Of a DNA stretch of 64,000 nucleotides, positions 1-64,000 are shown in pieces (the first letter of the stretch is position 1; the number at the start of each line of letters is the position of its first letter). Made by a program: the position numbers and the translations under genes. Origin of the DNA: Streptomyces ardesiacus (GTDB lineage: Bacteria > Actinomycetota > Actinomycetes > Streptomycetales > Streptomycetaceae); the NCBI RefSeq assembly GCF_003112575.1, contig NZ_BEWC01000010.1, forward strand, positions 1-64,000, in the 5' to 3' direction. The notes beneath the pieces were generated by a model, which saw only the letters and a program-made list of their open reading frames with translations, had not been told where the DNA came from and ran no database searches.

Positions 1-264
1 CCTTTTCGATCTGATTCCCTGTCGGCGGGTTTTGCCGTCGGCTTCCGGCTTTCGCTCGTCGGCCTTTCGACATTCACTACGTTAGCCCATTTCTCCGGGG
101 ACTCATAATCGAGTCCCGCGAGTTCGAATTCGGGCATGCGGACATGCCGAAATCTTTCCCGCTGAGGGAGTTGGTAGGTAGTGGGTTGGCCGCTTCCGGC
201 TGCAGGCGATTGCCGTACCCGGGTCAAGCGGCTCGGGCTACGTTACGCGTCTCCCCAAAGGGAG
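1..264. other. Window-edge intergenic stretch with two perfect hairpins
   Basis: I see no coding region here. Two perfect inverted repeats lie close together: a 7-bp stem at 98-104 and 111-117 with a 6-nt loop, and a 6-bp stem at 133-138 and 143-148 with a 4-nt loop. The stretch is less GC-rich than the genes around it. It lies downstream of the glycosylase gene, which reads towards it, so the hairpins could end that transcript or one arriving from outside the window. Neither is followed by a T-run. Confidence 0.4.
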
Positions 265-906
265 TCAACTTCGGCGCTTCCGCGGGACGTGGGCCCGGTA
301 GGGGCTGACCGTCGGGTCGTTGGCGACCCAGTAGCGCCAGGGATGGACGCCCCCTTCGCCCGCCACGCCGGTCCGGGGGCCGTTGCGTACCTGGTCACCG
401 GGTACGGGGGTGCCCGTCAGGATGCGCAGCGGGGTGTCCTCGGTGGTGCACGCGTCCGTGCCGTTCAGCGCGCGGTCGACGCCCAGGGCGGTGGCGAGAC
501 GGGCCGGGCCTTTGGCCAATTCCTTGTCATTGCGGGCGGAGAGCCGACGGGTCCGGGCCAGTTCGGCGCCCTCGATGATCTCGCCGGCCCGGAGCAGCAC
601 CGCGCTCGCGCGGCCCTCGGGGCCGCACACCAGGTTCATGCAGAACCACATGCCGTAGGTGAAGTAGACGTACACGTGGCCGGGCGGGCCGAACATCACT
701 TCGTTGCGGGGGGTGCGGCCTCGGTAGGCGTGGGAGCCGGGGTCGTTCTGACCGTCGTAGGCCTCCACCTCCGTCAGGCGGAGGGCGATCGGGCCGTCGG
801 GGGTGTTGCGCACCAGGATGCGGCCCAGCAGGTCGGGAGCCACCTCGAGAATGGGTCGGTCGAAGAATTCCCTGGGCAGGGGCGTACGGTCAGGGCTCGC
901 GATCAT
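265..906 (-). CDS. DNA-3-methyladenine glycosylase (AAG/MPG family)
   Basis: This enzyme excises alkylated purines such as 3-methyladenine as the first step of base excision repair. At 213 residues it is a normal length for bacterial members. The family signature LTEVEAYDG (about residues 44-52) carries the catalytic glutamate, followed by the conserved [11 protein letters not shown] stretch and the [13 protein letters not shown] core. A late [11 protein letters not shown] segment also fits the family. The ATG lies divergently from the Spo0M-like gene with about 145 bp between them. Nothing looks truncated. The family assignment is secure; the exact lesion range is inferred from the family. 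Confidence 0.93.
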
Positions 907-1052
907 GCTGTCCGAGCGTAACGCAGCCGCAACCGTGCGCGGGGTGGCCGGAGAGCCGCCGCCTTGCCGGGGTGCGGAGCGCGGAACCGGCCACGACCGG
1001 ATCGCGTTTGTATGGGTCGAGGATCCACACGTAAGCCTGGAGAGGGAGAGAC

Positions 1053-1835
1053 ATGGCGTTCAAGAAGCTGCTCGCGAGCCTGGGGGCCGGCGGGGCCTCG
1101 GTGGAGACCGAGCTGCATGAGGTCAACGTCGTTCCGGGGGGTGTCGTCCAGGGCGAGGTGCGGATCCAGGGAGGGTCCGTCGAGCAGGCGATCGAGGGGC
1201 TGTCGGTCGGGCTCCAGGCCAAGGTCGAGGTGGAGAGCGGCGACCAGGAGTACAAGCAGGACATCGAGTTCACCAAGGTGCGGCTCGGGGGCGCCTTCGA
1301 GCTGCAGGCCGGTGCCGTGCACGCGGTGCCGTTCGGCCTCGAGATCCCGTGGGAGACGCCGATCACCATGATCGACGGGCAGGCGCTGCGCGGGATGAAC
1401 ATCGGCGTCACCACGGAACTGCAGATCGCGCGTGCCGTGGACTCCGGGGACCTGGACCCGATCAACGTGCACCCGCTCCCGGCGCAGAAGGCGATCCTGG
1501 ACGCCTTCATCCAGCTCGGTTTCCGGTTCAAGAACGCGGACATGGAGCGCGGCCACATCCGGGGTACGCGGCAGCAGCTCCCCTTCTACCAGGAGATCGA
1601 GTTCTTCCCGCCGCAGCAGTACCGCGGGCTGAACCAGGTCGAGCTGAGCTTCGTGGCCGACGCGCAGGCGATGGACGTCGTCCTGGAGATGGACAAGAAG
1701 GCGGGGCTGTTCAGCGAGGGCAGCGACACGTTCCGTTCCTTCCAGGTGGGGCTGCACGAGTACCAGGGCACCGACTGGGCGGCGTACCTCAACCAGTGGC
1801 TGGCGGAGGTCGGCAGCAAGCGCAACTGGTTCTGA
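1053..1835 (+). CDS. Spo0M-family sporulation-control protein
   Basis: The 260-residue product matches the Spo0M/arrestin-fold family: an N-terminal [19 protein letters not shown] segment, alternating beta-rich sequence, and a conserved C-terminal region with an [12 protein letters not shown] motif (near residue 175) and a WAAYLNQWL tail. Bacillus Spo0M modulates entry into sporulation and is thought to have an arrestin-like scaffold role. There is no signal peptide or membrane segment, so it is cytoplasmic. A purine-rich ribosome site (GGAGAGGGAGAG) sits just before the ATG. It is followed 64 nt later by a PEBP gene and may be cotranscribed with it. Its partner in Streptomyces is unknown to me. 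Confidence 0.85.
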
Positions 1836-1899
1836 GGGATCGGGGCGGGATACCCGTAGGCTCGGTCGTCCCTGCACCAGATCATCAGGAGGTACCGAG

Positions 1900-2439
1900 G
1901 TGACCGAGCTGAAGCGGCGTCCGCTCCCCCATGACTTCCACCCGCCCGTGCCGTCGTTCACCGTCACGAGCGAGGACGTACGGGAGGGCGGGACGCTCAA
2001 GGACGCTCAGGTCTACGCGGGCGGCAACACCTCCCCTCACCTGCGGTGGGAGGGCTTCCCGGCCGGGACCAAGAGCTTCGCCGTGACGTGCTACGACCCG
2101 GACGCCCCGACGGGCAGCGGCTTCTGGCACTGGGTGGTGTTCGACATCCCGGCCTCGGTCACCGAGCTGCCGGTGGGCGCCGGCAGCGGCGCTTTCGAGG
2201 GACTGCCCCAGGGTGCCGTCCAGGCCCGCAACGACTACGGCAGCAAGGAGTTCGGCGGTGCCGCGCCGCCGGCCGGGGACGGCCCGCACCGGTACGTGTT
2301 CACGGTGTACGCCGTGGACCAGGAGAAGCTCGGTCCCGACGCCGAGGCCACTCCCGCCTTCGTCGGCTTCAACCTGCGGTTCCACACGATCGCGCGGGCC
2401 CAGTTGATCGGCGAGTACGAGGTGCCCGCGGAAGGCTGA
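1900..2439 (+). CDS. YbhB/YbcL-type PEBP (Raf kinase inhibitor-like) protein
   Basis: This is a phosphatidylethanolamine-binding-protein fold of 179 residues. Diagnostic motifs are the ligand-pocket loop [19 protein letters not shown] (about residues 67-85), the [14 protein letters not shown] loop, and [13 protein letters not shown]. Bacterial members are small cytoplasmic proteins of uncertain role; the kinase-inhibitor label comes from eukaryotic homologues. The GTG start at 1900 is favoured by an AGGAGGT ribosome site 6 nt upstream. A strong terminator follows the gene, so it probably ends the transcript that includes the Spo0M-like gene. Confidence 0.9.
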
Positions 2440-2464
2440 GCGTTCCGAGCGTTCATGGAACGTT

Positions 2465-2507
2465 TGCCCGCCCCTGGTCTTGGAATGGATCAGGGGCGGG
2501 CATTTTT
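2465..2507 (+). terminator. Intrinsic terminator after the PEBP gene
   Basis: A 12-bp perfect stem (2465-2476 with 2491-2502), rich in G and C, encloses a 14-nt loop and runs straight into five Ts at 2503-2507. This is a textbook rho-independent terminator for rightward transcription. Confidence 0.9.
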
Positions 2508-2636
2508 GTTGCCAGGGGTGGCGGGGGACAGCCCTCGTGGAGCAGCAGATATTGCGTTGTCCATCTCGGCGTGCCCGGCCAGAGTTGATCCCAGCCCGCC
2601 AGGGGGTGGGCCGGTGCGCACGGGAGGTGGGCTGGT

Positions 2637-3143
2637 ATGCGGGACACGCTGGTGCTGAACGCGAGCTTCGAGCCGTTGTCGACGGTGACGTTGAATCGAG
2701 CCGTCGTTCTGGTGCTCCAGGACAAGGCCGTCGTCGAACAGTCCCACCCCTCCCTGCGGATGCGCGGAGCCGCGCTCGACATACCCGCGCCACGGGTGAT
2801 CAGGCTGTGCCAATACGTGAGGGTGCCGTTCCGAAGACGCGCTCCGTGGTCCAGGCGGGGTGTGCTGGTCCGGGACCGGCACCGGTGCGCGTACTGCGGG
2901 CGACGGGCGACGACCGTCGACCACGTGGTGCCGCGGTCGCACGGCGGTCAGGACACGTGGCTGAACACGGTGGCGTCGTGCGCGGAGGACAATCACCGCA
3001 AGGCGAACCGGACGCCGGAGCAGGCGGGGATGCCGTTGTTGCGGGAGCCGTTCGAGCCGACTCCCGCGGATGCGATGTTGCTGGCGCTGGCCAGGGACGA
3101 CTTCGCGGCGTTGCCGGAGTGGTTGGTGCTGGACGCGGCGTGA
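2637..3143 (+). CDS. HNH endonuclease-domain protein
   Basis: The 168-residue protein carries a compact HNH nuclease module: a CAYCG zinc knuckle (about residue 82), the DHVVPRSHGG catalytic stretch containing the metal-coordinating Asp-His, WLNTV, and a distal C-x3-N-H. The N-terminal half (LVLNASFEPLSTV) is typical of free-standing actinobacterial HNH proteins about 165-180 residues long. No phage or restriction genes are nearby, so this looks like a housekeeping nuclease rather than a selfish element. The ATG at 2637 is preceded by GGGAGGTGG. The substrate is unknown. Confidence 0.85.
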   Translation: MRDTLVLNASFEPLSTVTLNRAVVLVLQDKAVVEQSHPSLRMRGAALDIPAPRVIRLCQYVRVPFRRRAPWSRRGVLVRDRHRCAYCGRRATTVDHVVPRSHGGQDTWLNTVASCAEDNHRKANRTPEQAGMPLLREPFEPTPADAMLLALARDDFAALPEWLVLDAA

Positions 3144-3158
3144 CGGCCCCGTCGAACA

Positions 3159-3176
3159 CCGCGCCCTCGGGCGCGG
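3159..3176. terminator. Convergent GC hairpin between HNH and SPFH genes
   Basis: A 7-bp GC stem (3159-3165 with 3170-3176) and CTCG loop fill the 37-bp gap between two converging genes. There is no T-run, as is common for actinomycete terminators. It could serve both strands. Confidence 0.5.
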
Positions 3177-3180
3177 GTCG

Positions 3181-4110
3181 CTAGTCGATCGACGGCTTCT
3201 CGCGGCGTTCCTGGGGCGGGACGCCGGCGCCGCCCAGGCCGCCGATGTTGCCCATGGCGCCCGAGAGGCCCTTGAGGGCGTCGCCGATTTCGCTGGGGAC
3301 GATCCAGAGCTTGTTGGCGTCGCCCTCGGCGATCTTCGGGAGCATCTGGAGGTACTGGTAGGAGAGCAGCTTCTGGTCCGGGTCGCCGGCGTGGATGGCC
3401 TCGAAGACGGTGCGGACGGCCTGGGCCTCGCCCTCGGCGCGCAGGGCGGCGGCCTTGGCCTCACCTTCGGCGCGCAGGATCTGGGACTGCTTCTCGCCCT
3501 CGGCGCGCAGGATTTCGGACTGCCGGACACCTTCGGCCTGGAGGATCGCGGCGCGCTTGTCGCGGTCGGCGCGCATCTGCTTCTCCATCGAGTCCTGGAT
3601 GGAGGTGGGCGGTTCGATGGCCTTGAGCTCGACGCGGTTGACGCGGATGCCCCACTTGCCGGTGGCCTCGTCGAGGACTCCCCGCAGGGCCGCGTTGATC
3701 TCCTCACGGGAGGTGAGGGTCCGCTCCAGGTCCATGCCGCCGATGATGTTGCGCAGGGTGGTGACCGTGAGCTGCTCGATCGCCTGGATGTAGCTGGCGA
3801 CCTCGTAGGTCGCGGCGCGGGCGTCGGTCACCTGGTAGTAGATGACGGTGTCGATGTTGACGACCAGGTTGTCCTGGGTGATGACCGGCTGCGGCGGGAA
3901 GGGGACGACCTGTTCGCGCAGGTCGATGCGGTTGCGGATGGTGTCGATGAACGGGACCACGATGTTGAGGCCCGCGTTGAGGGTCCGCGTGTAGCGGCCG
4001 AAGCGCTCGACGATGGCGGCGCTGGCCTGTGGAATGACCTGGATGGTCTTGATCAGGGCGATGAAGACCAACACCACCAGGATGATCAGGACGATGATGA
4101 CCGGTTCCAT
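3181..4110 (-). CDS. SPFH/band 7 membrane protein (stomatin/QmcA-like)
   Basis: This 309-residue stomatin-type protein has one N-terminal membrane segment (residues 3-22), then the band 7 domain (VIPQASAAIVERFGRY, then LREQVVPFPPQPVITQDN), then an Ala/Glu-rich coiled coil made of repeated LRAEGE units near residues 205-240. Such proteins oligomerise into membrane rings that organise lipid microdomains or scaffold proteases. The NfeD-like gene lies 164 bp upstream on the same strand; SPFH-NfeD pairing is a well-known conserved arrangement, which supports joint function. The C-terminus is Gly/Pro-rich. Confidence 0.92.
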   Translation of the reverse strand: MEPVIIVLIILVVLVFIALIKTIQVIPQASAAIVERFGRYTRTLNAGLNIVVPFIDTIRNRIDLREQVVPFPPQPVITQDNLVVNIDTVIYYQVTDARAATYEVASYIQAIEQLTVTTLRNIIGGMDLERTLTSREEINAALRGVLDEATGKWGIRVNRVELKAIEPPTSIQDSMEKQMRADRDKRAAILQAEGVRQSEILRAEGEKQSQILRAEGEAKAAALRAEGEAQAVRTVFEAIHAGDPDQKLLSYQYLQMLPKIAEGDANKLWIVPSEIGDALKGLSGAMGNIGGLGGAGVPPQERREKPSID

Positions 4111-4274
4111 CGTGGGTGTCCGTCCCCTTCTCCGCCTCGGCGCTCCGGCAGATCCCGTTGAGCTGTCTGGCTCTGACTACTGCTGATCTTACGGCTGTTG
4201 AGGATCTTGCTGGTCGAGTCTGACAGACCGTGGCGCGACTCGGGGGCCGTTCGGGCCACTTGAGGCGCGACGGG

Positions 4275-4706
4275 TCACACGACGACGGCCGTGGCCCCGT
4301 CGATCTCCACCACGTCCACTTCCTCACCGGGTTCGAAGGAGCGTCCGGTGTCCAGGGCGCGGGCCGACCAGATCTCCCCGGCGAGTTTGATCCGGCCGCC
4401 GGAGCCGTCGACCCGTTCCGTGACGACGGCCTGTCTGCCCTTCAGCGCGTCGATGCCCGAGGCCAGTCCGGGTTGTCGGGCGCGGTGCCGGGCGGCGACG
4501 GGTCGTACGACGGCGATGAGCGCGACCGAGACGATGACGAAGACGAGGACCTGGACGACCACGCCCGCGCCCAGCCCGGAGGCGACGGCGGCGGCGACCG
4601 CGCCGACGGCGAACATCCCGAACTCCGGCATCGCGGTCACGACGAGCGGGATTCCGAGCGCTGCCGCGGCGACGAGCCACCACACCCATGCATCGATGTC
4701 GTTCAC
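4275..4706 (-). CDS. NfeD-like membrane protein
   Basis: The 143-residue protein has two to three hydrophobic segments (about residues 7-75) followed by a small soluble OB-fold-like C-terminal domain (GRQAVVTERVDGSGGRIKLAGE to the end). This is the short NfeD architecture without the N-terminal protease domain. It lies upstream of, and on the same strand as, the SPFH gene, and is its expected membrane partner. The start is GTG at 4706; the ribosome site is weak, so a slightly different start is possible. Confidence 0.85.
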   Translation of the reverse strand: MNDIDAWVWWLVAAAALGIPLVVTAMPEFGMFAVGAVAAAVASGLGAGVVVQVLVFVIVSVALIAVVRPVAARHRARQPGLASGIDALKGRQAVVTERVDGSGGRIKLAGEIWSARALDTGRSFEPGEEVDVVEIDGATAVVV

Positions 4707-4760
4707 GCCGTCATGGTAGGTCCGTTGGGGACGTGAGGGACAGGGCGCACGGTGAGCGGG

Positions 4761-5558
<798 letters not shown>

Positions 5559-5711
5559 GAGCGCGTTGTCTCCCCTTGCATTGTGGCCGGTCTCGGCTGT
5601 CGCGTACACCTGTGACTCGGGCCGCGGCGCCGGTGGGCGCAGGCCCCTCCAGGAAATCTACGCCACCGGTCGGCTTCACCGTTCCATCGGTCCGGTCCTT
5701 AGGGTGGGGGC

Positions 5712-6494
5712 ATGCTCTCGGAACCACGCGCAGGGCGCCTTGCCGCCTGGGGAAATGCCCTTATTGCCCACATGGTCTCGCCGGACGACGCCGCGGTCGC
5801 GATCGTGGGCGAGGACGCGGTGCACCGGGTGGAGGGTCTGCCGGGTGAGGACGGGCCGGTCGGTCTCACGCTGGCGCTGGGGCGGCTGCGCGCGCTCGGG
5901 GCGCGCGGACTGCGGGTGGCGCTGCCCGCGCCGGGGCATCCGCTGGGGCTGAGCGGGCCGCCGGAGTTCAACGCGCGGGCGCTGGAGGCCGAGGAGGCGG
6001 TGATCTGCGAGGGGGCCGCGCTGGGGCTGGTGCCGGAGGTGTACGAGGCGGGGCCCGAGGGCGACGTGCACGTCGAGGTGGTGTGGCACTGCCTGCCGGT
6101 GCGGGAGGCGCCGCCGGCGGACGTGCCCTCGCTCGGTGAGGCGGAGCGGGAGCTGGCGGAGGCGCTGCGGGACGCGACGGAGACGCTGACGCGGTTGGAC
6201 GTCGCCGGGTCGGGGCCGGTGGCGGAGGCGGCGGTCGCCGCCTACCGGGCGCGGGCGGAACGCGGACGCGAGGTGCTGGCGCCGGGGTATCCGCCGCGGG
6301 CGGTGCGGGTGCTGGAGCTGGCGCAGCGGGTGGGGATGCTGGTGTCGCTGGCGTCCGGGAACGGGCACGGGGGTGCCGTGAGCGCGTCCGAGATGGCCGC
6401 GCGGGGGGATGCGCTCAGGCCGGTGGAGCGGGTGGCTCGGCGGGCGCAGGTCGCGGCGTACAACTCCGTTGTGGTGGAGCGGGGGACGCGGTGA
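5712..6494 (+). CDS. Conserved hypothetical protein, 260 aa
   Basis: I do not recognise a named domain. The product is soluble, with an alpha/beta-looking N-terminal half (a run of hydrophobic strands such as AAVAIVGEDAVHRVEG and ALGARGLRVALPAPGHPLGL) and a helical, Glu/Arg/Ala-rich C-terminal half. No signal peptide or membrane segment is visible. High third-position GC and good codon bias across the whole reading frame, plus the ATG after AGGGTGGGGG, support a real gene. It is divergent from the ABC ATPase and convergent with chpE. Confidence 0.75.
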   Translation: MLSEPRAGRLAAWGNALIAHMVSPDDAAVAIVGEDAVHRVEGLPGEDGPVGLTLALGRLRALGARGLRVALPAPGHPLGLSGPPEFNARALEAEEAVICEGAALGLVPEVYEAGPEGDVHVEVVWHCLPVREAPPADVPSLGEAERELAEALRDATETLTRLDVAGSGPVAEAAVAAYRARAERGREVLAPGYPPRAVRVLELAQRVGMLVSLASGNGHGGAVSASEMAARGDALRPVERVARRAQVAAYNSVVVERGTR

Positions 6495-6592
6495 CGGTGC
6501 CGTGCCTTGGCGGGTGCCCGGTGTAGATGTGTGGGGGGCGTGCGGGCGTGGGGGCGCTGCTCGGCGCCCGCGAGGTGCCGCAGCGCCCACCC

Positions 6593-6653
6593 GTGCCGCC
6601 CCAGCGGCACGACTGCCCGCTGCTCGGGCGGTACGCGGCCCCGCTGTCGGGGC
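6593..6653. terminator. Two GC hairpins between converging genes
   Basis: A 7-bp stem with a 4-nt loop (6593-6610) and a 6-bp stem with a 4-nt loop (6638-6653) lie between the hypothetical gene and chpE, which converge. No T-run follows. The arrangement fits a bidirectional transcription end. Confidence 0.5.
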
Positions 6654-6678
6654 GGCACGGGTGAGGGGGTGGCCTGCG

Positions 6679-6927
6679 TCAGTGGTTAACGCCGAGGTTG
6701 CCGAAGGCCGGGTTCAGGAGGCCGATGACGTTGACGCTGTTGCCGACGGCGTTGACTGGGATGTGGATCGGCGCCTGGACCAGGTTGCCGGAGGCGACGC
6801 CCGGGGAGGCGATGGCCTCGCCGTGGGCGTGGGCGCCGCCGTCGGTGGCGGAGGCCATGCCCGCGCCGGCGGCGATCAGCCCGCCGGCCACCATCGTCAC
6901 GGCCGCTGCCTTCTTCAGGTTCTTCAC
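6679..6927 (-). CDS. chpE: Chaplin E, short secreted amyloid-forming surface protein
   Basis: The 82-residue precursor has a signal peptide (MKNLKKAAAV start, cleavage after GMASA near residue 27) and one chaplin domain with the hallmark GNLVQAPIHIPVNAVGNSVN, INLLNPAFGN-like pattern. Chaplins coat aerial hyphae and spores in amyloid rodlets and lower surface tension so hyphae can grow into air. It lacks both cysteines found in the other short chaplins, which is the known distinguishing feature of ChpE. In S. coelicolor, ChpE is one of the conserved short chaplins and is needed even on rich medium. The ribosome site is AAGGAGGG just before the ATG. Confidence 0.95.
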   Translation of the reverse strand: MKNLKKAAAVTMVAGGLIAAGAGMASATDGGAHAHGEAIASPGVASGNLVQAPIHIPVNAVGNSVNVIGLLNPAFGNLGVNH

Positions 6928-7096
6928 TTGCTAGCCCTCCTTGCGGTCACCGCGGCAGTCGCCGCGGCACGCACTGGAGAACGGCCGGACCCCTCGAAGG
7001 ATGCGCCATATGGGGGACATTCCCACGACGGTATGAATCTCCGACCGGAGGGGAACCCTCCGCCGGGTCGCCGCGTATCGGGTCGGTCGGCCCCGG

Positions 7097-7738
7097 TCAG
7101 CCGGCGACGCCGTGACGCACGGCCCACAGGGCGGCCTGGGTGCGGTCCGCGAGGTCGAGTTTCATCAGGATGTTCGAGACGTGGGTCTTCACGGTCTTCT
7201 CGGAGAGGATCAGCGCCCGGGCGATCTCCCGGTTGGAGCGGCCGTCGGCGATCAGTCCCAGCACCTCGCGCTCCCGTTCGGTGAGGGAGCCCGCCCTGCC
7301 CGGCCCGGAGCCGCTCTCCTCCTGGCTCAGCAGGGCACCCGCGACCTCGGGCTGGAGCAGGATGTGCCCGGCGTGCACGGAGCGGATGGCGCCGGCCAGC
7401 GCGTCGGGGTCGACGTCCTTGTAGACGTATCCGGCGGCGCCCGCGCGCAGGGCCGGGACCACGGTGCGCTGCTCGGTGAAGCTGGTGACGACGAGCACGC
7501 GCGCGTGGTTGTCCAGCTCGCGGAGTCTGCGCAGTGCGTCGACGCCGTCCATGCCCGGCATCTTGACGTCCATGAGGATCACGTCCGGCTTCAGCTCCTG
7601 GGCGCGCTCGACGCCCTCGGCTCCGTCGGCGGCCTCGCCGACCACCTCGATGTCGTCCTGGACCTCCAGGAAGGTGCGCAGTCCCCGGCGGACCACCTGG
7701 TGGTCGTCGACGAGCAGCACCTTGATTGCGTCAGCCAC
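7097..7738 (-). CDS. Response regulator, NarL/FixJ (LuxR-HTH) family
   Basis: The 213-residue regulator has a receiver domain (residues 5-120; acidic pocket in LLVDDHQ, phospho-acceptor Asp in ILMDVKMPG, conserved Lys in YVYKD) and a C-terminal LuxR-type helix-turn-helix (LTEREREVLGLIADGRSNREIA). The GTG start overlaps the end of the kinase gene by 8 nt, so the two are translationally coupled. The GAF-kinase partner suggests control by a small ligand, redox or gas signal. Targets are unknown; candidate boxes lie just beyond the kinase start. Confidence 0.93.
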   Translation of the reverse strand: MADAIKVLLVDDHQVVRRGLRTFLEVQDDIEVVGEAADGAEGVERAQELKPDVILMDVKMPGMDGVDALRRLRELDNHARVLVVTSFTEQRTVVPALRAGAAGYVYKDVDPDALAGAIRSVHAGHILLQPEVAGALLSQEESGSGPGRAGSLTEREREVLGLIADGRSNREIARALILSEKTVKTHVSNILMKLDLADRTQAALWAVRHGVAG

Positions 7739-8876
7739 CGGGAACCTCCATCTCGATCGTGGTGCCCTCGCCGGGCGTGGAACGCACGGTCAGCCGGCCG
7801 CCGGCGCCGCCGGCCCGGTCGCGCATGGAGACCAGGCCCAGGTGGCGTCCGGCGCGGCGGACCGTGTGCGGGTCGAAGCCGCTGCCGTCGTCGGTGATCC
7901 GCAGGACCGCTCCGGCGCCCCGCCGGTGCAGGGTCACCTCGACGTGGTCCGCCCCGGAGTGGCGCAGGGCGTTGTGCAGGGCCTCCTGGGCCACCCGCAG
8001 CATCGCCTCCTCCTGGGCGGCGGGCAGGGCCTTGACGCCGCGGCCGGTGAAGGTGACGCGGGCGCCGTGGGCGCGGTCGAGGACCTGGATCTGGGTGCGC
8101 AGGGTGGCGACGAGGCCGTCCTCCTCCAGGGCGGCGGGGCGCAGCTCGACGACGGCGGCGCGCAGCTCGTCGGCGGCCTCGGCGGCGAGGGTGGCGACCT
8201 GGTGCAGCTCGTCCTTGGCCCGCGCGGGGTCGCGGTCGACCAGGGCGGTGGCGGCCTGGGCGGTCAGGCGCAGCGAGAAGAGCTTCTGGCTCACCGCGTC
8301 GTGCAGCTCGTGGGCGAGGCGGGAGCGCTCCTCGGCGATGGTCAGCTCGCGGCTGCGCTCGTACAGGCGCGCGTTGGTGAGGGCGATCGCGGCGTGCTGG
8401 GCGAGGATGCCGAGCAGTTCCTCGTCGTCCTGGGTGAAGCCGCAGCCGCCCGCGGGCTTCGCGCAGTTCTTGTTGGCGAGGAACAGGGCCCCGAGCACCT
8501 CGTCGCCGTCGCGGATGGGCAGGCCCAGGAAGTCGACCAGCTCGGGGTGGGCGGAGGGCCAGCCCCCGAAGCGGGGGTCCTTGCGGACGTCGCCGAGGCG
8601 CTCGGGGGTGGCCTCCTGGAGCATGGCGGCGAGGATGCCGTGCTGGCGGGGCAGCGGGCCGATGGCCTTCCACTGCTCGTCGCTGACGCCGTCGACCACG
8701 AACTGGGCGAAGCCGCCGTGGTCGTCGGGGACGCCGAGGGCGGCGTACTGCGCGTCGAGCAGCTCGCGGGCCGAGGCGACGATCGTCTTGAGGACGTCGC
8801 GCACCTCGAGGTGCCTGCTCATGGCCAGCAGCGCGGAACTCACCGCGGTGAGGCCGGACCGGGGGCCGTGGTTCAT
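7731..8876 (-). CDS. GAF-domain sensor histidine kinase (HisKA_3 type)
   Basis: The 381-residue kinase has a GAF domain (about residues 20-165), a dimerisation and phospho-acceptor helix with the HELHDAVSQKLFSL motif, and a HATPase_c domain with ALHNALRHS (N box) and DDGSGFD (G1 box). There is no membrane segment, so it senses a cytoplasmic signal. The architecture resembles single-GAF relatives of the DosS/DevS redox and gas sensors, but the heme-ligand histidine cannot be assigned with confidence. It precedes and overlaps its response regulator. Confidence 0.92.
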   Translation of the reverse strand: MNHGPRSGLTAVSSALLAMSRHLEVRDVLKTIVASARELLDAQYAALGVPDDHGGFAQFVVDGVSDEQWKAIGPLPRQHGILAAMLQEATPERLGDVRKDPRFGGWPSAHPELVDFLGLPIRDGDEVLGALFLANKNCAKPAGGCGFTQDDEELLGILAQHAAIALTNARLYERSRELTIAEERSRLAHELHDAVSQKLFSLRLTAQAATALVDRDPARAKDELHQVATLAAEAADELRAAVVELRPAALEEDGLVATLRTQIQVLDRAHGARVTFTGRGVKALPAAQEEAMLRVAQEALHNALRHSGADHVEVTLHRRGAGAVLRITDDGSGFDPHTVRRAGRHLGLVSMRDRAGGAGGRLTVRSTPGEGTTIEMEVPGG

Positions 8877-8931
8877 GTCCTCACGGTACCCACGGGGGGT
8901 GCGGGCGGGATCGGCCCGGTGACGGGCGTCT

Positions 8932-8980
8932 CCTAGGGCGGTGGGACTAGGTCCGGGGTCCCGCCCGTCGGGCCTAGGGC
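8932..8980. promoter_or_regulatory. CTAGG-centred repeat boxes between kinase and SDR genes
   Basis: Three related boxes lie in the divergent gap: CCTAGGG at 8932, GGACTAGGTCC at 8944-8954 (arms GGAC and GTCC) and GGGCCTAGGGC at 8970-8980. The middle one resembles the half-sites bound by DosR/DevR-type NarL regulators (GGGACT with its inverted partner). A role as operator for the adjacent two-component system is an inference. Confidence 0.35.
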
Positions 8981-9094
8981 GAAGGGCCCTGCCCGGTCCC
9001 GCCCCGTGCCCGAGGTGACCGGTGGGGCCCGGTTCCTACGTTGGGATCACGCCGGCCGAACGGAACGGCGGAGACGACGAAGGGGACGTGTGTC

Positions 9095-9790
9095 ATGCCG
9101 GTTGCGATCATCACGGGGGCGTCCAAGGGGCTGGGCCGGGCGCTCGCCGAGGCACTGGCGGCGCGGGGGTGGGACCTGGTGCTGGACGCCCGGAACGCCG
9201 GGGTGCTGAAGGAGACGGCGAGGGCGCTGGAGGCGTACGGGACGCGCGTGACGGCGTTGCCCGGTGACGTCACCGACACCTGGCACCGCACCGCGCTGGT
9301 GACCGAGGCCCGGGCGCTGGGCGGCGTGGATCTGCTGGTCAGCAATGCGAGCGCGCTGGGCGCCGAGCCGCTGGTGAGGCTGGAGGAGCTGCCGCTGGAC
9401 GGGCTGCGGCGGGCCCTGGAGGTGAACGTCGTGGCCGCGCTCGGCCTGGTCCGGGAGGCGCTGCCGGCGCTGCGGGCGGCTCCCGCGGGCACGGTGGTGA
9501 CCGTCAGCTCGGACGCCGCCGCCGAGGCGTACGAGACGTGGGGCGGTTACGGGGCGTCCAAGGCGGCCCTGGACCAGTTGGCGGCGGTGCTGGGTGCCGA
9601 GGAGCCGGGGCTGCGGGTGTGGGCGGTCGATCCGGGGGACATGGCCACGGACCTGTACGCCGCGGCCGTACCGGACGACGACGGTGCGCGGCCGGAGCCG
9701 GCGAGTGTCGTGCCGGCGCTGCTGCGCCTGCTGGACGAGCGGCCGGCGAGCGGGCGCTACGGCGCCGCGGCGCTGCTGGAGGCGCGGTGA
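9095..9790 (+). CDS. Short-chain dehydrogenase/reductase
   Basis: This classical SDR has 231 residues, with the cofactor motif TGASKGLGRAL near the N-terminus, NAS(A) in the VSNASAL stretch, and the catalytic Tyr-x3-Lys in YGASK. The substrate cannot be predicted. The ATG at 9095 follows GAAGGGGA at proper spacing; an upstream in-frame ATG would add 18 unlikely residues. The stop codon shares a base with the start of the QueA-like gene (TGATG), so the two are coupled. Confidence 0.88.
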   Translation: MPVAIITGASKGLGRALAEALAARGWDLVLDARNAGVLKETARALEAYGTRVTALPGDVTDTWHRTALVTEARALGGVDLLVSNASALGAEPLVRLEELPLDGLRRALEVNVVAALGLVREALPALRAAPAGTVVTVSSDAAAEAYETWGGYGASKAALDQLAAVLGAEEPGLRVWAVDPGDMATDLYAAAVPDDDGARPEPASVVPALLRLLDERPASGRYGAAALLEAR

Positions 9791-10899
9791 TGCGGGCGCC
9801 GGCGGTCGGGGTCCCGGAGGAGCTGTCGGCCCGGGTGCCGGTGGAGCAGCGGGGGCCGGGCCTGGACCGGGACGGCGTACGGCTGCTGGTGTCGCGCGGC
9901 ACCGAGGTGTCGCACCACGCGTTCGGGGAGCTGCCGGGGCTGCTGCGGGCCGGTGATCTGCTGGTGGTGAACACCTCGCCCACGCTGGCCGCCGCCGTGG
10001 ACGGCCGGGCCGGGCACGCGCGCGTGGTGGTGCACTTCTCCACGCGGGGGGACGACGGCCGGTGGGCGGTGGAGCTGCGGGAGCCGGACGGGAGAGGGAC
10101 CACGCGCGCGCGGGGTGCGGTGACGGGCCTCCCGCGCGCGCGTGCGGAGGAAGCGGAGGGAGTGAGGGGACGCGGGTGCGGTGGCCTCGCGGGGACGCGG
10201 GTGCGGCTGCCGGGTGGCGCCCGGCTGGTGCTGGAGGAGCCGCTGAGTGCGCGCGGGGAGCGGTTGTGGTGGGCGCGGGTGTCGGGGGTGGCGGTGCCGG
10301 CGCTGCTGCGGGAGCACGGGCGGCCCATTCGGTACTCCTATACGGAGCGGGACCAGCCGCTGTCCGTCTATCAGACGGTGTTCGCGCTGCCGTCGGACGA
10401 CGGGACGGGCAGTGCGGAGATGCCGAGCGCGGCGCGGCCCTTCACGGCGCGGCTGGTGGCGGAGCTGGTGAGCCGCGGGGTGCAGTTCGCGCCGGTGAGG
10501 CTGCACACGGGGGTGGCGTCGGCGGAGTCGCACGAGCCGCCGTACCCGGAGCGGTTCGCCGTGCCGGAGGCGTCGGCACGGCTGATCAACGCCGTGCGCG
10601 CCGGTGACGGGCGGGTGGTGGCGGTGGGGACGACGGCCGTGCGGGCGGTGGAGTCGGCGGCCGGGGACGACGGGGTCGTGCGGGCGCGGGCCGGGTGGAC
10701 CGATCTGGTCGTGACCCCGGAGCGCGGGGTGCGGGTCGTGGAGGGTCTGCTGACGGGGCTGCACGAGCCCGAGGCCTCGCATCTGCTGATGCTGGAGGCG
10801 GTGGCGGGGCGGGCGGCGGTCGACCGCGGGTACGAAGCGGCGGTGCGGGACCGCTACCTGCGGCACGAGTTCGGGGACGTCCATCTCCTCCTGCCGTAG
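9790..10899 (+). CDS. QueA-like S-adenosylmethionine:tRNA ribosyltransferase-isomerase
   Basis: The 369-residue protein matches the QueA family, which builds epoxyqueuosine on tRNA: the GDLLVVNTSPT segment near residue 55, PIRYSYTERDQPLSVYQTVFA (corresponding to the R-Y-x-Q-T-V active-site region), then AARPFTARLV and VGTTAVRAVES. Start at ATG 9790 gives the normal family length. The preceding SDR is translationally coupled. Many actinomycetes carry this gene without a complete queuosine pathway, so the actual substrate is uncertain. No other queuosine gene is in this window. Confidence 0.82.
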   Translation: MRAPAVGVPEELSARVPVEQRGPGLDRDGVRLLVSRGTEVSHHAFGELPGLLRAGDLLVVNTSPTLAAAVDGRAGHARVVVHFSTRGDDGRWAVELREPDGRGTTRARGAVTGLPRARAEEAEGVRGRGCGGLAGTRVRLPGGARLVLEEPLSARGERLWWARVSGVAVPALLREHGRPIRYSYTERDQPLSVYQTVFALPSDDGTGSAEMPSAARPFTARLVAELVSRGVQFAPVRLHTGVASAESHEPPYPERFAVPEASARLINAVRAGDGRVVAVGTTAVRAVESAAGDDGVVRARAGWTDLVVTPERGVRVVEGLLTGLHEPEASHLLMLEAVAGRAAVDRGYEAAVRDRYLRHEFGDVHLLLP

Positions 10900-10914
10900 G
10901 GGGCGGCGCCGACC

Positions 10915-11066
10915 CACTCACACTTTGCATTGCTCCAGCAACTAGCAGTGAGAAAGGTGGAGGGCCGATGTGAGCCCGGGCATAGGGCGCACGTCACGTA
11001 CGAAGGGGAGTAGGAGAACGACTCGTCCGTTTTGAGCGGGGCAGATGGTCCAATCTGCCCCGCTTT
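10915..11066 (+). ncRNA. Candidate small RNA or leader unit ending in a strong terminator
   Basis: Between the QueA-like stop and the terminator there is an organised unit with no recognised gene. A hairpin closed by CTCAC (10917-10921) and GTGAG (10948-10952) is followed by the Shine-Dalgarno-like AAAGGTGGAGG (10953-10963), then ATG immediately followed by TGA at 10968-10973. An overlapping 21-codon frame starts at GTG 10948 and stops at 11013. The unit closes with the 12-bp terminator at 11035-11066. It could be a free-standing sRNA, a leader peptide or an attenuator; expression is not shown by sequence alone. Confidence 0.35.
11035..11066 (+). terminator. Strong intrinsic terminator upstream of transglycosylase
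   Basis: A perfect 12-bp stem (11035-11046 with 11053-11064), loop GGTCCA, runs into a short T-run. It lies 136 nt after the QueA-like stop and 185 nt before the transglycosylase start, so it ends upstream transcription or attenuates read-through. Confidence 0.88.
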
Positions 11067-11136
11067 GCCGTTCCCTGATCCACTATCTCGGATCGTACGT
11101 CACACCTTTGCCACCGGATTTTGCGGCCGCTAAGAA

Positions 11137-11219
11137 TTGCTCTCGTCGCTCAGCGCCGTGGGTTCTCCCCCGCGGCGTTTGTGCCGGAAGCACCAACTGT
11201 CCCCACCGGACGAGAGCGA
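11137..11219 (+). ncRNA. Three-way-junction structured leader RNA (candidate cis-regulator)
   Basis: An 11-bp closing helix pairs 11137-11147 with 11209-11219 (one G-U pair). Inside it sit a 9-bp hairpin (11154-11162 with 11169-11177, loop TTCTCC) and a small hairpin GTGC-CGGAA-GCAC (11181-11193). The closed element ends 32 nt before the transglycosylase ATG, as a 5-prime UTR regulator would. Cell-wall hydrolase genes in streptomycetes are often controlled by c-di-AMP (ydaO) riboswitches, but I do not see that motif's conserved GGGGAACC or GAATCCGTCAGC segments here. Identity unknown. Confidence 0.5.
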
Positions 11220-11251
11220 CCTCCGCGCTACTCGAAGAGGTCTATCCCGCC

Positions 11252-11968
11252 ATGCTCAAGAACATCCTCCCCCGTGGTCGCAGTCGTTCCCTGACCCGCA
11301 CGCACAAGGTCGCGATCGCCGGTGTCGGCACGCTCGGCGCCGCCGCCGTCGCCCTCACCGCCGTCCCGGCCAGCGGTCAGACGACCACGAGCGAGGCCGC
11401 TCCGACGGCCAAGGTGGCGTACAGCACCCAGCAGATCCAGGACGTGCACGCCGGCGTCACCGGCCAGCTCGCCGGCGCCAGCCAGAAGGTCGCGGCGATC
11501 GAGGCCAAGCAGGAGGCGGCCGCGAAGAAGGCGACCGCCGAGAAGAAGGCCGCCGCCGAGAAGGCCGCCGCCAAGCGTGCGGCCAAGGAGTCCACCAGCC
11601 GGTCCGCCCAGCGCACCGAGGTCAAGAAGGCCGCGCCGAAGTCCTACCCGAACAACCTCGACGGCTGGATCCGCGAGGCCCGGGCCATCATGAAGAAGCA
11701 CGGCATCCCCGGCTCCTACGAGGGCATCCACCGCAACATCATGCGGGAGTCCTCCGGCAACCCGAAGGCCATCAACGACTGGGACATCAACGCCATCAAC
11801 GGCATCCCGTCGAAGGGCCTGCTCCAGGTCATCCCGCCGACGTTCAAGGCCTACCACGTGGCCGGCACCTCGAAGAACATCTACGACCCGGTCGCCAACA
11901 TCGTCGCCGCGTGCAACTACGCCGCGGACAAGTACGGCACCATGGACAACGTCGACAGCGCGTACTGA
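11252..11968 (+). CDS. Secreted lytic transglycosylase-like (SLT-fold) protein
   Basis: The 238-residue exported protein begins with a basic stretch and hydrophobic core (KVAIAGVGTLGAAAVALTAVPASG), then an Ala/Lys/Glu-rich coiled linker (about residues 75-120), then a C-terminal lysozyme-like SLT domain of about 100 residues. The catalytic glutamate is in MRESSGNP (about residue 165), followed by KGLLQVIPPTF and the YDPVANIVAACNYA core. Such enzymes cleave peptidoglycan during growth, branching or spore germination. The ATG at 11252 is chosen because the signal peptide starts there. A structured leader RNA precedes it. Confidence 0.88.
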   Translation: MLKNILPRGRSRSLTRTHKVAIAGVGTLGAAAVALTAVPASGQTTTSEAAPTAKVAYSTQQIQDVHAGVTGQLAGASQKVAAIEAKQEAAAKKATAEKKAAAEKAAAKRAAKESTSRSAQRTEVKKAAPKSYPNNLDGWIREARAIMKKHGIPGSYEGIHRNIMRESSGNPKAINDWDINAINGIPSKGLLQVIPPTFKAYHVAGTSKNIYDPVANIVAACNYAADKYGTMDNVDSAY

Positions 11969-12032
11969 GGTCGGCGCGGACCTCTTCACGCCCACGCCGA
12001 CGCCTGAACCGACGCCGACGCACAGTCGAACG

Positions 12033-12072
12033 CCGAAGGGCGGCACCCTCCTGACGGGGTGCCGCCCTTCGG
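12033..12072. terminator. Bidirectional terminator between transglycosylase and ABC transporter
   Basis: A perfect 16-bp stem (12033-12048 with 12057-12072) with an 8-nt loop lies between two converging genes. Its strength and position suit termination in both directions. Confidence 0.85.
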
Positions 12073-12098
12073 GGCGTGCGGGGCCTTCGGCCGCCGGA

Positions 12099-14681
12099 CT
12101 ACTTGCGCATGACCTCGGGCTCGTGGCGGCGCAGGAAGCGGGCGACGAAGAAGCCGCAGATCACGCCGAGGACGATCAGCGCGGCCATGTCCAGGCCCCA
12201 GGCGCCCACGGTGTGCTCCCACAGCGGGTCGGCCTCGGACCCCTTCTCCGGTGGGCTGATCTTGTTGAAGTCCAGCGTGGCACCGGCCGCCGCGACCGCC
12301 CAGCGCGAGGGCATCAGGTACGAGAACTGGTTGACGCCGACGGCGTCGTTCAGGGCGAAGAGGCACCCGGTGAAGACGACCTGGATGATCGCGAACATCA
12401 CCAGCAGCGGCATGGTCTTCTCGGCGGTCTTCACCAGCGAGGAGATGATCAGGCCGAACATCATCGAGGTGAAGCCGAGCGCCATGATCGGCAGGGACAG
12501 CTCGAGCAGCGTCATCCCCCCGAGGACCAGCCCCTCCTCCGGGATCTCGCGGGTGGCGAAGCCGATCACGCCGACCAGCAGGCCCTGGAACACGGTGATC
12601 AGGCCGAGCACGAAGACCTTGGACATCAGGTACGCGGACCGGGACAGGCCGGTCGCGCGTTCCCGCTCGTAGATCACCCGTTCCTTGATCAGCTCACGGA
12701 CCGAGTTCGCGGCGCCGGCGAAGCACGCGCCGACCGCGAGGATCAGCAGGACCGTGGTGGCGGTGCCGTTGGGGATGATCCGGCCGGTCTGCGGGTTCGC
12801 GGGGTTGGGCAGCAGACCCTTGTCCGCGTCGATGAGCAGGCTCACCGCGCCGAGCACGGCCGGCAGGATCACCATCAGGGCCAGGAAGCCCTTGTCGGAG
12901 GCGATCACCGACACGTAGCGCCGCACCAGCGTGACGAACTGGGACATCCAGCCCTGCGGCTTGGGCGGCTTCATCGCCTGCATCGGCGGCACCTGTACGG
13001 ACTGCGGCGCGACGGCGTCCAGGTCCGCGGCGTACATCTGGTAGTGCTGCGAGCCCTTCCAGCGGCCCGCCCAGTCGTAGTCGCGGTAGTTCTCGAAGGC
13101 GGAGAACACATCGGCCCAGGTGTCGTAGCCGAAGAAGTTCAGCGCCTCCTCCGGCGGGCCGAAGTAGGCCACCGAACCGCCCGGCGCCATCACCAGCAGT
13201 TTGTCGCAGGTCGCCAGCTCGGCCACCGAGTGGGTGACGACGAGGACGGTGCGGCCGTCGTCGGCGAGGCCGCGCAGCAACTGCATGACGTCGCGGTCCA
13301 TGCCCGGGTCGAGACCGGAGGTCGGCTCGTCCAGGAAGATCAGCGAGGGCTTGGTCAGCAGCTCCAGGGCGACGGAGACGCGCTTGCGCTGGCCGCCGGA
13401 CAGGGACGTGACCTTCTTGTCCTTGTGGATGTCCAGCTTCAGCTCGCGCAGCACCTCGTCGATGCGGGCGTCGCGCTCGGCGGCCGTGGTGTCGGCCGGG
13501 AAGCGGAGCTTGGCCGCGTACTTCAGGGCCCGCTTGACGGTCAGCTCCTTGTGCAGGATGTCGTCCTGCGGGACCAGACCGATGCGCTGGCGCAGCTCGG
13601 CGAAGTGCTTGTACAGGTTCCGGTTGTCGTAGAGGACCTCGCCCTGGTCGGCGGGCCGGTAGCCGGTGAGCGCCTTGAGCAGGGTCGACTTGCCGGATCC
13701 CGACGGACCGATGACCGCGATCAGCGACTTCTCGGGTACGCCGAACGAGACGTCCTTGAGGATCTGCTTGCCGCCGTCGACCGTGACGGTCAGGTGACGG
13801 GCGGAGAAGGAGACCTCACCGGTGTCGACGAACTCCTCGAGCCGGTCGCCGACGATCCGGAACGTCGAGTGGCCGACACCGACGACGTCGCTCGGGCCGA
13901 GCAGCTGGGTGCCGCCCTTGGGAATCGGCTGGCCGTTGACGTACGTGCCGTTGTGCGAGCCCAGGTCGCGGATCTCCATGCGCCCGTCGGGCGTCGAGTG
14001 GAACTCCGCGTGGTTGCGGGAGACCTGCAGGTCGGAGACGACCAGTTCGTTCTCCAGGGCGCGGCCGATGCGCATCACGCGGCCGAGCGAGAACTGGTGG
14101 AACGTGGTCGGGCTGCGGTCCCCGTGGACCGGCGGCGCCCCCGCCGCGCCGCCGGGTCCCTGCTGCCGGGGGAAGTGCGGCGCGGCCTGCTGGGGCTGGG
14201 GTGCGGCCTGCTGGGGCTGCTGCTGCCAGCCGGCCTGCTGGGCCTGCTGGGCCTGGGGCGGCTGGGCGTGCTGCGGGACCTGCTGCGGCGGTGCCTGCTG
14301 GGCCCAGCCCGCGTTCGCGCCCTGCGCGGCGTACGGCTGCTGCTGCGGCTGGGACTGCGGCGGGCCGGCCGGGGCCTGGGCGCCGGTGAGGCTCACGCGC
14401 GGTCCGTCGGTCGCGTTGCCCAGGTTCAGCACCGTGCCGGCGCCGAGCTCCACCTGCTGGACCCGCTGTCCGTGCACGAACGTGCCGTTGGTGCTGCCGT
14501 GGTCCTCGACGACCCAACTGCGGCCGTTGAAACTGATCGTGGCATGCCGCCAGGAGACCCTGGCATCGTCGAAAACAAGCTCCCCCTGCGGATCGCGTCC
14601 TAGCGCGTATGACCGGGACGGATCGAGCGTCCAGGTCCGTCCATTGGATTCCAGTACGAGTTCCGGCACTCCATGCCCCAC
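12099..14681 (-). CDS. Double-FHA ABC transporter, ATPase-permease half-transporter
   Basis: The 860-residue protein has two forkhead-associated domains (about residues 5-95 and 197-277, each with the GSTNGT or GSHNGT turn), separated by a Gln/Pro/Ala-rich linker, then an ABC ATPase (Walker A GPSGSGKST near 325, SGGQRKR, LIFLDEPTSGLD), then an ABC2-type permease with six or so membrane segments (about 590-855). This is the Rv1747-like, ABCG-type arrangement, in which FHA domains bind phosphothreonine and let Ser/Thr kinases tune export. The substrate is unknown; mycobacterial relatives act on cell-envelope glycolipids. The start is GTG at 14681. Confidence 0.92.
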   Translation of the reverse strand: MGHGVPELVLESNGRTWTLDPSRSYALGRDPQGELVFDDARVSWRHATISFNGRSWVVEDHGSTNGTFVHGQRVQQVELGAGTVLNLGNATDGPRVSLTGAQAPAGPPQSQPQQQPYAAQGANAGWAQQAPPQQVPQHAQPPQAQQAQQAGWQQQPQQAAPQPQQAAPHFPRQQGPGGAAGAPPVHGDRSPTTFHQFSLGRVMRIGRALENELVVSDLQVSRNHAEFHSTPDGRMEIRDLGSHNGTYVNGQPIPKGGTQLLGPSDVVGVGHSTFRIVGDRLEEFVDTGEVSFSARHLTVTVDGGKQILKDVSFGVPEKSLIAVIGPSGSGKSTLLKALTGYRPADQGEVLYDNRNLYKHFAELRQRIGLVPQDDILHKELTVKRALKYAAKLRFPADTTAAERDARIDEVLRELKLDIHKDKKVTSLSGGQRKRVSVALELLTKPSLIFLDEPTSGLDPGMDRDVMQLLRGLADDGRTVLVVTHSVAELATCDKLLVMAPGGSVAYFGPPEEALNFFGYDTWADVFSAFENYRDYDWAGRWKGSQHYQMYAADLDAVAPQSVQVPPMQAMKPPKPQGWMSQFVTLVRRYVSVIASDKGFLALMVILPAVLGAVSLLIDADKGLLPNPANPQTGRIIPNGTATTVLLILAVGACFAGAANSVRELIKERVIYERERATGLSRSAYLMSKVFVLGLITVFQGLLVGVIGFATREIPEEGLVLGGMTLLELSLPIMALGFTSMMFGLIISSLVKTAEKTMPLLVMFAIIQVVFTGCLFALNDAVGVNQFSYLMPSRWAVAAAGATLDFNKISPPEKGSEADPLWEHTVGAWGLDMAALIVLGVICGFFVARFLRRHEPEVMRK

Positions 14682-14962
14682 TGAGTTGTCCCCCGATGTG
14701 CTCCCGTCGCGGGGAGTCTAGGGATGTCGAACATCGGGGGGAACTATTTCAGGCTCGCCCCCCTGACCGAAAGTCGGGCCTTGTGAAGAACTGCGCGGGC
14801 GTCCCCGGGACGCTCCCCCGGCAGGGCCGAAACCTGCCCGGAGGGTGGCATTCCGCGCGAGGGGGACGTGCGCGCCGCCCGGTGCCCCCTCCCCGCGCGG
14901 GCTGTCCGCCAGGCGGACCTCGCAGGCGGGGGGTGCCGGGCGCCGGATACGGTGGGAGCACC

Positions 14963-16243
14963 ATGAGCGCTACGCAGACCTCTGACGTTCCCACGCTTCT
15001 CGTCAAGATCTTCGGCAAGGACCGGCCGGGCATCACGGCCGGCCTGTTCGACACCCTCGCCGCCTACTCCGTCGACGTCGTCGACATCGAGCAGGTCGTC
15101 ACCCGGGGCCGGATCGTCCTGTGCGCGCTCGTGACCGAGCCGCCCCGTGGCCTGGAGGGCGACCTCCGGGCGACCGTCCACAGCTGGGCGGAGTCGCTGA
15201 AACTCCAGGCGGAGATCATCTCCGGCATCGGCGACAACCGGCCGCGCGGCCTCGGCCGCTCCCTGGTGACGGTGCTGGGGCACCCGCTGACCGCGGAGGC
15301 GACCGCCGCCATAGCGGCCCGGATCACCGACTCGGGCAGCAACATCGACCGTATCTTCCGGCTGGCCAAGTACCCCGTGACGGCGGTCGAGTTCGCCGTG
15401 TCCGGGGTGGAGACCGAGCCGCTGCGCACCGCGCTGGCCACCGAGGCCGCGGCGCTCGGCGTGGACATCGCGGTCGTCGCGGCGGGACTGCACCGGCGGG
15501 CGCAGCGCCTGGTCGTGATGGACGTGGACTCCACGCTGATCCAGGACGAGGTCATCGAGCTGTTCGCCGCGCACGCCGGCTGCGAGGACAAGGTCGCCGA
15601 GGTGACGGCGGCCGCGATGCGCGGGGAGCTGGACTTCGAGCAGTCGCTGCACGCCCGGGTGGCCCTGCTGGCGGGCCTCGACGCCTCGGTGGTGGAGAAG
15701 GTGCGCGCCGAGGTGCGGCTGACGCCGGGTGCCCGCACCTTGATCCGCACCCTCAAGCGGCTCGGCTACCAGGTGGGGGTCGTCTCCGGCGGCTTCACGC
15801 AGGTCACCGACGCCTTGCGGGAGCGGCTGGGGCTGGACTTCGCGCAGGCCAACACGCTGGAGATCGTCGACGGCAGGCTGACCGGCCGGGTGACCGGGGA
15901 GATCGTGGACCGGGCGGGCAAGGCACGGCTGCTGCGCCGGTTCGCCGCCGAAGCGGGTGTGCCGCTGTCGCAGACCGTGGCGATCGGTGACGGTGCCAAC
16001 GACCTGGACATGCTGAACGCGGCCGGGCTGGGCGTCGCCTTCAACGCCAAGCCGGTGGTGCGCGAGGCGGCGCACACCGCCGTGAACGTGCCCTTCCTGG
16101 ACACGGTGCTGTACCTGCTGGGCATCACCCGTGAGGAGGTCGAGGCCGCGGACACGCTGGACGAGAGTCCCGGCGAGGGCCCGGACCGCGAGGGTCCCGG
16201 GCCCCGTGCCGTGGACGCGGGTCAGTCGGTCGGCGCCCAGTAG
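14963..16243 (+). CDS. serB: Phosphoserine phosphatase with N-terminal ACT domains
   Basis: This enzyme catalyses the last step of serine synthesis, hydrolysing O-phosphoserine. Residues 1-175 hold ACT-type regulatory repeats (KIFGKDRPGITAGLFDTL; SLVTVLGHPLTAEAT), which in relatives bind serine. The HAD catalytic domain follows, with the nucleophile motif VVMDVDSTLI (Asp near 187), VVSGGFT and the metal loop AIGDGANDLDML. The length of 426 residues is longer than E. coli SerB and usual for actinobacteria. The last 22 nt overlap the convergent SixA gene. The C-terminus is acidic and Gly-rich. Confidence 0.95.
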   Translation: MSATQTSDVPTLLVKIFGKDRPGITAGLFDTLAAYSVDVVDIEQVVTRGRIVLCALVTEPPRGLEGDLRATVHSWAESLKLQAEIISGIGDNRPRGLGRSLVTVLGHPLTAEATAAIAARITDSGSNIDRIFRLAKYPVTAVEFAVSGVETEPLRTALATEAAALGVDIAVVAAGLHRRAQRLVVMDVDSTLIQDEVIELFAAHAGCEDKVAEVTAAAMRGELDFEQSLHARVALLAGLDASVVEKVRAEVRLTPGARTLIRTLKRLGYQVGVVSGGFTQVTDALRERLGLDFAQANTLEIVDGRLTGRVTGEIVDRAGKARLLRRFAAEAGVPLSQTVAIGDGANDLDMLNAAGLGVAFNAKPVVREAAHTAVNVPFLDTVLYLLGITREEVEAADTLDESPGEGPDREGPGPRAVDAGQSVGAQ

Positions 16244-16740
16244 TCGGCCAGGGTGGCCCGGCCGGGCTCCACGTCCTTCCAGGACCCCGTGAAGGTCAGG
16301 ACGGCGAAGGCCGCGGTCGGGAAGCCCCGGTTGTTGATCCGTTCACGGACCCCGTCCTCGGCGGAACCGGCCAGGATCTCGGTCAGTGCCTCCATGCCCG
16401 GGTTGTGGCCGATCACCAGCACGTTCCGCAGGTCGTCGGGGGTTTCGTTGAGCACGGCGATCAGTTCGCCGGGCGAGGCCTCGTAGATCCGCTCCTCGTA
16501 AACGGTCTTCGGCCGGTGCGGGAACTCCTGGACGGCGAGCTTCCAGGTCTCCCGGGTCCGGACCGAGGTGGAGCACAGGGCCTGGTCGAAGGGCACGCCG
16601 GTATCCGCCAGCCGGCGCCCGGCCTCCGCGGCTTCCATGCGGCCCCGGTCGGCGAGCGGCCGCTCGTGGTCGCTCACCTGTGGCCAGTCGGCTTTCGCAT
16701 GCCGGAAGAGAACAATCCTGCGGGGTTCTGCGACGCTCAT
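16222..16740 (-). CDS. SixA-type histidine phosphatase
   Basis: The 172-residue protein belongs to the RHG histidine phosphatase superfamily. The phospho-accepting motif is LFRHAKADWP near residue 13 (RHA in place of RHG, as in SixA), and the second active-site histidine is in VIGHNPGMEAL. E. coli SixA removes phosphate from phosphohistidine proteins; whether that is the job here is unknown. It converges on, and overlaps, the end of serB by 22 nt. The ATG at 16740 has only a weak ribosome site. Confidence 0.9.
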   Translation of the reverse strand: MSVAEPRRIVLFRHAKADWPQVSDHERPLADRGRMEAAEAGRRLADTGVPFDQALCSTSVRTRETWKLAVQEFPHRPKTVYEERIYEASPGELIAVLNETPDDLRNVLVIGHNPGMEALTEILAGSAEDGVRERINNRGFPTAAFAVLTFTGSWKDVEPGRATLADYWAPTD

Positions 16741-16831
16741 TCATCCAGCTTCGCACGAAACAGGCCACGGGGCTCCGGGAGTTGACATGCGGACCCGCCG
16801 TGGGCCGCCCGTGCCGGAACGCGGTCGGCGC

Positions 16832-17038
16832 TCAGCGTGCGGCGAGCTGCTTCACCTGCTCCAGCAGGTGGGCGATCGCGGGCTGCCCGGCGGCCGCCTG
16901 GGCGTCGGCGGGGTTGAGTATGAGCAGGAGCAGCGCGACGAAGGCGAGCACGGGCAGGGCCAGGGCCCACCAGGGCAGCCGGATGTCGACGCCGCCCCGG
17001 GTCGCCTGGGAGGGCCGGATCTGGGTTGGGGCCGACAT
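16832..17038 (-). CDS. Small single-pass membrane protein, 68 aa
   Basis: A hydrophilic N-terminus (MSAPTQIRPSQATRGGVDIR) is followed by one hydrophobic segment (WWALALPVLAFVALLLLIL, residues 23-41) and an amphipathic C-terminal helix ending HLLEQVKQLAAR. I do not recognise a family. The ATG at 17038 is preceded by CGGAGG at good spacing, so I prefer it over the longer upstream frame. It lies between the SixA gene and the MFS cluster. Confidence 0.65.
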   Translation of the reverse strand: MSAPTQIRPSQATRGGVDIRLPWWALALPVLAFVALLLLILNPADAQAAAGQPAIAHLLEQVKQLAAR

Positions 17039-17180
17039 GGGTGCCTCCGCTGGTCTTCGGGCCTGGTCCGTGCTCCTCGGCCCGCTGTCGCGGGCACATC
17101 TCGACGGTACGGAATCCGCGGGGCCCGCCCCATCCGGAGGTCCACCCACTTGACCCTGAGCCTCGCCCCCTAGGGGACGG

Positions 17181-17211
17181 GGGGTTAACCCCACCCTCCC
17201 CCGGGCGGGGG
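17181..17211 (-). terminator. Palindrome plus GC hairpin after the MFS-associated small gene
   Basis: A perfect 12-nt palindrome centred on GTTAAC (17181-17192) is followed by a small C5-GGGC-G5 hairpin (17198-17211). Together they sit just downstream of the leftward SGM_5486-type gene and probably end its transcript. The palindrome might instead be a protein-binding site. Confidence 0.4.
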
Positions 17212-17228
17212 CAGCGGCGGGAGCGGGG

Positions 17229-17345
17229 TCACGGAGAGGCGATCGTCGCGATGACGCCGATGATCACGAAGATCGCGAGGAAGACGCCGAAGACGATCAG
17301 CATCTTCTTCTGGCCGTGCTGGGGGTTCGGATCGAGGACTGGCAT
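17229..17345 (-). CDS. 38-residue SGM_5486-type transporter-associated membrane peptide
   Basis: This short gene encodes MPVLDPNPQHGQKKMLIVF followed by a single hydrophobic segment (about residues 15-36) and stops after IASP. It matches my memory of the SGM_5486 family, tiny single-pass proteins encoded directly beside CynX/NimT-type MFS transporters in streptomycetes, and it sits 75 nt downstream of exactly such a gene on the same strand. It may stabilise or regulate the transporter; no function is proven. The ATG is the only reasonable start; a GGAGGGGGA lies rather far (about 15 nt) upstream. Confidence 0.75.
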   Translation of the reverse strand: MPVLDPNPQHGQKKMLIVFGVFLAIFVIIGVIATIASP

Positions 17346-17420
17346 ACGGCAAGTCTCGCATCCCCCTCCCGGACCGCTTCCGGCGACCCGGCGCGTCGGC
17401 CGCCGGTCCGCCCGCCGGGC

Positions 17421-18749
17421 TCAGCGGCCCGCCTCGTCCTCCACCGTGCGGTCGCGTCCCGCCAGGACGCCCACCACGATCTGCGGCACCATCAGCGCGC
17501 TCATCAGCGCGATCGGCAGTCCCCAGCCGCCACTGTGCTGGTAGAGCACGCCCACCAGGAGCGGACCCGGGATGGAGATCAGGTAGCCGGTGCTCTGCGC
17601 GAACGCGGACAACTGGGCGACGCCCGCTCCCGTCCGGGCCCGCATGCCGACCATGGTCAGCGCGAGCGGGAAGGCGCAGTTGGAGACGCCCAGCAGCAGG
17701 GCCCAGGCCCAGGCGCCGCCGACCGGGGCGAAGTACAGACCGGCGTATCCGGCGAGGCCGCACACGCCCAGGACCAGCACGATCGGGCCCTGGTGGGGCA
17801 GGCGGGTCGCCACGCGCGGGATGACGAAGGCGAGCGGCACGCCCATCACCATGATCACGGCGAGCAGCAGGCCGGCGGTGCCGGCGGACACGCCCGAGTC
17901 ACGGAAGATCTGCGCCATCCACCCCATCGTGATGTAGGCGGCGGTGGCCTGGAGGCCGAAGAAGACGGCGAGCGCCCAGGCCGTACGGCTGCGGGTGATC
18001 CGCAGCGGCGGCTGTTCCCCGGACTTCTCGGCGGACTGTCCGTTCTCCGGCCGCGGCGCGGCGGTGGAGCCCGGCGTCCTGCGGTCCCGCACGAAGGGCA
18101 GCCACGGGACGACGGCGAGCGCCGGCAGCACGGCCCAGACCGCGAGACCGGACTGCCAGTGGCCGCCCAGCGCGTTCGTCACGGGCACCGTCGCCGCGGC
18201 GGCGACGGAGGTGCCGAAGGCCAGGGCCATCGAGTACAGGCCGGTCATGGAACCGACGCGGTCGGGGAAGTAGCGCTTGACGATGACCGGCATCAGGACG
18301 TTGCTGACCGCGATGCCCATCAGCGCCAGGGCGGTGGCGGCGAGGAAGCCGCCCGTGCCGCCGGCGTACGGGCGTATCAGCAGGCCGACGGCGATGGCGG
18401 CCATGCCGGCGCAGACCACCGCGCCGGGCCCGAAGCGGCGGGCCAGCCGGGGCGCGGTGACCCCGAAGACGGCGAAGCAGAGCGGGGGCACGGAGGTGAG
18501 CAGTCCGGCGATGCTGCCGCTCATGCCGAGCCCGTCGCGGACCTCTTCCAGGAGCGCGCCCAGGCTCGTGATGGCGGGACGCAGGTTCAGCGCGGCCAGG
18601 ACGATGCCGAGGATGAGCAGCCGGGTCGTCCACGTCGTCCACGCGCGCGTGGCGGGCGCCTCGCCGGGCACCTCGCGCACACCGCTCTCCGTGTGCCGCT
18701 CGGCACGCGCCTGCGTACGTGTCTCCGTCCGCGCTTCGTCACTAGCCAT
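17421..18749 (-). CDS. CynX/NimT-type MFS transporter
   Basis: The 442-residue protein has about 12 hydrophobic segments in two halves joined by a charged loop near residues 215-250 (RDRRTPGSTAAPRPENG). The first membrane segment carries the NLRPAITSLGALL motif typical of the CynX/NimT branch, whose members move small organic ions such as cyanate or export drug-like molecules. The direction and substrate are unknown here. Several in-frame ATGs (18749, 18758, 18761) compete and none has a clear ribosome site; I use the innermost. A divergent FCD-type GntR regulator and an intervening perfect inverted repeat suggest ligand-controlled expression. Confidence 0.87.
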   Translation of the reverse strand: MASDEARTETRTQARAERHTESGVREVPGEAPATRAWTTWTTRLLILGIVLAALNLRPAITSLGALLEEVRDGLGMSGSIAGLLTSVPPLCFAVFGVTAPRLARRFGPGAVVCAGMAAIAVGLLIRPYAGGTGGFLAATALALMGIAVSNVLMPVIVKRYFPDRVGSMTGLYSMALAFGTSVAAAATVPVTNALGGHWQSGLAVWAVLPALAVVPWLPFVRDRRTPGSTAAPRPENGQSAEKSGEQPPLRITRSRTAWALAVFFGLQATAAYITMGWMAQIFRDSGVSAGTAGLLLAVIMVMGVPLAFVIPRVATRLPHQGPIVLVLGVCGLAGYAGLYFAPVGGAWAWALLLGVSNCAFPLALTMVGMRARTGAGVAQLSAFAQSTGYLISIPGPLLVGVLYQHSGGWGLPIALMSALMVPQIVVGVLAGRDRTVEDEAGR

Positions 18750-18763
18750 GAGGCCCATCATAG

Positions 18764-18778
18764 AATCATGGGATGATT
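18764..18778. promoter_or_regulatory. Candidate GntR operator (perfect inverted repeat)
   Basis: AATCAT, GGG, ATGATT form a perfect 6-bp inverted repeat in the 70-bp gap between the MFS gene and the divergent GntR gene. FCD-subfamily GntR proteins usually bind short palindromes of this size near their own promoter. It nearly abuts the MFS start codons, so binding would block that transcript. Confidence 0.55.
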
Positions 18779-18819
18779 GGTTGTCCACTCGCTCGTCCAC
18801 CCGTGTGCGAAGGTGAGCC

Positions 18820-19512
18820 ATGCCACTGAGCCATCCCCGTCGTTCGGCCCTGTCCGAGCAGGTCATCTCGGCGCTGCGGCAGCAGATCGCCTCGGGCGAG
18901 TGGCCGGTCGGCTCCCGCATCCCCACGGAGCCCGAACTGGTCGAGCAGCTCGGCGTCGCCCGGAACACGGTCCGTGAGGCGGTCCGCGCGCTCGCGCACA
19001 ACGGGCTGCTGGACATCCGCCAGGGCTCGGGCACGTATGTCGTGGCGACCAGCGAGCTGGCCGGCGTCATGCAGCGCCGCTTCGCCGGCGCCGAGCCCCG
19101 GCACATCGCGGAGCTGCGTTCCACGCTGGAGTCGGCCGCCGCGCGCCTGGCCGCCGAGCGGCGCACGGAGAAGGACCTCAAGCAGATCGACGCCCTGCTG
19201 CTGCGCCGGGAGGAGGCCTGGGAGTCGGGTGAGGCGGAGGCGTTCGTGGCGGCGGACGCCACCTTCCACCTGGCGGTCGTGGCCGCCTCGCACAACGACG
19301 TGCTGACCGCGATGTACGCGGACCTGAGCGAGGTGCTGCGGGACTGGCTGCGGGGCGACGTGGGCGAGGGCATGTCCCCGGCGACGCACATGGACCACGG
19401 CCGGCTGGTGGACGCGATCCGCGCGGGCGACGCGGCGACGGCGGCGGAGGAGGCCGCGGCCTATCCCTTCGTGTGCCGTCCGGGGCTGCTCAATCCGCCC
19501 TCGGACGGCTGA
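18820..19512 (+). CDS. GntR-family regulator, FCD (FadR) subfamily
   Basis: The 230-residue protein has an N-terminal winged helix-turn-helix (LSEQVISALRQQIASGEWPVGSRIPTEPELVEQLGVARNTVREAV, in outline) and a C-terminal all-helical FCD ligand domain with the metal-binding pattern D-x3-H (DATFHLAV) and later H residues (MDHGRLVDAI). Such regulators respond to carboxylates and usually control the neighbouring transporter or catabolic gene, here the divergent MFS gene. The ATG follows GAAGGTGAG. Confidence 0.92.
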   Translation: MPLSHPRRSALSEQVISALRQQIASGEWPVGSRIPTEPELVEQLGVARNTVREAVRALAHNGLLDIRQGSGTYVVATSELAGVMQRRFAGAEPRHIAELRSTLESAAARLAAERRTEKDLKQIDALLLRREEAWESGEAEAFVAADATFHLAVVAASHNDVLTAMYADLSEVLRDWLRGDVGEGMSPATHMDHGRLVDAIRAGDAATAAEEAAAYPFVCRPGLLNPPSDG

Positions 19513-19564
19513 CCCGCGCCCGGCCCGAGGCGTCGCCGGACGCCTCCGCGGCACCGCGACGACG

Positions 19565-19601
19565 CGAGGGCCCGCGTCCCGCAGGGGGACGCGGGCCCTC
19601 G
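19565..19601. terminator. Bidirectional terminator between GntR and fabI
   Basis: A perfect 16-bp GC stem (19565-19580 with 19586-19601) with a 5-nt loop separates the converging GntR and fabI genes. Confidence 0.85.
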
Positions 19602-19629
19602 GCGAGGTGTCCGGTGGCGAGGTGTCCGG

Positions 19630-20397
19630 TCAGGCGCCGATGGCGTGCAGACCGCCGTCGACGTGGACGATCTCGCCCGTGGTCTTCGGGAACCAGTCGC
19701 TCAGCAGCGCGACGATGCCGCGGCCGGCCGGCTCCGGGTCCTTCAGATCCCACTCCAGCGGGGAACGGCTGTCCCACACGGAGGCGAGCTCCGAGAAGCC
19801 CGGGATGGACTTGGCGGCCATGGAGCCGATCGGGCCCGCCGAGACCAGGTTGCAGCGGATGTTCTGCTTGCCCAGCTCACGGGCCATGTAGCGGCTGGTG
19901 GCCTCCAGCGCGGCCTTGGCCGGGCCCATCCAGTCGTACTGCGGCCAGGCGTACTGGGCGTCGAAGGTGAGGCCGACGACCGAGCCGCCGTTCTGCATCA
20001 GCGGCAGGCAGGCCATGGTCAGCGACTTCAGGGAGTACGCCGAGACGTGCATGGCCGTCGCCACCGACTCGAACGGCGTGTTCAGGAAGTTGCCGCCGAG
20101 CGCGTCCTGGGGGGCGAAGCCGATGGAGTGCACGACGCCGTCCAGGCCGCCCAGCTCCTCGCCCACGACGTCGGCGAGCCGGGCGAGGTGCTCGTCGTTG
20201 GTGACGTCCAGCTCGATGACCTTGGTGGGCTTGGGCAGCTTCCGGGCGATGCGCTCGGTCAGGGTGGGCCGCGGGAACGCGGTCAGGATGATCTCGGCAC
20301 CCTGCTCCTGGGCCAGCTTCGCGGCGTGGAAGGCGATGGAGGACTCCATCAGCACACCGGTGATCAGGACGCGCTTGCCCTCGAGAATTCCGCTCAT
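19630..20397 (-). CDS. fabI: Enoyl-[acyl-carrier-protein] reductase (NADH), InhA/FabI type
   Basis: This is the last reduction of each type II fatty-acid elongation cycle. The 255-residue protein has the divergent SDR cofactor motif of FabI/InhA (LITGVLMESSIAFHAAK), the SIGFAP stretch, and the Tyr-x6-Lys active site as YDWMGPAKAALEA. It more closely resembles mycobacterial InhA than E. coli FabI. It sits 5 nt downstream of fabG, so the two reductases of the cycle are cotranscribed. ATG start at 20397. Confidence 0.95.
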   Translation of the reverse strand: MSGILEGKRVLITGVLMESSIAFHAAKLAQEQGAEIILTAFPRPTLTERIARKLPKPTKVIELDVTNDEHLARLADVVGEELGGLDGVVHSIGFAPQDALGGNFLNTPFESVATAMHVSAYSLKSLTMACLPLMQNGGSVVGLTFDAQYAWPQYDWMGPAKAALEATSRYMARELGKQNIRCNLVSAGPIGSMAAKSIPGFSELASVWDSRSPLEWDLKDPEPAGRGIVALLSDWFPKTTGEIVHVDGGLHAIGA

Positions 20398-20402
20398 GGT
20401 GA

Positions 20403-21107
20403 TCAGTGACCCATTCCCAGTCCGCCGTCAACGGGGATGACGGCTCCAGTGATGTACGAAGCCTCGTCCGAGGCGAGGAACCGCACCGTCGCGGCGATCT
20501 CCTCCGGCCGCGCGTACCGCCCCAGCGGCACCTGCGACACGATGTTGGCCCGCTGCTCGTCGGTGAGCACCTTGGTCATGTCGGTGTCGACGAAGCCGGG
20601 CGCCACGACGTTGAAGGTGATGTTGCGCGACCCCAGCTCACGGGCGAGGGAGCGCGCGAAGCCGACCAGACCGGCCTTGGAGGCGGCGTAGTTCGCCTGC
20701 CCCGCCGAGCCGAGCAGCCCGACCACGGACGAGATGAGCACGACGCGGCCCTTCTTGGCGCGCAGCATGGCGCGGTTGGCGCGCTTGACGACGCGGAAGG
20801 TGCCGGTGAGGTTGGTCTCGACGACGGAGGTGAAGTCCTCCTCCGACATGCGCATCAGGAGCTGGTCCTTGGTGACGCCGGCGTTGGCGACCAGGACCTC
20901 GACGGGACCGTGGGTCTCCTCGATCTCCTTGTAGGCCTGCTCCACCTGCTCGCTGTCGGTGATGTCGCACTTGACGGCCAGGAAGCCCTCCGGCGGCTCT
21001 CCCGAGCGGTACGTGATCGCGACCTTGTCGCCGGCGTCGGCGAAAGCGCGGGCGATGGCGAGGCCGATGCCCCGGTTTCCTCCGGTGACGAGAACCGAGC
21101 GGCTCAA
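20403..21107 (-). CDS. fabG: 3-oxoacyl-[acyl-carrier-protein] reductase (FabG/MabA type)
   Basis: This NADPH-dependent ketoreductase of type II fatty-acid synthesis has 234 residues, with cofactor motif TGGNRGIG, NAG (VANAGVTKDQ), catalytic Ser in ISSVVGLLG, and YAASK. It starts at TTG 21107, supported by AAAGGGTGA at good spacing. It is the first gene of the fabG-fabI pair, equivalent to mabA-inhA in mycobacteria. Confidence 0.93.
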   Translation of the reverse strand: MSRSVLVTGGNRGIGLAIARAFADAGDKVAITYRSGEPPEGFLAVKCDITDSEQVEQAYKEIEETHGPVEVLVANAGVTKDQLLMRMSEEDFTSVVETNLTGTFRVVKRANRAMLRAKKGRVVLISSVVGLLGSAGQANYAASKAGLVGFARSLARELGSRNITFNVVAPGFVDTDMTKVLTDEQRANIVSQVPLGRYARPEEIAATVRFLASDEASYITGAVIPVDGGLGMGH

Positions 21108-21383
21108 CGGATCACCCTTTCCCTAACGGTCGTTCCACCCGCCCGGGCACCCGTACGGCGGACGGAGACGGCAGGCGGCTTCCTCGAAAACCTATCGGTC
21201 CCCGGCCTCCCCCAGAGACTCGGGCACCCACAGTGGCTTACGGGGCTGTCTGTCGGATCCCTACAGAACCGGTGCCGGGCGCGGCGGGAAAGGTGTGGTC
21301 GCCGGACCGCCGACGCGACATGATGCGGCCCAGCCCCCGGTGTCGCGGCAGACGACCGGTCACGTCGACAGAAAGAGACACAG

Positions 21384-22907
21384 GTGCCCCACCGCATCGA
21401 CGAAGCCTTCACGGCACTCCCCCTACGCGCCCTCGCCGACGCCGCGCTCGCCCGTGCGCGTGCCCTCGGCGCGGAGCACGCCGACTTCCGCCTGGAGCGG
21501 GTGCGCAGCGCCTCCTGGCGGCTCAGGGACGCCAAGCCCGCCGGGTCCTCGGACACCACCGACCTCGGGTACGCGGTACGGGTGGTCCACGGCGGTACGT
21601 GGGGCTTCGCGTCCGGTGTGGACCTCACCCTGGACGCCGCCGCCAGGGTCGCCTCGCAGGCGGTGGCGATGGCGAAGCTGTCGGCGCAGGTGATCAGGGC
21701 CGCCGGGTCGGACGAGCGGGTCGAGCTGGCCGGTGAGCCCGTGCACGCCGACCGGACCTGGGTCTCGGCGTACGACATCGACCCCTTCGGCGTGCCCGGC
21801 GCGGAGAAGTCGGCGCTGCTGGCCGACTGGAGCGCGCGGCTGCTGGCCGCCGACGGGGTCGACCACGTGGACGCCTCGCTGCTCACCGTGCACGAGAACA
21901 AGTTCTACGCCGACACCGCCGGGACCGTGACGACGCAGCAGCGGGTGCGGCTGCACCCGGTGCTGACCGCGGTCTCCGTGGACGACTCCAGCGGTGAGTT
22001 CGACTCCATGCGCACGCTGGCGCCGCCGGCGGGGCGCGGCTGGGAGTACCTGACCGGGACCGGCTGGGACTGGGACGCGGAGCTGGCCGAGATCCCGGAG
22101 CTGCTGGCGGAGAAGATGCGCGCGCCGAGCGTCGAGGCCGGGCTCTACGACCTGGTCGTCGACCCGTCCAACCTGTGGCTGACCATCCACGAGTCCATCG
22201 GCCACGCCACCGAACTGGACCGCGCCCTCGGCTACGAGGCGGCCTACGCCGGCACCTCCTTCGCCACCTTCGACCAGCTCGGCAAGCTGCGTTACGGCTC
22301 CGAGCTGATGAACGTCACCGGCGACCGCACCGCCGAGCACGGGCTGGCGACGGTCGGGTACGACGACGAGGGGGTCGAGGGCCAGTCCTGGGACCTGGTG
22401 AAGGACGGCACGCTGGTGGGCTACCAGCTGGACCGGCGGATCGCGAGGCTCACCGGGTTCGAGCGGTCCAACGGGTGCGCCTACGCCGACTCCCCCGCCC
22501 ACGTGCCGGTCCAGCGCATGGCCAACGTGTCGCTGCGGCCGGATCCCGGCGGGTTGTCGACCGAGGACCTGATCGGCGGCGTCGACCGCGGGATCTACGT
22601 CGTCGGGGACCGGTCCTGGTCCATCGACATGCAGCGCTACAACTTCCAGTTCACCGGTCAGCGGTTCTTCCGGATCGAGAACGGGCGGCTCGCCGGGCAG
22701 CTGCGGGACGTGGCGTACCAGGCGACGACCACCGACTTCTGGGGGTCCATGGCCGCCGTGGGCGGTCCGCAGACCTACGTCCTGGGCGGTGCCTTCAACT
22801 GCGGCAAGGCCCAGCCGGGCCAGGTCGCGGCCGTGTCGCACGGCTGCCCGTCCGCCCTGTTCAAGGGCGTCAACATCCTCAACACGACGCAGGAGGCCGG
22901 TCGATGA
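21384..22907 (+). CDS. tldD: TldD metalloprotease subunit
   Basis: The 507-residue protein belongs to the TldD/PmbA family. The zinc-binding HESIGH motif is near residue 269 (HExxxH form), with a downstream Cys ligand in the FNCGKAQPGQ segment. In E. coli, TldD and TldE form a heterodimer that degrades unfolded peptides and trims modified peptides such as microcin B17. The start is GTG 21384. Its stop overlaps the next gene's ATG (ATGA), consistent with equimolar production of the two subunits. Confidence 0.93.
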   Translation: MPHRIDEAFTALPLRALADAALARARALGAEHADFRLERVRSASWRLRDAKPAGSSDTTDLGYAVRVVHGGTWGFASGVDLTLDAAARVASQAVAMAKLSAQVIRAAGSDERVELAGEPVHADRTWVSAYDIDPFGVPGAEKSALLADWSARLLAADGVDHVDASLLTVHENKFYADTAGTVTTQQRVRLHPVLTAVSVDDSSGEFDSMRTLAPPAGRGWEYLTGTGWDWDAELAEIPELLAEKMRAPSVEAGLYDLVVDPSNLWLTIHESIGHATELDRALGYEAAYAGTSFATFDQLGKLRYGSELMNVTGDRTAEHGLATVGYDDEGVEGQSWDLVKDGTLVGYQLDRRIARLTGFERSNGCAYADSPAHVPVQRMANVSLRPDPGGLSTEDLIGGVDRGIYVVGDRSWSIDMQRYNFQFTGQRFFRIENGRLAGQLRDVAYQATTTDFWGSMAAVGGPQTYVLGGAFNCGKAQPGQVAAVSHGCPSALFKGVNILNTTQEAGR

Positions 22908-24298
22908 GCGTCCGCAGCAGCAAGCCGCACGAGATCGTCGAGCGGGCGCTGGAGCTGTCCCGGGCGGACGGGTGCGTGGTCATCGCCGACGAGGAGTCCA
23001 CCGCCAACCTGCGCTGGGCGGGCAACGCGCTCACCACCAACGGCGTCACACGCGGGCGCACGCTGACGGTCGTCGCCACGGTCGACGGGCGTCAGGGCAC
23101 GGCGTCCGGGGTCGTCTCGCGCTCGGCGGTGACCCTGGACGAGCTGGAGCCCCTGGTGCGCGCCGCCGAGGCCGCCGCGCGGGGTGCCGGTCCCGCCGAG
23201 GACGCGCAGCCGCTGGTCACGGGCGGGGCGGTGGCGCCGGACTTCACCGACGCGCCCGCCGAGACCTCGTCGGCGGTGTTCGCCGACTTCGCGCCGGCGC
23301 TCGGGGAGGCGTTCGCCCGCGCGCGGGCGGGCGGGCGGGAGCTGTACGGGTTCGCGAACCACGAGATGACCTCGACGTACGTCGGCACGTCGACGGGCCT
23401 CAGGCTGCGGCACGACCAGCCGAACGGGACCCTGGAGCTGAACGCCAAGTCGCCGGACCGGACCCGGTCGGCGTGGGCGGGGCGGGCCACGCGGGACTTC
23501 AAGGACGTCGACCCGGCGGCGCTCGACGCCGAGCTGGCCGTACGGCTCGGCTGGGCCGGGCGGCGGGTGGAACTGCCCGCCGGGCGGTACGAGACGCTGC
23601 TGCCGCCCACCGCGGTCGCGGACCTGCTGATCTACCAGTACTGGTCGGCCTCCGGGCGGGACGCGGTCGAGGGGCGCACGGTGTTCTCCAAGCCCGGCGG
23701 CACCCGGCTCGGCGAGCGGCTCGGCGCGCTGCCGCTGACCCTGCGCAGCGACCCGCACGAGCCGGGCCTGGAGAGCGCGCCGTTCGTGGTCGCGCACTCC
23801 TCGGGCGGCGACCAGTCGGTGTTCGACAACGGGCTCCCGGTGGGGGCGACCGACTGGATCCGGGAGGGCGAGCTGCACCGGCTGACGACCACCCGGCACA
23901 GCGCGGGTCTGACGGGCCTGCCGGTCGTGCCCGCGATCGGCAACCTGATCCTGGACGGCGGCGATCCCGGACTGTCCCTGGACGAGATGGTCGCGGGCAC
24001 CGAGCGCGGGCTGCTGCTGACCTGCCTCTGGTACATCCGGGAGGTCGACCCGGCGACGCTGCTGCTGACCGGGCTGACCCGGGACGGCGTCTACCTCGTC
24101 GAGCACGGCGAGGTGGTCGGTGAGGTGAACAACTTCCGGTTCAACGAGTCGCCGGTGGATCTGCTGGGGCGGGCCTCGCAGGCGGGGCGCACGGAGAAGA
24201 CGCTGCCCAGGGAGTGGGGCGACTGGTTCACCAGGGCCGCGATGCCGGCGCTGCGGGTCCCCGATTTCAATATGAGCTCGGTCAGTCAGGGCGTATAA
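22904..24298 (+). CDS. tldE: TldE/PmbA partner subunit of the TldD protease
   Basis: The 464-residue member of the TldD/PmbA family lacks the HExxxH motif, as TldE proteins do; it shapes the chamber of the TldD-TldE heterodimer. Family sequence includes [26 protein letters not shown] and the C-terminal [27 protein letters not shown] region (in part). The ATG overlaps the tldD stop by 4 nt and follows GGAGG. A GC hairpin follows the gene, before tyrS. Confidence 0.92.
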
Positions 24299-24305
24299 CC
24301 TCGTA

Positions 24306-24326
24306 GGCGGCCGTCACCCGGCCGCC
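24306..24326 (+). terminator. GC hairpin between tldE and tyrS
   Basis: A 7-bp stem (24306-24312 with 24320-24326), loop GTCACCC, directly follows the tldE stop. There is no T-run. It may separate tyrS expression from tldDE. Confidence 0.5.
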
Positions 24327-24371
24327 CGAAGATCATCAAGTACGTACGAGCACGTAGGAGACACGAGAACC

Positions 24372-25640
24372 GTGACGGACATCGTCGACGAGCTGAAGTG
24401 GCGCGGGCTGTTCGCCCAGTCCACCGACGAGGACGCTTTGCGCAAGGCTCTCGCGGACGGTCCCGTCACGTTCTATTGCGGTTTCGACCCGACGGCGCCG
24501 TCCCTGCACGTGGGACACCTGGTCCAGGTGCTCACCGTGCGCCGGCTCCAGCAGGCCGGTCACCGGCCGCTGGCGCTGGTCGGCGGGGCCACGGGTCAGA
24601 TCGGCGACCCGCGCCCGACCGCGGAGCGCACGCTGAACTCGCCGGAGACCGTCGCGGGCTGGGTCCGGCGGCTGCGCGGCCAGATCGAGCCGTTCCTGTC
24701 CTTCGAGGGCGAGAACGCCGCGGTGATGGTCAACAACCTCGACTGGACCGAGGGCCTGTCGGCGATCGAGTTCCTGCGGGACATCGGCAAGCACTTCCGG
24801 GTCAACAAGATGCTGACCAAGGACTCCGTCGCCCGCCGCCTGGAGTCCTCCGAGGGCATCAGCTACACGGAGTTCAGCTACCAGCTCCTCCAGGCGATGG
24901 ACTTCCTCCAGCTCTACCGGAGGTACGGCTGCACGATGCAGCAGGGCGGCAGCGACCAGTGGGGCAACCTCACGGCCGGTCTGGACCTGCTGCACCGCCT
25001 CGAGCCGGACGCCGCCGTCCACGCCTACGCGACGCCGCTGATGACCAAGGCGGACGGCACCAAGTTCGGCAAGACCGAGGGCGGCGCCGTCTGGCTCGAC
25101 CCGGAGATGACCACGCCGTACGCGTTCTACCAGTTCTGGCTGAACGTGGACGACCGGGACATCTCGACGTACATGCGCATCCTGTCCTTCCGCTCCCGCG
25201 AGGAGCTGGAGGAGCTGGAGCGGCAGACCGAGGAGCGTCCGCAGGCGCGGGCCGCGCAGCGGGCGCTGGCCGAGGAGCTGACGACGCTGGTGCACGGCGC
25301 CGGTCAGACGGCCGCCGTGATCGCCGCGTCCAAGGCCCTCTTCGGCCAGGGCGACCTGGCGGAGCTGGACGAGGCGACGCTGGCCGCGGCCCTCTCCGAG
25401 CTGCCGCACGTCCGGGTCGCCGAGCCGGCCCCGGTCGTGGACCTGCTCGCCGAGGTCGGCCTGGTGGCCAGCAAGTCCGCCGCGCGCCGCACGGTGAAGG
25501 AGGGCGGCGCGTACGTGAACAACGCCAAGGTCACCGCCGAGGACGCCGTCCCCGCCGAGGAGGACCTGCTGCACGGGCGCTGGCTGGTGCTGCGCCGCGG
25601 CAAGAAGAACCTGGCCGCGGTGGAGGTCACCGGCGCCTGA
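24372..25640 (+). CDS. tyrS: Tyrosyl-tRNA synthetase
   Basis: The 422-residue class I synthetase charges tRNA-Tyr. The HIGH motif appears as HVGHL (about residue 45), the KMSKS loop as KFGKT (about 231), and a C-terminal S4 RNA-binding domain ([20 protein letters not shown]) closes it. The start is GTG 24372, preceded by GTAGGAG. I see no T-box leader in the short upstream gap. The long terminator downstream indicates that it ends its transcript. Confidence 0.97.
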
Positions 25641-25654
25641 GCGGGCGTACGCGA

Positions 25655-25700
25655 GAAGGGGCGACCCCGGCAGTCGTGCGACTGCCGGGGCCGCCCCTTC
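25655..25700. terminator. Long terminator between tyrS and GlsB-like gene
   Basis: A 21-position stem with a single mismatch (25655-25675 with 25680-25700) and a GTGC loop separates two converging genes. It is one of the strongest hairpins in the window. Confidence 0.88.
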
Positions 25701-25721
25701 GCCGTACCGGTACGGGTACGG

Positions 25722-26003
25722 TCAGGCCCGTTCCCGTCGCCTCCTGCCGCGCATCGACGTGTAGGCCGCGTCGCCGAGGCCGACCACGATGATCGCCGCG
25801 ACCAGCTGGAACAGGTGCCGCCACCAGTCGATGCCGGGTGTCGCCGCGACGCCGGCCGCGCGGGCGACGGCGTTGCCGATGATCGCGCCGATCATGCCGC
25901 AGATGGTGGTGAGCCACAGCGGCATGTGCTGCTTTCCGGGGATGATCGCCTTGGCGATCAGTCCGAGCACGAATCCCACGATGATCGCCCACAACCAGCC
26001 CAT
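25722..26003 (-). CDS. GlsB/YeaQ/YmgE-family membrane protein
   Basis: The 93-residue protein starts MGWLWAIIVGFVLGLIAK and has three hydrophobic segments plus the conserved PGKQHMPLWLTTICGMIGAIIG (in outline), the transglycosylase-associated-protein signature. Members are small inner-membrane proteins induced by stress; biochemical function is not established. The C-terminus is very basic. The ATG at 26003 is chosen because GAGGAGG precedes it; a longer frame upstream lacks support. Confidence 0.87.
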   Translation of the reverse strand: MGWLWAIIVGFVLGLIAKAIIPGKQHMPLWLTTICGMIGAIIGNAVARAAGVAATPGIDWWRHLFQLVAAIIVVGLGDAAYTSMRGRRRRERA

Positions 26004-26045
26004 GGCTGCCTCCTCGTCCGGCTCCACGCGAGCATTGCCACCAGT

Positions 26046-26117
26046 GTTCGGCCGTACCGCGTTCGGCGCATGCCGCATACGGCCGAACGGGGCACCGGCG
26101 CCTGCGCCGTACGGCGC
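26046..26117. promoter_or_regulatory. Nested inverted repeats between GlsB-like and DUF3099 genes
   Basis: An 11-bp perfect inverted repeat (26046-26056 with 26078-26088) encloses a smaller 4-bp hairpin, and a 14-nt perfect palindrome follows at 26104-26117. The region divides two divergent genes for small membrane proteins, so these are candidate operators or structured 5-prime UTR elements. Confidence 0.4.
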
Positions 26118-26263
26118 ACAGGATGCGGTCGAACCGGGGTGCCCCGGTCTCGTGGGCGGCGCGGGCGCGGCGTAACGTGGGGAGTTGTCCGGGACCGGCG
26201 TCCCCGAGCGGCCGCGGACGAGAGCGGGGCGGGGAGTCCGATGCGGGCGGATGGTGGAACCAG

Positions 26264-26662
26264 ATGCGGAAGCTGAGTACCGGTGGCAGTGCCGAGGTGT
26301 TCCGGATCACCGGGGCCCGCACGGGCCTCCAGGAGGACGTGCGCGGCCGGCAGCGCCGGTACGTCATCTCGATGGCGATCCGTACGGCGTCGGTGATCCT
26401 CGCGGTCTGCCTGTGGAACGTGGAACGGCCCGTCGCGATCGCGGCCCTGGTCCTCGGGGCGGTGCTGCCGTACATCGCGGTCGTGATCGCCAACGCCGGG
26501 CGCGAGAACGCGCCATCCTTGCCGTCGACGTTCGTGACGCCGCAGACCCCGCCGATGATCACCCCGCCGCGGGCCGGCAGGGGTGCGGCGGAATCCGTTC
26601 CGGAGGGCGCCGCGGCAGACCCGGGGCCCGGCGCGGCACGTGATGCGCCCGGCCGGTCCTGA
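26264..26662 (+). CDS. DUF3099-type small membrane protein
   Basis: The 132-residue product has the pattern I associate with DUF3099: a soluble N-terminus ending in RQRRYVISMAIRTASVILAV, two hydrophobic segments (about residues 40-85) and a disordered Pro/Gly/Ala-rich tail. Function unknown. The ATG at 26264 is used because the conserved region begins just after it; the longer frame upstream is low-complexity Arg/Gly sequence. It is divergent from the GlsB-like gene. Confidence 0.75.
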   Translation: MRKLSTGGSAEVFRITGARTGLQEDVRGRQRRYVISMAIRTASVILAVCLWNVERPVAIAALVLGAVLPYIAVVIANAGRENAPSLPSTFVTPQTPPMITPPRAGRGAAESVPEGAAADPGPGAARDAPGRS

Positions 26663-26870
26663 GCGCCGGCCCCCGCGCGGCGGCGTCGATTCCGCGCCAG
26701 ACCGAAGAACTGCTCAGATGAATTCGTGTTGTTCCGGGCTCCGCCGGGGGTGGGCCGTGACATACTTCGTACGCGCTCCGCATCCCCCGTCGGAGCGACG
26801 GACCGACGCCGGGCAGCTCCCCCCGTGGCTGCTCGGCGTCGCCATGTGTGGGGACCTGTGAGAAGAAACC

Positions 26871-27110
26871 GTGAGTGACGACACCACCCCGATCTGCTCC
26901 GCCAAGGGCTGCCGCGCAGCCGCCGTGTGGGTGCTGGCCTGGAACAACCCGAAGCTCCACACCCCGGAGCGCCGCAAGACCTGGATCGCGTGCGACGAGC
27001 ACCGGGAGTCCCTGTCCCAGTTCCTGGGGGTGCGGGGCTTCCTGAAGGACGTGGTCCCCCTCGCCGAGTGGGAGGCCCCGGAGGATTCCGGCAGGCCGGA
27101 CGGCTCCTAA
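26871..27110 (+). CDS. Small Cys/His protein, 79 aa, hypothetical
   Basis: The product contains two Cys in an N-terminal C-x4-C (ICSAKGC) and a later CDEH, a spacing that could bind a metal ion. A conserved W-rich centre (AVWVLAWNNPKLH) precedes it. I do not know its function. The start is GTG 26871 after GAGAAGAAA. Its stop overlaps the convergent moaA stop by 4 nt. Confidence 0.7.
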   Translation: MSDDTTPICSAKGCRAAAVWVLAWNNPKLHTPERRKTWIACDEHRESLSQFLGVRGFLKDVVPLAEWEAPEDSGRPDGS

Positions 27111-28096
27111 CCGCCGATCGCGGACATCGGACGGTCCGGCTGCACGAACGCCGGGTCGTCCAGGCCCGCGCCCGCCTTCTTGCCCCACATGGCCAGGCGC
27201 CAGATGCGGGCGATCTCCTCGTCGGGCGCGCCGGAGCGCAGGGCCGCGCGCAGGTCGGTCTCCTCGGTGGCGAACAGACAGGTGCGCACCTGGCCGTCGG
27301 CGGTCAGGCGGGTGCGGTCGCAGGCCGAGCAGAACGGGCGGGTGACGGAGGCGATGACCCCGACGCGGTGCGGGCCGCCGTCCACCAGCCAGCGTTCGGC
27401 GGGGGCCGAGCCGCGTTCGCCGGCGCCCTCCGCGGTCAGTTCGAAGCGGGTGCGCAGGGAGGCCAGGATGTCACCGGCGGTGATCATGCCCTCGCGCTTC
27501 CAGCCGTGCTGGGCGTCCAGGGGCATCTGCTCGATGAAACGCAGTTCGTACGCGTGGTCGAGGGCCCAGGCGAGCAGGTCGGGGGCCTCGTCGTCGTTGA
27601 GCCCCGGCATCAGCACGCTGTTGACCTTGACCGGGGTCAGTCCGGCCTCGCGGGCGGCTTCCAGGCCCTCCAGGACGTCCTTGTGGCGGTTGCGCCGGGT
27701 GAGGGTCTTGAAGACCTCCGGGCGCAGGGTGTCCAGGGAGACGTTGACCCGGTCCAGGCCCGCCGCCTTCAGGGCCGCCGCCGTGCGCTTGAGGCCGATG
27801 CCGTTGGTGGTCAGGGACATCTGGGGGCGCGGGGCCAGGGCGGCGACGCGCTCGACGATGCCGACGAGGCCGGGGCGCAGCAGCGGCTCCCCGCCGGTGA
27901 AGCGGACCTCCTCGATGCCGAGGGAGGTGACCGCTACGTCGATGAGGCGGACGATCTCGTCGTCCGTGAGCAGGTCGGGCTTGGCGAGCCACTGGAGGCC
28001 CTCTTCGGGCATGCAGTAGGTGCAGCGCAGGTTGCAGCGGTCGGTGAGCGAGACCCTCAGGTCGGTGGCCACTCGGCCGTAGGTGTCGATGAGCAC
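27107..28096 (-). CDS. moaA: GTP 3',8-cyclase, molybdenum cofactor synthesis
   Basis: This radical-SAM enzyme starts molybdopterin synthesis from GTP. The N-terminal [4Fe-4S] motif CNLRCTYC lies near residues 21-28, with a second cluster site in FCSACDRTRL and a later Cys in the C-terminal domain. The protein ends with Gly-Gly, the conserved catalytic tail. I choose GTG 28096, which has GGAGGGGG at good spacing, giving 329 residues; an ATG 12 codons upstream is weaker. No other moa gene is present here. Confidence 0.95.
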   Translation of the reverse strand: MLIDTYGRVATDLRVSLTDRCNLRCTYCMPEEGLQWLAKPDLLTDDEIVRLIDVAVTSLGIEEVRFTGGEPLLRPGLVGIVERVAALAPRPQMSLTTNGIGLKRTAAALKAAGLDRVNVSLDTLRPEVFKTLTRRNRHKDVLEGLEAAREAGLTPVKVNSVLMPGLNDDEAPDLLAWALDHAYELRFIEQMPLDAQHGWKREGMITAGDILASLRTRFELTAEGAGERGSAPAERWLVDGGPHRVGVIASVTRPFCSACDRTRLTADGQVRTCLFATEETDLRAALRSGAPDEEIARIWRLAMWGKKAGAGLDDPAFVQPDRPMSAIGG

Positions 28097-28203
28097 GTGG
28101 GCCCCCTCCCTCGACGCGGATCGGCGGAGCACTTCTCTCCTCCGACACCGTCGAGCCTACGTGACGGGTCCGACATCGACAGCCGCCCGAACCCACGACG
28201 CGG

Positions 28204-28242
28204 GACGCGGCCGCGTCGTAGGGATCTACGAGCGGCCGCGTC
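28204..28242 (-). terminator. Terminator after the actP-like operon
   Basis: An 11-bp stem (28204-28214 with 28232-28242), containing NotI-like sequence, is extended by an inner 5-bp stem after a one-base bulge. It lies just downstream of the leftward symporter gene. Confidence 0.75.
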
Positions 28243-28263
28243 CGCGCCGGTCGGGCGGTGGCG

Positions 28264-29898
28264 TCAGTGCGCGCCGGTGCCGGTCAGGGACCGGACCTCC
28301 AGTTCCGCGTACTTCGCCTTGTCGGGCTCCTCCTTCGACAGGACCGTGCCGAGCCAGCCCATCAGGAAGCCGAACGGGATGGAGATGAGGCCCGGGTTCT
28401 TCAGCGGGAACCAGGAGAAGTCGACGTCCGGGAACATCGCCGTCGGGTCGCCGGACACCACGGGCGAGAACAGCACCAGGCCGACGGCGACGATCAGGCC
28501 GCCGTAGATCGACCACAGGGCGCCCTGGGTGGTGAAACGCTTCCAGAAGAGGCTGTAGAGGATCGTCGGCAGGTTGGCGGAGGCCGCGACCGCGAACGCG
28601 AGCGCGACCAGGCCGGCCACGTTCAGGTCGCGGGCGAGGGCGCCGAGCGCGATGGAGACGATGCCGATGAAGACGGTCGCCCAGCGGGCCGCCCGCATCT
28701 CCTCCTTCTCGGTGGCCCGGCCCTTGCGGATGACGTTGGCGTAGATGTCGTGGGCGAAGGACGAGGACGAGGCGAGGGTGAGGCCCGCGACCACGGCGAG
28801 GATGGTCGCGAAGGCCACCGCCGAGATCGTGGCGAGCAGGATGGCGCCCCAGGCCGAGTCGACGCCGCCCACGTGCAGCGCCAGCAGGGGCGCCGCCGTG
28901 TTGCCGGACGGGTTGGACGCGACGATCTCGTCCTTGCCGATGAGCGCCGCGGCGCCGAAGCCGAGGGCGATGGTCATCAGGTAGAAGGCGCCGATGATGC
29001 CGATCGCCCAGTTCACGGACTTACGGGCGGCCTTGGCGTTGGGCACCGTGTAGAAGCGGATCAGGATGTGCGGCAGGCCGGCGGTGCCGAGCACCAGGGC
29101 GATGCCCAGGGAGATGAAGTCGAGCTTGGTGGTGCCGCTCGCGCCGTACTGGAGGCCGGGCTCCAGGAAGGCGGAGCCGGCGCCGCTGTTCTCGGCGGCC
29201 TTGCCCAGCAGGTCGGAGATGTTGAAGTCGAACTTCAGCAGCACCAGGAAGGTGATCAGGATGGTGCCGCCGATCAGCAGCACGGCCTTGACCATCTGGA
29301 CCCAGGTGGTGCCCTTCATGCCGCCGATGGTGACGTACACGATCATCAGGACGCCGACGAGGGCGACGATGAGCACCTTGCCCGCGTCGGAGGTGATCCC
29401 GAGCAGCAGCGAGACGAGGACGCCCGCGCCCGCCATCTGGGCCAGCAGGTAGAAGATCGACACGACGATCGTCGAGGTGCCGGCGGCGGTGCGCACGGGC
29501 CGCTGGCGCATGCGGTACGCAAGGACGTCGCCCATCGTGTAGCGGCCGGAGTTCCTGAGCGGCTCGGCGACCAGCAGCAGGGCGACCAGCCAGGCCACCA
29601 GGAAGCCGATGGAGTACAGGAAGCCGTCGTAGCCGAAGAGGGCGATGGCGCCCGCGATGCCGAGGAAGGACGCGGCCGACATGTAGTCGCCGGAGACGGC
29701 GAGGCCGTTCTGGAAGGCGCTGAACTGGCGGCCGCCCGCGTAGAAGTCGGCGGCGTCCTTGGTCTGGCGGCCCGCCCACACGGTGATGAACAGCGTGGCG
29801 ACGACGAAGACCGAGAAGAGCGTGATGATCAGCGGCCGGTGTTCGCTCGCCTCGTTGGCGGCGAGTTGGGCGGCGAGTACGGACTGTGCGGGGCTCAT
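28264..29898 (-). CDS. Sodium:solute symporter, acetate permease (ActP) type
   Basis: The 544-residue SSS-family transporter has about 13 membrane segments. Family features include DFYAGGRQFSAFQNGLAVSGDYMSAASFLG (in outline) and the YTMGDVLAYRMRQRPVR loop. ActP-type carriers import acetate and other short carboxylates with sodium. The DUF485 gene immediately upstream overlaps by 4 nt, the standard yjcH-actP arrangement. I start at ATG 29898 because it forms that overlap. Confidence 0.92.
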   Translation of the reverse strand: MSPAQSVLAAQLAANEASEHRPLIITLFSVFVVATLFITVWAGRQTKDAADFYAGGRQFSAFQNGLAVSGDYMSAASFLGIAGAIALFGYDGFLYSIGFLVAWLVALLLVAEPLRNSGRYTMGDVLAYRMRQRPVRTAAGTSTIVVSIFYLLAQMAGAGVLVSLLLGITSDAGKVLIVALVGVLMIVYVTIGGMKGTTWVQMVKAVLLIGGTILITFLVLLKFDFNISDLLGKAAENSGAGSAFLEPGLQYGASGTTKLDFISLGIALVLGTAGLPHILIRFYTVPNAKAARKSVNWAIGIIGAFYLMTIALGFGAAALIGKDEIVASNPSGNTAAPLLALHVGGVDSAWGAILLATISAVAFATILAVVAGLTLASSSSFAHDIYANVIRKGRATEKEEMRAARWATVFIGIVSIALGALARDLNVAGLVALAFAVAASANLPTILYSLFWKRFTTQGALWSIYGGLIVAVGLVLFSPVVSGDPTAMFPDVDFSWFPLKNPGLISIPFGFLMGWLGTVLSKEEPDKAKYAELEVRSLTGTGAH

Positions 29899-30251
29899 GC
29901 GCCGCCCTCCATCCGGGACTTGATGGCCTCGGCCTTGGGGTCGAGCTTCGCGGCGGCGTGCCGCGAGTACCACCAGGCGATGAGGAACGTGGTGACGAAC
30001 TGGGCGATGCCGAAGACGAACGCGACGTTGATGTTGCCGAAGAGCTTGGTGCCCATGAAGCCGCCGGCGTAGTTCGACAGCAGCACGTAGAGCAGGTACC
30101 AGGCGACGAAGGCGACGGTCAGCGGGAAGGCGAAGGAGCGGAAGGAGCGGCGCAGTTCGGCGAACTCGGCGCTCTGCTGCACTTCGGAGAACTCCTCGGC
30201 GGAGGGGAGTCGGTGTTCCTCTTTCGAGGGGGGCGGTGCGTCGGTGGCCAC
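29895..30251 (-). CDS. DUF485 (YjcH-type) membrane partner of the symporter
   Basis: The 118-residue protein has a soluble N-terminus and two membrane segments (about residues 45-65 and 80-105) typical of DUF485, small proteins paired with ActP-like symporters. The GTG at 30251 is preferred since GAGGAG lies 6 nt upstream; an ATG 24 nt farther upstream is an alternative. The stop overlaps the symporter ATG by 4 nt. Confidence 0.87.
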   Translation of the reverse strand: MATDAPPPSKEEHRLPSAEEFSEVQQSAEFAELRRSFRSFAFPLTVAFVAWYLLYVLLSNYAGGFMGTKLFGNINVAFVFGIAQFVTTFLIAWWYSRHAAAKLDPKAEAIKSRMEGGA

Positions 30252-30725
30252 GGAGTCTCCTCGTACGACGGACATGACGGCTTGGACCTCGGTGTTCTCA
30301 CAGGGGGCTGATGGTGCTCGGGCTCCCTGTCCAACGACACGGCGCCCCGCGGGGACCGGTTCAACGCCCGTGGCACTTTCCGAAGCAACTCCCGGCAAGT
30401 CATTGCTGGCCAGCGACTTCGGGGATAACTTCACCCTGCACCACTACGTCATGTACCTGCCCGACCCGTCACCCGTGTCCGGGCAGGTGCCGTTTTGCCG
30501 ATGATGTGGAGACCCCATGGATCATCTGCGTTCCCCGAGTGCTCCGCGCTCCAGACCCGGGCTCGCCCTCGCGGTGCCGGTCGCACCCGGCGGGCAGGGG
30601 TCGGACAGCACGGTGAGCGATACCTCGCGGGCACCCCTGCGTGACCCGCGGGCACCTCTGCCTGCCTGCCACGCACCGGCATCACGAGTTTCCCGAGCTT
30701 TCCCGACGGACTGGAGACACCACGC
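30252..30725. other. 474-bp divergent regulatory gap, symporter operon / subtilase
   Basis: No convincing gene lies here. It contains a 9-bp perfect inverted repeat (30455-30463 with 30480-30488) that would form a strong hairpin in either strand, and a direct repeat of CGCGGGCACC followed by CCTGC or TCTGC near 30628 and 30650. Both flanking genes must have promoters in it. A 70-codon rightward frame at 30517 is judged non-coding. Confidence 0.5.
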
Positions 30726-32264
30726 ATGACCGCACCACACCCGCGTCACCGTCGCGCCCTCGCGATCCCGGCCGGCCTGGCCGTGGCCGCGTCGCTGGCG
30801 TTCCTGCCGGGCACGCCGGCCGCCGCGGTTCCCGTCGCGCAGGCCGCCCCTTCGGCCGCGACCGACGGGGCCTCGATGAGCTACGTCGTCAACGTCTCCC
30901 CCGGGCACGGCCCTTCGGCCGCCGTGCGACGCGCGATAGCCAAGGCGGGCGGCACGATCGTCACGTCGTACGACCGGATCGGCGTGGTCGTCGTCCACTC
31001 CGCCAACCCCGACTTCGCCAAGAGCGTCCGCAAGGCGCCCGGCGTGCAGTCGGCCGGTGCCACCCGCACCGCGCCGCTGCCCTCGGCCGCCACGACGGAC
31101 ATGGGCGCGCCGCAGGTGCTCAGCGGCGCGGAACTGGCCGCCGCCCAGGCCTCCTCCGCCAAGGCCGGGGACCAGGACCCGCTGGAGTCGCTGCAGTGGG
31201 ACCTGCCCGCCATCAAGGCGGACAAGGCGCACGAGAAGTCGCTGGGCAGCAGCAGGGTGACCGTCGCCGTCCTCGACACCGGCGTCGACGACACGCACCC
31301 GGACATCGCCCCGAACTTCGACCGCAAGGCGTCGGTGAACTGCGTCGCGGGCAAGCCGGACACCACCGAGGGCGCCTGGCGGCCGAGCGCGGCCGAGAGC
31401 CCGCACGGCACCCACGTGGCCGGCGAGATAGCCGCCGCCAAGAACGGCATCGGCATGACCGGCGTCGCACCCGGGGTGAAGGTGTCCGGCATCAAGGTCG
31501 GCAACCCCGACGGCTTCTTCTACGCCGAGGCCGTGGTCTGCGGCTTCATGTGGGCGGCCGAGCACGACGTCGACGTGACCAACAACAGCTACTACACCGA
31601 CCCGTGGTACTTCAACTGCAAGGACGACCCGGACCAGAAGGCGCTCGTCGAGGCCGTCTCGCGGGCCACGCGGTACGCGGAGAAGAAGGGCGCGGTCAAC
31701 GTCGCCGCGGCCGGCAACGAGAACTACGACCTCGCCTCCGACGAGATCACCGACCCGTCCTCGCCGAACGACACCACCCCCGGTGACCGGACCGTCGACC
31801 CGTCGAAGTGCCTGGACATCCCGACCCAGCTCCCGGGGGTCGTGACGGTCGCGGCGACCGGCGCGAAGGGCCTCAAGTCGTCCTTCTCCAACTACGGCCG
31901 GGGCGTCATCGACATCGCCGCGCCCGGCGGCGACTCGACGGCCTACCAGACGCCCGAGCCGCCCGCCACCAGCGGCCTGATCCTGGGCACGCTGCCCGGC
32001 GGCAAGTGGGGCTACATGGCCGGTACGTCGATGGCCTCCCCGCACGTCGCGGGTGTCGCCGCGCTCATCAAGTCGACGCACCCGCACGCCTCCCCGGCGA
32101 TGGTCAAGGCCCTGCTGTACGCCCAGGCCGACGCCACGGCGTGCACCAAGCCGTACGACATCGACGGCGACGGCAAGGCCGACGCCGTGTGCGAGGGCCC
32201 GAAGAACCGCAACGGCTTCTACGGCTGGGGCATGGCCGACGCCCTGGACGCGGTGACCCGGTAG
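30726..32264 (+). CDS. Secreted S8 subtilisin-like serine protease
   Basis: The 512-residue exported protease has a Sec signal peptide (RHRRALAIPAGLAVAASLAF, cleavage near residue 34 after AAA), an inhibitor-I9-like propeptide (about 45-115), and a peptidase S8 domain. The triad is Asp in VLDTGVD (about 184), His in HGTHVAG (about 227) and Ser in GTSMASPHVAG (about 435). The oxyanion Asn is in AAAGNEN. No sortase motif or cell-wall domain is seen, so it is likely released. The ATG at 30726 follows TGGAGAC. A long terminator follows. Confidence 0.95.
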   Translation: MTAPHPRHRRALAIPAGLAVAASLAFLPGTPAAAVPVAQAAPSAATDGASMSYVVNVSPGHGPSAAVRRAIAKAGGTIVTSYDRIGVVVVHSANPDFAKSVRKAPGVQSAGATRTAPLPSAATTDMGAPQVLSGAELAAAQASSAKAGDQDPLESLQWDLPAIKADKAHEKSLGSSRVTVAVLDTGVDDTHPDIAPNFDRKASVNCVAGKPDTTEGAWRPSAAESPHGTHVAGEIAAAKNGIGMTGVAPGVKVSGIKVGNPDGFFYAEAVVCGFMWAAEHDVDVTNNSYYTDPWYFNCKDDPDQKALVEAVSRATRYAEKKGAVNVAAAGNENYDLASDEITDPSSPNDTTPGDRTVDPSKCLDIPTQLPGVVTVAATGAKGLKSSFSNYGRGVIDIAAPGGDSTAYQTPEPPATSGLILGTLPGGKWGYMAGTSMASPHVAGVAALIKSTHPHASPAMVKALLYAQADATACTKPYDIDGDGKADAVCEGPKNRNGFYGWGMADALDAVTR

Positions 32265-32297
32265 TCGCTGCGCGCGCGTGACCCGCGCGCGCCGGGT

Positions 32298-32341
32298 GCG
32301 GGGGCGGCGGTCCGGTTTCCGACCGGGTCCGCCGCCCCCGC
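32298..32341 (+). terminator. Terminator after the subtilase gene
   Basis: A perfect 13-bp GC stem (32298-32310 with 32329-32341) with a loop that can form further pairs lies 34 nt past the subtilase stop. Confidence 0.82.
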
Positions 32342-32361
32342 CGTACGGCAGTACCGGTGTC

Positions 32362-32676
32362 ATGGGCACCTACGAGGACCCCGCCACCTGGACACCCGAA
32401 CCGGTGCGCCCCCGTTGGTCGCCCGCGCTCAAGTTCGTCGCGAGCCTGCTGTTCATCCCGCTGTTGGGCGCCTTCTGGCTGAAGCGGCCGCCCGTGGAGT
32501 GCGAGACACCCCGGCGCGACTACCGCGGCGTGGGCGGACGGTACGTCGCCGAAGTCGCGCTCGCCCAGGGGTGGGAGCCGCGGCCCACGGACGTGCGCGA
32601 GGAGGTGCGGCTGTGGTGGTCGGCCGCTTCCCGCCCGCAGGACGCCTCCGCCGCCGGCACGGCCCGGGACGCGTGA
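32362..32676 (+). CDS. Hypothetical single-pass membrane protein, 104 aa
   Basis: After a short soluble N-terminus (MGTYEDPATWTPEPVRPRW) there is one hydrophobic segment (about residues 25-43) and a charged C-terminal domain with a Tyr/Arg motif (DYRGVGGRYVAEVA). No family is recognised. The start is uncertain: the ATG at 32362 has no clear ribosome site and lies in the shadow of the preceding terminator, so expression may begin very close to it. Confidence 0.55.
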   Translation: MGTYEDPATWTPEPVRPRWSPALKFVASLLFIPLLGAFWLKRPPVECETPRRDYRGVGGRYVAEVALAQGWEPRPTDVREEVRLWWSAASRPQDASAAGTARDA

Positions 32677-32726
32677 GGGCGCTGCCCGGACTTGCCCGGA
32701 TCTGAGGACTTGGTGAAGATCCTGGG

Positions 32727-33734
32727 GTGACCCCGATACGACCGCCGTCCCGTACCGCCGGCACCGGACGCCACTCGCGGCCCTCCGGAACCGGACGGAC
32801 CGTGGCCGTACTCGTGCTCGTGGCGCTCGGCGCGCTGATACCCGTGCTCGGTCCCTCCCCCGCGCTGCACGGCACCGGGGAGGCCGAGGCGCCCGGCACC
32901 GGCGGCATCGCCCTGCTGCGCACGGTGCTCTTCGCCGCGCTGAGCGTTCCGCTCGGCGAACTCTTCGTGAACCGCCTGGCCCGCTCGCTGCCCGGCGCTC
33001 CCCCGGACCGGCCCCGCAGTTGGTCCCCGTACGCGGCCGCCGCCGGTTTCGCCGCCGCGCTGGGGCTGGCCTCGGTGGTGGCCACGGGGAACCTGGTGCC
33101 GGTCTCCGCCGCCGACATCGACGTCGGCGGCCTGTACGCCTCCCGCGACGGCAAGCTCGCGCTCCTGGAGGTCAACGGCTTCCTCGCGGCCTGGCTGTGC
33201 GCGACCTCGCGCCGGCCCGGGCTCCAGGTCTGGCCGTTGGCCGCCGTGATCGTCGCGGACGCGCTGCGCGCGCATCCCACGACCGAGTACAGCCCGCTGC
33301 TCGGCTCCGGTCTCACCCTCGTCCACCTGACGTGCGCCTCGCTGTGGGCGGGCGGTCTGCTGTACGCGCTGCGGGTGCTGCGGCGTTGGCGGGGCGCGGA
33401 GGCGGCGCCCGCGCTGCTGGGGCTCTACGCGCGCGTGGCGGCCGTTCTGCTGGCCGCCCTCACGGCGACCGGGGTGTGCAGTTCGCTGCGCCGGATGCCG
33501 GCGGGCACGATCCTGGAGCAGCTCACGGACACCGCGTACGGGCGTGTCCTGCTCGCCAAGGTGCTCCTGGTGGCCGCCGTCGCCGTCCTCGCCCTGTGGG
33601 CCAGGATCCGGCTGGGCCGCGCCGCCGATCCGCTGTCCGCCTGCTCCCCCGCGCGCGCGGAGGTCGTCGCGCTGGGCGTGGTGGTGGCGGTGTCGGGGCT
33701 CCTGACGGCGCTTCCGGTGCCCATCCGGTGGTGA
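32727..33734 (+). CDS. CopD-family integral membrane protein
   Basis: The 335-residue protein has about eight hydrophobic segments. The section HLTCASLWAGGLLYALRVLRRW and the later TILEQLTDTAYGRVLLAKVLL (in outline) match the CopD/PcoD domain, associated with copper uptake or resistance. No CopC domain is fused or adjacent, so a copper role is a family inference. The start is GTG 32727. It follows the small membrane protein gene by 50 nt and may share its transcript. Confidence 0.78.
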   Translation: MTPIRPPSRTAGTGRHSRPSGTGRTVAVLVLVALGALIPVLGPSPALHGTGEAEAPGTGGIALLRTVLFAALSVPLGELFVNRLARSLPGAPPDRPRSWSPYAAAAGFAAALGLASVVATGNLVPVSAADIDVGGLYASRDGKLALLEVNGFLAAWLCATSRRPGLQVWPLAAVIVADALRAHPTTEYSPLLGSGLTLVHLTCASLWAGGLLYALRVLRRWRGAEAAPALLGLYARVAAVLLAALTATGVCSSLRRMPAGTILEQLTDTAYGRVLLAKVLLVAAVAVLALWARIRLGRAADPLSACSPARAEVVALGVVVAVSGLLTALPVPIRW

Positions 33735-33838
33735 GTGCGCCCGCCGGGTGCCGCAACGCTCCCCCGGCGCGCGGAACTTGACGGCACGGGGTACCTGCGC
33801 GACCGGAGTGTCGGTCCCGGCCCGTATCCTCATTGACC

Positions 33839-34831
33839 ATGCTCGAAGACCGTACGACCGCAGCGCCGTCCGCCACGGCGTGGCCGGCCGCGTATCCGCA
33901 GGGGTACGCGGTCGTCGACGTGGAGACCACCGGCCTGGCCCGCGACGACCGCATCATCTCGGCGGCCGTCTACCGCCTGGACGCCCGCGGCGAGGTCGAG
34001 GACCACTGGTACACCCTGGTCAATCCCGAGCGCGATCCGGGACCGGTGTGGATACACGGCCTGACGAGCGAGGTACTGCGTGAGGCGCCGCTCTTCCCGG
34101 ACGTCGCCGAGGAGTTCGCGGCCCGGCTGGACGGGCGGGTCCTCGTCGCGCACAACGCGGTCTTCGACTGGCAGATGATCGCCCGCGAGTACGCGCGCGC
34201 GAAGCGCGAGGCGCCGGTGCGGCAACGGCTGTGCACCATCGCCCTGTCCAAGGCGCTCGACCTGCCGCTGCCCAACCACAAACTGGAGTCGCTGGCCGCG
34301 CACTTCGGCGTCGTGCAGCAGCGGGCGCACCACGCGCTGGACGACGCGAGGGTGCTGGCGGAGGCGTTCCGGCCGAGCCTGCTGGCCGCGGCGGCGGGCG
34401 GTGTGCGGCTGCCCCTGCACGAGTGCCGGCCGCTGACCGAGTGGACGGACCGTCCCGCGCCCCGGATCGGGCAGCAGGCGAGCTACGGGAGCTACCGGCC
34501 GAACAGTTGGCGCCCCTCCCGCAAGAGGCCCGCATGCCCCTATCCCAACCCGGGCCGGTACGAAGAGGGCAAAAGGCTCAAGCAGGGCATGCGGGTCGCC
34601 TTCTCGGGCGACACGTCCGTCGAGCGGGACCTGCTGGAGGACCGTGCCGTCGAGGCGGGCCTGCACGTGGCGACCAGCCTGTCCCGGCTGACCAGCCTCC
34701 TGGTCACCAACGACCCGGACTCGGGCACCTCCAAGGTGGTCAAGGCCCGGCAGTTCGGCACGCCGGTGGTGGACGAGGCGGCGTTCGGGCAACTGCTGGC
34801 GGACGTCGAGCCCGCGGACGCCGCGTCCTGA
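33839..34831 (+). CDS. DEDDh 3'-5' exonuclease with C-terminal BRCT domain
   Basis: The 330-residue protein has a DnaQ-like nuclease domain (residues 20-180) with all DEDDh motifs: VVDVETTGL, HNAVFDW and HHALDDARVL. A C-terminal BRCT domain (about 240-325, MRVAFSGDT to LLADVEP) suggests recruitment to DNA repair or replication complexes. Similar proteins in actinobacteria are described as epsilon-like exonucleases, but this is not the canonical DnaE partner with certainty. I take ATG 33839; a TTG two codons upstream is possible. Confidence 0.9.
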   Translation: MLEDRTTAAPSATAWPAAYPQGYAVVDVETTGLARDDRIISAAVYRLDARGEVEDHWYTLVNPERDPGPVWIHGLTSEVLREAPLFPDVAEEFAARLDGRVLVAHNAVFDWQMIAREYARAKREAPVRQRLCTIALSKALDLPLPNHKLESLAAHFGVVQQRAHHALDDARVLAEAFRPSLLAAAAGGVRLPLHECRPLTEWTDRPAPRIGQQASYGSYRPNSWRPSRKRPACPYPNPGRYEEGKRLKQGMRVAFSGDTSVERDLLEDRAVEAGLHVATSLSRLTSLLVTNDPDSGTSKVVKARQFGTPVVDEAAFGQLLADVEPADAAS

Positions 34832-34929
34832 GGCGCGCGGCGCCGCGGAGCCGTACGGACGGGTGATTCCGGGCGACTCGCCCGGCGTCCGCCCGCCCCC
34901 GTCCGCGGACACGGCCCACCCTGTGGCGC

Positions 34930-35163
34930 ATGGCGACATGTGAAGTCTGCGGCAACCACTACGGAATGACCTTCGAGATCCACGCCCAGGGAGCGGTGCA
35001 CGTCTTCGACTGCTTCTCCTGCGCGATCCACCGGATGGCGCCCATCTGCGAGCACTGCCGGGTGCAGATCATCGGCCAGGGCGTCGAGGTCGACGGCCAC
35101 TGGTTCTGCGGCGCCCACTGCGCCCGCGCCGAGGGGAGGGCGGGGATCGTCGACAAGGTCTGA
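34930..35163 (+). CDS. Small Cys-rich metal-binding protein, 77 aa
   Basis: The protein carries several Cys pairs: CEVC (residues 4-7), C-x2-C in CFSC, C-x2-C in CEHC and FCGAHC near the end, with interspersed His. This pattern fits a zinc-ribbon or prokaryotic metallothionein-like protein. No catalytic motif is seen. It may bind zinc or sense redox state. The ATG at 34930 has little ribosome-site support. Confidence 0.78.
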   Translation: MATCEVCGNHYGMTFEIHAQGAVHVFDCFSCAIHRMAPICEHCRVQIIGQGVEVDGHWFCGAHCARAEGRAGIVDKV

Positions 35164-35223
35164 GCGCGGCCCTCCCGGGGACCTCCCCGCGAGGGCCGGT
35201 CACGGCCAAGGTACCGTCGATGC

Positions 35224-36015
35224 GTGTACCGCTTCCTGTTGTCCCGCCAGTGGGTGATCCTCACGCTGATCGCCGTGCTGCTCATCCCCACGATGATCGA
35301 GCTGGGCTTCTGGCAGATGCACCGCTACGAGGAGCGCACCGCCCGGAACGACCTGGTCGCGCGCGCCCTCGAGGCGGCGCCGGCGCCCGTGGAGTCGCTG
35401 ACCGCACCCGGCAAGAAGATCACCACGCGTGAGCGGTACCGGACCGTCACCGCGAAGGGCCGCTTCGACACGGACCGCGAGGTCGTCGTCCGCCGCCGCA
35501 CCGACTCCGACGACAACATCGGCTACCACGTGCTGACCCCGTTCGTGCTGGACGACGGCAAGGTCATGCTGGTCAACCGGGGCTGGATCCCCGCGGACGG
35601 CCCGAGCCAGACGGAGTTCCCCGAGATCCCCGCGCCGCCCCGGGGCGAGATCACCGTCACCGGGCGGCTGATGCCCGACGAGACGACCGAGGCGAGCGGC
35701 ATCAAGGACCTCGAGGGCCTGCCGGACCGGCAGGTCATGCTCATCAACAGCGAGCAGCAGGCCGAGCGTCTGGGCGCCCGGGTGCTCGGCGGGTACGTCG
35801 TCCTGAAGACGCCGGAGCCGAAGGACGACAGCCCGGAGCCGATCGGCAGGCCCGGCAACGAGAACGCCGCGCTGAACTTCGCGTACGCGATCCAGTGGTG
35901 GCTGTTCGCCGCGGCCGTACCGGTCGGCTGGTGGTTCCTGGTCCGCCGCGAGAAGCGCGAGCGCGAGGCCGGCGAGGACACGGAGCCGGCGCGGCCGGAA
36001 CCCGCCGCGGTGTAG
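35224..36015 (+). CDS. SURF1-family cytochrome oxidase assembly protein
   Basis: The 263-residue protein has an N-terminal membrane segment (VILTLIAVLLIPTMIELGFW, in part), the SURF1 WQMHRYEER motif, a soluble external loop with RGWIPADG, and a second membrane segment near residue 225 (WWLFAAAVPVGWWFL). SURF1 proteins help insert heme a into cytochrome c oxidase. The GTG at 35224 is the only plausible start. The tail is acidic and disordered. Confidence 0.93.
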   Translation: MYRFLLSRQWVILTLIAVLLIPTMIELGFWQMHRYEERTARNDLVARALEAAPAPVESLTAPGKKITTRERYRTVTAKGRFDTDREVVVRRRTDSDDNIGYHVLTPFVLDDGKVMLVNRGWIPADGPSQTEFPEIPAPPRGEITVTGRLMPDETTEASGIKDLEGLPDRQVMLINSEQQAERLGARVLGGYVVLKTPEPKDDSPEPIGRPGNENAALNFAYAIQWWLFAAAVPVGWWFLVRREKREREAGEDTEPARPEPAAV

Positions 36016-36103
36016 GTGACACGGGCGGCCCGGAGGTCCGGTCACGTCGGCCCGGTGGACTCGGCCCTCGCCCCGTCGGGGGACGAGGGGGCAGGATAGG
36101 GTC

Positions 36104-36859
36104 ATGGATCTTGGACTGAAGGACCGGGTGTACGTCGTCACGGGAGCCACCCGGGGCCTGGGCAACGCCGCCGCGCGCGAGCTGGTCGCCGACGGGGCGA
36201 AGGTGGTCGTCACCGGACGGGACGAGAAGAGCGCCGCAGAGGCGGCCTCGGCGCTGGGAGCGGGGGCGGTCGGCGTGGCCGCCGACAACGCCGACCCGCG
36301 GGCCGCCGGGCGGCTGATCGCGACCGCGCGTGAGCACTTCGGCCGTTTCGACGGCGTCCTGATCAGCGTGGGCGGGCCGCCGCCCGGGTTCGTCGCCGAC
36401 AACACGGACGAGCAGTGGCAGGCGGCGTTCGAATCGGTGTTCCTCGGCGCGGTACGGCTGGCGCGGTCGGCCGCGGCCGAGCTGGAGGACGGCGGGGTGA
36501 TCGGGTTCGTGCTGTCGGGCTCGGTGCACGAGCCGATCCCGGGTCTGACGATCTCCAACGGCCTGCGCCCGGGGCTCGCGGGCTTCGCCAAGTCCCTCGC
36601 CGACGAGCTGGGCCCGCGCGGCATCCGCGTCGTCGGCCTGCTGCCGGGGCGCATCGACACCGACCGGGTGCGCGAGCTGGACGGCCTGTCGGCCGACCCG
36701 GAGGCGACCAGGGCGGCCGCCGAGTCCCGCATCCCCCTGCGCCGCTACGGCGCCCCGGACGAGTTCGGCCGCGCGGCCGCGTTCCTGCTCTCCCCCGCGG
36801 CGTCGTACGTCACGGGCGTCATGCTGCCGGTGGACGGCGGCGTACGGCACGGCTTCTAG
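36104..36859 (+). CDS. SDR-family protein lacking the usual Tyr-x3-Lys pair
   Basis: The 251-residue protein has a good Rossmann cofactor motif (VTGATRGLGNAAA) and the C-terminal GVMLPVDGG, so it is an SDR. The active-site region reads LSGSVHEPIPGLTISNGLRPGLAGF; the Ser is present, but the position of the catalytic Tyr appears to be Ser and that of the Lys appears to be Arg (S-N-G-L-R). Related proteins with this pattern exist in bacteria, and their activity is unclear. Neighbours (SURF1, Asp23 operon) do not suggest a substrate. ATG start, after GGGGGCAGGATAGGGTC. Confidence 0.85.
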   Translation: MDLGLKDRVYVVTGATRGLGNAAARELVADGAKVVVTGRDEKSAAEAASALGAGAVGVAADNADPRAAGRLIATAREHFGRFDGVLISVGGPPPGFVADNTDEQWQAAFESVFLGAVRLARSAAAELEDGGVIGFVLSGSVHEPIPGLTISNGLRPGLAGFAKSLADELGPRGIRVVGLLPGRIDTDRVRELDGLSADPEATRAAAESRIPLRRYGAPDEFGRAAAFLLSPAASYVTGVMLPVDGGVRHGF

Positions 36860-36888
36860 GCCGGACGGGGGGGACGCCCCCGTCGGCT

Positions 36889-37476
36889 TCAGCTCACGCG
36901 TTCGGCCCCGTGCTTGACGCCCCGCAGGTGGACCTCCGCCGGGAGGGACGGCAGGTTGGCCGAGGTGCGGGCGTGGGTGAGGGCCCGGGCGGTGAGGTCG
37001 TGCAGGGCGGTGCCGGGGTCCACGTGGGGGGCCAGCAGCAGCCGGACGCGGGCCGCCGGGGCGTCGCGGCGGCCCGTGAGCCGCACCCCGGCGCCCTCGA
37101 CCCCGTCCACACGCTCCGCCTCACCGGCGAGGACGTCCTCCAGCGCCCTGCCGCGCAGCGTGGCGCCCTCGCCGTCCCCGGTGTCGACGAGGACCTCGGT
37201 GAGCCTGCGGCGGCGTACCACCGCGACCAGCCACCACAGGGCGAGCAGCAGCAGGACGGCGAGCGCGGCGATGACGACCGGCCACCACCAGCCCGCGTCC
37301 TGCCACCGGGTCCGTTCGGCGTCGCTGAGCAGCACGTCGTGCGGCCCCCGGTGGAGCCACCAGGAGGGCATCGGCGCGTCGAATCCCACGGCCAGCACCA
37401 CGCCGCCGAGCGCCAGCAGGACCAGACCCACCAGCGCGGTCAGCACCCGGTTCACCGTTGTGAGCACCGCGTTCAC
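36889..37476 (-). CDS. AmaP-like alkaline shock response membrane anchor
   Basis: The 195-residue protein has two membrane segments (about residues 10-32 and 65-90) joined by a short extracellular loop, then a C-terminal Asp23-like domain (DVLAGEAERVDGVEGAGVRL). AmaP in staphylococci anchors Asp23 to the membrane. It is the last gene of a five-gene operon, its GTG overlapping the preceding stop by 4 nt. A GTG three codons in has better Shine-Dalgarno spacing and may be the real start. Confidence 0.82.
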   Translation of the reverse strand: MNAVLTTVNRVLTALVGLVLLALGGVVLAVGFDAPMPSWWLHRGPHDVLLSDAERTRWQDAGWWWPVVIAALAVLLLLALWWLVAVVRRRRLTEVLVDTGDGEGATLRGRALEDVLAGEAERVDGVEGAGVRLTGRRDAPAARVRLLLAPHVDPGTALHDLTARALTHARTSANLPSLPAEVHLRGVKHGAERVS

Positions 37477-38153
37477 CCCTTCCGTCCGGGGCGCTTCACC
37501 CGCAGCGACACGGCGGGCGGCCGGGCCAGGCCGAGGCCGCGCACCGCGTCGTCGAGCACGCCGTCCAGGTCGGCCCGTACGTCGTCCAGTTCCCTGAAGT
37601 GCGACTGCGCCCGTACCCGGGCCCTGCGGCGGCGCATCCGCACGCGTGCCGACTGCACCCCGGAGACCTCCATGGCCCGGTCGCGCAGCACCGTGGCGGC
37701 GGCGTTCCGGTGCAGCCCGGCGCGCACGCCGGGGTGGGTGCGGCGCATCGGCAGCAGCCGGCGCAGCCCCGGGGTGAGGGCCAGCACGAGCAGCCAGAGC
37801 CCGAGGGCCGCGGCGACTCCCGCACCGACCTGGACCCATGTGTCGTCGACGGGCCGTTCGGCGAGCTGCCGGGCCAGGTCCTGGCGCCAGCCGAGGGCGG
37901 CCCGCCCGGCGCGCACGGCGACGACGTCGTAGAGGAAGGCCCCGGCGAGGAGCAGGAGCAGGAGAGCGACGATTCCGGCGGGGACGCGGCGCGCGGACCA
38001 GAAGCGGCCGGCCCGGCCGACGGCGGGCGCGTCCGGGGCGCCGGGCCCCTGCTCGTCCGGCGCCGGTGCCGTGTCCGGTCCGGTGCCGCGTTCCACCACG
38101 GGCAGGCGCTGGGTGCTGCCCTCTCCGGTCCCGGCGCCCTGCGGCTCGCTCAT
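37473..38153 (-). CDS. DUF6286-type membrane protein of the Asp23 operon
   Basis: The 226-residue protein has a disordered acidic N-terminus (to about residue 50), two membrane segments (about 58-78 and 108-130), and a basic C-terminal domain (VRDRAMEVSGVQSARVRMRRRRARV) with the look of a partial Asp23 fold. It is part of the Asp23-AmaP operon with 4-nt overlaps on both sides. I associate it with DUF6286; function unknown, but likely in membrane organisation of Asp23 proteins. Confidence 0.72.
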   Translation of the reverse strand: MSEPQGAGTGEGSTQRLPVVERGTGPDTAPAPDEQGPGAPDAPAVGRAGRFWSARRVPAGIVALLLLLLAGAFLYDVVAVRAGRAALGWRQDLARQLAERPVDDTWVQVGAGVAAALGLWLLVLALTPGLRRLLPMRRTHPGVRAGLHRNAAATVLRDRAMEVSGVQSARVRMRRRRARVRAQSHFRELDDVRADLDGVLDDAVRGLGLARPPAVSLRVKRPGRKG

Positions 38154-38533
38154 CGGGTCCTCCCCTGCTTCGCGCCGTACTCCGCCGCCAGGTGCAGGCG
38201 CTCCACCCGCACGGCGACCTCCGGCACCGCCATGCCCACCAACGCGCGTACCCGCTGGACGACTTGGTGACGCACCCCGGCGCACCGGGCGCCGATGTCG
38301 CAGGGGTAGTCGAGTTCGAGGTGGACGCTGACGCGGGCGGTGTCGTGGTGAACGACGACGGTGGCGTACGGGCGTGCCGCGTCCCGGTGGAGCGGGCCGA
38401 GGGCCTCGTGCGCCGCCCGGGCGGCGACCTTGGCGACGACCCGGTCGGCGATCCGGGTGGCACCGCGCTCGCCCGGTGCCACCCGGGCCAGGGGTTCGAG
38501 CAGCTCGCCCGCCCCGTCGCTCACGCCGGTCAC
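38150..38533 (-). CDS. Asp23/Gls24-family protein (second copy)
   Basis: The 127-residue protein is a single Asp23 domain (IADRVVAKVAARAAHEALG, then SVHLELDYPCDIGARCAGVRHQVVQRV in outline). It is shorter than the first Asp23 gene and overlaps both neighbours by 4 nt. The start is GTG 38533, inside the TGA of the DUF2273 gene. Such proteins polymerise or coat the inner face of the membrane and respond to envelope stress. Confidence 0.82.
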   Translation of the reverse strand: MTGVSDGAGELLEPLARVAPGERGATRIADRVVAKVAARAAHEALGPLHRDAARPYATVVVHHDTARVSVHLELDYPCDIGARCAGVRHQVVQRVRALVGMAVPEVAVRVERLHLAAEYGAKQGRTR

Positions 38534-38715
38534 CGCCGGCGGTCGTCGCGGGAGCGGAAGAAGTCGCCGAGGTCCATGTCGCCCTCCAGGAGGCGGCCGA
38601 CGACGAATCCGACGGCCCCCAGGGCCGCCACCAGCAGGAAGGCGCCGAACCCGCCGAAGTATCCGGCGAAGCCCAGTGCCATGCCGGCGATCATGCCGAT
38701 CACGGCCATGCTCAT
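38530..38715 (-). CDS. DUF2273-type small membrane protein, 61 aa
   Basis: The protein consists of two hydrophobic segments rich in Gly/Ala (residues 3-22 and 25-42) and a charged C-terminal tail ending DFFRSRDDRRR. This resembles DUF2273, small proteins that occur in Asp23/AmaP operons of many Gram-positives. ATG 38715 has GAGGGGA upstream. The stop overlaps the next start by 4 nt. Confidence 0.8.
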   Translation of the reverse strand: MSMAVIGMIAGMALGFAGYFGGFGAFLLVAALGAVGFVVGRLLEGDMDLGDFFRSRDDRRR

Positions 38716-38764
38716 GGTGCGATCCCCTCGTCCACCGCTTCGTCCCTTCGGGTCACGGTCCGCG

Positions 38765-39247
38765 TCACTTGATCCTGGGCTCCGGTTCCTCGTCCTCCTC
38801 GTCGGGCAGCTTCACGTCGGTCACGGCGATGTTGACCTCGACGACCTCCAGACCGGTCATCCGCTCCACCGCCGCCACCACGTTCTCCCGCACGTCCCGG
38901 GCCACGTCGCTGATCGACACGCCGTACTCGACGACGATCTCCAGGTCGAGGGCGGTCTGCGTCTCGCCGACCTCGGCCTTCACCCCGCGGGTCACCCCGG
39001 ACTTGGTCCCGCCGGGGACCCGGTCGCGCACGGCGCCGAAGGTGCGCGACATACCGCTGCCCATCGCGTGGACACCGGACACGTCGCGTGCCGCCATTCC
39101 GGTGATCTTCTCCACGACGCCGTCGGCGATGGTGGTGCGTCCCCGGGTGCCGGGGGCGCCTCCGCCGCGCCGGACCGACTGGGCCTTGACCGTGCCGGGG
39201 GTGTCGACCGTGTCCTGTCCGCTCCGGTGGCTCTCCATGTCACTCAT
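38765..39247 (-). CDS. Asp23/Gls24-family envelope stress protein (first copy)
   Basis: The 160-residue protein has a disordered N-terminus, then the Asp23 domain (TTIADGVVEKITGMAARDVSGVHAM, in outline; TALDLEIVVEYGVSI; ENVVAAVERMTGLEV) and an acidic tail. It is the first gene of the operon; ATG 39247 is preceded by GGAAGGGAC. The family is named for alkaline-shock protein 23 of staphylococci. The operon has no pH- or sigma-box I can identify from sequence alone. Confidence 0.88.
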   Translation of the reverse strand: MSDMESHRSGQDTVDTPGTVKAQSVRRGGGAPGTRGRTTIADGVVEKITGMAARDVSGVHAMGSGMSRTFGAVRDRVPGGTKSGVTRGVKAEVGETQTALDLEIVVEYGVSISDVARDVRENVVAAVERMTGLEVVEVNIAVTDVKLPDEEDEEPEPRIK

Positions 39248-39365
39248 GCCCGTACGTCCCTTCCGGTCGTAGTCCTGTGACCACGTTAGGCGGGGTTGCG
39301 CGGACGCGCGCCACGGGCGCGGCGGGCCGGGGGAACGACGGCGGGGGCGCGCCGCGGCGAGCGCC

Positions 39366-40163
39366 CTACTCCCCGAGCCCCGCCAGGTCGCGCAGCCGGC
39401 GTCCCTGGGCGGCCCGTTCGGCGGTGCGCTGGGCCTCGTAGTCCCGTGTCCGGGCGCCCTGGAGCAGCGCCTTGGTCTCGACGACCGCGTCGCGCGGTGC
39501 GGCCAGGATCGCGGACACCAGGTCGCGCACCGTGCCGTCGAGCTGGTCCGCGGGCACGGCGAGGTTGGCCAGGCCGGTGCCGACGGCCTCCTCGGCCGCG
39601 ACGAAGCGCCCGGTCGCGCAGATCTCCAGTGCGCGGGCGTATCCGACCAGGGACACCAGGGGGTGCGTGCCCGTGAGGTCCGGCACCAGGCCCAGGCTGG
39701 TCTCGCGCATGGCGAACTGCACGTCGTCCGCGACGACCCGCAGGTCGCAGGCGAGGGCCAGTTGGAAACCCGCCCCGATGGCGTGCCCCTGCACGGCGGC
39801 GACCGAGACGAGGTCGCTGCGCCGCCACCAGGTGAACGCCTCCTGGTACTCGGCGATGGTCGCGTCCAGTTCGGCGTCGCCGCCCCGTGCGAGGTCGAGG
39901 AAGGACGGTTCCCCGTCGAAGCCCTCGGGCGTGAACGCCTGCCGGTCGAGCCCGGCCGAGAAGGACTTGCCCTCGGCGCGCAGCACCACCGCCCGTACGG
40001 AGCCCGGCAGCAGCCGGCCGGCCTCGGTGAGGGCCCGCCACAGGGCGGGGCTCTGCGCGTTGCGCTTGGCCGGGTTGGTCAGCGTCACCGTGGCGATCGC
40101 GTCGTCGACGGTGAGCCGCACGCCGTCCCGGTCGAGTGCGGGGTCGTGGGCGGGCGAAGCCAT
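39366..40163 (-). CDS. Enoyl-CoA hydratase/isomerase (crotonase) family protein
   Basis: The 265-residue crotonase-fold protein has the oxyanion-hole segments KSFSAGLD (about residues 66-73) and QGHAIGAGFQLALACDL (about 122-138). By alignment from memory with rat mitochondrial hydratase, Glu164 is kept (FAMRE), but the Glu144 position reads Gln (AGFQL). That argues against a standard hydratase and for an isomerase or other crotonase reaction. ATG 40163 follows TCGGAGGC. It is not in an operon with beta-oxidation genes here. Confidence 0.85.
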   Translation of the reverse strand: MASPAHDPALDRDGVRLTVDDAIATVTLTNPAKRNAQSPALWRALTEAGRLLPGSVRAVVLRAEGKSFSAGLDRQAFTPEGFDGEPSFLDLARGGDAELDATIAEYQEAFTWWRRSDLVSVAAVQGHAIGAGFQLALACDLRVVADDVQFAMRETSLGLVPDLTGTHPLVSLVGYARALEICATGRFVAAEEAVGTGLANLAVPADQLDGTVRDLVSAILAAPRDAVVETKALLQGARTRDYEAQRTAERAAQGRRLRDLAGLGE

Positions 40164-40251
40164 GGGGCGCCTCCGAAAGGTGCGGTCGTCGTCCCCGCCG
40201 GGCGCCGGACACTGCGCCGTGCGACGGCAGGGCTAAGTGACTGCACAGTAA

Positions 40252-40283
40252 CCACCCGGAAGGCCGAACGACCGACCGGGTGG
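40252..40283 (-). terminator. Hairpin downstream of gbn
   Basis: An 8-bp perfect stem (40252-40259 with 40276-40283) with a 16-nt loop lies about 50 bp beyond the gbn stop, on the side where its transcript would end. Confidence 0.5.
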
Positions 40284-40331
40284 CCACCATCACTTTCGCA
40301 TCGCCTTGGAAGTCGGGGGCCGCCCGGAACG

Positions 40332-40553
40332 TCAGGCCGATGAGGCCTTTTTGCCCCGGGTAGCCCCGCCACGCCCTCGGAGCGTGACTCCCGACTCACT
40401 GAGCATGCGGTGCACAAAGCCATACGAGCGGCCGGTTTCCTCGGCCAACGCCCGGATGCTCGCACCGGCGTCGTACTTCTTCTTCAGGTCTGCCGCGAGC
40501 TTGTCGCGCGCGGCGCCGGTCACCCGGCTGCCCTTCTTCAGAGTCTCGGCCAC
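40332..40553 (-). CDS. gbn: Gbn-like small GATC-binding nucleoid-associated protein
   Basis: The 73-residue basic protein has a Lys-rich N-terminus, a compact helix-turn-helix (YDAGASIRALAEETGRSYGFVHRML, in outline, about residues 28-52) and a basic tail TRGKKASSA. It matches SCO1839 of S. coelicolor, described as Gbn, a nucleoid-associated protein that binds the GATC core throughout the chromosome and influences development and antibiotic production. The start is GTG 40553 with GAGGAGG at proper spacing. Four CTCATG repeats lie immediately upstream and six GATC sites about 270-340 bp upstream. Confidence 0.88.
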   Translation of the reverse strand: MAETLKKGSRVTGAARDKLAADLKKKYDAGASIRALAEETGRSYGFVHRMLSESGVTLRGRGGATRGKKASSA

Positions 40554-40562
40554 CCGTGCCTC

Positions 40563-40616
40563 CTCATGGGAAGTGCGCTCTGGTACTCCTCATGATCACC
40601 CCTCATGGCGCTCATG
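40563..40616. repeat. Four CTCATG direct repeats before gbn
   Basis: CTCATG occurs at 40563, 40589, 40602 and 40611. The first overlaps the gbn ribosome site region; the others lie in its 5-prime UTR or promoter. The spacings are 26, 13 and 9 bp. The regular recurrence of a 6-mer suggests a binding site array, perhaps for autoregulation. Confidence 0.4.
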
Positions 40617-40822
40617 GCCACCCATTCGGCAAGGTCGATGAGGCAAGGATGTGACGACAGGAGCGGGCCCCCACATACGGAATCCGTGATTCCAGAGATT
40701 CGGGCGCGTTCGGCCGAACGGGTTTCTCCGCGTCATTCCAGGTCAGAAAGGCGTCGCGGCCGGGACCCCGGCAAAGGGGCCCCGGCCGCGAAATCGATGT
40801 AGGACACACCTCTTGATGAGGA

Positions 40823-40889
40823 GATCTCACACAGATGGTGGATCACGGATCGGCCGAATGATCCATACCGGTGGATCATTCATTCGATC
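40823..40889. promoter_or_regulatory. Cluster of six GATC sites with a 9-bp inverted repeat
   Basis: GATC occurs at 40823, 40841, 40848, 40860, 40874 and 40886. In DNA this GC-rich a 67-bp stretch would be expected to hold about 0.2. Two of the sites form a perfect inverted repeat, GAATGATCC (40856-40864) and GGATCATTC (40873-40881), separated by 8 bp. It lies just beyond the 3-prime end of the ABC-F gene, upstream of gbn. It is a likely Gbn site, with the repeat able to act as a terminator for the ABC-F gene. Confidence 0.55.
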
Positions 40890-40918
40890 AAGCAAAGGCG
40901 ACGCCCGGGGGGCGACGC

Positions 40919-42517
<1,599 letters not shown>

Positions 42518-42779
42518 GGTCAGACTCCTGGGCGGGTGGATTGGCGGGATGGGCGGCTGTGGAGGATCCCGCCGTCTAATGCACGAGGAGAATGGCCATG
42601 GGGGCCAGTCTAACGGGGCGGTGCAACCTCTTTTCCCGCGAGCGCGGCCGGGGCGGCCCGAGCGGTGCCCGTGCGTTGTCAGTGGCCGGTGCAAGACTGG
42701 GCGAACGAGTCGAAAGCGGCTCCGGCCGCGGGCTCGGTCAGGTCACGACGCACCACCGGCTCACAAGGAAGTGATCGGC

Positions 42780-43193
42780 ATGGCAGGCAAGGACAGCGGA
42801 CGCCCGAGCATCTGCCCGACGCTCCGGTACAAGGACGCGAAGGCGGCGATCCGGCAGCTCACCGCGGCCTTCGGCTTCACCGAGATCGCGGTCTACGAGG
42901 ACCAGGACGGCTCGGTGGCCCACGCCGAGCTGGGCCAGGGCAACGGAGTGGTCATGCTCGGCTCGAAGGGCAAGGGCGGCCGCTTCGACGAGGCGATGCA
43001 GAACGGCGGCGTCTCGGGGGTGTACGTCGTGGTGGCGGACGTCGACGCCCACCACCGGCGGGCCGTGGAGGAGGGCGCGGAGATCCTCGTGCCCCCGACC
43101 GACCAGGACTACGGCTCGCGGGACTACATGGCCCGCGACCTGGAGGGCAATGTCTGGAGCTTCGGGACGTACGCGCCGGAGGTACGCGGGTAG
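42780..43193 (+). CDS. VOC (glyoxalase/bleomycin-resistance fold) protein
   Basis: The 137-residue protein has the VOC fold with tandem beta-alpha-beta3 modules: RYKDAKAAIRQLTAAFGFTE at the start, HAELGQGNGVVML, and DYGSRDYMARDLEGNVWSFGTY at the end. Glu and His positions that might bind metal are visible, but a substrate cannot be assigned. The ATG at 42780 follows AAGGAAG; a GTG three codons upstream is possible. It is divergent from the ABC-F gene. Confidence 0.85.
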   Translation: MAGKDSGRPSICPTLRYKDAKAAIRQLTAAFGFTEIAVYEDQDGSVAHAELGQGNGVVMLGSKGKGGRFDEAMQNGGVSGVYVVVADVDAHHRRAVEEGAEILVPPTDQDYGSRDYMARDLEGNVWSFGTYAPEVRG

Positions 43194-43228
43194 CCTCCGG
43201 CGCTGTGCCCGCGGGGGGGGCTCCGGGC

Positions 43229-44641
43229 TCAGCCGGCCCCGGTGTGGACCTGGAAGGCCGCCCGGCGCACGGCCTTGGCCAGCGCGGGGTCGGGATGCGC
43301 GGCCGCGAGCGCGACCAGGACCTGCACGGTGCGGGGGTGGCCGACCGCGCGGACCTCGTCGAGCAGGGCCGGGACGGTGGGCTGCACCGCCGACTCCAGG
43401 TGCCGCACCAGCAGCGGGGCCTCCCCGTGGTCGGCGACGGCCGCCGCGGTGTCCACCCACAGCCAGGTGGCCTCTGGGCGGGTGAGGACCTCGTGGGCGT
43501 CCTCCGGATCGGCGCCGTCGTGCTCGGCCAGCCACAGCAGGGCGTACGGGCGCAGCGTCGGCTCGTCGAGGACACCGCGCACGTCCGGCTCAGCGGGAGC
43601 GCCGACGACCCGCAGCGCGTCGAAGGCGAGGCCGCGCAGCAGGGCGTCCTCGCCGCGGGCGGCGCCGAGCAGTTCGGCGACGGCGCTGCCGACGGGGCGG
43701 GCGGCGAGCCAGGCCCGGTACTCGTCGCGGGCGGCGTTGGGGCGGAGCCGGGCGCAGCCGCGGAGCATGCCCTCGGCCGACTGCTCGATGTTGCCCGCGG
43801 GGCTCTGCGCGGCGACGCAGATCTGCTCCAGCTTGACCCAGACCGCCCAGCTCCCGAGCGGGGTCAGCGTGGCGTGTCCGTCGCCGCAGGTGAGGGCGCC
43901 GACGGAGGCGAGGGCGTGCAGGGCCCAGTCGAGAAGCGGGCCGAGCGGGGTGTCGGGGTCCGGGGCGGACGGGACCGCTCCCGCGGTGGCGGGCTCCGGG
44001 CGGGGGCCGTAGGGCACCTCGCAGCGCTCGGTGCGCAGTTCGGTGACGCGCTGCTCCAGGAGGTCCAGGAGCTGCGCCACGGGGACGGGTCCGGCGGACA
44101 GCTGGAGGAAGGAGAGCACCTGGGGCATCGCGGAGACGACCTCGGCGACGACCGCCGGCTCCTCGGCGGGTTCGGGCTGGGCGAGCGACCAGGCGTCGAA
44201 GAGGGCGACCCAGCCGCGCAGCACGGCGCTGTCGTCGCGGTTCCAGGCGCGCAGGCGCCAGCCGGGGCGGGCGGTGTCGCCGTGCACCTCGATCAGTCCG
44301 GCGAGGCGGGCGGTGTCCCAGTCGGCACGGACCTTGGCCACGGTGAGGCCCAGTTCGCGGGCCGCGTGGGCGGCGGTGGCGTCGGACAGGGTGGCCTTGC
44401 CGTCGGCGGTCGCGCTGCCGCGGCCGGGGCCGAGGGCGGAGTCGGCCCAGCGGGCGACACGGGCCGCGCCGGCGAGAACGGAACGAGCCATTCCGGCCAG
44501 TTCCGACCGGGCCGGTGTGCCTTCCGGGGGGCGCGGCGCGGGGCGGCGCGGACGCCGCTGATTGATCGCTTGGGGGGCGGCGGCCAGGGGTCGCGGGCGG
44601 ACGAGTCGAAGCCTGGAGTCGCGCGGGATACGGGACGTCAC
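43229..44641 (-). CDS. Conserved hypothetical protein, about 470 aa
   Basis: I do not recognise a domain. After a basic N-terminal stretch the protein is mostly helical, Ala/Leu-rich and soluble, with a WH-like segment (ATAAHAARELGLTVAKVRADW) and repeated helix pairs in the second half (VRRAAFQVHTGAG at the end) that resemble HEAT-type solenoids. The start is uncertain: GTG 44641 has a moderate ribosome site, and a long low-complexity upstream extension is possible. It converges with the VOC gene. Confidence 0.65.
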   Translation of the reverse strand: MTSRIPRDSRLRLVRPRPLAAAPQAINQRRPRRPAPRPPEGTPARSELAGMARSVLAGAARVARWADSALGPGRGSATADGKATLSDATAAHAARELGLTVAKVRADWDTARLAGLIEVHGDTARPGWRLRAWNRDDSAVLRGWVALFDAWSLAQPEPAEEPAVVAEVVSAMPQVLSFLQLSAGPVPVAQLLDLLEQRVTELRTERCEVPYGPRPEPATAGAVPSAPDPDTPLGPLLDWALHALASVGALTCGDGHATLTPLGSWAVWVKLEQICVAAQSPAGNIEQSAEGMLRGCARLRPNAARDEYRAWLAARPVGSAVAELLGAARGEDALLRGLAFDALRVVGAPAEPDVRGVLDEPTLRPYALLWLAEHDGADPEDAHEVLTRPEATWLWVDTAAAVADHGEAPLLVRHLESAVQPTVPALLDEVRAVGHPRTVQVLVALAAAHPDPALAKAVRRAAFQVHTGAG

Positions 44642-44843
44642 GGGTGCAGTCTTCCGGTTGACGGTCCGAAAACCCAAACGGACGTCCCCGGCGGCCTCCT
44701 GGGAGGGCCGGCACGGGCCGCGGCGGGCCTGTCCGGGCACCGGATCAGGCCAGTGGCGCGGCGCCCGGACAACCGCGGCGTCGCGCGTCCCGACGGCGAC
44801 CCGGCCGGGGCGGCCCGGCGCGGGTGCCGCCCCCGGCGCGGGG

Positions 44844-45971
44844 TCACACCAGGGGGGTCATGAAGCGGCGCAGGGCCTCCTCGTAGGCCTCGGGGTCGGC
44901 GTTCCACATGGCGCCGTGCGGGGCGTCGCGGACCGTGTGCAGGGCGACCAGGCGCGCGTGGGTGTCGGCGAGGCGGCGGGAGAAGCGCCAGGGGGCCACC
45001 GCGTCGTCGGGGCCGTGGAAGATCAGGGTGGGCACCGACGGGCGGTACAGGCCCGCCATGCCGGCGTCCCGGTCGGCGTGCAGACCGGCGCGGCCCTGCG
45101 CGGCCCGGACGGCGAGCGGCAGGAGCGCGGCGGGGGTGCGGCGGGCGGCGGCCAGGGCGCGCAGGGTGGTCTCCCAGCTGAGCACCGGGGAGTCCAGGAC
45201 GAGCCCCGCGATGCGCTCGCGCACGCCGGAGAGCGCCGCGGTGCGCAGGGCCATGGTGGCGCCGGTGGACCAGCCGAGCAGGACGACCTTGCGGGCGCCG
45301 TGGTCGACGGCGTAGCGGACGGCGGCGTCCACGTCGCGCCACTCGGTCTCGCCGAAGTGGTGCACTCCGTCGGGCGAGGGCGGGGCGCCGACGTCGCCGC
45401 GGTAGGCGAGGGCGAGCACCGCGACGTTCCTGCGGTGCAGGGGGGCGATCAGGTTCAGGGCGTGTTCGCGGGTGGCGGCGAGGCCGTGCACGGCGATGAT
45501 CCAGGTCGGCCGGGCCCCGGGCACGAACCAGGCTGGGAGCGGCCCGAGTTCTCCCGGTACCTCGACGTCGGTGTAGTCCAGGCCGAGGGCGGTGCCCGGG
45601 TTGCCGACGTACAGGTTGGGGGTCATCCACGCCCGGTCGCCGGTCCCGAGGGTGCCGTGCGTGACGCGTTCGAGGCGGCGTACGACGGTGTCGGCGCCGT
45701 GTTCGGCGGTGCCGAGGACCGGGCCGACGACCGCGTGGGAGCCGTCGCCGGCGAGCCCGTACCGGCCCGGGCGCAGCGCGGCCAGGTCCCGGGTGAGGGT
45801 GATCTGCCCGGCGGCGGTGCCGTGCACGGTGAGCCGGGGCTCGGTGGGCAGGGGACGGCCGGGGGTCGCCTTGAGCGCGGCGTCGCTGGCGAGCCGGCCT
45901 GCGGCGACGCTCGCCGCCCCGGTCGCCAGGGCTGCGGTGACGGCGGCTGCCGTCGCGGTGACAGTGCGCAT
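44844..45971 (-). CDS. Alpha/beta-hydrolase, N-terminal signal or anchor
   Basis: The 375-residue protein begins with a hydrophobic Ala-rich stretch (residues 4-25) that may be a signal peptide or anchor. The hydrolase core has the nucleophile elbow GWSTGAT (Ser about 234), the acid in FHGPDDAVAPW and the His in DAPHGAMWNAD. The loop TWIIAVHGLAATREHALN carries the oxyanion region. It is likely an esterase or acyl hydrolase of unknown substrate. The ATG 45971 follows CCAGGAGAC. Confidence 0.85.
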   Translation of the reverse strand: MRTVTATAAAVTAALATGAASVAAGRLASDAALKATPGRPLPTEPRLTVHGTAAGQITLTRDLAALRPGRYGLAGDGSHAVVGPVLGTAEHGADTVVRRLERVTHGTLGTGDRAWMTPNLYVGNPGTALGLDYTDVEVPGELGPLPAWFVPGARPTWIIAVHGLAATREHALNLIAPLHRRNVAVLALAYRGDVGAPPSPDGVHHFGETEWRDVDAAVRYAVDHGARKVVLLGWSTGATMALRTAALSGVRERIAGLVLDSPVLSWETTLRALAAARRTPAALLPLAVRAAQGRAGLHADRDAGMAGLYRPSVPTLIFHGPDDAVAPWRFSRRLADTHARLVALHTVRDAPHGAMWNADPEAYEEALRRFMTPLV

Positions 45972-46085
45972 GGGGCCAGTCTCCTGGGGGAGTACTCGGG
46001 CGGCCAGTGGACGCGTGACGGTGGGTGACGAGGTGCCGGTGTTCCGTAGCCGGTACCCCCTGAGCCGCCCGGCACGCACCCGGCG

Positions 46086-46820
46086 TCAGCTTCGCCGGCC
46101 GTACCCGCGCAGCCGCTCGGCCGCCTCCGCCAGTTGGGCCGGCGTCAGCAGGGACGGCGAGTGGCCCGGCACCGAGGCGGCTGTCAGCCACAGGCGGCAC
46201 ATCCACTCGAGCTGGGCGGTGCGGTCGTAGGCCTGGTCGAGGGAGGTGCCGTAGGTGAGCGTGCCGTGGTTGCGGAGCAGGCAGCCGGTGCGGCCCGCGA
46301 GGGCGTCGAGCATGCCGCGGGCGAGTTCGTCGGTGCCGTAGGCCGCGTACGGGGCGACCCGGACGGGGCCGCCGAGGGCGGCGGTCATGTAGTGCACCGG
46401 CGGGAGTTCGGGGACCAGCAGCGAGACCGCCGTCGCGTGCACGGCGTGGGTGTGGACGACGGCGCGGGCGCCGGGGTCGGCGCGGTAGACGGCCAGGTGC
46501 ATGGGCAGTTCGCTGGTGGGGACGAGGGTGCCGAGCACCTGGCGTCCGTCCAGGTCGACGCCGGTTGCGTCGGCCGGGGTCAGCCGGTCGTAGGGCACGC
46601 CCGAAGGGGTGACCAGGACCGTGTCGCCCACGCGCACCGAGACGTTGCCGGAGGTGCCGACCACCAGGCCGTCGGCGACCGTCCGCCGGGCCGTCGCGAC
46701 GAGCTCCGCCCAGGCCGACTCCCTGGCGCCCTCCCCCGCCGGCTCCCCGGCCCCGCCCCGGGCCGGCCCCGGGTCCGTCCCCTCGGTCCCGTCCGCCCCC
46801 GTGGCCCGCTGATTCGTCAC
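46086..46820 (-). CDS. Class II aldolase/adducin family protein
   Basis: The 244-residue protein belongs to the fuculose-phosphate aldolase superfamily. The zinc ligands HTHAVHAT and RNHGTLTYG are present, as is a catalytic-type Glu in TSELPMH. Relatives cleave or epimerise sugar phosphates. The N-terminal 30 residues are disordered. The start is GTG 46820 with GGGAGGAGAC upstream. It is the last leftward gene before pitH2, with which it shares a 225-bp divergent gap. Confidence 0.85.
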   Translation of the reverse strand: MTNQRATGADGTEGTDPGPARGGAGEPAGEGARESAWAELVATARRTVADGLVVGTSGNVSVRVGDTVLVTPSGVPYDRLTPADATGVDLDGRQVLGTLVPTSELPMHLAVYRADPGARAVVHTHAVHATAVSLLVPELPPVHYMTAALGGPVRVAPYAAYGTDELARGMLDALAGRTGCLLRNHGTLTYGTSLDQAYDRTAQLEWMCRLWLTAASVPGHSPSLLTPAQLAEAAERLRGYGRRS

Positions 46821-46976
46821 AGTCGCCGTCTCCTCCCGGGCCGCCCGCGCGCCCCCTCACGTCCGCCGTCGCACGGCCTCGCGGCGATCCTGCCAGGGAC
46901 GTCTCCGGAGAGCACCGGAACGGGCACGCAGAGGGAGGCTCCGGCACCGCTTCCGGTCACCGTGACGCCCTGCTCA

Positions 46977-46998
46977 GTTCATCTTCCGTTCACCCTGG
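46977..46998 (+). promoter_or_regulatory. PHO box: two adjacent 11-nt direct repeats before pitH2
   Basis: GTTCATCTTCC (46977-46987) and GTTCACCCTGG (46988-46998) are head-to-tail 11-nt units that match the Streptomyces PhoP direct-repeat form (GTTCACC core). They lie 48 bp before the pitH2 ATG. PhoP control of pitH2 in S. coelicolor has been reported, which supports this reading. Confidence 0.75.
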
Positions 46999-47045
46999 TT
47001 ACCTACGTTCGTCGCGCCAACGACCTCGAACGATTGCCTGGGTAA

Positions 47046-48314
<1,269 letters not shown>

Positions 48315-48348
48315 GCCCGCGTCCCGGGTACGAAGGAAGCGAACCTCC

Positions 48349-48570
48349 ATGAGCATCGACTGGGCAGCCCTCGGCTCCGTCTTCGGCGTCAGCCTCGTGG
48401 TCACGGTGGCCCTGGTGGGCCTGTTCACCCTCGGCATCGTCGGCCTCTCCCGCCAGGAGCGGGCCGCGGCGCAGGGCGGCTCCGCGACCCTCGCGGTCAC
48501 CGGCGCGTACGCGTGCTTCGCGGCCTGCACGGCGGCGGTGGCGTACGGGATCTATCTGATCGTCGCCTGA
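48349..48570 (+). CDS. Small two-pass membrane protein linked to pitH2
   Basis: The 73-residue protein has two hydrophobic segments (about residues 12-34 and 48-70) with a short charged loop (SRQERAAAQGG) between them. It begins 34 nt after the pitH2 stop, with GAAGGAAG as ribosome site, and precedes the terminator, so it is cotranscribed. A role as an accessory to the phosphate carrier is an inference. Confidence 0.8.
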   Translation: MSIDWAALGSVFGVSLVVTVALVGLFTLGIVGLSRQERAAAQGGSATLAVTGAYACFAACTAAVAYGIYLIVA

Positions 48571-48600
48571 GCGCCCCCGCACCACCGCGCACGCCCCGGG

Positions 48601-48639
48601 GCGGGGCGCGGAACGGACTCGCACCGTTCCGCGCCCCGC
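48601..48639 (+). terminator. Terminator after pitH2 operon
   Basis: A 16-bp perfect GC stem (48601-48616 with 48624-48639), loop ACTCGCA, lies 30 nt past the small gene. It isolates the phosphate operon from the cobalamin cluster. Confidence 0.88.
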
Positions 48640-48755
48640 CTCTGCGCGTTCCGGCGCGCATCCCGCGGGTGTGGGCCTGCGCACACTCCCCCGTCGCAGG
48701 TCAACGCCAGGTTGACGGCTGTTCGCGGACCGTGGTGGACTTCCGGGGCCATCTA

Positions 48756-48850
48756 CGGCGGCAGGAGAGGAAGCCCGGTGCGAATCCGGCGCGGTCCCGC
48801 CACTGTGACCGGGGAACAGGAGCCCCGGGAGCCAGGAACTCTCACCGCCG
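48756..48850 (+). ncRNA. Cobalamin (AdoCbl) riboswitch
   Basis: The leader holds the conserved core CGAATCCGGCGCGGTCCCGCCACTG (in part; 48781-48804) and the B12 box AGCCAGGAA at 48830-48838, closed by a CGGCGG/CCGCCG helix (48756-48761 with 48845-48850). When adenosylcobalamin binds, downstream gene expression is shut off. It sits 118 nt before cobD and controls the cluster. A hairpin near 48863-48880 is a candidate expression platform. Confidence 0.93.
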
Positions 48851-48897
48851 GACTCTTCGAACCAGGGCGTGGACACCCTGAGTGAGGACATGACGCG

Positions 48898-48963
48898 ATG
48901 CCCGGCTGCCGCCTCCGCACGACACCCCCCACCAGGTCTCTCCCTGCCCGTGTGACCGGCTGA
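48898..48963 (+). other. Candidate upstream ORF (21 codons) between riboswitch and cobD
   Basis: An ATG at 48898, with GAGG about 10 nt upstream, opens a 21-codon frame rich in Pro, Arg and Thr that stops 4 nt before the cobD GTG, in another frame. An overlapping frame from ATG 48890 also stops before cobD. Either could couple translation to cobD, or both could be chance. Confidence 0.3.
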
Positions 48964-48967
48964 GCCC

Positions 48968-49933
48968 GTGCGAGCCGGACGCGTCTTCGCGTACGGCGCC
49001 GCCGCCGGCCTCCTCGGCGACCTCCTCCTCGGCGACCCCCGCCGCGGACACCCGGTCGCCGTGTTCGGCCGTGCCGCGAGCGCCGTGGAACAGGTGCTGT
49101 GGCGGGACCACCGGGGCCGGGGCGCCCTGCACACCGCCGTGTGCGCCGGGGGCGCCGCCGCCCTCGGGCTGGCCGCCTCCCGTGCCGTGCGCCGCTCCCC
49201 CGCCGCCTCCGTCGCCCTGACCGCGGCGGCCACCTGGACGGTGGTCGGCGGCACCTCACTCGCCCGCGAGGCCGGGGCCGTCGGCCGGGCCCTGGACGCC
49301 GGGGACGTCGAGGCGGCCCGGGCGCGGCTGCCGCACCTGTGCGGGCGGGACCCGCAGGCCCTGGACGCCGACGGGATCGCCCGGGCGGTCGTGGAGTCCG
49401 TCGCCGAGAACACCTCGGACGCGGTCGTGGGGGCCCTGGTGTGGGGCGCGGTGGCCGGAGTGCCCGGACTGCTGGGCTTCCGCGCGGTCAACACGCTGGA
49501 CGCGATGGTCGGCCACAAGTCCCCCAGGTACCGCCGCTACGGCTGGGCCTCGGCCCGCCTCGACGACCTCGCGGGCTGGCCCGGCGCCCGCCTGACCGCC
49601 GTACTGACCACGGTCGCGGGCGGCGATCCGCGCGGCGCCGTACGGGCCTGGCGCGCGGACGCCGCACGGCATCCGAGCCCCAACGCGGGACCGGTGGAGG
49701 CCTCGTTCGCGGGCGCCCTCGGCGTACGGCTCGGCGGGACGCTCTCCTACGGCGGGCGGGTGGAACACCGGCCCGTGCTCAACGGGGCGGCGGGACGCGC
49801 CGTGCGGGCCGGTTCCGGCGACATCGGCCGGGCGGTGCGCCTCTCCCGGCGCGTGGGCTGGCTGGCGCTGGGCGTGTGCGCGGGCGCACGGCTGCTCGCG
49901 CACGGCATCGTCACGAAGGGACGTACGTCATGA
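48968..49933 (+). CDS. cobD: Adenosylcobinamide-phosphate synthase (CobD/CbiB)
   Basis: This integral membrane protein attaches the aminopropanol linker to adenosylcobyric acid. The 321-residue protein starts with [17 protein letters not shown], then [29 protein letters not shown] (in outline) and [29 protein letters not shown], the family core. It begins at GTG 48968 with a weak ribosome site, behind the B12 riboswitch. Its TGA overlaps the cobQ ATG. Confidence 0.93.
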   Translation: [321 protein letters not shown]

Positions 49934-51438
49934 ACGGTGGCCTGCTCGTCGCCGGTACCACCTCCGACGCCGGCAAGAGCGTCGTCACCGCCGGGATCTG
50001 CCGCTGGCTGGTGCGCCAGGGCGTCAAGGTCGCGCCGTTCAAGGCGCAGAACATGTCGCTCAACTCCTTCGTGACCCGCGACGGCGCCGAGATCGGGCGG
50101 GCCCAGGCCATGCAGGCCCAGGCCTGCCGGGTGGAGCCGACCGCGCACATGAACCCCGTGCTGCTCAAGCCCGGCGGGGAGCGCAGCAGCCAGGTCGTGC
50201 TGCTGGGCCGGCCGGTCGGCGAGATGAGTGCCCGCGGCTACCACGGCGGCCGCCAGGAGCGGCTGCTCGGCACGGTGCTCGACTCGCTCGCCGAACTCCG
50301 CGCCTCCTACGACGCGGTGATCTGCGAGGGGGCGGGCAGCCCGGCCGAGATCAACCTGCGCCGCACCGACATCGTCAACATGGGGATCGCCCGGGGCGCC
50401 GGACTGCCCGTCCTGGTCGTCGGCGACATCGACCGCGGCGGCGTCTTCGCCTCCTTCTTCGGCACGGTGGCGCTGCTGGCGCCCGAGGACCAGGCGCTGG
50501 TCGCCGGGTTCCTCGTCAACAAGTTCCGCGGCGACGTCTCGCTGCTGGAGCCGGGACTGGAGATGCTGCGCGGCCTCACCGGGCGGCGGGCCTACGGCGT
50601 GCTGCCGTACCGGCACGGGCTCGGCATCGACGAGGAGGACGGGCTGCGCGTCTCGCTGCGCGGGAGCGTGCGGGAGTCGGCCGTCGCCCCGCCCCTCGGC
50701 GAGGACGTGCTGCGGATCGCGGTGTGCGCGGTGCCGCTGATGTCCAACTTCACGGACGTGGACGCGCTGGCCGCCGAGCCGGGCGTCGTGGTCCGGTTCG
50801 TGGACCGGCCGGAGGAGCTGGCCGACGCCGACCTGGTGATCGTGCCGGGCACGCGCGGGACGGTGCGGGCCCTGCAGTGGCTGCGGGAGCGGGGGCTCGC
50901 GGACGCGATCGCCCGCAGGGCCGCCGAGCGGCGGCCGGTGCTCGGGATCTGCGGCGGCTTCCAGCTCCTCGGAGAGCACATCGAGGACGAGGTCGAGTCG
51001 CGCGCCGGGCACGTGGACGGGCTCGGAGTGCTGCCCGTGCGGGTGCGCTTCGCCCGCGAGAAGACCCTCACCCGGCCGGTGGGCGAGGCCCTCGGCGAGC
51101 GCGTCGAGGGGTACGAGATCCACCACGGGGTGGCCGAAGTGACCGGCGGGGAACCCTTCTTGGACGGCTGCCGGGCCGGCCGGACCTGGGGCACGCACTG
51201 GCACGGCTCGCTGGAGTCGGACGGCTTCCGGCGGGCGTTCCTGCGCGAGGTGGCCGCCGCCGCGGGCCGCCGCTTCGTGCCCGCCCCCGACACCTCGTTC
51301 GCCGCGCTGCGCGAGGAGCAGCTCGACCGGCTCGGCGACCTGATCGAACACCACGCGGACACCGACGCGCTGTGGCGGCTCATCGAGTCCGGCGCGCCGC
51401 AAGGACTGCCCTTCATTCCACCGGGAGCGCCCGCATGA
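49930..51438 (+). CDS. cobQ: Cobyric acid synthase (CobQ/CbiP)
   Basis: This glutamine- and ATP-dependent enzyme amidates four side chains of the corrin ring. The 502-residue protein has a P-loop-like start (LVAGTTSDAGKSV) and a C-terminal glutamine amidotransferase domain with the nucleophile in GICGGFQLLG (Cys about 340) and a His in YEIHHG. ATG overlaps the cobD stop (ATGA) and its own TGA overlaps the cobN ATG. Confidence 0.96.
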   Translation: MNGGLLVAGTTSDAGKSVVTAGICRWLVRQGVKVAPFKAQNMSLNSFVTRDGAEIGRAQAMQAQACRVEPTAHMNPVLLKPGGERSSQVVLLGRPVGEMSARGYHGGRQERLLGTVLDSLAELRASYDAVICEGAGSPAEINLRRTDIVNMGIARGAGLPVLVVGDIDRGGVFASFFGTVALLAPEDQALVAGFLVNKFRGDVSLLEPGLEMLRGLTGRRAYGVLPYRHGLGIDEEDGLRVSLRGSVRESAVAPPLGEDVLRIAVCAVPLMSNFTDVDALAAEPGVVVRFVDRPEELADADLVIVPGTRGTVRALQWLRERGLADAIARRAAERRPVLGICGGFQLLGEHIEDEVESRAGHVDGLGVLPVRVRFAREKTLTRPVGEALGERVEGYEIHHGVAEVTGGEPFLDGCRAGRTWGTHWHGSLESDGFRRAFLREVAAAAGRRFVPAPDTSFAALREEQLDRLGDLIEHHADTDALWRLIESGAPQGLPFIPPGAPA

Positions 51439-54400
51439 GCACTGTGCTGTTGTTGTCGACCGCCGACACGGACCTGCTGGCGGCCCGCGCGTCGGACGCC
51501 GCCTACCGGATCGGCAACCCGACCCGGGTCGACGTCCGCGAGGAACTGCCGGGCCTGGTCGAGGGCGCGGACCTCGCCGTCGTGCGCCTGCTCGGCGGCA
51601 GGCGCGCCTGGGAGGACGGGCTCGCCGCGCTGAAGGCCGCCGGCATCCCGACCGTCCTGCTGGGCGGCGAGAGCGTGCCGGACGCGGAGCTGATGGCGGA
51701 GTCGTCGGTCCCGGCCGGCGTGGTGGCCGAGGCGCTGCGCTACCTGGTCGAGGGCGGCCCGGACAACCTCACCCAGCTCGCCCGGTTCCTGTCGGACACG
51801 GTGCTGCTGACCGGCGAGGGCTTCGACGAGCCGCGGAAGATGCCGGAGTACGGCGTGCACGGCTCCCGGGACCTCGTGGCGGGCCGCCCGACGGTCGGCG
51901 TGCTCTTCTACCGCGCCCACCAGCTCAGCGGCAACACCGCCTTCGTCGACACGCTGTGCGACGCGATCGAGGCGCGCGGCGCCAACGCCCTGCCGGTGTA
52001 CTGCGGTTCGCTGCGCGGCGCGGACCCCGGGCTGTACGAGCTGCTGGGCCGGGCCGACGCCCTGGTCGCCACGGTCCTCGCGGCCGGCGGCACGCACGCC
52101 TCGCAGGCGTCGGCCGGCGGCGACGAGGAGGCCTGGGACGTCGGGGCGCTGGCCGACCTGGACGTCCCGGTGCTGCAGGGGCTCTGCCTCACCTCCTCCC
52201 GGGCCGCCTGGGAGGCCTCCGACGCCGCGCTGTCCCCGATGGACGCGGCGATGCAGGTGGCCATCCCGGAGTTCGACGGACGTCTGGTGACGGTGCCGTT
52301 CTCCTTCAAGGAGCAGGGGCCGGACGACGTCCCGGTCTACGTCGCCGACCCCGAGCGGGCCGGCCGGGTCGCCGGAATCGCCGTCCGGCACGCGGTGCTC
52401 CGGCACAAGCCGAACGCCGACAAGAAGCTCGCGCTGGTCTTCACGGCGTACCCGACCAAGCACTCCCGCGTCGGCAACGCGGTCGGCCTGGACACCCCCG
52501 CCTCGGCGGTGCGGGTGCTGGACGCGCTCAGGGACGCGGGGTACGGGGTCACCGGGTACCCCGCCGAGGGCGACGAGCTGATCCACCGGCTCATCGAGGC
52601 GGGCGGTCACGACGTCGAGTGGCTGACGGAGGACCAGCTCGCCGCGGCGCCCGCGCGGGTGCCGCTGGCCGACTACCGGGCGTGGTTCGAGAGGCTGGAC
52701 CCGCAACTGCGGGACGGCATGCGCGAGGCGTGGGGCGAGCCCCCGGGTTCCCTGTACGTGGACGGCGACGACATCGTGCTGGCGTCGGTCCGGTTCGGGA
52801 ACGTCGTGGTGATGATCCAGCCGCCGCGCGGCTTCGGGGAGAACCCGATCGCGATCTACCACGACCCGGACATGCCGCCGTCGCACCACTACATGGCCGC
52901 CTACCGCTGGCTGGAGCACACGTTCGGCGCCGACGCGATCGTCCACATGGGCAAGCACGGCACGATGGAGTGGCTGCCCGGCAAGGGCCTCGGCCTGAGC
53001 GCCGGCTGCGCACCGGACGCCGTGCTCGGCGACCTGCCGCTGATCTACCCCTTCATCGTCAACGACCCCGGTGAGGGTACCCAGGCCAAGCGGCGCGGCC
53101 ACGCCACGGTCGTCGACCACCTCGTGCCGCCGATGGCGCGCGCGGACACCTACGGCGACCTGGCCAAGCTCGAGCAGCTCCTCGACGAGTACGCACTCGT
53201 CTCCGACCTCGACCCGACGAAGGCGCCCGCGGTCCGCGCGCAGATCTGGACGCTGGTCAAGGCGGCCGAGCTCCACCACGACCTGCACGTGGACGACCAG
53301 CCGGACGACGACGACTTCGACGAGTTCGTCATGCACATCGACGGCTACCTGTGCGAGATCAAGGACGTGCAGATCCGCGACGGCCTGCACGTCCTGGGCG
53401 GCGGCCCGGTCGGCGAGCCGCGCGTCAACCTGGTGCTGGCGGTGCTGCGCGCCTCCCAGGTGTGGGGCGGGCGGGCGAACGCGCTGCCGGGCCTGCGGGC
53501 GACCCTGGCCGAGCACTTCGGGCTGGTGGAGAAGGATCTGCTGGCCGAACCCGGCGCGCCCGTGAAGGTGCCGGTCGAGCTGACGGACCTGGTGGACGGC
53601 CCGGCGCGGTCGGCGGCGGACGCGGTCGACCTGCTGGAGCAGTTGTGCCGGCGCGTCGCCGAGGGCATGGAGCTGCGGGCGTGGGACACGGCGGCCGTAC
53701 CGGGGCTGGTGCGCGACGTCCTCGGCACCGAACTCCCCGACGCCGTGGCGGTGCTGGAGTTCGCCTGCACGGAGGTCGTGCCGCGGCTCGCCCGGACCAC
53801 GGACGAGATCGGGCACATCCTGCGGGCCCTGGACGGCGGTTACGTCCCGGCCGGACCGTCCGGCTCCCCGACCCGCGGCCTGGTCAACGTCCTGCCGACC
53901 GGCCGGAACTTCTACTCCGTCGACCCGAAGGCGATCCCGTCCCGGCTGAGCTGGGAGGTCGGGCAGTCGCTGGCGGACTCGCTGATCCAGCGGTACCTGA
54001 GCGACACCGGCGCGTACCCGAAGTCGGTCGGCCTCACGGTGTGGGGCACGTCCGCGATGCGCACCCAGGGCGACGACATCGCGGAGATCCTGGCGCTGCT
54101 GGGCTGCCGCCCGGTGTGGGACGACGCGTCGCGGCGGGTGACGGGCTTCGAGGTGGTCCCGCTCGCGGAGCTGGGCCGGCCGCGCGTCGACGTCACGGTG
54201 CGCATCTCGGGGTTCTTCCGGGACGCGTTCCCGCACGTGGTGGGGCTGATCGACGACGCGGTGCGGGCGGTGGCGGAGCTGGACGAGCCCGCCTCGCAGA
54301 ACTTCGTCCGCGCGCACGCCGACGAGGACACCGCCGGGCACGGCGACCGGCGCCGGGCGACCTCGCGCATCTTCGGCTCCAAGCCGGGCGCCTACGGCGC

Positions 54401-55088
54401 GGGTCTGCTGCCGCTGATCGACGCCCGGAACTGGCGCAGCGACGCGGACCTCGCCGAGGTGTACGCGGTGTGGGGCGGCTACGCCTACGGGCGTGGGCTC
54501 GACGGGCGGCCGGCGCGCGGGGACATGGAGACGGCGTTCCGGCGGATCGCGGTGGCGGCGAAGAACGTGGACACGCGTGAGCACGACCTCGTGGACGCCG
54601 ACGACTACTTCCAGTACCACGGCGGCATGGTCGCGATGGTGCGGCACCTGACGGGGGACTCCCCCGAGGCGTACGTGGGTGACTCCGCCACCCCGGACCA
54701 GGTGAGGACGCGGACGCTGGGCGAGGAGACGCACCGGGTGTTCCGGGCGCGGGTGGTCAATCCGCGGTGGATGGCGGCCATGCGGCGACACGGCTACAAG
54801 GGTGCCTTCGAGATGGCGGCGACCGTGGACTACCTCTTCGGGTACGACGCCACGGCCGGGGTCGTGGACGACTGGATGTACGAGCGGCTCAGCGCCGAGT
54901 ACGTCTTCGCCCCGGAGAACCGGGACTTCATGAAGAAGTCCAACCCGTGGGCGCTGCGCGGCATCACGGAACGGCTGCTGGAGGCGGCCGACCGCGGCCT
55001 GTGGGCCGAACCGGACGCGGAGACGCTGGAGCGGCTGCGCGCCACCTATCTGGAGCTCGAAGGCGACTTGGAGGGCGACGACAAGTGA
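51435..55088 (+). CDS. cobN: Aerobic cobaltochelatase subunit CobN
   Basis: This 1217-residue subunit binds hydrogenobyrinic acid a,c-diamide and carries out cobalt insertion, powered by an AAA+ motor. It resembles the magnesium-chelatase H subunit, with family blocks such as ALVFTAYPTKHSRVGNAVGLD, HMGKHGTMEWLPGKGL and LPTGRNFYSVDPKAIPS. Translation overlaps both neighbours (ATGA, GTGA). The presence of CobN shows late, aerobic-type cobalt insertion. CobS and CobT are absent; the next gene provides the motor. Confidence 0.96.
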   Translation: MSTVLLLSTADTDLLAARASDAAYRIGNPTRVDVREELPGLVEGADLAVVRLLGGRRAWEDGLAALKAAGIPTVLLGGESVPDAELMAESSVPAGVVAEALRYLVEGGPDNLTQLARFLSDTVLLTGEGFDEPRKMPEYGVHGSRDLVAGRPTVGVLFYRAHQLSGNTAFVDTLCDAIEARGANALPVYCGSLRGADPGLYELLGRADALVATVLAAGGTHASQASAGGDEEAWDVGALADLDVPVLQGLCLTSSRAAWEASDAALSPMDAAMQVAIPEFDGRLVTVPFSFKEQGPDDVPVYVADPERAGRVAGIAVRHAVLRHKPNADKKLALVFTAYPTKHSRVGNAVGLDTPASAVRVLDALRDAGYGVTGYPAEGDELIHRLIEAGGHDVEWLTEDQLAAAPARVPLADYRAWFERLDPQLRDGMREAWGEPPGSLYVDGDDIVLASVRFGNVVVMIQPPRGFGENPIAIYHDPDMPPSHHYMAAYRWLEHTFGADAIVHMGKHGTMEWLPGKGLGLSAGCAPDAVLGDLPLIYPFIVNDPGEGTQAKRRGHATVVDHLVPPMARADTYGDLAKLEQLLDEYALVSDLDPTKAPAVRAQIWTLVKAAELHHDLHVDDQPDDDDFDEFVMHIDGYLCEIKDVQIRDGLHVLGGGPVGEPRVNLVLAVLRASQVWGGRANALPGLRATLAEHFGLVEKDLLAEPGAPVKVPVELTDLVDGPARSAADAVDLLEQLCRRVAEGMELRAWDTAAVPGLVRDVLGTELPDAVAVLEFACTEVVPRLARTTDEIGHILRALDGGYVPAGPSGSPTRGLVNVLPTGRNFYSVDPKAIPSRLSWEVGQSLADSLIQRYLSDTGAYPKSVGLTVWGTSAMRTQGDDIAEILALLGCRPVWDDASRRVTGFEVVPLAELGRPRVDVTVRISGFFRDAFPHVVGLIDDAVRAVAELDEPASQNFVRAHADEDTAGHGDRRRATSRIFGSKPGAYGAGLLPLIDARNWRSDADLAEVYAVWGGYAYGRGLDGRPARGDMETAFRRIAVAAKNVDTREHDLVDADDYFQYHGGMVAMVRHLTGDSPEAYVGDSATPDQVRTRTLGEETHRVFRARVVNPRWMAAMRRHGYKGAFEMAATVDYLFGYDATAGVVDDWMYERLSAEYVFAPENRDFMKKSNPWALRGITERLLEAADRGLWAEPDAETLERLRATYLELEGDLEGDDK

Positions 55089-57094
55089 GTACCCCGTTCC
55101 CGTTCACGGCCGTCGTGGGCCAGGACGACCTGCGGCTGGCGTTGCTGCTGAACGCGGTGTCACCCGCCGTCGGCGGTGTGCTGGTGCGCGGTGAGAAGGG
55201 CACCGCGAAGTCCACGGCGGTCCGCGCGCTGTCGGCGCTCGTGCCGGAGGTGGACGTCGTCTCCGGATGCCGTTTCTCCTGCGACCCCGCCTCCCCCGAC
55301 CCCGCCTGCCCGGACGGCCCGCACGAGGCCGGGGCGTCCGGGGCGCGGCCCGCGCGGATGGTCGAGCTGCCGGTCGGCGCCTCCGAGGACCGGCTGGTGG
55401 GTGCCCTGGACATCGAGCGGGCGCTGGCGGAGGGCGTGAAGGCCTTCGAACCGGGCCTGCTGGCCGACGCTCACCGCGGGATCCTGTACGTCGACGAGGT
55501 CAACCTGCTCCACGACCACCTCGTGGACCTGTTGCTGGACGCCGCCGCCATGGGCGCGTCTTACGTCGAGCGCGAGGGCGTCTCCGTGCGGCATGCCGCA
55601 CGGTTCCTGCTCGTCGGGACCATGAACCCCGAAGAGGGCGAGCTGCGGCCGCAGTTGCTGGACCGCTTCGGCCTCACCGTCGAGGTCGCCGCCTCGCGCG
55701 AGCCCGACCAGCGCGTCGAGGTCGTACGGCGCCGGCTGGCGTACGACGACGACCCGGCCGGTTTCGCCGCGCGCTGGGCCGACGAGGAGGCCGCCGTACG
55801 GGCGCGGATCGTGGCGGCGCGCGAGCTGCTGCCGTCGGTGCGGCTGGGCGACGGGGCGCTGCGGCAGATCGCGGCGACCTGCGCGGCCTTCGAGGTGGAC
55901 GGCATGCGGGCCGACATCGTGATGGCGCGCACGGCGACGGCGTTGGCGGCGTGGGCCGGGCGGACGGACGTACTCGCCGAGGACGTACGGCAGGCGGCGC
56001 TGCTGGCGCTCCCGCACCGGCGGCGGCGCAATCCGTTCGACGCGCCGGGGCTGGACGAGGACAAGCTGGACGAGACGCTGGAGGAGTTCGGCGGGCCGGA
56101 CGGGGACGACGGCGGGGACGACGATCCCGGTCCGGGGCCCGGCGGCGGTCCCGGCGGGCAGCCCGAGCCCGACGACGCGCCGAGGGGTGACGGGGACGCC
56201 GCCGCGCGCCCGGAGGCCGGTGAGGGCGGGGAGCCTCAGCCGTCCGGCGGTGCCGGTGAGCAGTCTCCCGCCCGTGCCGCCGAGCCGTTCAGGACCAAGG
56301 TGCTCAGCGTGCCCGGGCTGGGCGACGGTGCCGCCGGGCGGCGGTCCCGGGCGCGGACCGAGCACGGGCGGACCACCGGGGCTCGGCGTCCCGAGGGGGC
56401 GCTGACCAAGCTGCACCTCGCGGCGACCGTGCGGGCCGCGGCTCCGCACCAGCGGGCGCGGGGCCGCAGCGGGCCGGGGCTCGTGGTGCGGCGGGACGAT
56501 CTGCGGCAGGCGACCCGTGAGGGGCGTGAGGGCAACCTCGTGCTGTTCGTCGTCGACGCCTCCGGGTCGATGGCCGCGCGGCAGCGGATGGGTGCCGTCA
56601 AGGGTGCCGTGCTGTCGCTGCTGCTGGACGCGTACCAGCGGCGGGACAAGGTGGGGCTGGTGACGTTCCGGGGTTCGGCCGCGGAGGTCGCGCTGCCGCC
56701 GACCTCGTCGGTGGACGCGGCGGCGGTACGGCTGGAGTCGCTGCCCACCGGGGGGCGTACGCCGCTGGCCGCCGGGCTGCTCAGGGCGCACGAGGTGCTG
56801 CGCGTGGAGCGGCTGCGGGATCCGGCACGGCGGGCGCTGGTCGTGGTGGTGACGGACGGGCGGGCCACCGGTGGTCCGGAGCCGGTGGCTCTGGCCTCGC
56901 GGGCCGCGCGGCTGTTCGCCGCCGACGAGGTCGCCTCCGTCGTCGTGGACTGCGAGTCGGGGCCCGTGCGGCTCGGGCTCGCCGGGCGGATCGCGGGTGA
57001 GCTGGGCGGTACGGCGGTGACGCTGGACGAGTTGCGGGCGGACTCGATCGCCGGGCTGGTGAAGGACGTTCAGGGCAGCAGGAGGGCCGCGTAG
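55085..57094 (+). CDS. ChlI-ChlD fusion, AAA+ plus von Willebrand A chelatase motor
   Basis: The 669-residue protein joins an AAA+ ATPase (Walker A GEKGTAKST about 36-44, Walker B ILYVDEVNLL) to a disordered acidic Gly/Pro linker (about 340-430) and a C-terminal VWA domain with the MIDAS motif DASGSM (about 491-496). This is the ChlI/ChlD-type motor of metal chelatases in one chain, and next to cobN it very likely replaces CobST. The start is GTG 55085, overlapping the cobN TGA. Confidence 0.93.
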   Translation: MSTPFPFTAVVGQDDLRLALLLNAVSPAVGGVLVRGEKGTAKSTAVRALSALVPEVDVVSGCRFSCDPASPDPACPDGPHEAGASGARPARMVELPVGASEDRLVGALDIERALAEGVKAFEPGLLADAHRGILYVDEVNLLHDHLVDLLLDAAAMGASYVEREGVSVRHAARFLLVGTMNPEEGELRPQLLDRFGLTVEVAASREPDQRVEVVRRRLAYDDDPAGFAARWADEEAAVRARIVAARELLPSVRLGDGALRQIAATCAAFEVDGMRADIVMARTATALAAWAGRTDVLAEDVRQAALLALPHRRRRNPFDAPGLDEDKLDETLEEFGGPDGDDGGDDDPGPGPGGGPGGQPEPDDAPRGDGDAAARPEAGEGGEPQPSGGAGEQSPARAAEPFRTKVLSVPGLGDGAAGRRSRARTEHGRTTGARRPEGALTKLHLAATVRAAAPHQRARGRSGPGLVVRRDDLRQATREGREGNLVLFVVDASGSMAARQRMGAVKGAVLSLLLDAYQRRDKVGLVTFRGSAAEVALPPTSSVDAAAVRLESLPTGGRTPLAAGLLRAHEVLRVERLRDPARRALVVVVTDGRATGGPEPVALASRAARLFAADEVASVVVDCESGPVRLGLAGRIAGELGGTAVTLDELRADSIAGLVKDVQGSRRAA

Positions 57095-57693
57095 TGCCGC
57101 AGGGGAAGCCGAGTGTCGTGCCGGACGACGGACTGACCACCCGTCAGCGCCGTCACCGTCCGTTGGTCGTCGTGCACACCGGCATCGGGAAGGGCAAGTC
57201 GACCGCCGCCTTCGGGCTCGCGCTGCGGGCCTGGAACCAGGGGTGGCCGATCGGGGTGTTCCAGTTCGTCAAGTCGGCGAAGTGGAAGGTCGGCGAGGAG
57301 AACGCCCTGCGGGTGCTGGGCGCCAGCGGCGAGGGCGGGTCCGTCGACTGGCACAAGATGGGCGAGGGCTGGTCCTGGGTCCAGCGCGACGCGCAGATGG
57401 ACAACGAGGAGAAGGCCCGGGAGGGCTGGGAGCAGGTCAAGCGGGACCTGGCCGCCGAGACGTACAAGCTGTACGTGCTGGACGAGTTCGCCTATCCGAT
57501 GCACTGGGGGTGGGTCGACACCGACGAGGTGGTGTCCGTGCTGCGGGAGCGGCCGGGGACCCAGCACGTCGTGATCACGGGGCGGAACGCGCCCGCCGCG
57601 CTGGTGGAGTGCGCCGATCTCGTCACCGACATGTCCAAGGTCAAGCATCCGATGGACGCGGGACAGAAGGGGCAGAGGGGCATCGAGTGGTGA
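57094..57693 (+). CDS. cobO: Cob(I)yrinic acid a,c-diamide adenosyltransferase
   Basis: This enzyme transfers the 5'-deoxyadenosyl group from ATP to cobalt(I). The 199-residue CobA/CobO-type protein has a P-loop GIGKGKST (residues 31-38), then the KSAKWKVGEEN stretch and VLDEFAYPMHWGW. The start GTG 57094 shares one base with the preceding TAG. Its stop overlaps the cobB GTG. It sits between the chelatase motor and cobB, matching the order of steps. Confidence 0.95.
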   Translation: MPQGKPSVVPDDGLTTRQRRHRPLVVVHTGIGKGKSTAAFGLALRAWNQGWPIGVFQFVKSAKWKVGEENALRVLGASGEGGSVDWHKMGEGWSWVQRDAQMDNEEKAREGWEQVKRDLAAETYKLYVLDEFAYPMHWGWVDTDEVVSVLRERPGTQHVVITGRNAPAALVECADLVTDMSKVKHPMDAGQKGQRGIEW

Positions 57694-59099
57694 CCTCCTC
57701 CGGCTCCGGCTCCGCCGTTCCCCGGCTGGTCGTCGCCGCGCCCTCGTCCGGCAGCGGCAAGACCACCGTCGCCACCGGGCTGATGGCCGCGCTCTGCGCG
57801 CGGGGCCTCGCCGTGTCCCCGCACAAGGTCGGGCCGGACTACATCGACCCCGGCTACCACGCGCTCGCCACGGGGCGGGCGGGGCGCAACCTCGACGCCT
57901 ACCTGTGCGGGCCCGAGCTGGTCGGGCCGTTGTTCCTGCACGGGGCGCGCGGGTGCGACATCGCCGTGGTCGAGGGCGTGATGGGGCTGTACGACGGGGC
58001 CGCCGGCGAGGGCGAGCTGGCGTCCACCGCGCAGGTCGCGAAGCTGCTGCGGGCGCCGGTGGTGCTGGTCGTGGACGCGTCGTCGCAGTCGCGGTCGGTG
58101 GCGGCGCTGGTGCACGGGTTCGTGTCCTGGGATCCGGAGGTGCGGATCGGGGGCGTGATCCTGAACAAGGTGGCGTCGGACCGGCACGAGGCGTTGCTGC
58201 GGGAGGCGGTGGACTCCGTCGGGGTGCCGGTGCTGGGGGTGTTGCGGCGCGCGGCGCGGGTCGACGTGCCGTCGCGGCATCTGGGGCTGGTGCCGGTTGC
58301 CGAGCGGCACGCGCAGGCGGTGGACGCCGTCGCGGCCATGGCCGCGCAGGTGGCCGACGGGTGCGATCTGGAGGCGCTGGTCGCACTGGCCCGGGGTGCG
58401 GGGACGTGGGGCTGTACGGCTTGGGACGCGGGTGAGGCCTTGGTTTCCTCGCCCCCGCCGCCCCTTCCCGTCCCGTCCCCGGGGGCCGCGCCCCCGGGCC
58501 CCCGCGTCGCCGTCGCCGGCGGGGCCGCCTTCACCTTCTCCTACGCCGAGCACACCGAACTGCTCGCCGCCGCCGGGGCCGAGGTCGTCACGTTCGATCC
58601 GCTGCGGGACGAGGAGCTGCCCGCGGGGACCGCCGGGCTGGTGATCGGGGGCGGCTTCCCCGAGGTGTACGCCTCGGAGCTGTCCGCCAACGAAGGGCTG
58701 CGGAAGTCCGTCGCCGAACTGGCCCTCGCCGGGGCTCCCGTCGCCGCCGAGTGCGCGGGGCTGCTGTATCTGTGCCGGGACCTGGACGGGCTGCCGATGT
58801 GCGGGGTGCTGGACGCCTCCGCGCGGATGTCGGAGCGGCTGACGCTGGGCTACCGGGACGCGGTGGCCGTGTCCGACAGTGCGCTGGCCGGGGCGGGAAC
58901 GCGGATGCGGGGGCACGAGTTCCACCGGACGGTCGTGGAGCCGGGGGCCGGGGCGGCGCCGGCGTGGGGGATGCGGGCGCCGGAGCGGCGCGTCGAGGGT
59001 TTCGTGGAGCGCGGTGTGCACGCGAGCTATCTGCACACGCACTGGGCGGCCGAGCCCGGTGTCGCCCGTCGGTTCGTGGAGAGGTGCCGGACGTCATGA
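57690..59099 (+). CDS. cobB: Cobyrinic acid a,c-diamide synthase (CobB/CbiA)
   Basis: This enzyme amidates the a and c carboxylates (hydrogenobyrinic acid in the aerobic route). The 469-residue protein has an N-terminal P-loop AAPSSGSGKTT (about residues 17-27), the MGLYDGAAG loop, and a C-terminal amidotransferase with the Cys in AECAGLLYL (about 354). A Pro-rich insertion near residues 250-272 separates the domains. GTG start; its TGA overlaps the cobI ATG. Confidence 0.95.
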   Translation: MTSSGSGSAVPRLVVAAPSSGSGKTTVATGLMAALCARGLAVSPHKVGPDYIDPGYHALATGRAGRNLDAYLCGPELVGPLFLHGARGCDIAVVEGVMGLYDGAAGEGELASTAQVAKLLRAPVVLVVDASSQSRSVAALVHGFVSWDPEVRIGGVILNKVASDRHEALLREAVDSVGVPVLGVLRRAARVDVPSRHLGLVPVAERHAQAVDAVAAMAAQVADGCDLEALVALARGAGTWGCTAWDAGEALVSSPPPPLPVPSPGAAPPGPRVAVAGGAAFTFSYAEHTELLAAAGAEVVTFDPLRDEELPAGTAGLVIGGGFPEVYASELSANEGLRKSVAELALAGAPVAAECAGLLYLCRDLDGLPMCGVLDASARMSERLTLGYRDAVAVSDSALAGAGTRMRGHEFHRTVVEPGAGAAPAWGMRAPERRVEGFVERGVHASYLHTHWAAEPGVARRFVERCRTS

Positions 59100-59845
59100 G
59101 CAGCAGGCTGATCGGTGTGGGGGTCGGGCCCGGGGACCCCGAGCTGGTGACCGTGAAGGGCGTCAACGCGCTGCGGGACGCCGAGGTCGTGGTCGTGCCC
59201 GTGATGGCCGCACCCGATGGAAGGGACGGCGGGGAGCGCGGGCGGGCCGAGGCGACCGTGCTGCACTACGTGGGCGCCGAGAAGGTCGTACGGGTGGTGT
59301 TCGCGCTGAACGAGCGCACCGACCGGGCGCGGCGCGAGGCGGCCTGGGACGCGGCCGGGGAGCGGGTGGCCGGGCTGCTGCGGGAGCACACGGCCGTCGC
59401 CTTCGCGACCATCGGTGATCCCAACGTGTACTCGACCTTCACCTATCTCGCGCAGACGGTCGGCGCGCTGGTGCCGGGGACCGTGGTGGAGACCGTGCCG
59501 GGGATCACCGCCATGCAGGACCTCGCGGCGCGGTCGGGTGCGGTGCTGACCGAGGGCACCGAGCCGTTGACGCTGGTGCCGGTGACGGCGGGGTCGGCCG
59601 TGCTCAAGGAGGCGCTGCACGGGCCGGGCACGGTGGTCGCCTACAAGTTCGGCCGGCAGGCGGCCGAGGTGGCCGAGGCGCTGCGCGAGAGCGGGCGGCT
59701 GGAGGACGCGGTGTGGGGGTCGGCGCTGGGGCTGCCGGAGGAGTCCGTGCGGCCGGCCGGTGAGCTGGACGGGGCGCCGTTGCCGTATCTGTCGACGCTG
59801 ATCGCGCCCGCCCGGCGCGGGAGCGGGCGGGGCGGGAAGCTGTGA
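59096..59845 (+). CDS. cobI: Precorrin-2 C(20)-methyltransferase
   Basis: This SAM-dependent methylase adds the C20 methyl group to precorrin-2. The 249-residue protein has the family start GVGVGPGDPELVT, then AFATIGDPNVYSTFTYL and VPGITAMQDLAA. ATG 59096 overlaps the cobB stop (ATGA). It ends the first block of the cluster, before the opposite-strand ZIP gene. Confidence 0.96.
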   Translation: MSSRLIGVGVGPGDPELVTVKGVNALRDAEVVVVPVMAAPDGRDGGERGRAEATVLHYVGAEKVVRVVFALNERTDRARREAAWDAAGERVAGLLREHTAVAFATIGDPNVYSTFTYLAQTVGALVPGTVVETVPGITAMQDLAARSGAVLTEGTEPLTLVPVTAGSAVLKEALHGPGTVVAYKFGRQAAEVAEALRESGRLEDAVWGSALGLPEESVRPAGELDGAPLPYLSTLIAPARRGSGRGGKL

Positions 59846-59865
59846 GCGTCCGTGGCGCGTGCCGC

Positions 59866-60597
59866 TCAGTCGGCGGCCAGGCCCACCACCAGCCAGATGA
59901 ACGCGGCGCCCGCGACCGTGCACAGCAGCGTCGAGCGGGCGGGGTGCTCGTGGTGGGCCTCGGGGAGGATCTCCGCCGCGGCGAGGTACAGGAGTACGCC
60001 GCCGAAGAGGCCGAGGTAGGCGCCGAGCGCCTGCTCCGGGATCGTGAAGAGCAGGGTGGAGGACGCGCCGAGGACCGGGGCGAGGGCGTCGGCGACGAGC
60101 ATGGCGATGGCGCGGCGGCGGGCGTTGCCGTAGAGGCTGGTCAGTGTGTAGGTGTTAAAGCCGTCCGCGAAGTCGTGGGCGATCACGGCCATCGCGACCG
60201 CCGCCCCCATGCCGCCGCCGACCTGGAAGGCCGCACCGATCGCCACGCCGTCCATCGCGCTGTGGCCGACCATCGCGGCGGCGGCCGTCAGGCCCACCTC
60301 GGGCGAGCGGTGCCCGTGCTCGTCGCCGCCGTGTGCGGCGCGGCGGGCCGCCAGCAGGCGTTCCACGAGGTGCGCGAGCAGGAATCCGGCGACGAAGAGC
60401 AGCAGGGCGGCCGGAACACCGAACACCTCGTCGCCCGCCGCTTCCAGGGCCTCCGGCAGCAGGTCGAGGCCGACCACGCCCAGCATGAGGCCGCCGGCCA
60501 GGCCCAGGACCAGGTGGCGCCGGTCGGTCACGCGCTGTGCCGTCCAGCCGCCGGCCAGCGTCATCAGGAACGCGCCGAGCGCGACGAAGACCGCCAT
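59866..60597 (-). CDS. ZIP-family metal transporter, opposite strand inside cob cluster
   Basis: The 243-residue protein has about eight membrane segments with the ZIP metal-site motifs VGHSAMDGVAIGAAF and VIAHDFADGFN, and a His-rich loop (GGDEHGHRSPE) that could bind metal. ZIP proteins move divalent cations such as zinc, and sometimes cobalt or nickel, into the cytoplasm. It sits between cobI and cobM on the other strand, hence a possible cobalt supplier, but that is an inference. The ATG 60597 is preferred; a longer frame begins 17 codons upstream. Confidence 0.88.
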   Translation of the reverse strand: MAVFVALGAFLMTLAGGWTAQRVTDRRHLVLGLAGGLMLGVVGLDLLPEALEAAGDEVFGVPAALLLFVAGFLLAHLVERLLAARRAAHGGDEHGHRSPEVGLTAAAAMVGHSAMDGVAIGAAFQVGGGMGAAVAMAVIAHDFADGFNTYTLTSLYGNARRRAIAMLVADALAPVLGASSTLLFTIPEQALGAYLGLFGGVLLYLAAAEILPEAHHEHPARSTLLCTVAGAAFIWLVVGLAAD

Positions 60598-60661
60598 GGG
60601 CCCTTGGTATCCGATCACACCGCGTTCACGCGCGTACGACAGCAGCAACCGCAGTAAATAT

Positions 60662-60697
60662 GCGCAGGACGCACAGGATGCACAGGATGCACAGGAG
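60662..60697 (+). repeat. Four tandem 9-mers before cobM, each with an SD-like CAGGA
   Basis: Units GCGCAGGAC, GCACAGGAT, GCACAGGAT and GCACAGGAG lie head to tail at 60662-60697, ending 13 nt before the cobM ATG. Each contains CAGGA, similar to a ribosome site. Repeats of this kind can change copy number by slippage. Confidence 0.8.
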
Positions 60698-60710
60698 AGG
60701 ACCGAACACG

Positions 60711-61523
60711 ATGGATTCCGAGGCCAGGGTGACCTTCGTCGGTGCCGGTCCCGGCGCCGCCGACCTGCTGACGTTCCGTGCGGCGCGTGCCATCGCCGAG
60801 GCGGACGTGGTGATCTGGGCGGCCAGCCTCGTCCACGCGGACGTGTTGCAGCACGCGCGGGAGGACGCCGAGGTGCTGGACTCGGCGACGATGTCGCTGG
60901 AGGACGTGGTCGCCGTGTACCGGCGGGCCCGGGAGGAGGGGCTGCGGGTGGCCCGCGTCCACTCCGGGGACCCGGCGCTGTGGGGCGGCACGCAGGAGCA
61001 GCTGGACCGGTGTGCGGAGATCGGCGTGGCGACCGAGGTGGTGCCCGGTGTCTCCGCCTTCTCGGCGGTCGCCGCGCTCGCGCAGCGGGAGCTGACGATC
61101 CCGGAGGTCGCGCAGTCGGTGATCCTCACGCGGCTCGGCGGGGGCAAGACGCCGATGCCGCCGGGCGAGGAGGTCCGGGAGTTCGCGAAGCACGGGACGA
61201 CCATGGCGGTCTTCCTGTCGGCGGCCCGCAGCGGGCAGTTGGTGCGGGAGCTGCTGGAGGGCGGCTATCCGACCGAGACGCCGGTCGTCGTCGCCCACCA
61301 GGCCACCTGGCCGGAGGAGCTGGTCGTGCGGTGCACGATCGGGACGCTGGAGGAGACGGTCAAGGAACACAGGCTCTGGAAGCACACGCTCTTCCTGGTC
61401 GGCCCGGCCCTCGACGCGCACGGCACTCGTTCGCACCTGTACCACCCGGGGCACTTCCACGGTTATCGCAGGGCGGACCCGGAGGCGCGCCGGGAGTTGC
61501 GGGCGCGGGGTGCGAGCACGTGA
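60711..61523 (+). CDS. cobM: Precorrin-4 C(11)-methyltransferase
   Basis: This enzyme methylates C11 of precorrin-4. The 270-residue protein has VTFVGAGPGAADLLT at the start, then HSGDPALWGGTQEQL and GVSAFSAVAALAQRELTIPEV (in outline), all typical of the family. The ATG 60711 lies after AGGAGAGG and the 9-mer repeat array. Its TGA overlaps the cobL GTG. Its divergent neighbour is the ZIP gene, with a 113-bp gap that must hold promoters for both. Confidence 0.95.
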   Translation: MDSEARVTFVGAGPGAADLLTFRAARAIAEADVVIWAASLVHADVLQHAREDAEVLDSATMSLEDVVAVYRRAREEGLRVARVHSGDPALWGGTQEQLDRCAEIGVATEVVPGVSAFSAVAALAQRELTIPEVAQSVILTRLGGGKTPMPPGEEVREFAKHGTTMAVFLSAARSGQLVRELLEGGYPTETPVVVAHQATWPEELVVRCTIGTLEETVKEHRLWKHTLFLVGPALDAHGTRSHLYHPGHFHGYRRADPEARRELRARGAST

Positions 61524-62761
61524 TCACCGTGGTCGGGATGGGGGCTTCCCCCGGTGCGGCACCGACGGGGGAGGTCGCCGCCGGTGCGGAGCTGGTCGTC
61601 GGCGGGCGGCGGCACCTGGACGCGGTACGGCTGCCGGAGGGAGCGAGGACGGTGGTCCTGGGGGCGTTGGCGCCCGCCCTGGACACGGTCGCGGAGTACG
61701 TCGCCGAGGAGCGGCCGGTGACCGTGCTGGCCTCCGGTGATCCGGGGTTCTTCGGGATCGTGCGGGCGCTGGCCGAGCGGTTCGGGTCCGAGCGGCTGGA
61801 CGTGCGGCCGGGGGTGTCCTCGGTCGCGGCGGCCTTCGCGCGGGTCGGGCTGCCGTGGGACGACGCCGTGGTGGCGAGCGCGCACGGGCGGGACCTGAGG
61901 ACGGCGGTGCACCTGTGCCGGGCGCACCCGAAGGTCGCCGTGCTGACGGGCCCCGGGGCGGGTCCGGCGGAGCTGGGGGCCGCCCTGGCGCCGGACGGGC
62001 GGGTGTTCTTCGTCGCCTCGGCGCTGGGCTCGGCCGAGGAGCGGGTGGAGCGGGTGACGCCGGCCGAGGCCGCCGCGCGCGACTGGGGCGGGGCGGTGAG
62101 CGTGGTGCTGTGCCTGGACGAGGCGCGGACGCTGGGACCGGTGCGCTCGGTCGCCGGGCCGCGGCCGGGGCCCGCCGGGTGGGCGCTGGACGAGGCGGAG
62201 TTCACCCACCGGGACTCGATGATCACCAAGTTCGAGGTGCGCGCGCTCGCGCTGGCGCGGCTCGGTCCCCGGCCCGGCGACCTGGTGTGGGACGTCGGCG
62301 CGGGTTCCGGGTCGGTGGCCGTGGAGTGCGCGCGGCTGGGTGCCGCCGTCACCGCCGTCGAGAAGGCCCCGGACGGGGTCGAGCGGGTCCGCGCCAACGC
62401 CGCCGCGCACGGTGTCGACGTGCGGGTGGTGCACGGGGCGGCGCCCGCGGTGCTGTCCGGGCTGGACGAGGATCCCGACGCCGTGTTCGTGGGCGGCGGC
62501 GGGCGCGAGCTGCCCGGGATCGTCGCCGCGTGCGCGCGGCGGGCCCGGCGCGTCGTGGTCGTGGCCGTGGCCGCGCTGGACCGGGTGCCGGCGGCGCGCG
62601 AGGCGCTGCTCGGTGCCGGGCTGGAGTGCGACGGGGTGCTGCTGCAGTCCGCGCGGCTCGCGCCGCTGCCGGGGGACGTGACCCGGCTGGCGGCCACCAA
62701 TCCCGTCTTCCTGCTGTGGGGCGCGAGGCCGCACAGCCGTACCGAAGGAGTTGCCCCTTGA
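61520..62761 (+). CDS. cobL: Precorrin-6Y C(5,15)-methyltransferase, decarboxylating (CbiE-CbiT fusion)
   Basis: This bifunctional enzyme methylates C5 and C15 and decarboxylates the acetate chain. The 413-residue protein has an N-terminal CbiE-like domain (ITVVGMGASPG; ASGDPGFFGIVRAL; RPGVSSVAAAFARVGLPWDDA in outline) and a C-terminal CbiT-like SAM-methyltransferase (HRDSMITKFEVRAL; WDVGAGSGSVAVE). GTG overlaps the cobM stop; its TGA overlaps the next TTG. Confidence 0.95.
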   Translation: MITVVGMGASPGAAPTGEVAAGAELVVGGRRHLDAVRLPEGARTVVLGALAPALDTVAEYVAEERPVTVLASGDPGFFGIVRALAERFGSERLDVRPGVSSVAAAFARVGLPWDDAVVASAHGRDLRTAVHLCRAHPKVAVLTGPGAGPAELGAALAPDGRVFFVASALGSAEERVERVTPAEAAARDWGGAVSVVLCLDEARTLGPVRSVAGPRPGPAGWALDEAEFTHRDSMITKFEVRALALARLGPRPGDLVWDVGAGSGSVAVECARLGAAVTAVEKAPDGVERVRANAAAHGVDVRVVHGAAPAVLSGLDEDPDAVFVGGGGRELPGIVAACARRARRVVVVAVAALDRVPAAREALLGAGLECDGVLLQSARLAPLPGDVTRLAATNPVFLLWGARPHSRTEGVAP

Positions 62762-64000
62762 TCGGCCTCATCTCCGCCACGGCGGCGGGAGCGGCGGCGC
62801 GGGACCGGCTGGCCGCGGCGTGGCCGGAGCGCACGCGCGTGTACGGGGGTCCCGTCGCGGACGCCGTACGGACCGCGTTCGCCGAGTGCGACCGGCTGGT
62901 GTGCTTCCTGGCCACGGGTGCCGTGGTGCGGCTCGTGGCGCCGCTGCTGGACGACAAGCGGACCGACCCGGGTGTGGTGTGCGTCGACGAGGGCGGCCGG
63001 TTCGCGGTGTCGCTGGTCGGCGGGCACGGGGGCGGCGCCAACGAACTGGCCCGCGCGGTCGGCGAGGTGCTGGGCGCGGAGCCGGTGGTGACGACGGCGA
63101 CCGACGCGGTCGGTCTGGCCGGTCTGGACACGCTCGGGCTGCCCGTCGAGGGCGACGTCGCCGGGGTGTCGCGGGCCCTGCTGGACGGTGAGCCGGTGGC
63201 GCTGCGCGCGGAGGTGGCCTGGCCGCTGCCGCCGCTGCCGGTGGCGGCCGAGGGGGCCTACGGAATCCGGGTGACGGACCGTGCGGTGGCCCCGGCCGAG
63301 GGCGAGGCCGTCCTGCGGCCGCCGTCCCTGGCCGTCGGCGTCGGCGCCTCCCGGGGCGCGCCGGTGGAGGAGGTGCTCGGGGTGGTGGAGGACGCCCTGC
63401 GCGAGGCGGGGCTGTCGGCCGCGTCGGTCGCCGAGCTGGCCACCGTGGACGCCAAGGCCGGGGAGCCCGGGATCGTCGGGGCGGCCGAGCGGCTGGGGGT
63501 GCCCCTGGTGACGTACCCGGCCGAGGTGCTGGCGGGCGTCGAGGTGCCCAACCCCTCCGACGCGCCGCTGGCGGCGGTGGGCACGCCGTCGGTCGCGGAG
63601 GCGGCGGCGCTGGTGCGTGGGGGCGAACTCCTCGTGCCCAAGCGGAAGTCGGCGGCGGTGCCCGCGACGGCGACCTGCGCGGTCGTACGGCGGCCGGGAC
63701 GCGGGCGGCTCGCGGTGGTCGGACTGGGGCCCGGTGCCCGGGACCTGGTGACGCCGCGGGCGCGGGCGGAGCTGCGGCGGGCGTCGGTGCTGGTCGGGCT
63801 CGACCAGTACGTCGACCAGATCCGCGACCTGCTGCGGCCCGGCACCCGGGTGCTGGAGTCGGGGCTCGGCGCGGAGGAGGAGCGGGCCCGGACCGCAGTC
63901 GAGGAGGCGCGGCGCGGGCACGCCGTCGCGCTGATCGGCAGCGGGGACGCCGGGGTGTACGCGATGGCCTCGCCCGCGCTCGCCGAGGCGTCCGACGACA
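62758..64000 (+). CDS. cobJ: CbiG-CobJ fusion, precorrin-3B C(17)-methyltransferase (partial, cut by window end)
   Basis: The visible 414 residues start at TTG 62758, overlapping the cobL TGA, with GAAGGAG 7 nt upstream. The first part is CbiG-like (VCFLATGAVVRLVAPLL; LVGGHGGGANELARAVG; VGVGASRGAPVEEV), and the second begins a SAM-dependent methylase, VVGLGPGARDLVTPRA, matching CobJ. CbiG is the anaerobic-route protein that opens the lactone; CobJ is the aerobic methylase. Their fusion in actinomycetes is known, and it suggests a mixed route. The 3-prime end is outside the window. Confidence 0.93.
   Translation, partial: MIGLISATAAGAAARDRLAAAWPERTRVYGGPVADAVRTAFAECDRLVCFLATGAVVRLVAPLLDDKRTDPGVVCVDEGGRFAVSLVGGHGGGANELARAVGEVLGAEPVVTTATDAVGLAGLDTLGLPVEGDVAGVSRALLDGEPVALRAEVAWPLPPLPVAAEGAYGIRVTDRAVAPAEGEAVLRPPSLAVGVGASRGAPVEEVLGVVEDALREAGLSAASVAELATVDAKAGEPGIVGAAERLGVPLVTYPAEVLAGVEVPNPSDAPLAAVGTPSVAEAAALVRGGELLVPKRKSAAVPATATCAVVRRPGRGRLAVVGLGPGARDLVTPRARAELRRASVLVGLDQYVDQIRDLLRPGTRVLESGLGAEEERARTAVEEARRGHAVALIGSGDAGVYAMASPALAEASDD

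Follow-up and report, generated by a model that had tools for sequence, protein, structure and literature searches.

In Streptomyces coelicolor the protein Gbn times sporulation and antibiotic production and has thousands of binding sites (Du et al. 2022, PMC9239103). No description of what sets the level of Gbn was found in the parts of the literature consulted. A dense group of GATC sites lies upstream of gbn in Streptomyces ardesiacus, and the question raised by this locus is whether the group is a site of high Gbn occupancy or an element through which gbn is autoregulated. A stretch of 64,000 bp (the window) from a Streptomyces-type genome of 7.85 Mb was used for the analysis, together with gbn loci from other Streptomyces, from other genera of Streptomycetaceae and from other families.

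GATC sites between gbn and the ABC-F gene

40332..40553, minus strand: gbn, 73 aa with GTG start, HTH_58 domain (PF19575, E=1.9e-33, 114.6 bits, residues 5-66)
40919..42529, minus strand: ABC-F ATPase gene with two ABC_tran stretches and ABC_tran_Xtn, its 3' end adjoining the array; start codon of the feature approximate
40823..40889, no strand assigned: distal Gbn array of six GATC, starting at 40823, 40841, 40848, 40860, 40874 and 40886
40856..40881, no strand assigned: perfect inverted repeat of 10 bp with a 6-bp spacer, arms GAATGATCCA (40856-40865) and TGGATCATTC (40872-40881)
40754..40791, minus strand: GC-rich hairpin of 16 bp (folded), between the array and the gbn promoter, with no U-tract

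The gbn product has the size and domain of Gbn (an HTH_58 protein of about 73 aa) and corresponds to the protein described as SCO1839/Gbn (PMC9239103). The gene was present in all 61 genomes of the genus, and its main copy has the ABC-F gene upstream in 141 of the 141 Streptomyces rows used. The hairpin is likely the terminator of the ABC-F transcript, as predicted from its position and fold; the consensus terminator scan did not include it among its calls, and a stem run of at least 8 within -262..-181 occurs in 128 of 141 loci. A direct repeat, GGCGACGC...GGCGACGC, lies at 40894-40915, directly past the ABC-F stop.

A second gbn-like gene occurs in the genome (contig C12:86345-86515; about 60% identity over 57 aa), and the 200 bp upstream of it hold one GATC and zero GATCWT. 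Three of seven second copies of gbn have GATCWT at most 200 bp upstream, an uninformative count. The search for Gbn in phages gave no match at E 1e-5, and the search of solved structures gave no relative (best E 0.68). Pfam HTH_58 scored above cut-off in the control genomes of Haloferax volcanii and Sulfolobus acidocaldarius; Du et al., using a model of their own, report zero hits outside Actinomycetales (PMC9239103).

The gap between gbn and the ABC-F gene is 365 bp long and contains seven GATC. As the original prediction had stated, six of them lie within 67 bp between the two genes (gbn -273 to -336, with the ABC-F stop at 40919); the seventh is at -44. This observation is confirmed. The sequence expected of a Gbn-binding region is present, namely the GATC core and the better GATCWT, which is found at 40860 and 40874 in the cluster and at the seventh site (40594). 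The accompanying claim that GATC is rare in this DNA, with about 0.2 sites expected in such a length, proved wrong: GATC is over-represented in the window (348 against 246 expected from dinucleotide shuffles), with an expectation of about 0.35 per 67 bp. Random placement of 348 sites in 64 kb gave at least six within 67 bp in 170 of 20,000 trials (0.85%). In the 864 kb scanned (the window and 800 kb of the 7.85-Mb genome) this was the densest cluster and the sole place with six sites; one other place had five. Density alone is thus an event of about 1% per 64-kb window, and conservation is therefore the stronger evidence.

The place with five GATC within 67 bp is the murE-murF junction (contig C10, about 310306; locus 6306-6372), the second-densest cluster in the 864 kb. 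It contains TGGATCATTCGG, a word common to the conserved distal block upstream of gbn.

The cluster had also been described as holding two GATC in a perfect 9-bp inverted repeat. The repeat is there, and its arms are one base longer, 10 bp. Arms of 10 bp were found in only three of 136 Streptomyces loci (the window, L081 and L094), and the perfect repeat was rejected as the key element on this count. Exact 9-bp arms with the 6-bp spacer occur in the window only (1/136); 70 of the 136 loci have arms of 7 bp or more that include GATC, and 49 have no arms at all. The right arm nGGATCATTCGG is present in 117/136; of the 111 loci with a left GATC nearby, 68 have a left arm fully complementary to it over 7 bp. 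Since pairing is often broken where the DNA word is kept, the repeat was not counted as structured RNA and an RNA hairpin was dropped. The pattern TGATCC-N4-10-GGATCA occurs at eight places in the genome.

Published Gbn binding and conservation of the distal sites

Gbn of S. coelicolor binds GATC, best GATCWT, in over 2,800 regions (Du et al. 2022, PMC9239103). At gbn the ChIP summit lies at -326 at 25 h and -324 at 48 h, with 67.75- and 58.18-fold enrichment, the highest values among the discussed genes of Table 1 of that paper, in a peak 547 and 530 bp wide (PMC9239103). A fragment from -561 to -239 of gbn with eight GATC was used for EMSA, and tethered particle motion was measured on a 685-bp piece of the gbn promoter that contains ten sites (PMC9239103). 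If the spacing is the same, the two summits fall at 40879 and 40877 of the window, within the cluster; the spacing from gbn to the cluster is the same in most Streptomyces loci, and the coordinate match rests on 136 other Streptomyces loci. The proposal of a high-occupancy site is therefore supported by data on the S. coelicolor ortholog (ChIP and EMSA) rather than on the S. ardesiacus strain, and this half of the idea had been published before for the S. coelicolor locus (Du et al. 2022). The words autoregulation, feedback and self do not occur in Du et al. (PMC9239103), and among the open-licence papers listed in literature searches no other addresses self-regulation of gbn in its title or the opening of its abstract.

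40812..40881, minus strand: conserved distal block of Streptomyces, holding the -273, -291, -298, -310 and -324 sites

Alignment of 136 distinct Streptomyces loci revealed two groups of GATC sites: three are widely retained (-310 in 134 loci, -291 in 133, -324/-325 in 117) and three less so (-273 in 69, -336 in 59, -298 in 21). The expected retention of a GATC cluster among relatives was thus found for three of the six sites (86-99% of loci) and not for the other three. The distal block has a mean column identity of 0.83, and 33 of its 70 columns, non-GATC columns included, reach 95% or more; the values are 0.48 (0 of 37 columns) just upstream and 0.58 (0 of 54) in the hairpin. The mean number of GATC in -380..-241 was 4.5 in Streptomyces loci, against 0.03-2.1 for eleven other palindromic tetramers. 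The region equivalent to the EMSA fragment (-561..-239) has 3 to 12 GATC across 141 Streptomyces rows, the commonest number being eight (28 rows). The set of 80 named loci consists of the top-ranking matches from a list of limited length, and close relatives are therefore over-represented in it; positions are possibly off by some bases in some loci because the start codon was extrapolated where the match began at residue 2-6.

Outside Streptomyces, 40 loci from 16 other genera of Streptomycetaceae (drawn from 51 genomes) were examined. The distal core GATCATTCG was present in 19 of them, from 6 of the 16 genera, and absent in 21. The prediction had named absence of the cluster from relatives that keep gbn as evidence against it, and in part this applies: these 21 loci retain gbn and the proximal site and lack the distal core.

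The proximal box and the predicted gbn promoter

40592..40597, minus strand: proximal Gbn box GATCAT at gbn -44 to -39; candidate -10 element and operator for autoregulation
40615..40620, minus strand: TGGCCA, proposed -35 element, 17 bp before GATCAT

The proximal box lies outside the interval of the original prediction. GATCWT was found at -39 to -50, in one orientation, in 136 of 136 distinct Streptomyces loci. It was also found in all 40 loci of the 16 other Streptomycetaceae genera, each with T(A/G)G(C/T) upstream at unchanged spacing. Beyond the family, 57 loci were examined from 92 genomes with a match; GATCWT occurs within -150..-1 of gbn in 49 of them, representing 22 of 25 families, and is missing in eight. 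In 200 shuffles of the DNA of these 57 loci the number with GATCWT averaged 8.4 and did not exceed 18, and other 150-bp pieces of the non-Streptomycetaceae loci contained it in 127 of 905 cases. Among control hexamers CATGWT was frequent (33/57), which we attribute to its overlap with GATCATG; fourteen others were found in 0-17 loci. From these comparisons the distal cluster appears limited to Streptomyces and some sister genera and the proximal GATCWT appears older, both points being new in this study.

In one family (f16) the ABC-F gene is more than 2 kb from gbn, and the Gbn boxes stay at gbn in six of six loci. In the 150 bp after the ABC-F gene, with the strand taken from tblastn, GATCWT occurs in 0/6 loci of this family, in 3/14 genomes without gbn, a rate near background, and in 1/4 with gbn near. 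The comparison supports the view that the proximal sites go with gbn and not with the ABC-F gene, as would be expected of an operator conserved with its gene. It speaks for the proximal tier alone, because the distal block was observed solely in loci with the ABC-F gene next door.

The motif T(A/G)GC was sought in the 34 loci (14 families, window included) whose forward GATCWT lies between -80 and -30. It occurs exactly 23 bp before GATC in 11 of the 14 families (one locus each) and in 0-1 at every other offset tested; 3/14 families lack it, the count over all rows is 25/34, and 0 of 1000 shuffles were as strong. In Streptomyces the motif reads TGGC in 134 of 134 distinct 100-bp leaders. It is because of this fixed spacing that GATCAT looks like a promoter -10 element. 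Such elements typically carry A at the second and T at the sixth position; GATCAT has both, and its first position is G, not T. In the f16 family the hexamer at the same spacing is GAAGAT (nAnnnT), which overlaps a reverse Gbn box in 6/6. T(A/G)GCnn reads as a poor -35 element with a 17-bp spacer to GATCAT. GATCAT is probably the -10 element of the predicted gbn promoter, and the transcription start would be near -32. In line with this, the 'native promoter' exchanged in the PermE overexpression strain was -157..+4 (Du et al. 2022, PMC9239103), a stretch that puts the promoter at the proximal tier. The genome has 16 occurrences of TGGC-N19-GATCAT, gbn being one; the pattern was judged too loose to define a regulon.

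The leader at 40561-40601 is near-invariant in Streptomyces and includes a repeated ATGAGGAG; 61 columns of the proximal 86 bp are at 95% or above. Many loci have an open frame far upstream of the gbn GTG, and a longer protein is possible.

Overall, our analysis suggests that the proximal GATCAT is a better-supported candidate for an autoregulatory operator than the cluster that had been reported, the operator most likely being at -44. No statement of a peak at -43 was found in the parts of Du et al. considered here (PMC9239103); the published summit is that of the distal tier. For the class Actinomycetes we propose, tentatively and at somewhat short of even chances, that the Gbn motif doubles as the -10 element of the gbn promoter, a switch by which Gbn limits itself and whose age would be at least that of the compared families; Streptomyces and some sister genera would have added the distal array to it.

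A two-tier reading, its alternatives and known systems

Our preferred reading, to which we give moderate confidence, is that the cluster is a multi-site Gbn-binding array in a two-tier self-binding region upstream of gbn, with the proximal box capping gbn synthesis and the distal array aiding this or storing protein. From the sites, their conservation and the binding reported by others in S. coelicolor, we infer a promoter, repression and a role of the distal tier as follows. The first and ancient tier would be a single GATCAT box located 39-44 bp upstream of the start codon, acting as the gbn -10 element. On this view Gbn and RNA polymerase would compete for one set of bases, and Gbn on the proximal box would keep RNA polymerase off the promoter and cap its own synthesis. 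The second tier, in Streptomyces and some sister genera, would add three to six sites between -273 and -336 where several Gbn molecules bind; at a distance of 230-290 bp, these molecules may raise the local concentration and make repression steeper, or the sites may store protein. Autoregulation of gbn is plausible from the arrangement of the sites, and its negative form, by promoter occlusion, is what we infer.

Published expression data bear on this reading. Promoter binding by Gbn has a weak suppressive effect overall, and gbn transcription rises in development while Gbn accumulates; the gbn row of Table 1 carries no fold change for expression (PMC9239103). Simple negative feedback does not predict such a rise. 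Since gbn transcription rises as Gbn accumulates and Gbn rarely alters target expression, other inputs must dominate at that time. One of them is HupA/HupS, as gbn is up in the hupA/hupS double mutant (log2 1.75 and 1.31; PMC11472566).

An alternative is a distal array that is only a reservoir or sink, in which dense GATC binds Gbn and gbn transcription is unaffected. Gbn peaks mostly come without expression change of targets, DNA is hardly deformed by Gbn binding (PMC9239103), and the array is at least 120 bp upstream of the proposed promoter elements, beyond the hairpin. Passive binding, however, leaves unexplained a 70-bp noncoding block in which non-GATC columns are conserved as well, and we regard this alternative as rather unlikely.

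Those columns could also mean that the block is a promoter, a small RNA or the target of another factor such as AtrA, with the GATCs incidental. Conserved non-GATC words such as CATCTGnGTGAG are consistent with this, as are an AtrA site predicted at the gbn promoter region, its sequence not given in the parts of the source considered here (PMC9239103), and the repeat centre CCACCGGT of the window, which is shared with the published ssgR AtrA element. CCACCGGT, however, differs from the block consensus, the block has no Rfam match (one chance hit, E 0.9), a sigma-70 consensus scan finds no promoter in it, and the Gbn summit falls here (PMC9239103); this explanation is improbable. Quite improbable, too, is that the block belongs to the ABC-F gene as a Gbn roadblock in its 3' region which, with the hairpin at 40754-40791, would help to curb read-through into gbn. 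The array does lie between the ABC-F stop and this widely kept hairpin (128/141 loci), but in the f16 family the sites stay at gbn (6/6) and none follows the ABC-F gene (0/6), a result that concerns GATCWT outside Streptomycetaceae and not the distal block. A chance cluster of a frequent tetramer, of which about one per genome would be unsurprising at 0.85% of 64-kb windows and which would suit the three sites kept in about half of loci or fewer, is contradicted already by the retention of three sites in 86-99% of the 136 species-level loci and by the published ChIP summit, and its probability is very small.

If the two-tier reading is true, the conserved overlap of operator and promoter would be a simple homeostat for Gbn and would offer a defined target for mutation. 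The fact that gbn itself carries the strongest enrichment in the published table would then have an explanation as well.

The closest known system is the upstream region of gbn (SCO1839) in S. coelicolor, which has the same gene, the same position relative to the start codon and a similar richness in GATC. It shows strong Gbn binding in vivo and was used for EMSA and tethered particle motion, in a species other than this strain (PMC9239103). Conservation, the -43 site, promoter elements and self-regulation, which are treated here, are not discussed in the parts of Du et al. considered (PMC9239103). Gbn sites are also known in the dcw cluster, where S. coelicolor has a Gbn peak at murF (SCO2088; summit -5/-10, Table 1, PMC9239103) at the junction matching the one described above. 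The dcw sites lie within or between coding sequences, whereas the array described here is upstream of gbn.

Fis, H-NS and IHF are self-regulating nucleoid proteins with strong sites at their own promoters. Gbn resembles them in that it binds the chromosome and has strong sites at the promoter of its own gene. It differs from them in being unrelated (HTH_58), and in that the putative operator is the -10 hexamer itself, joined in one lineage by a distal array.
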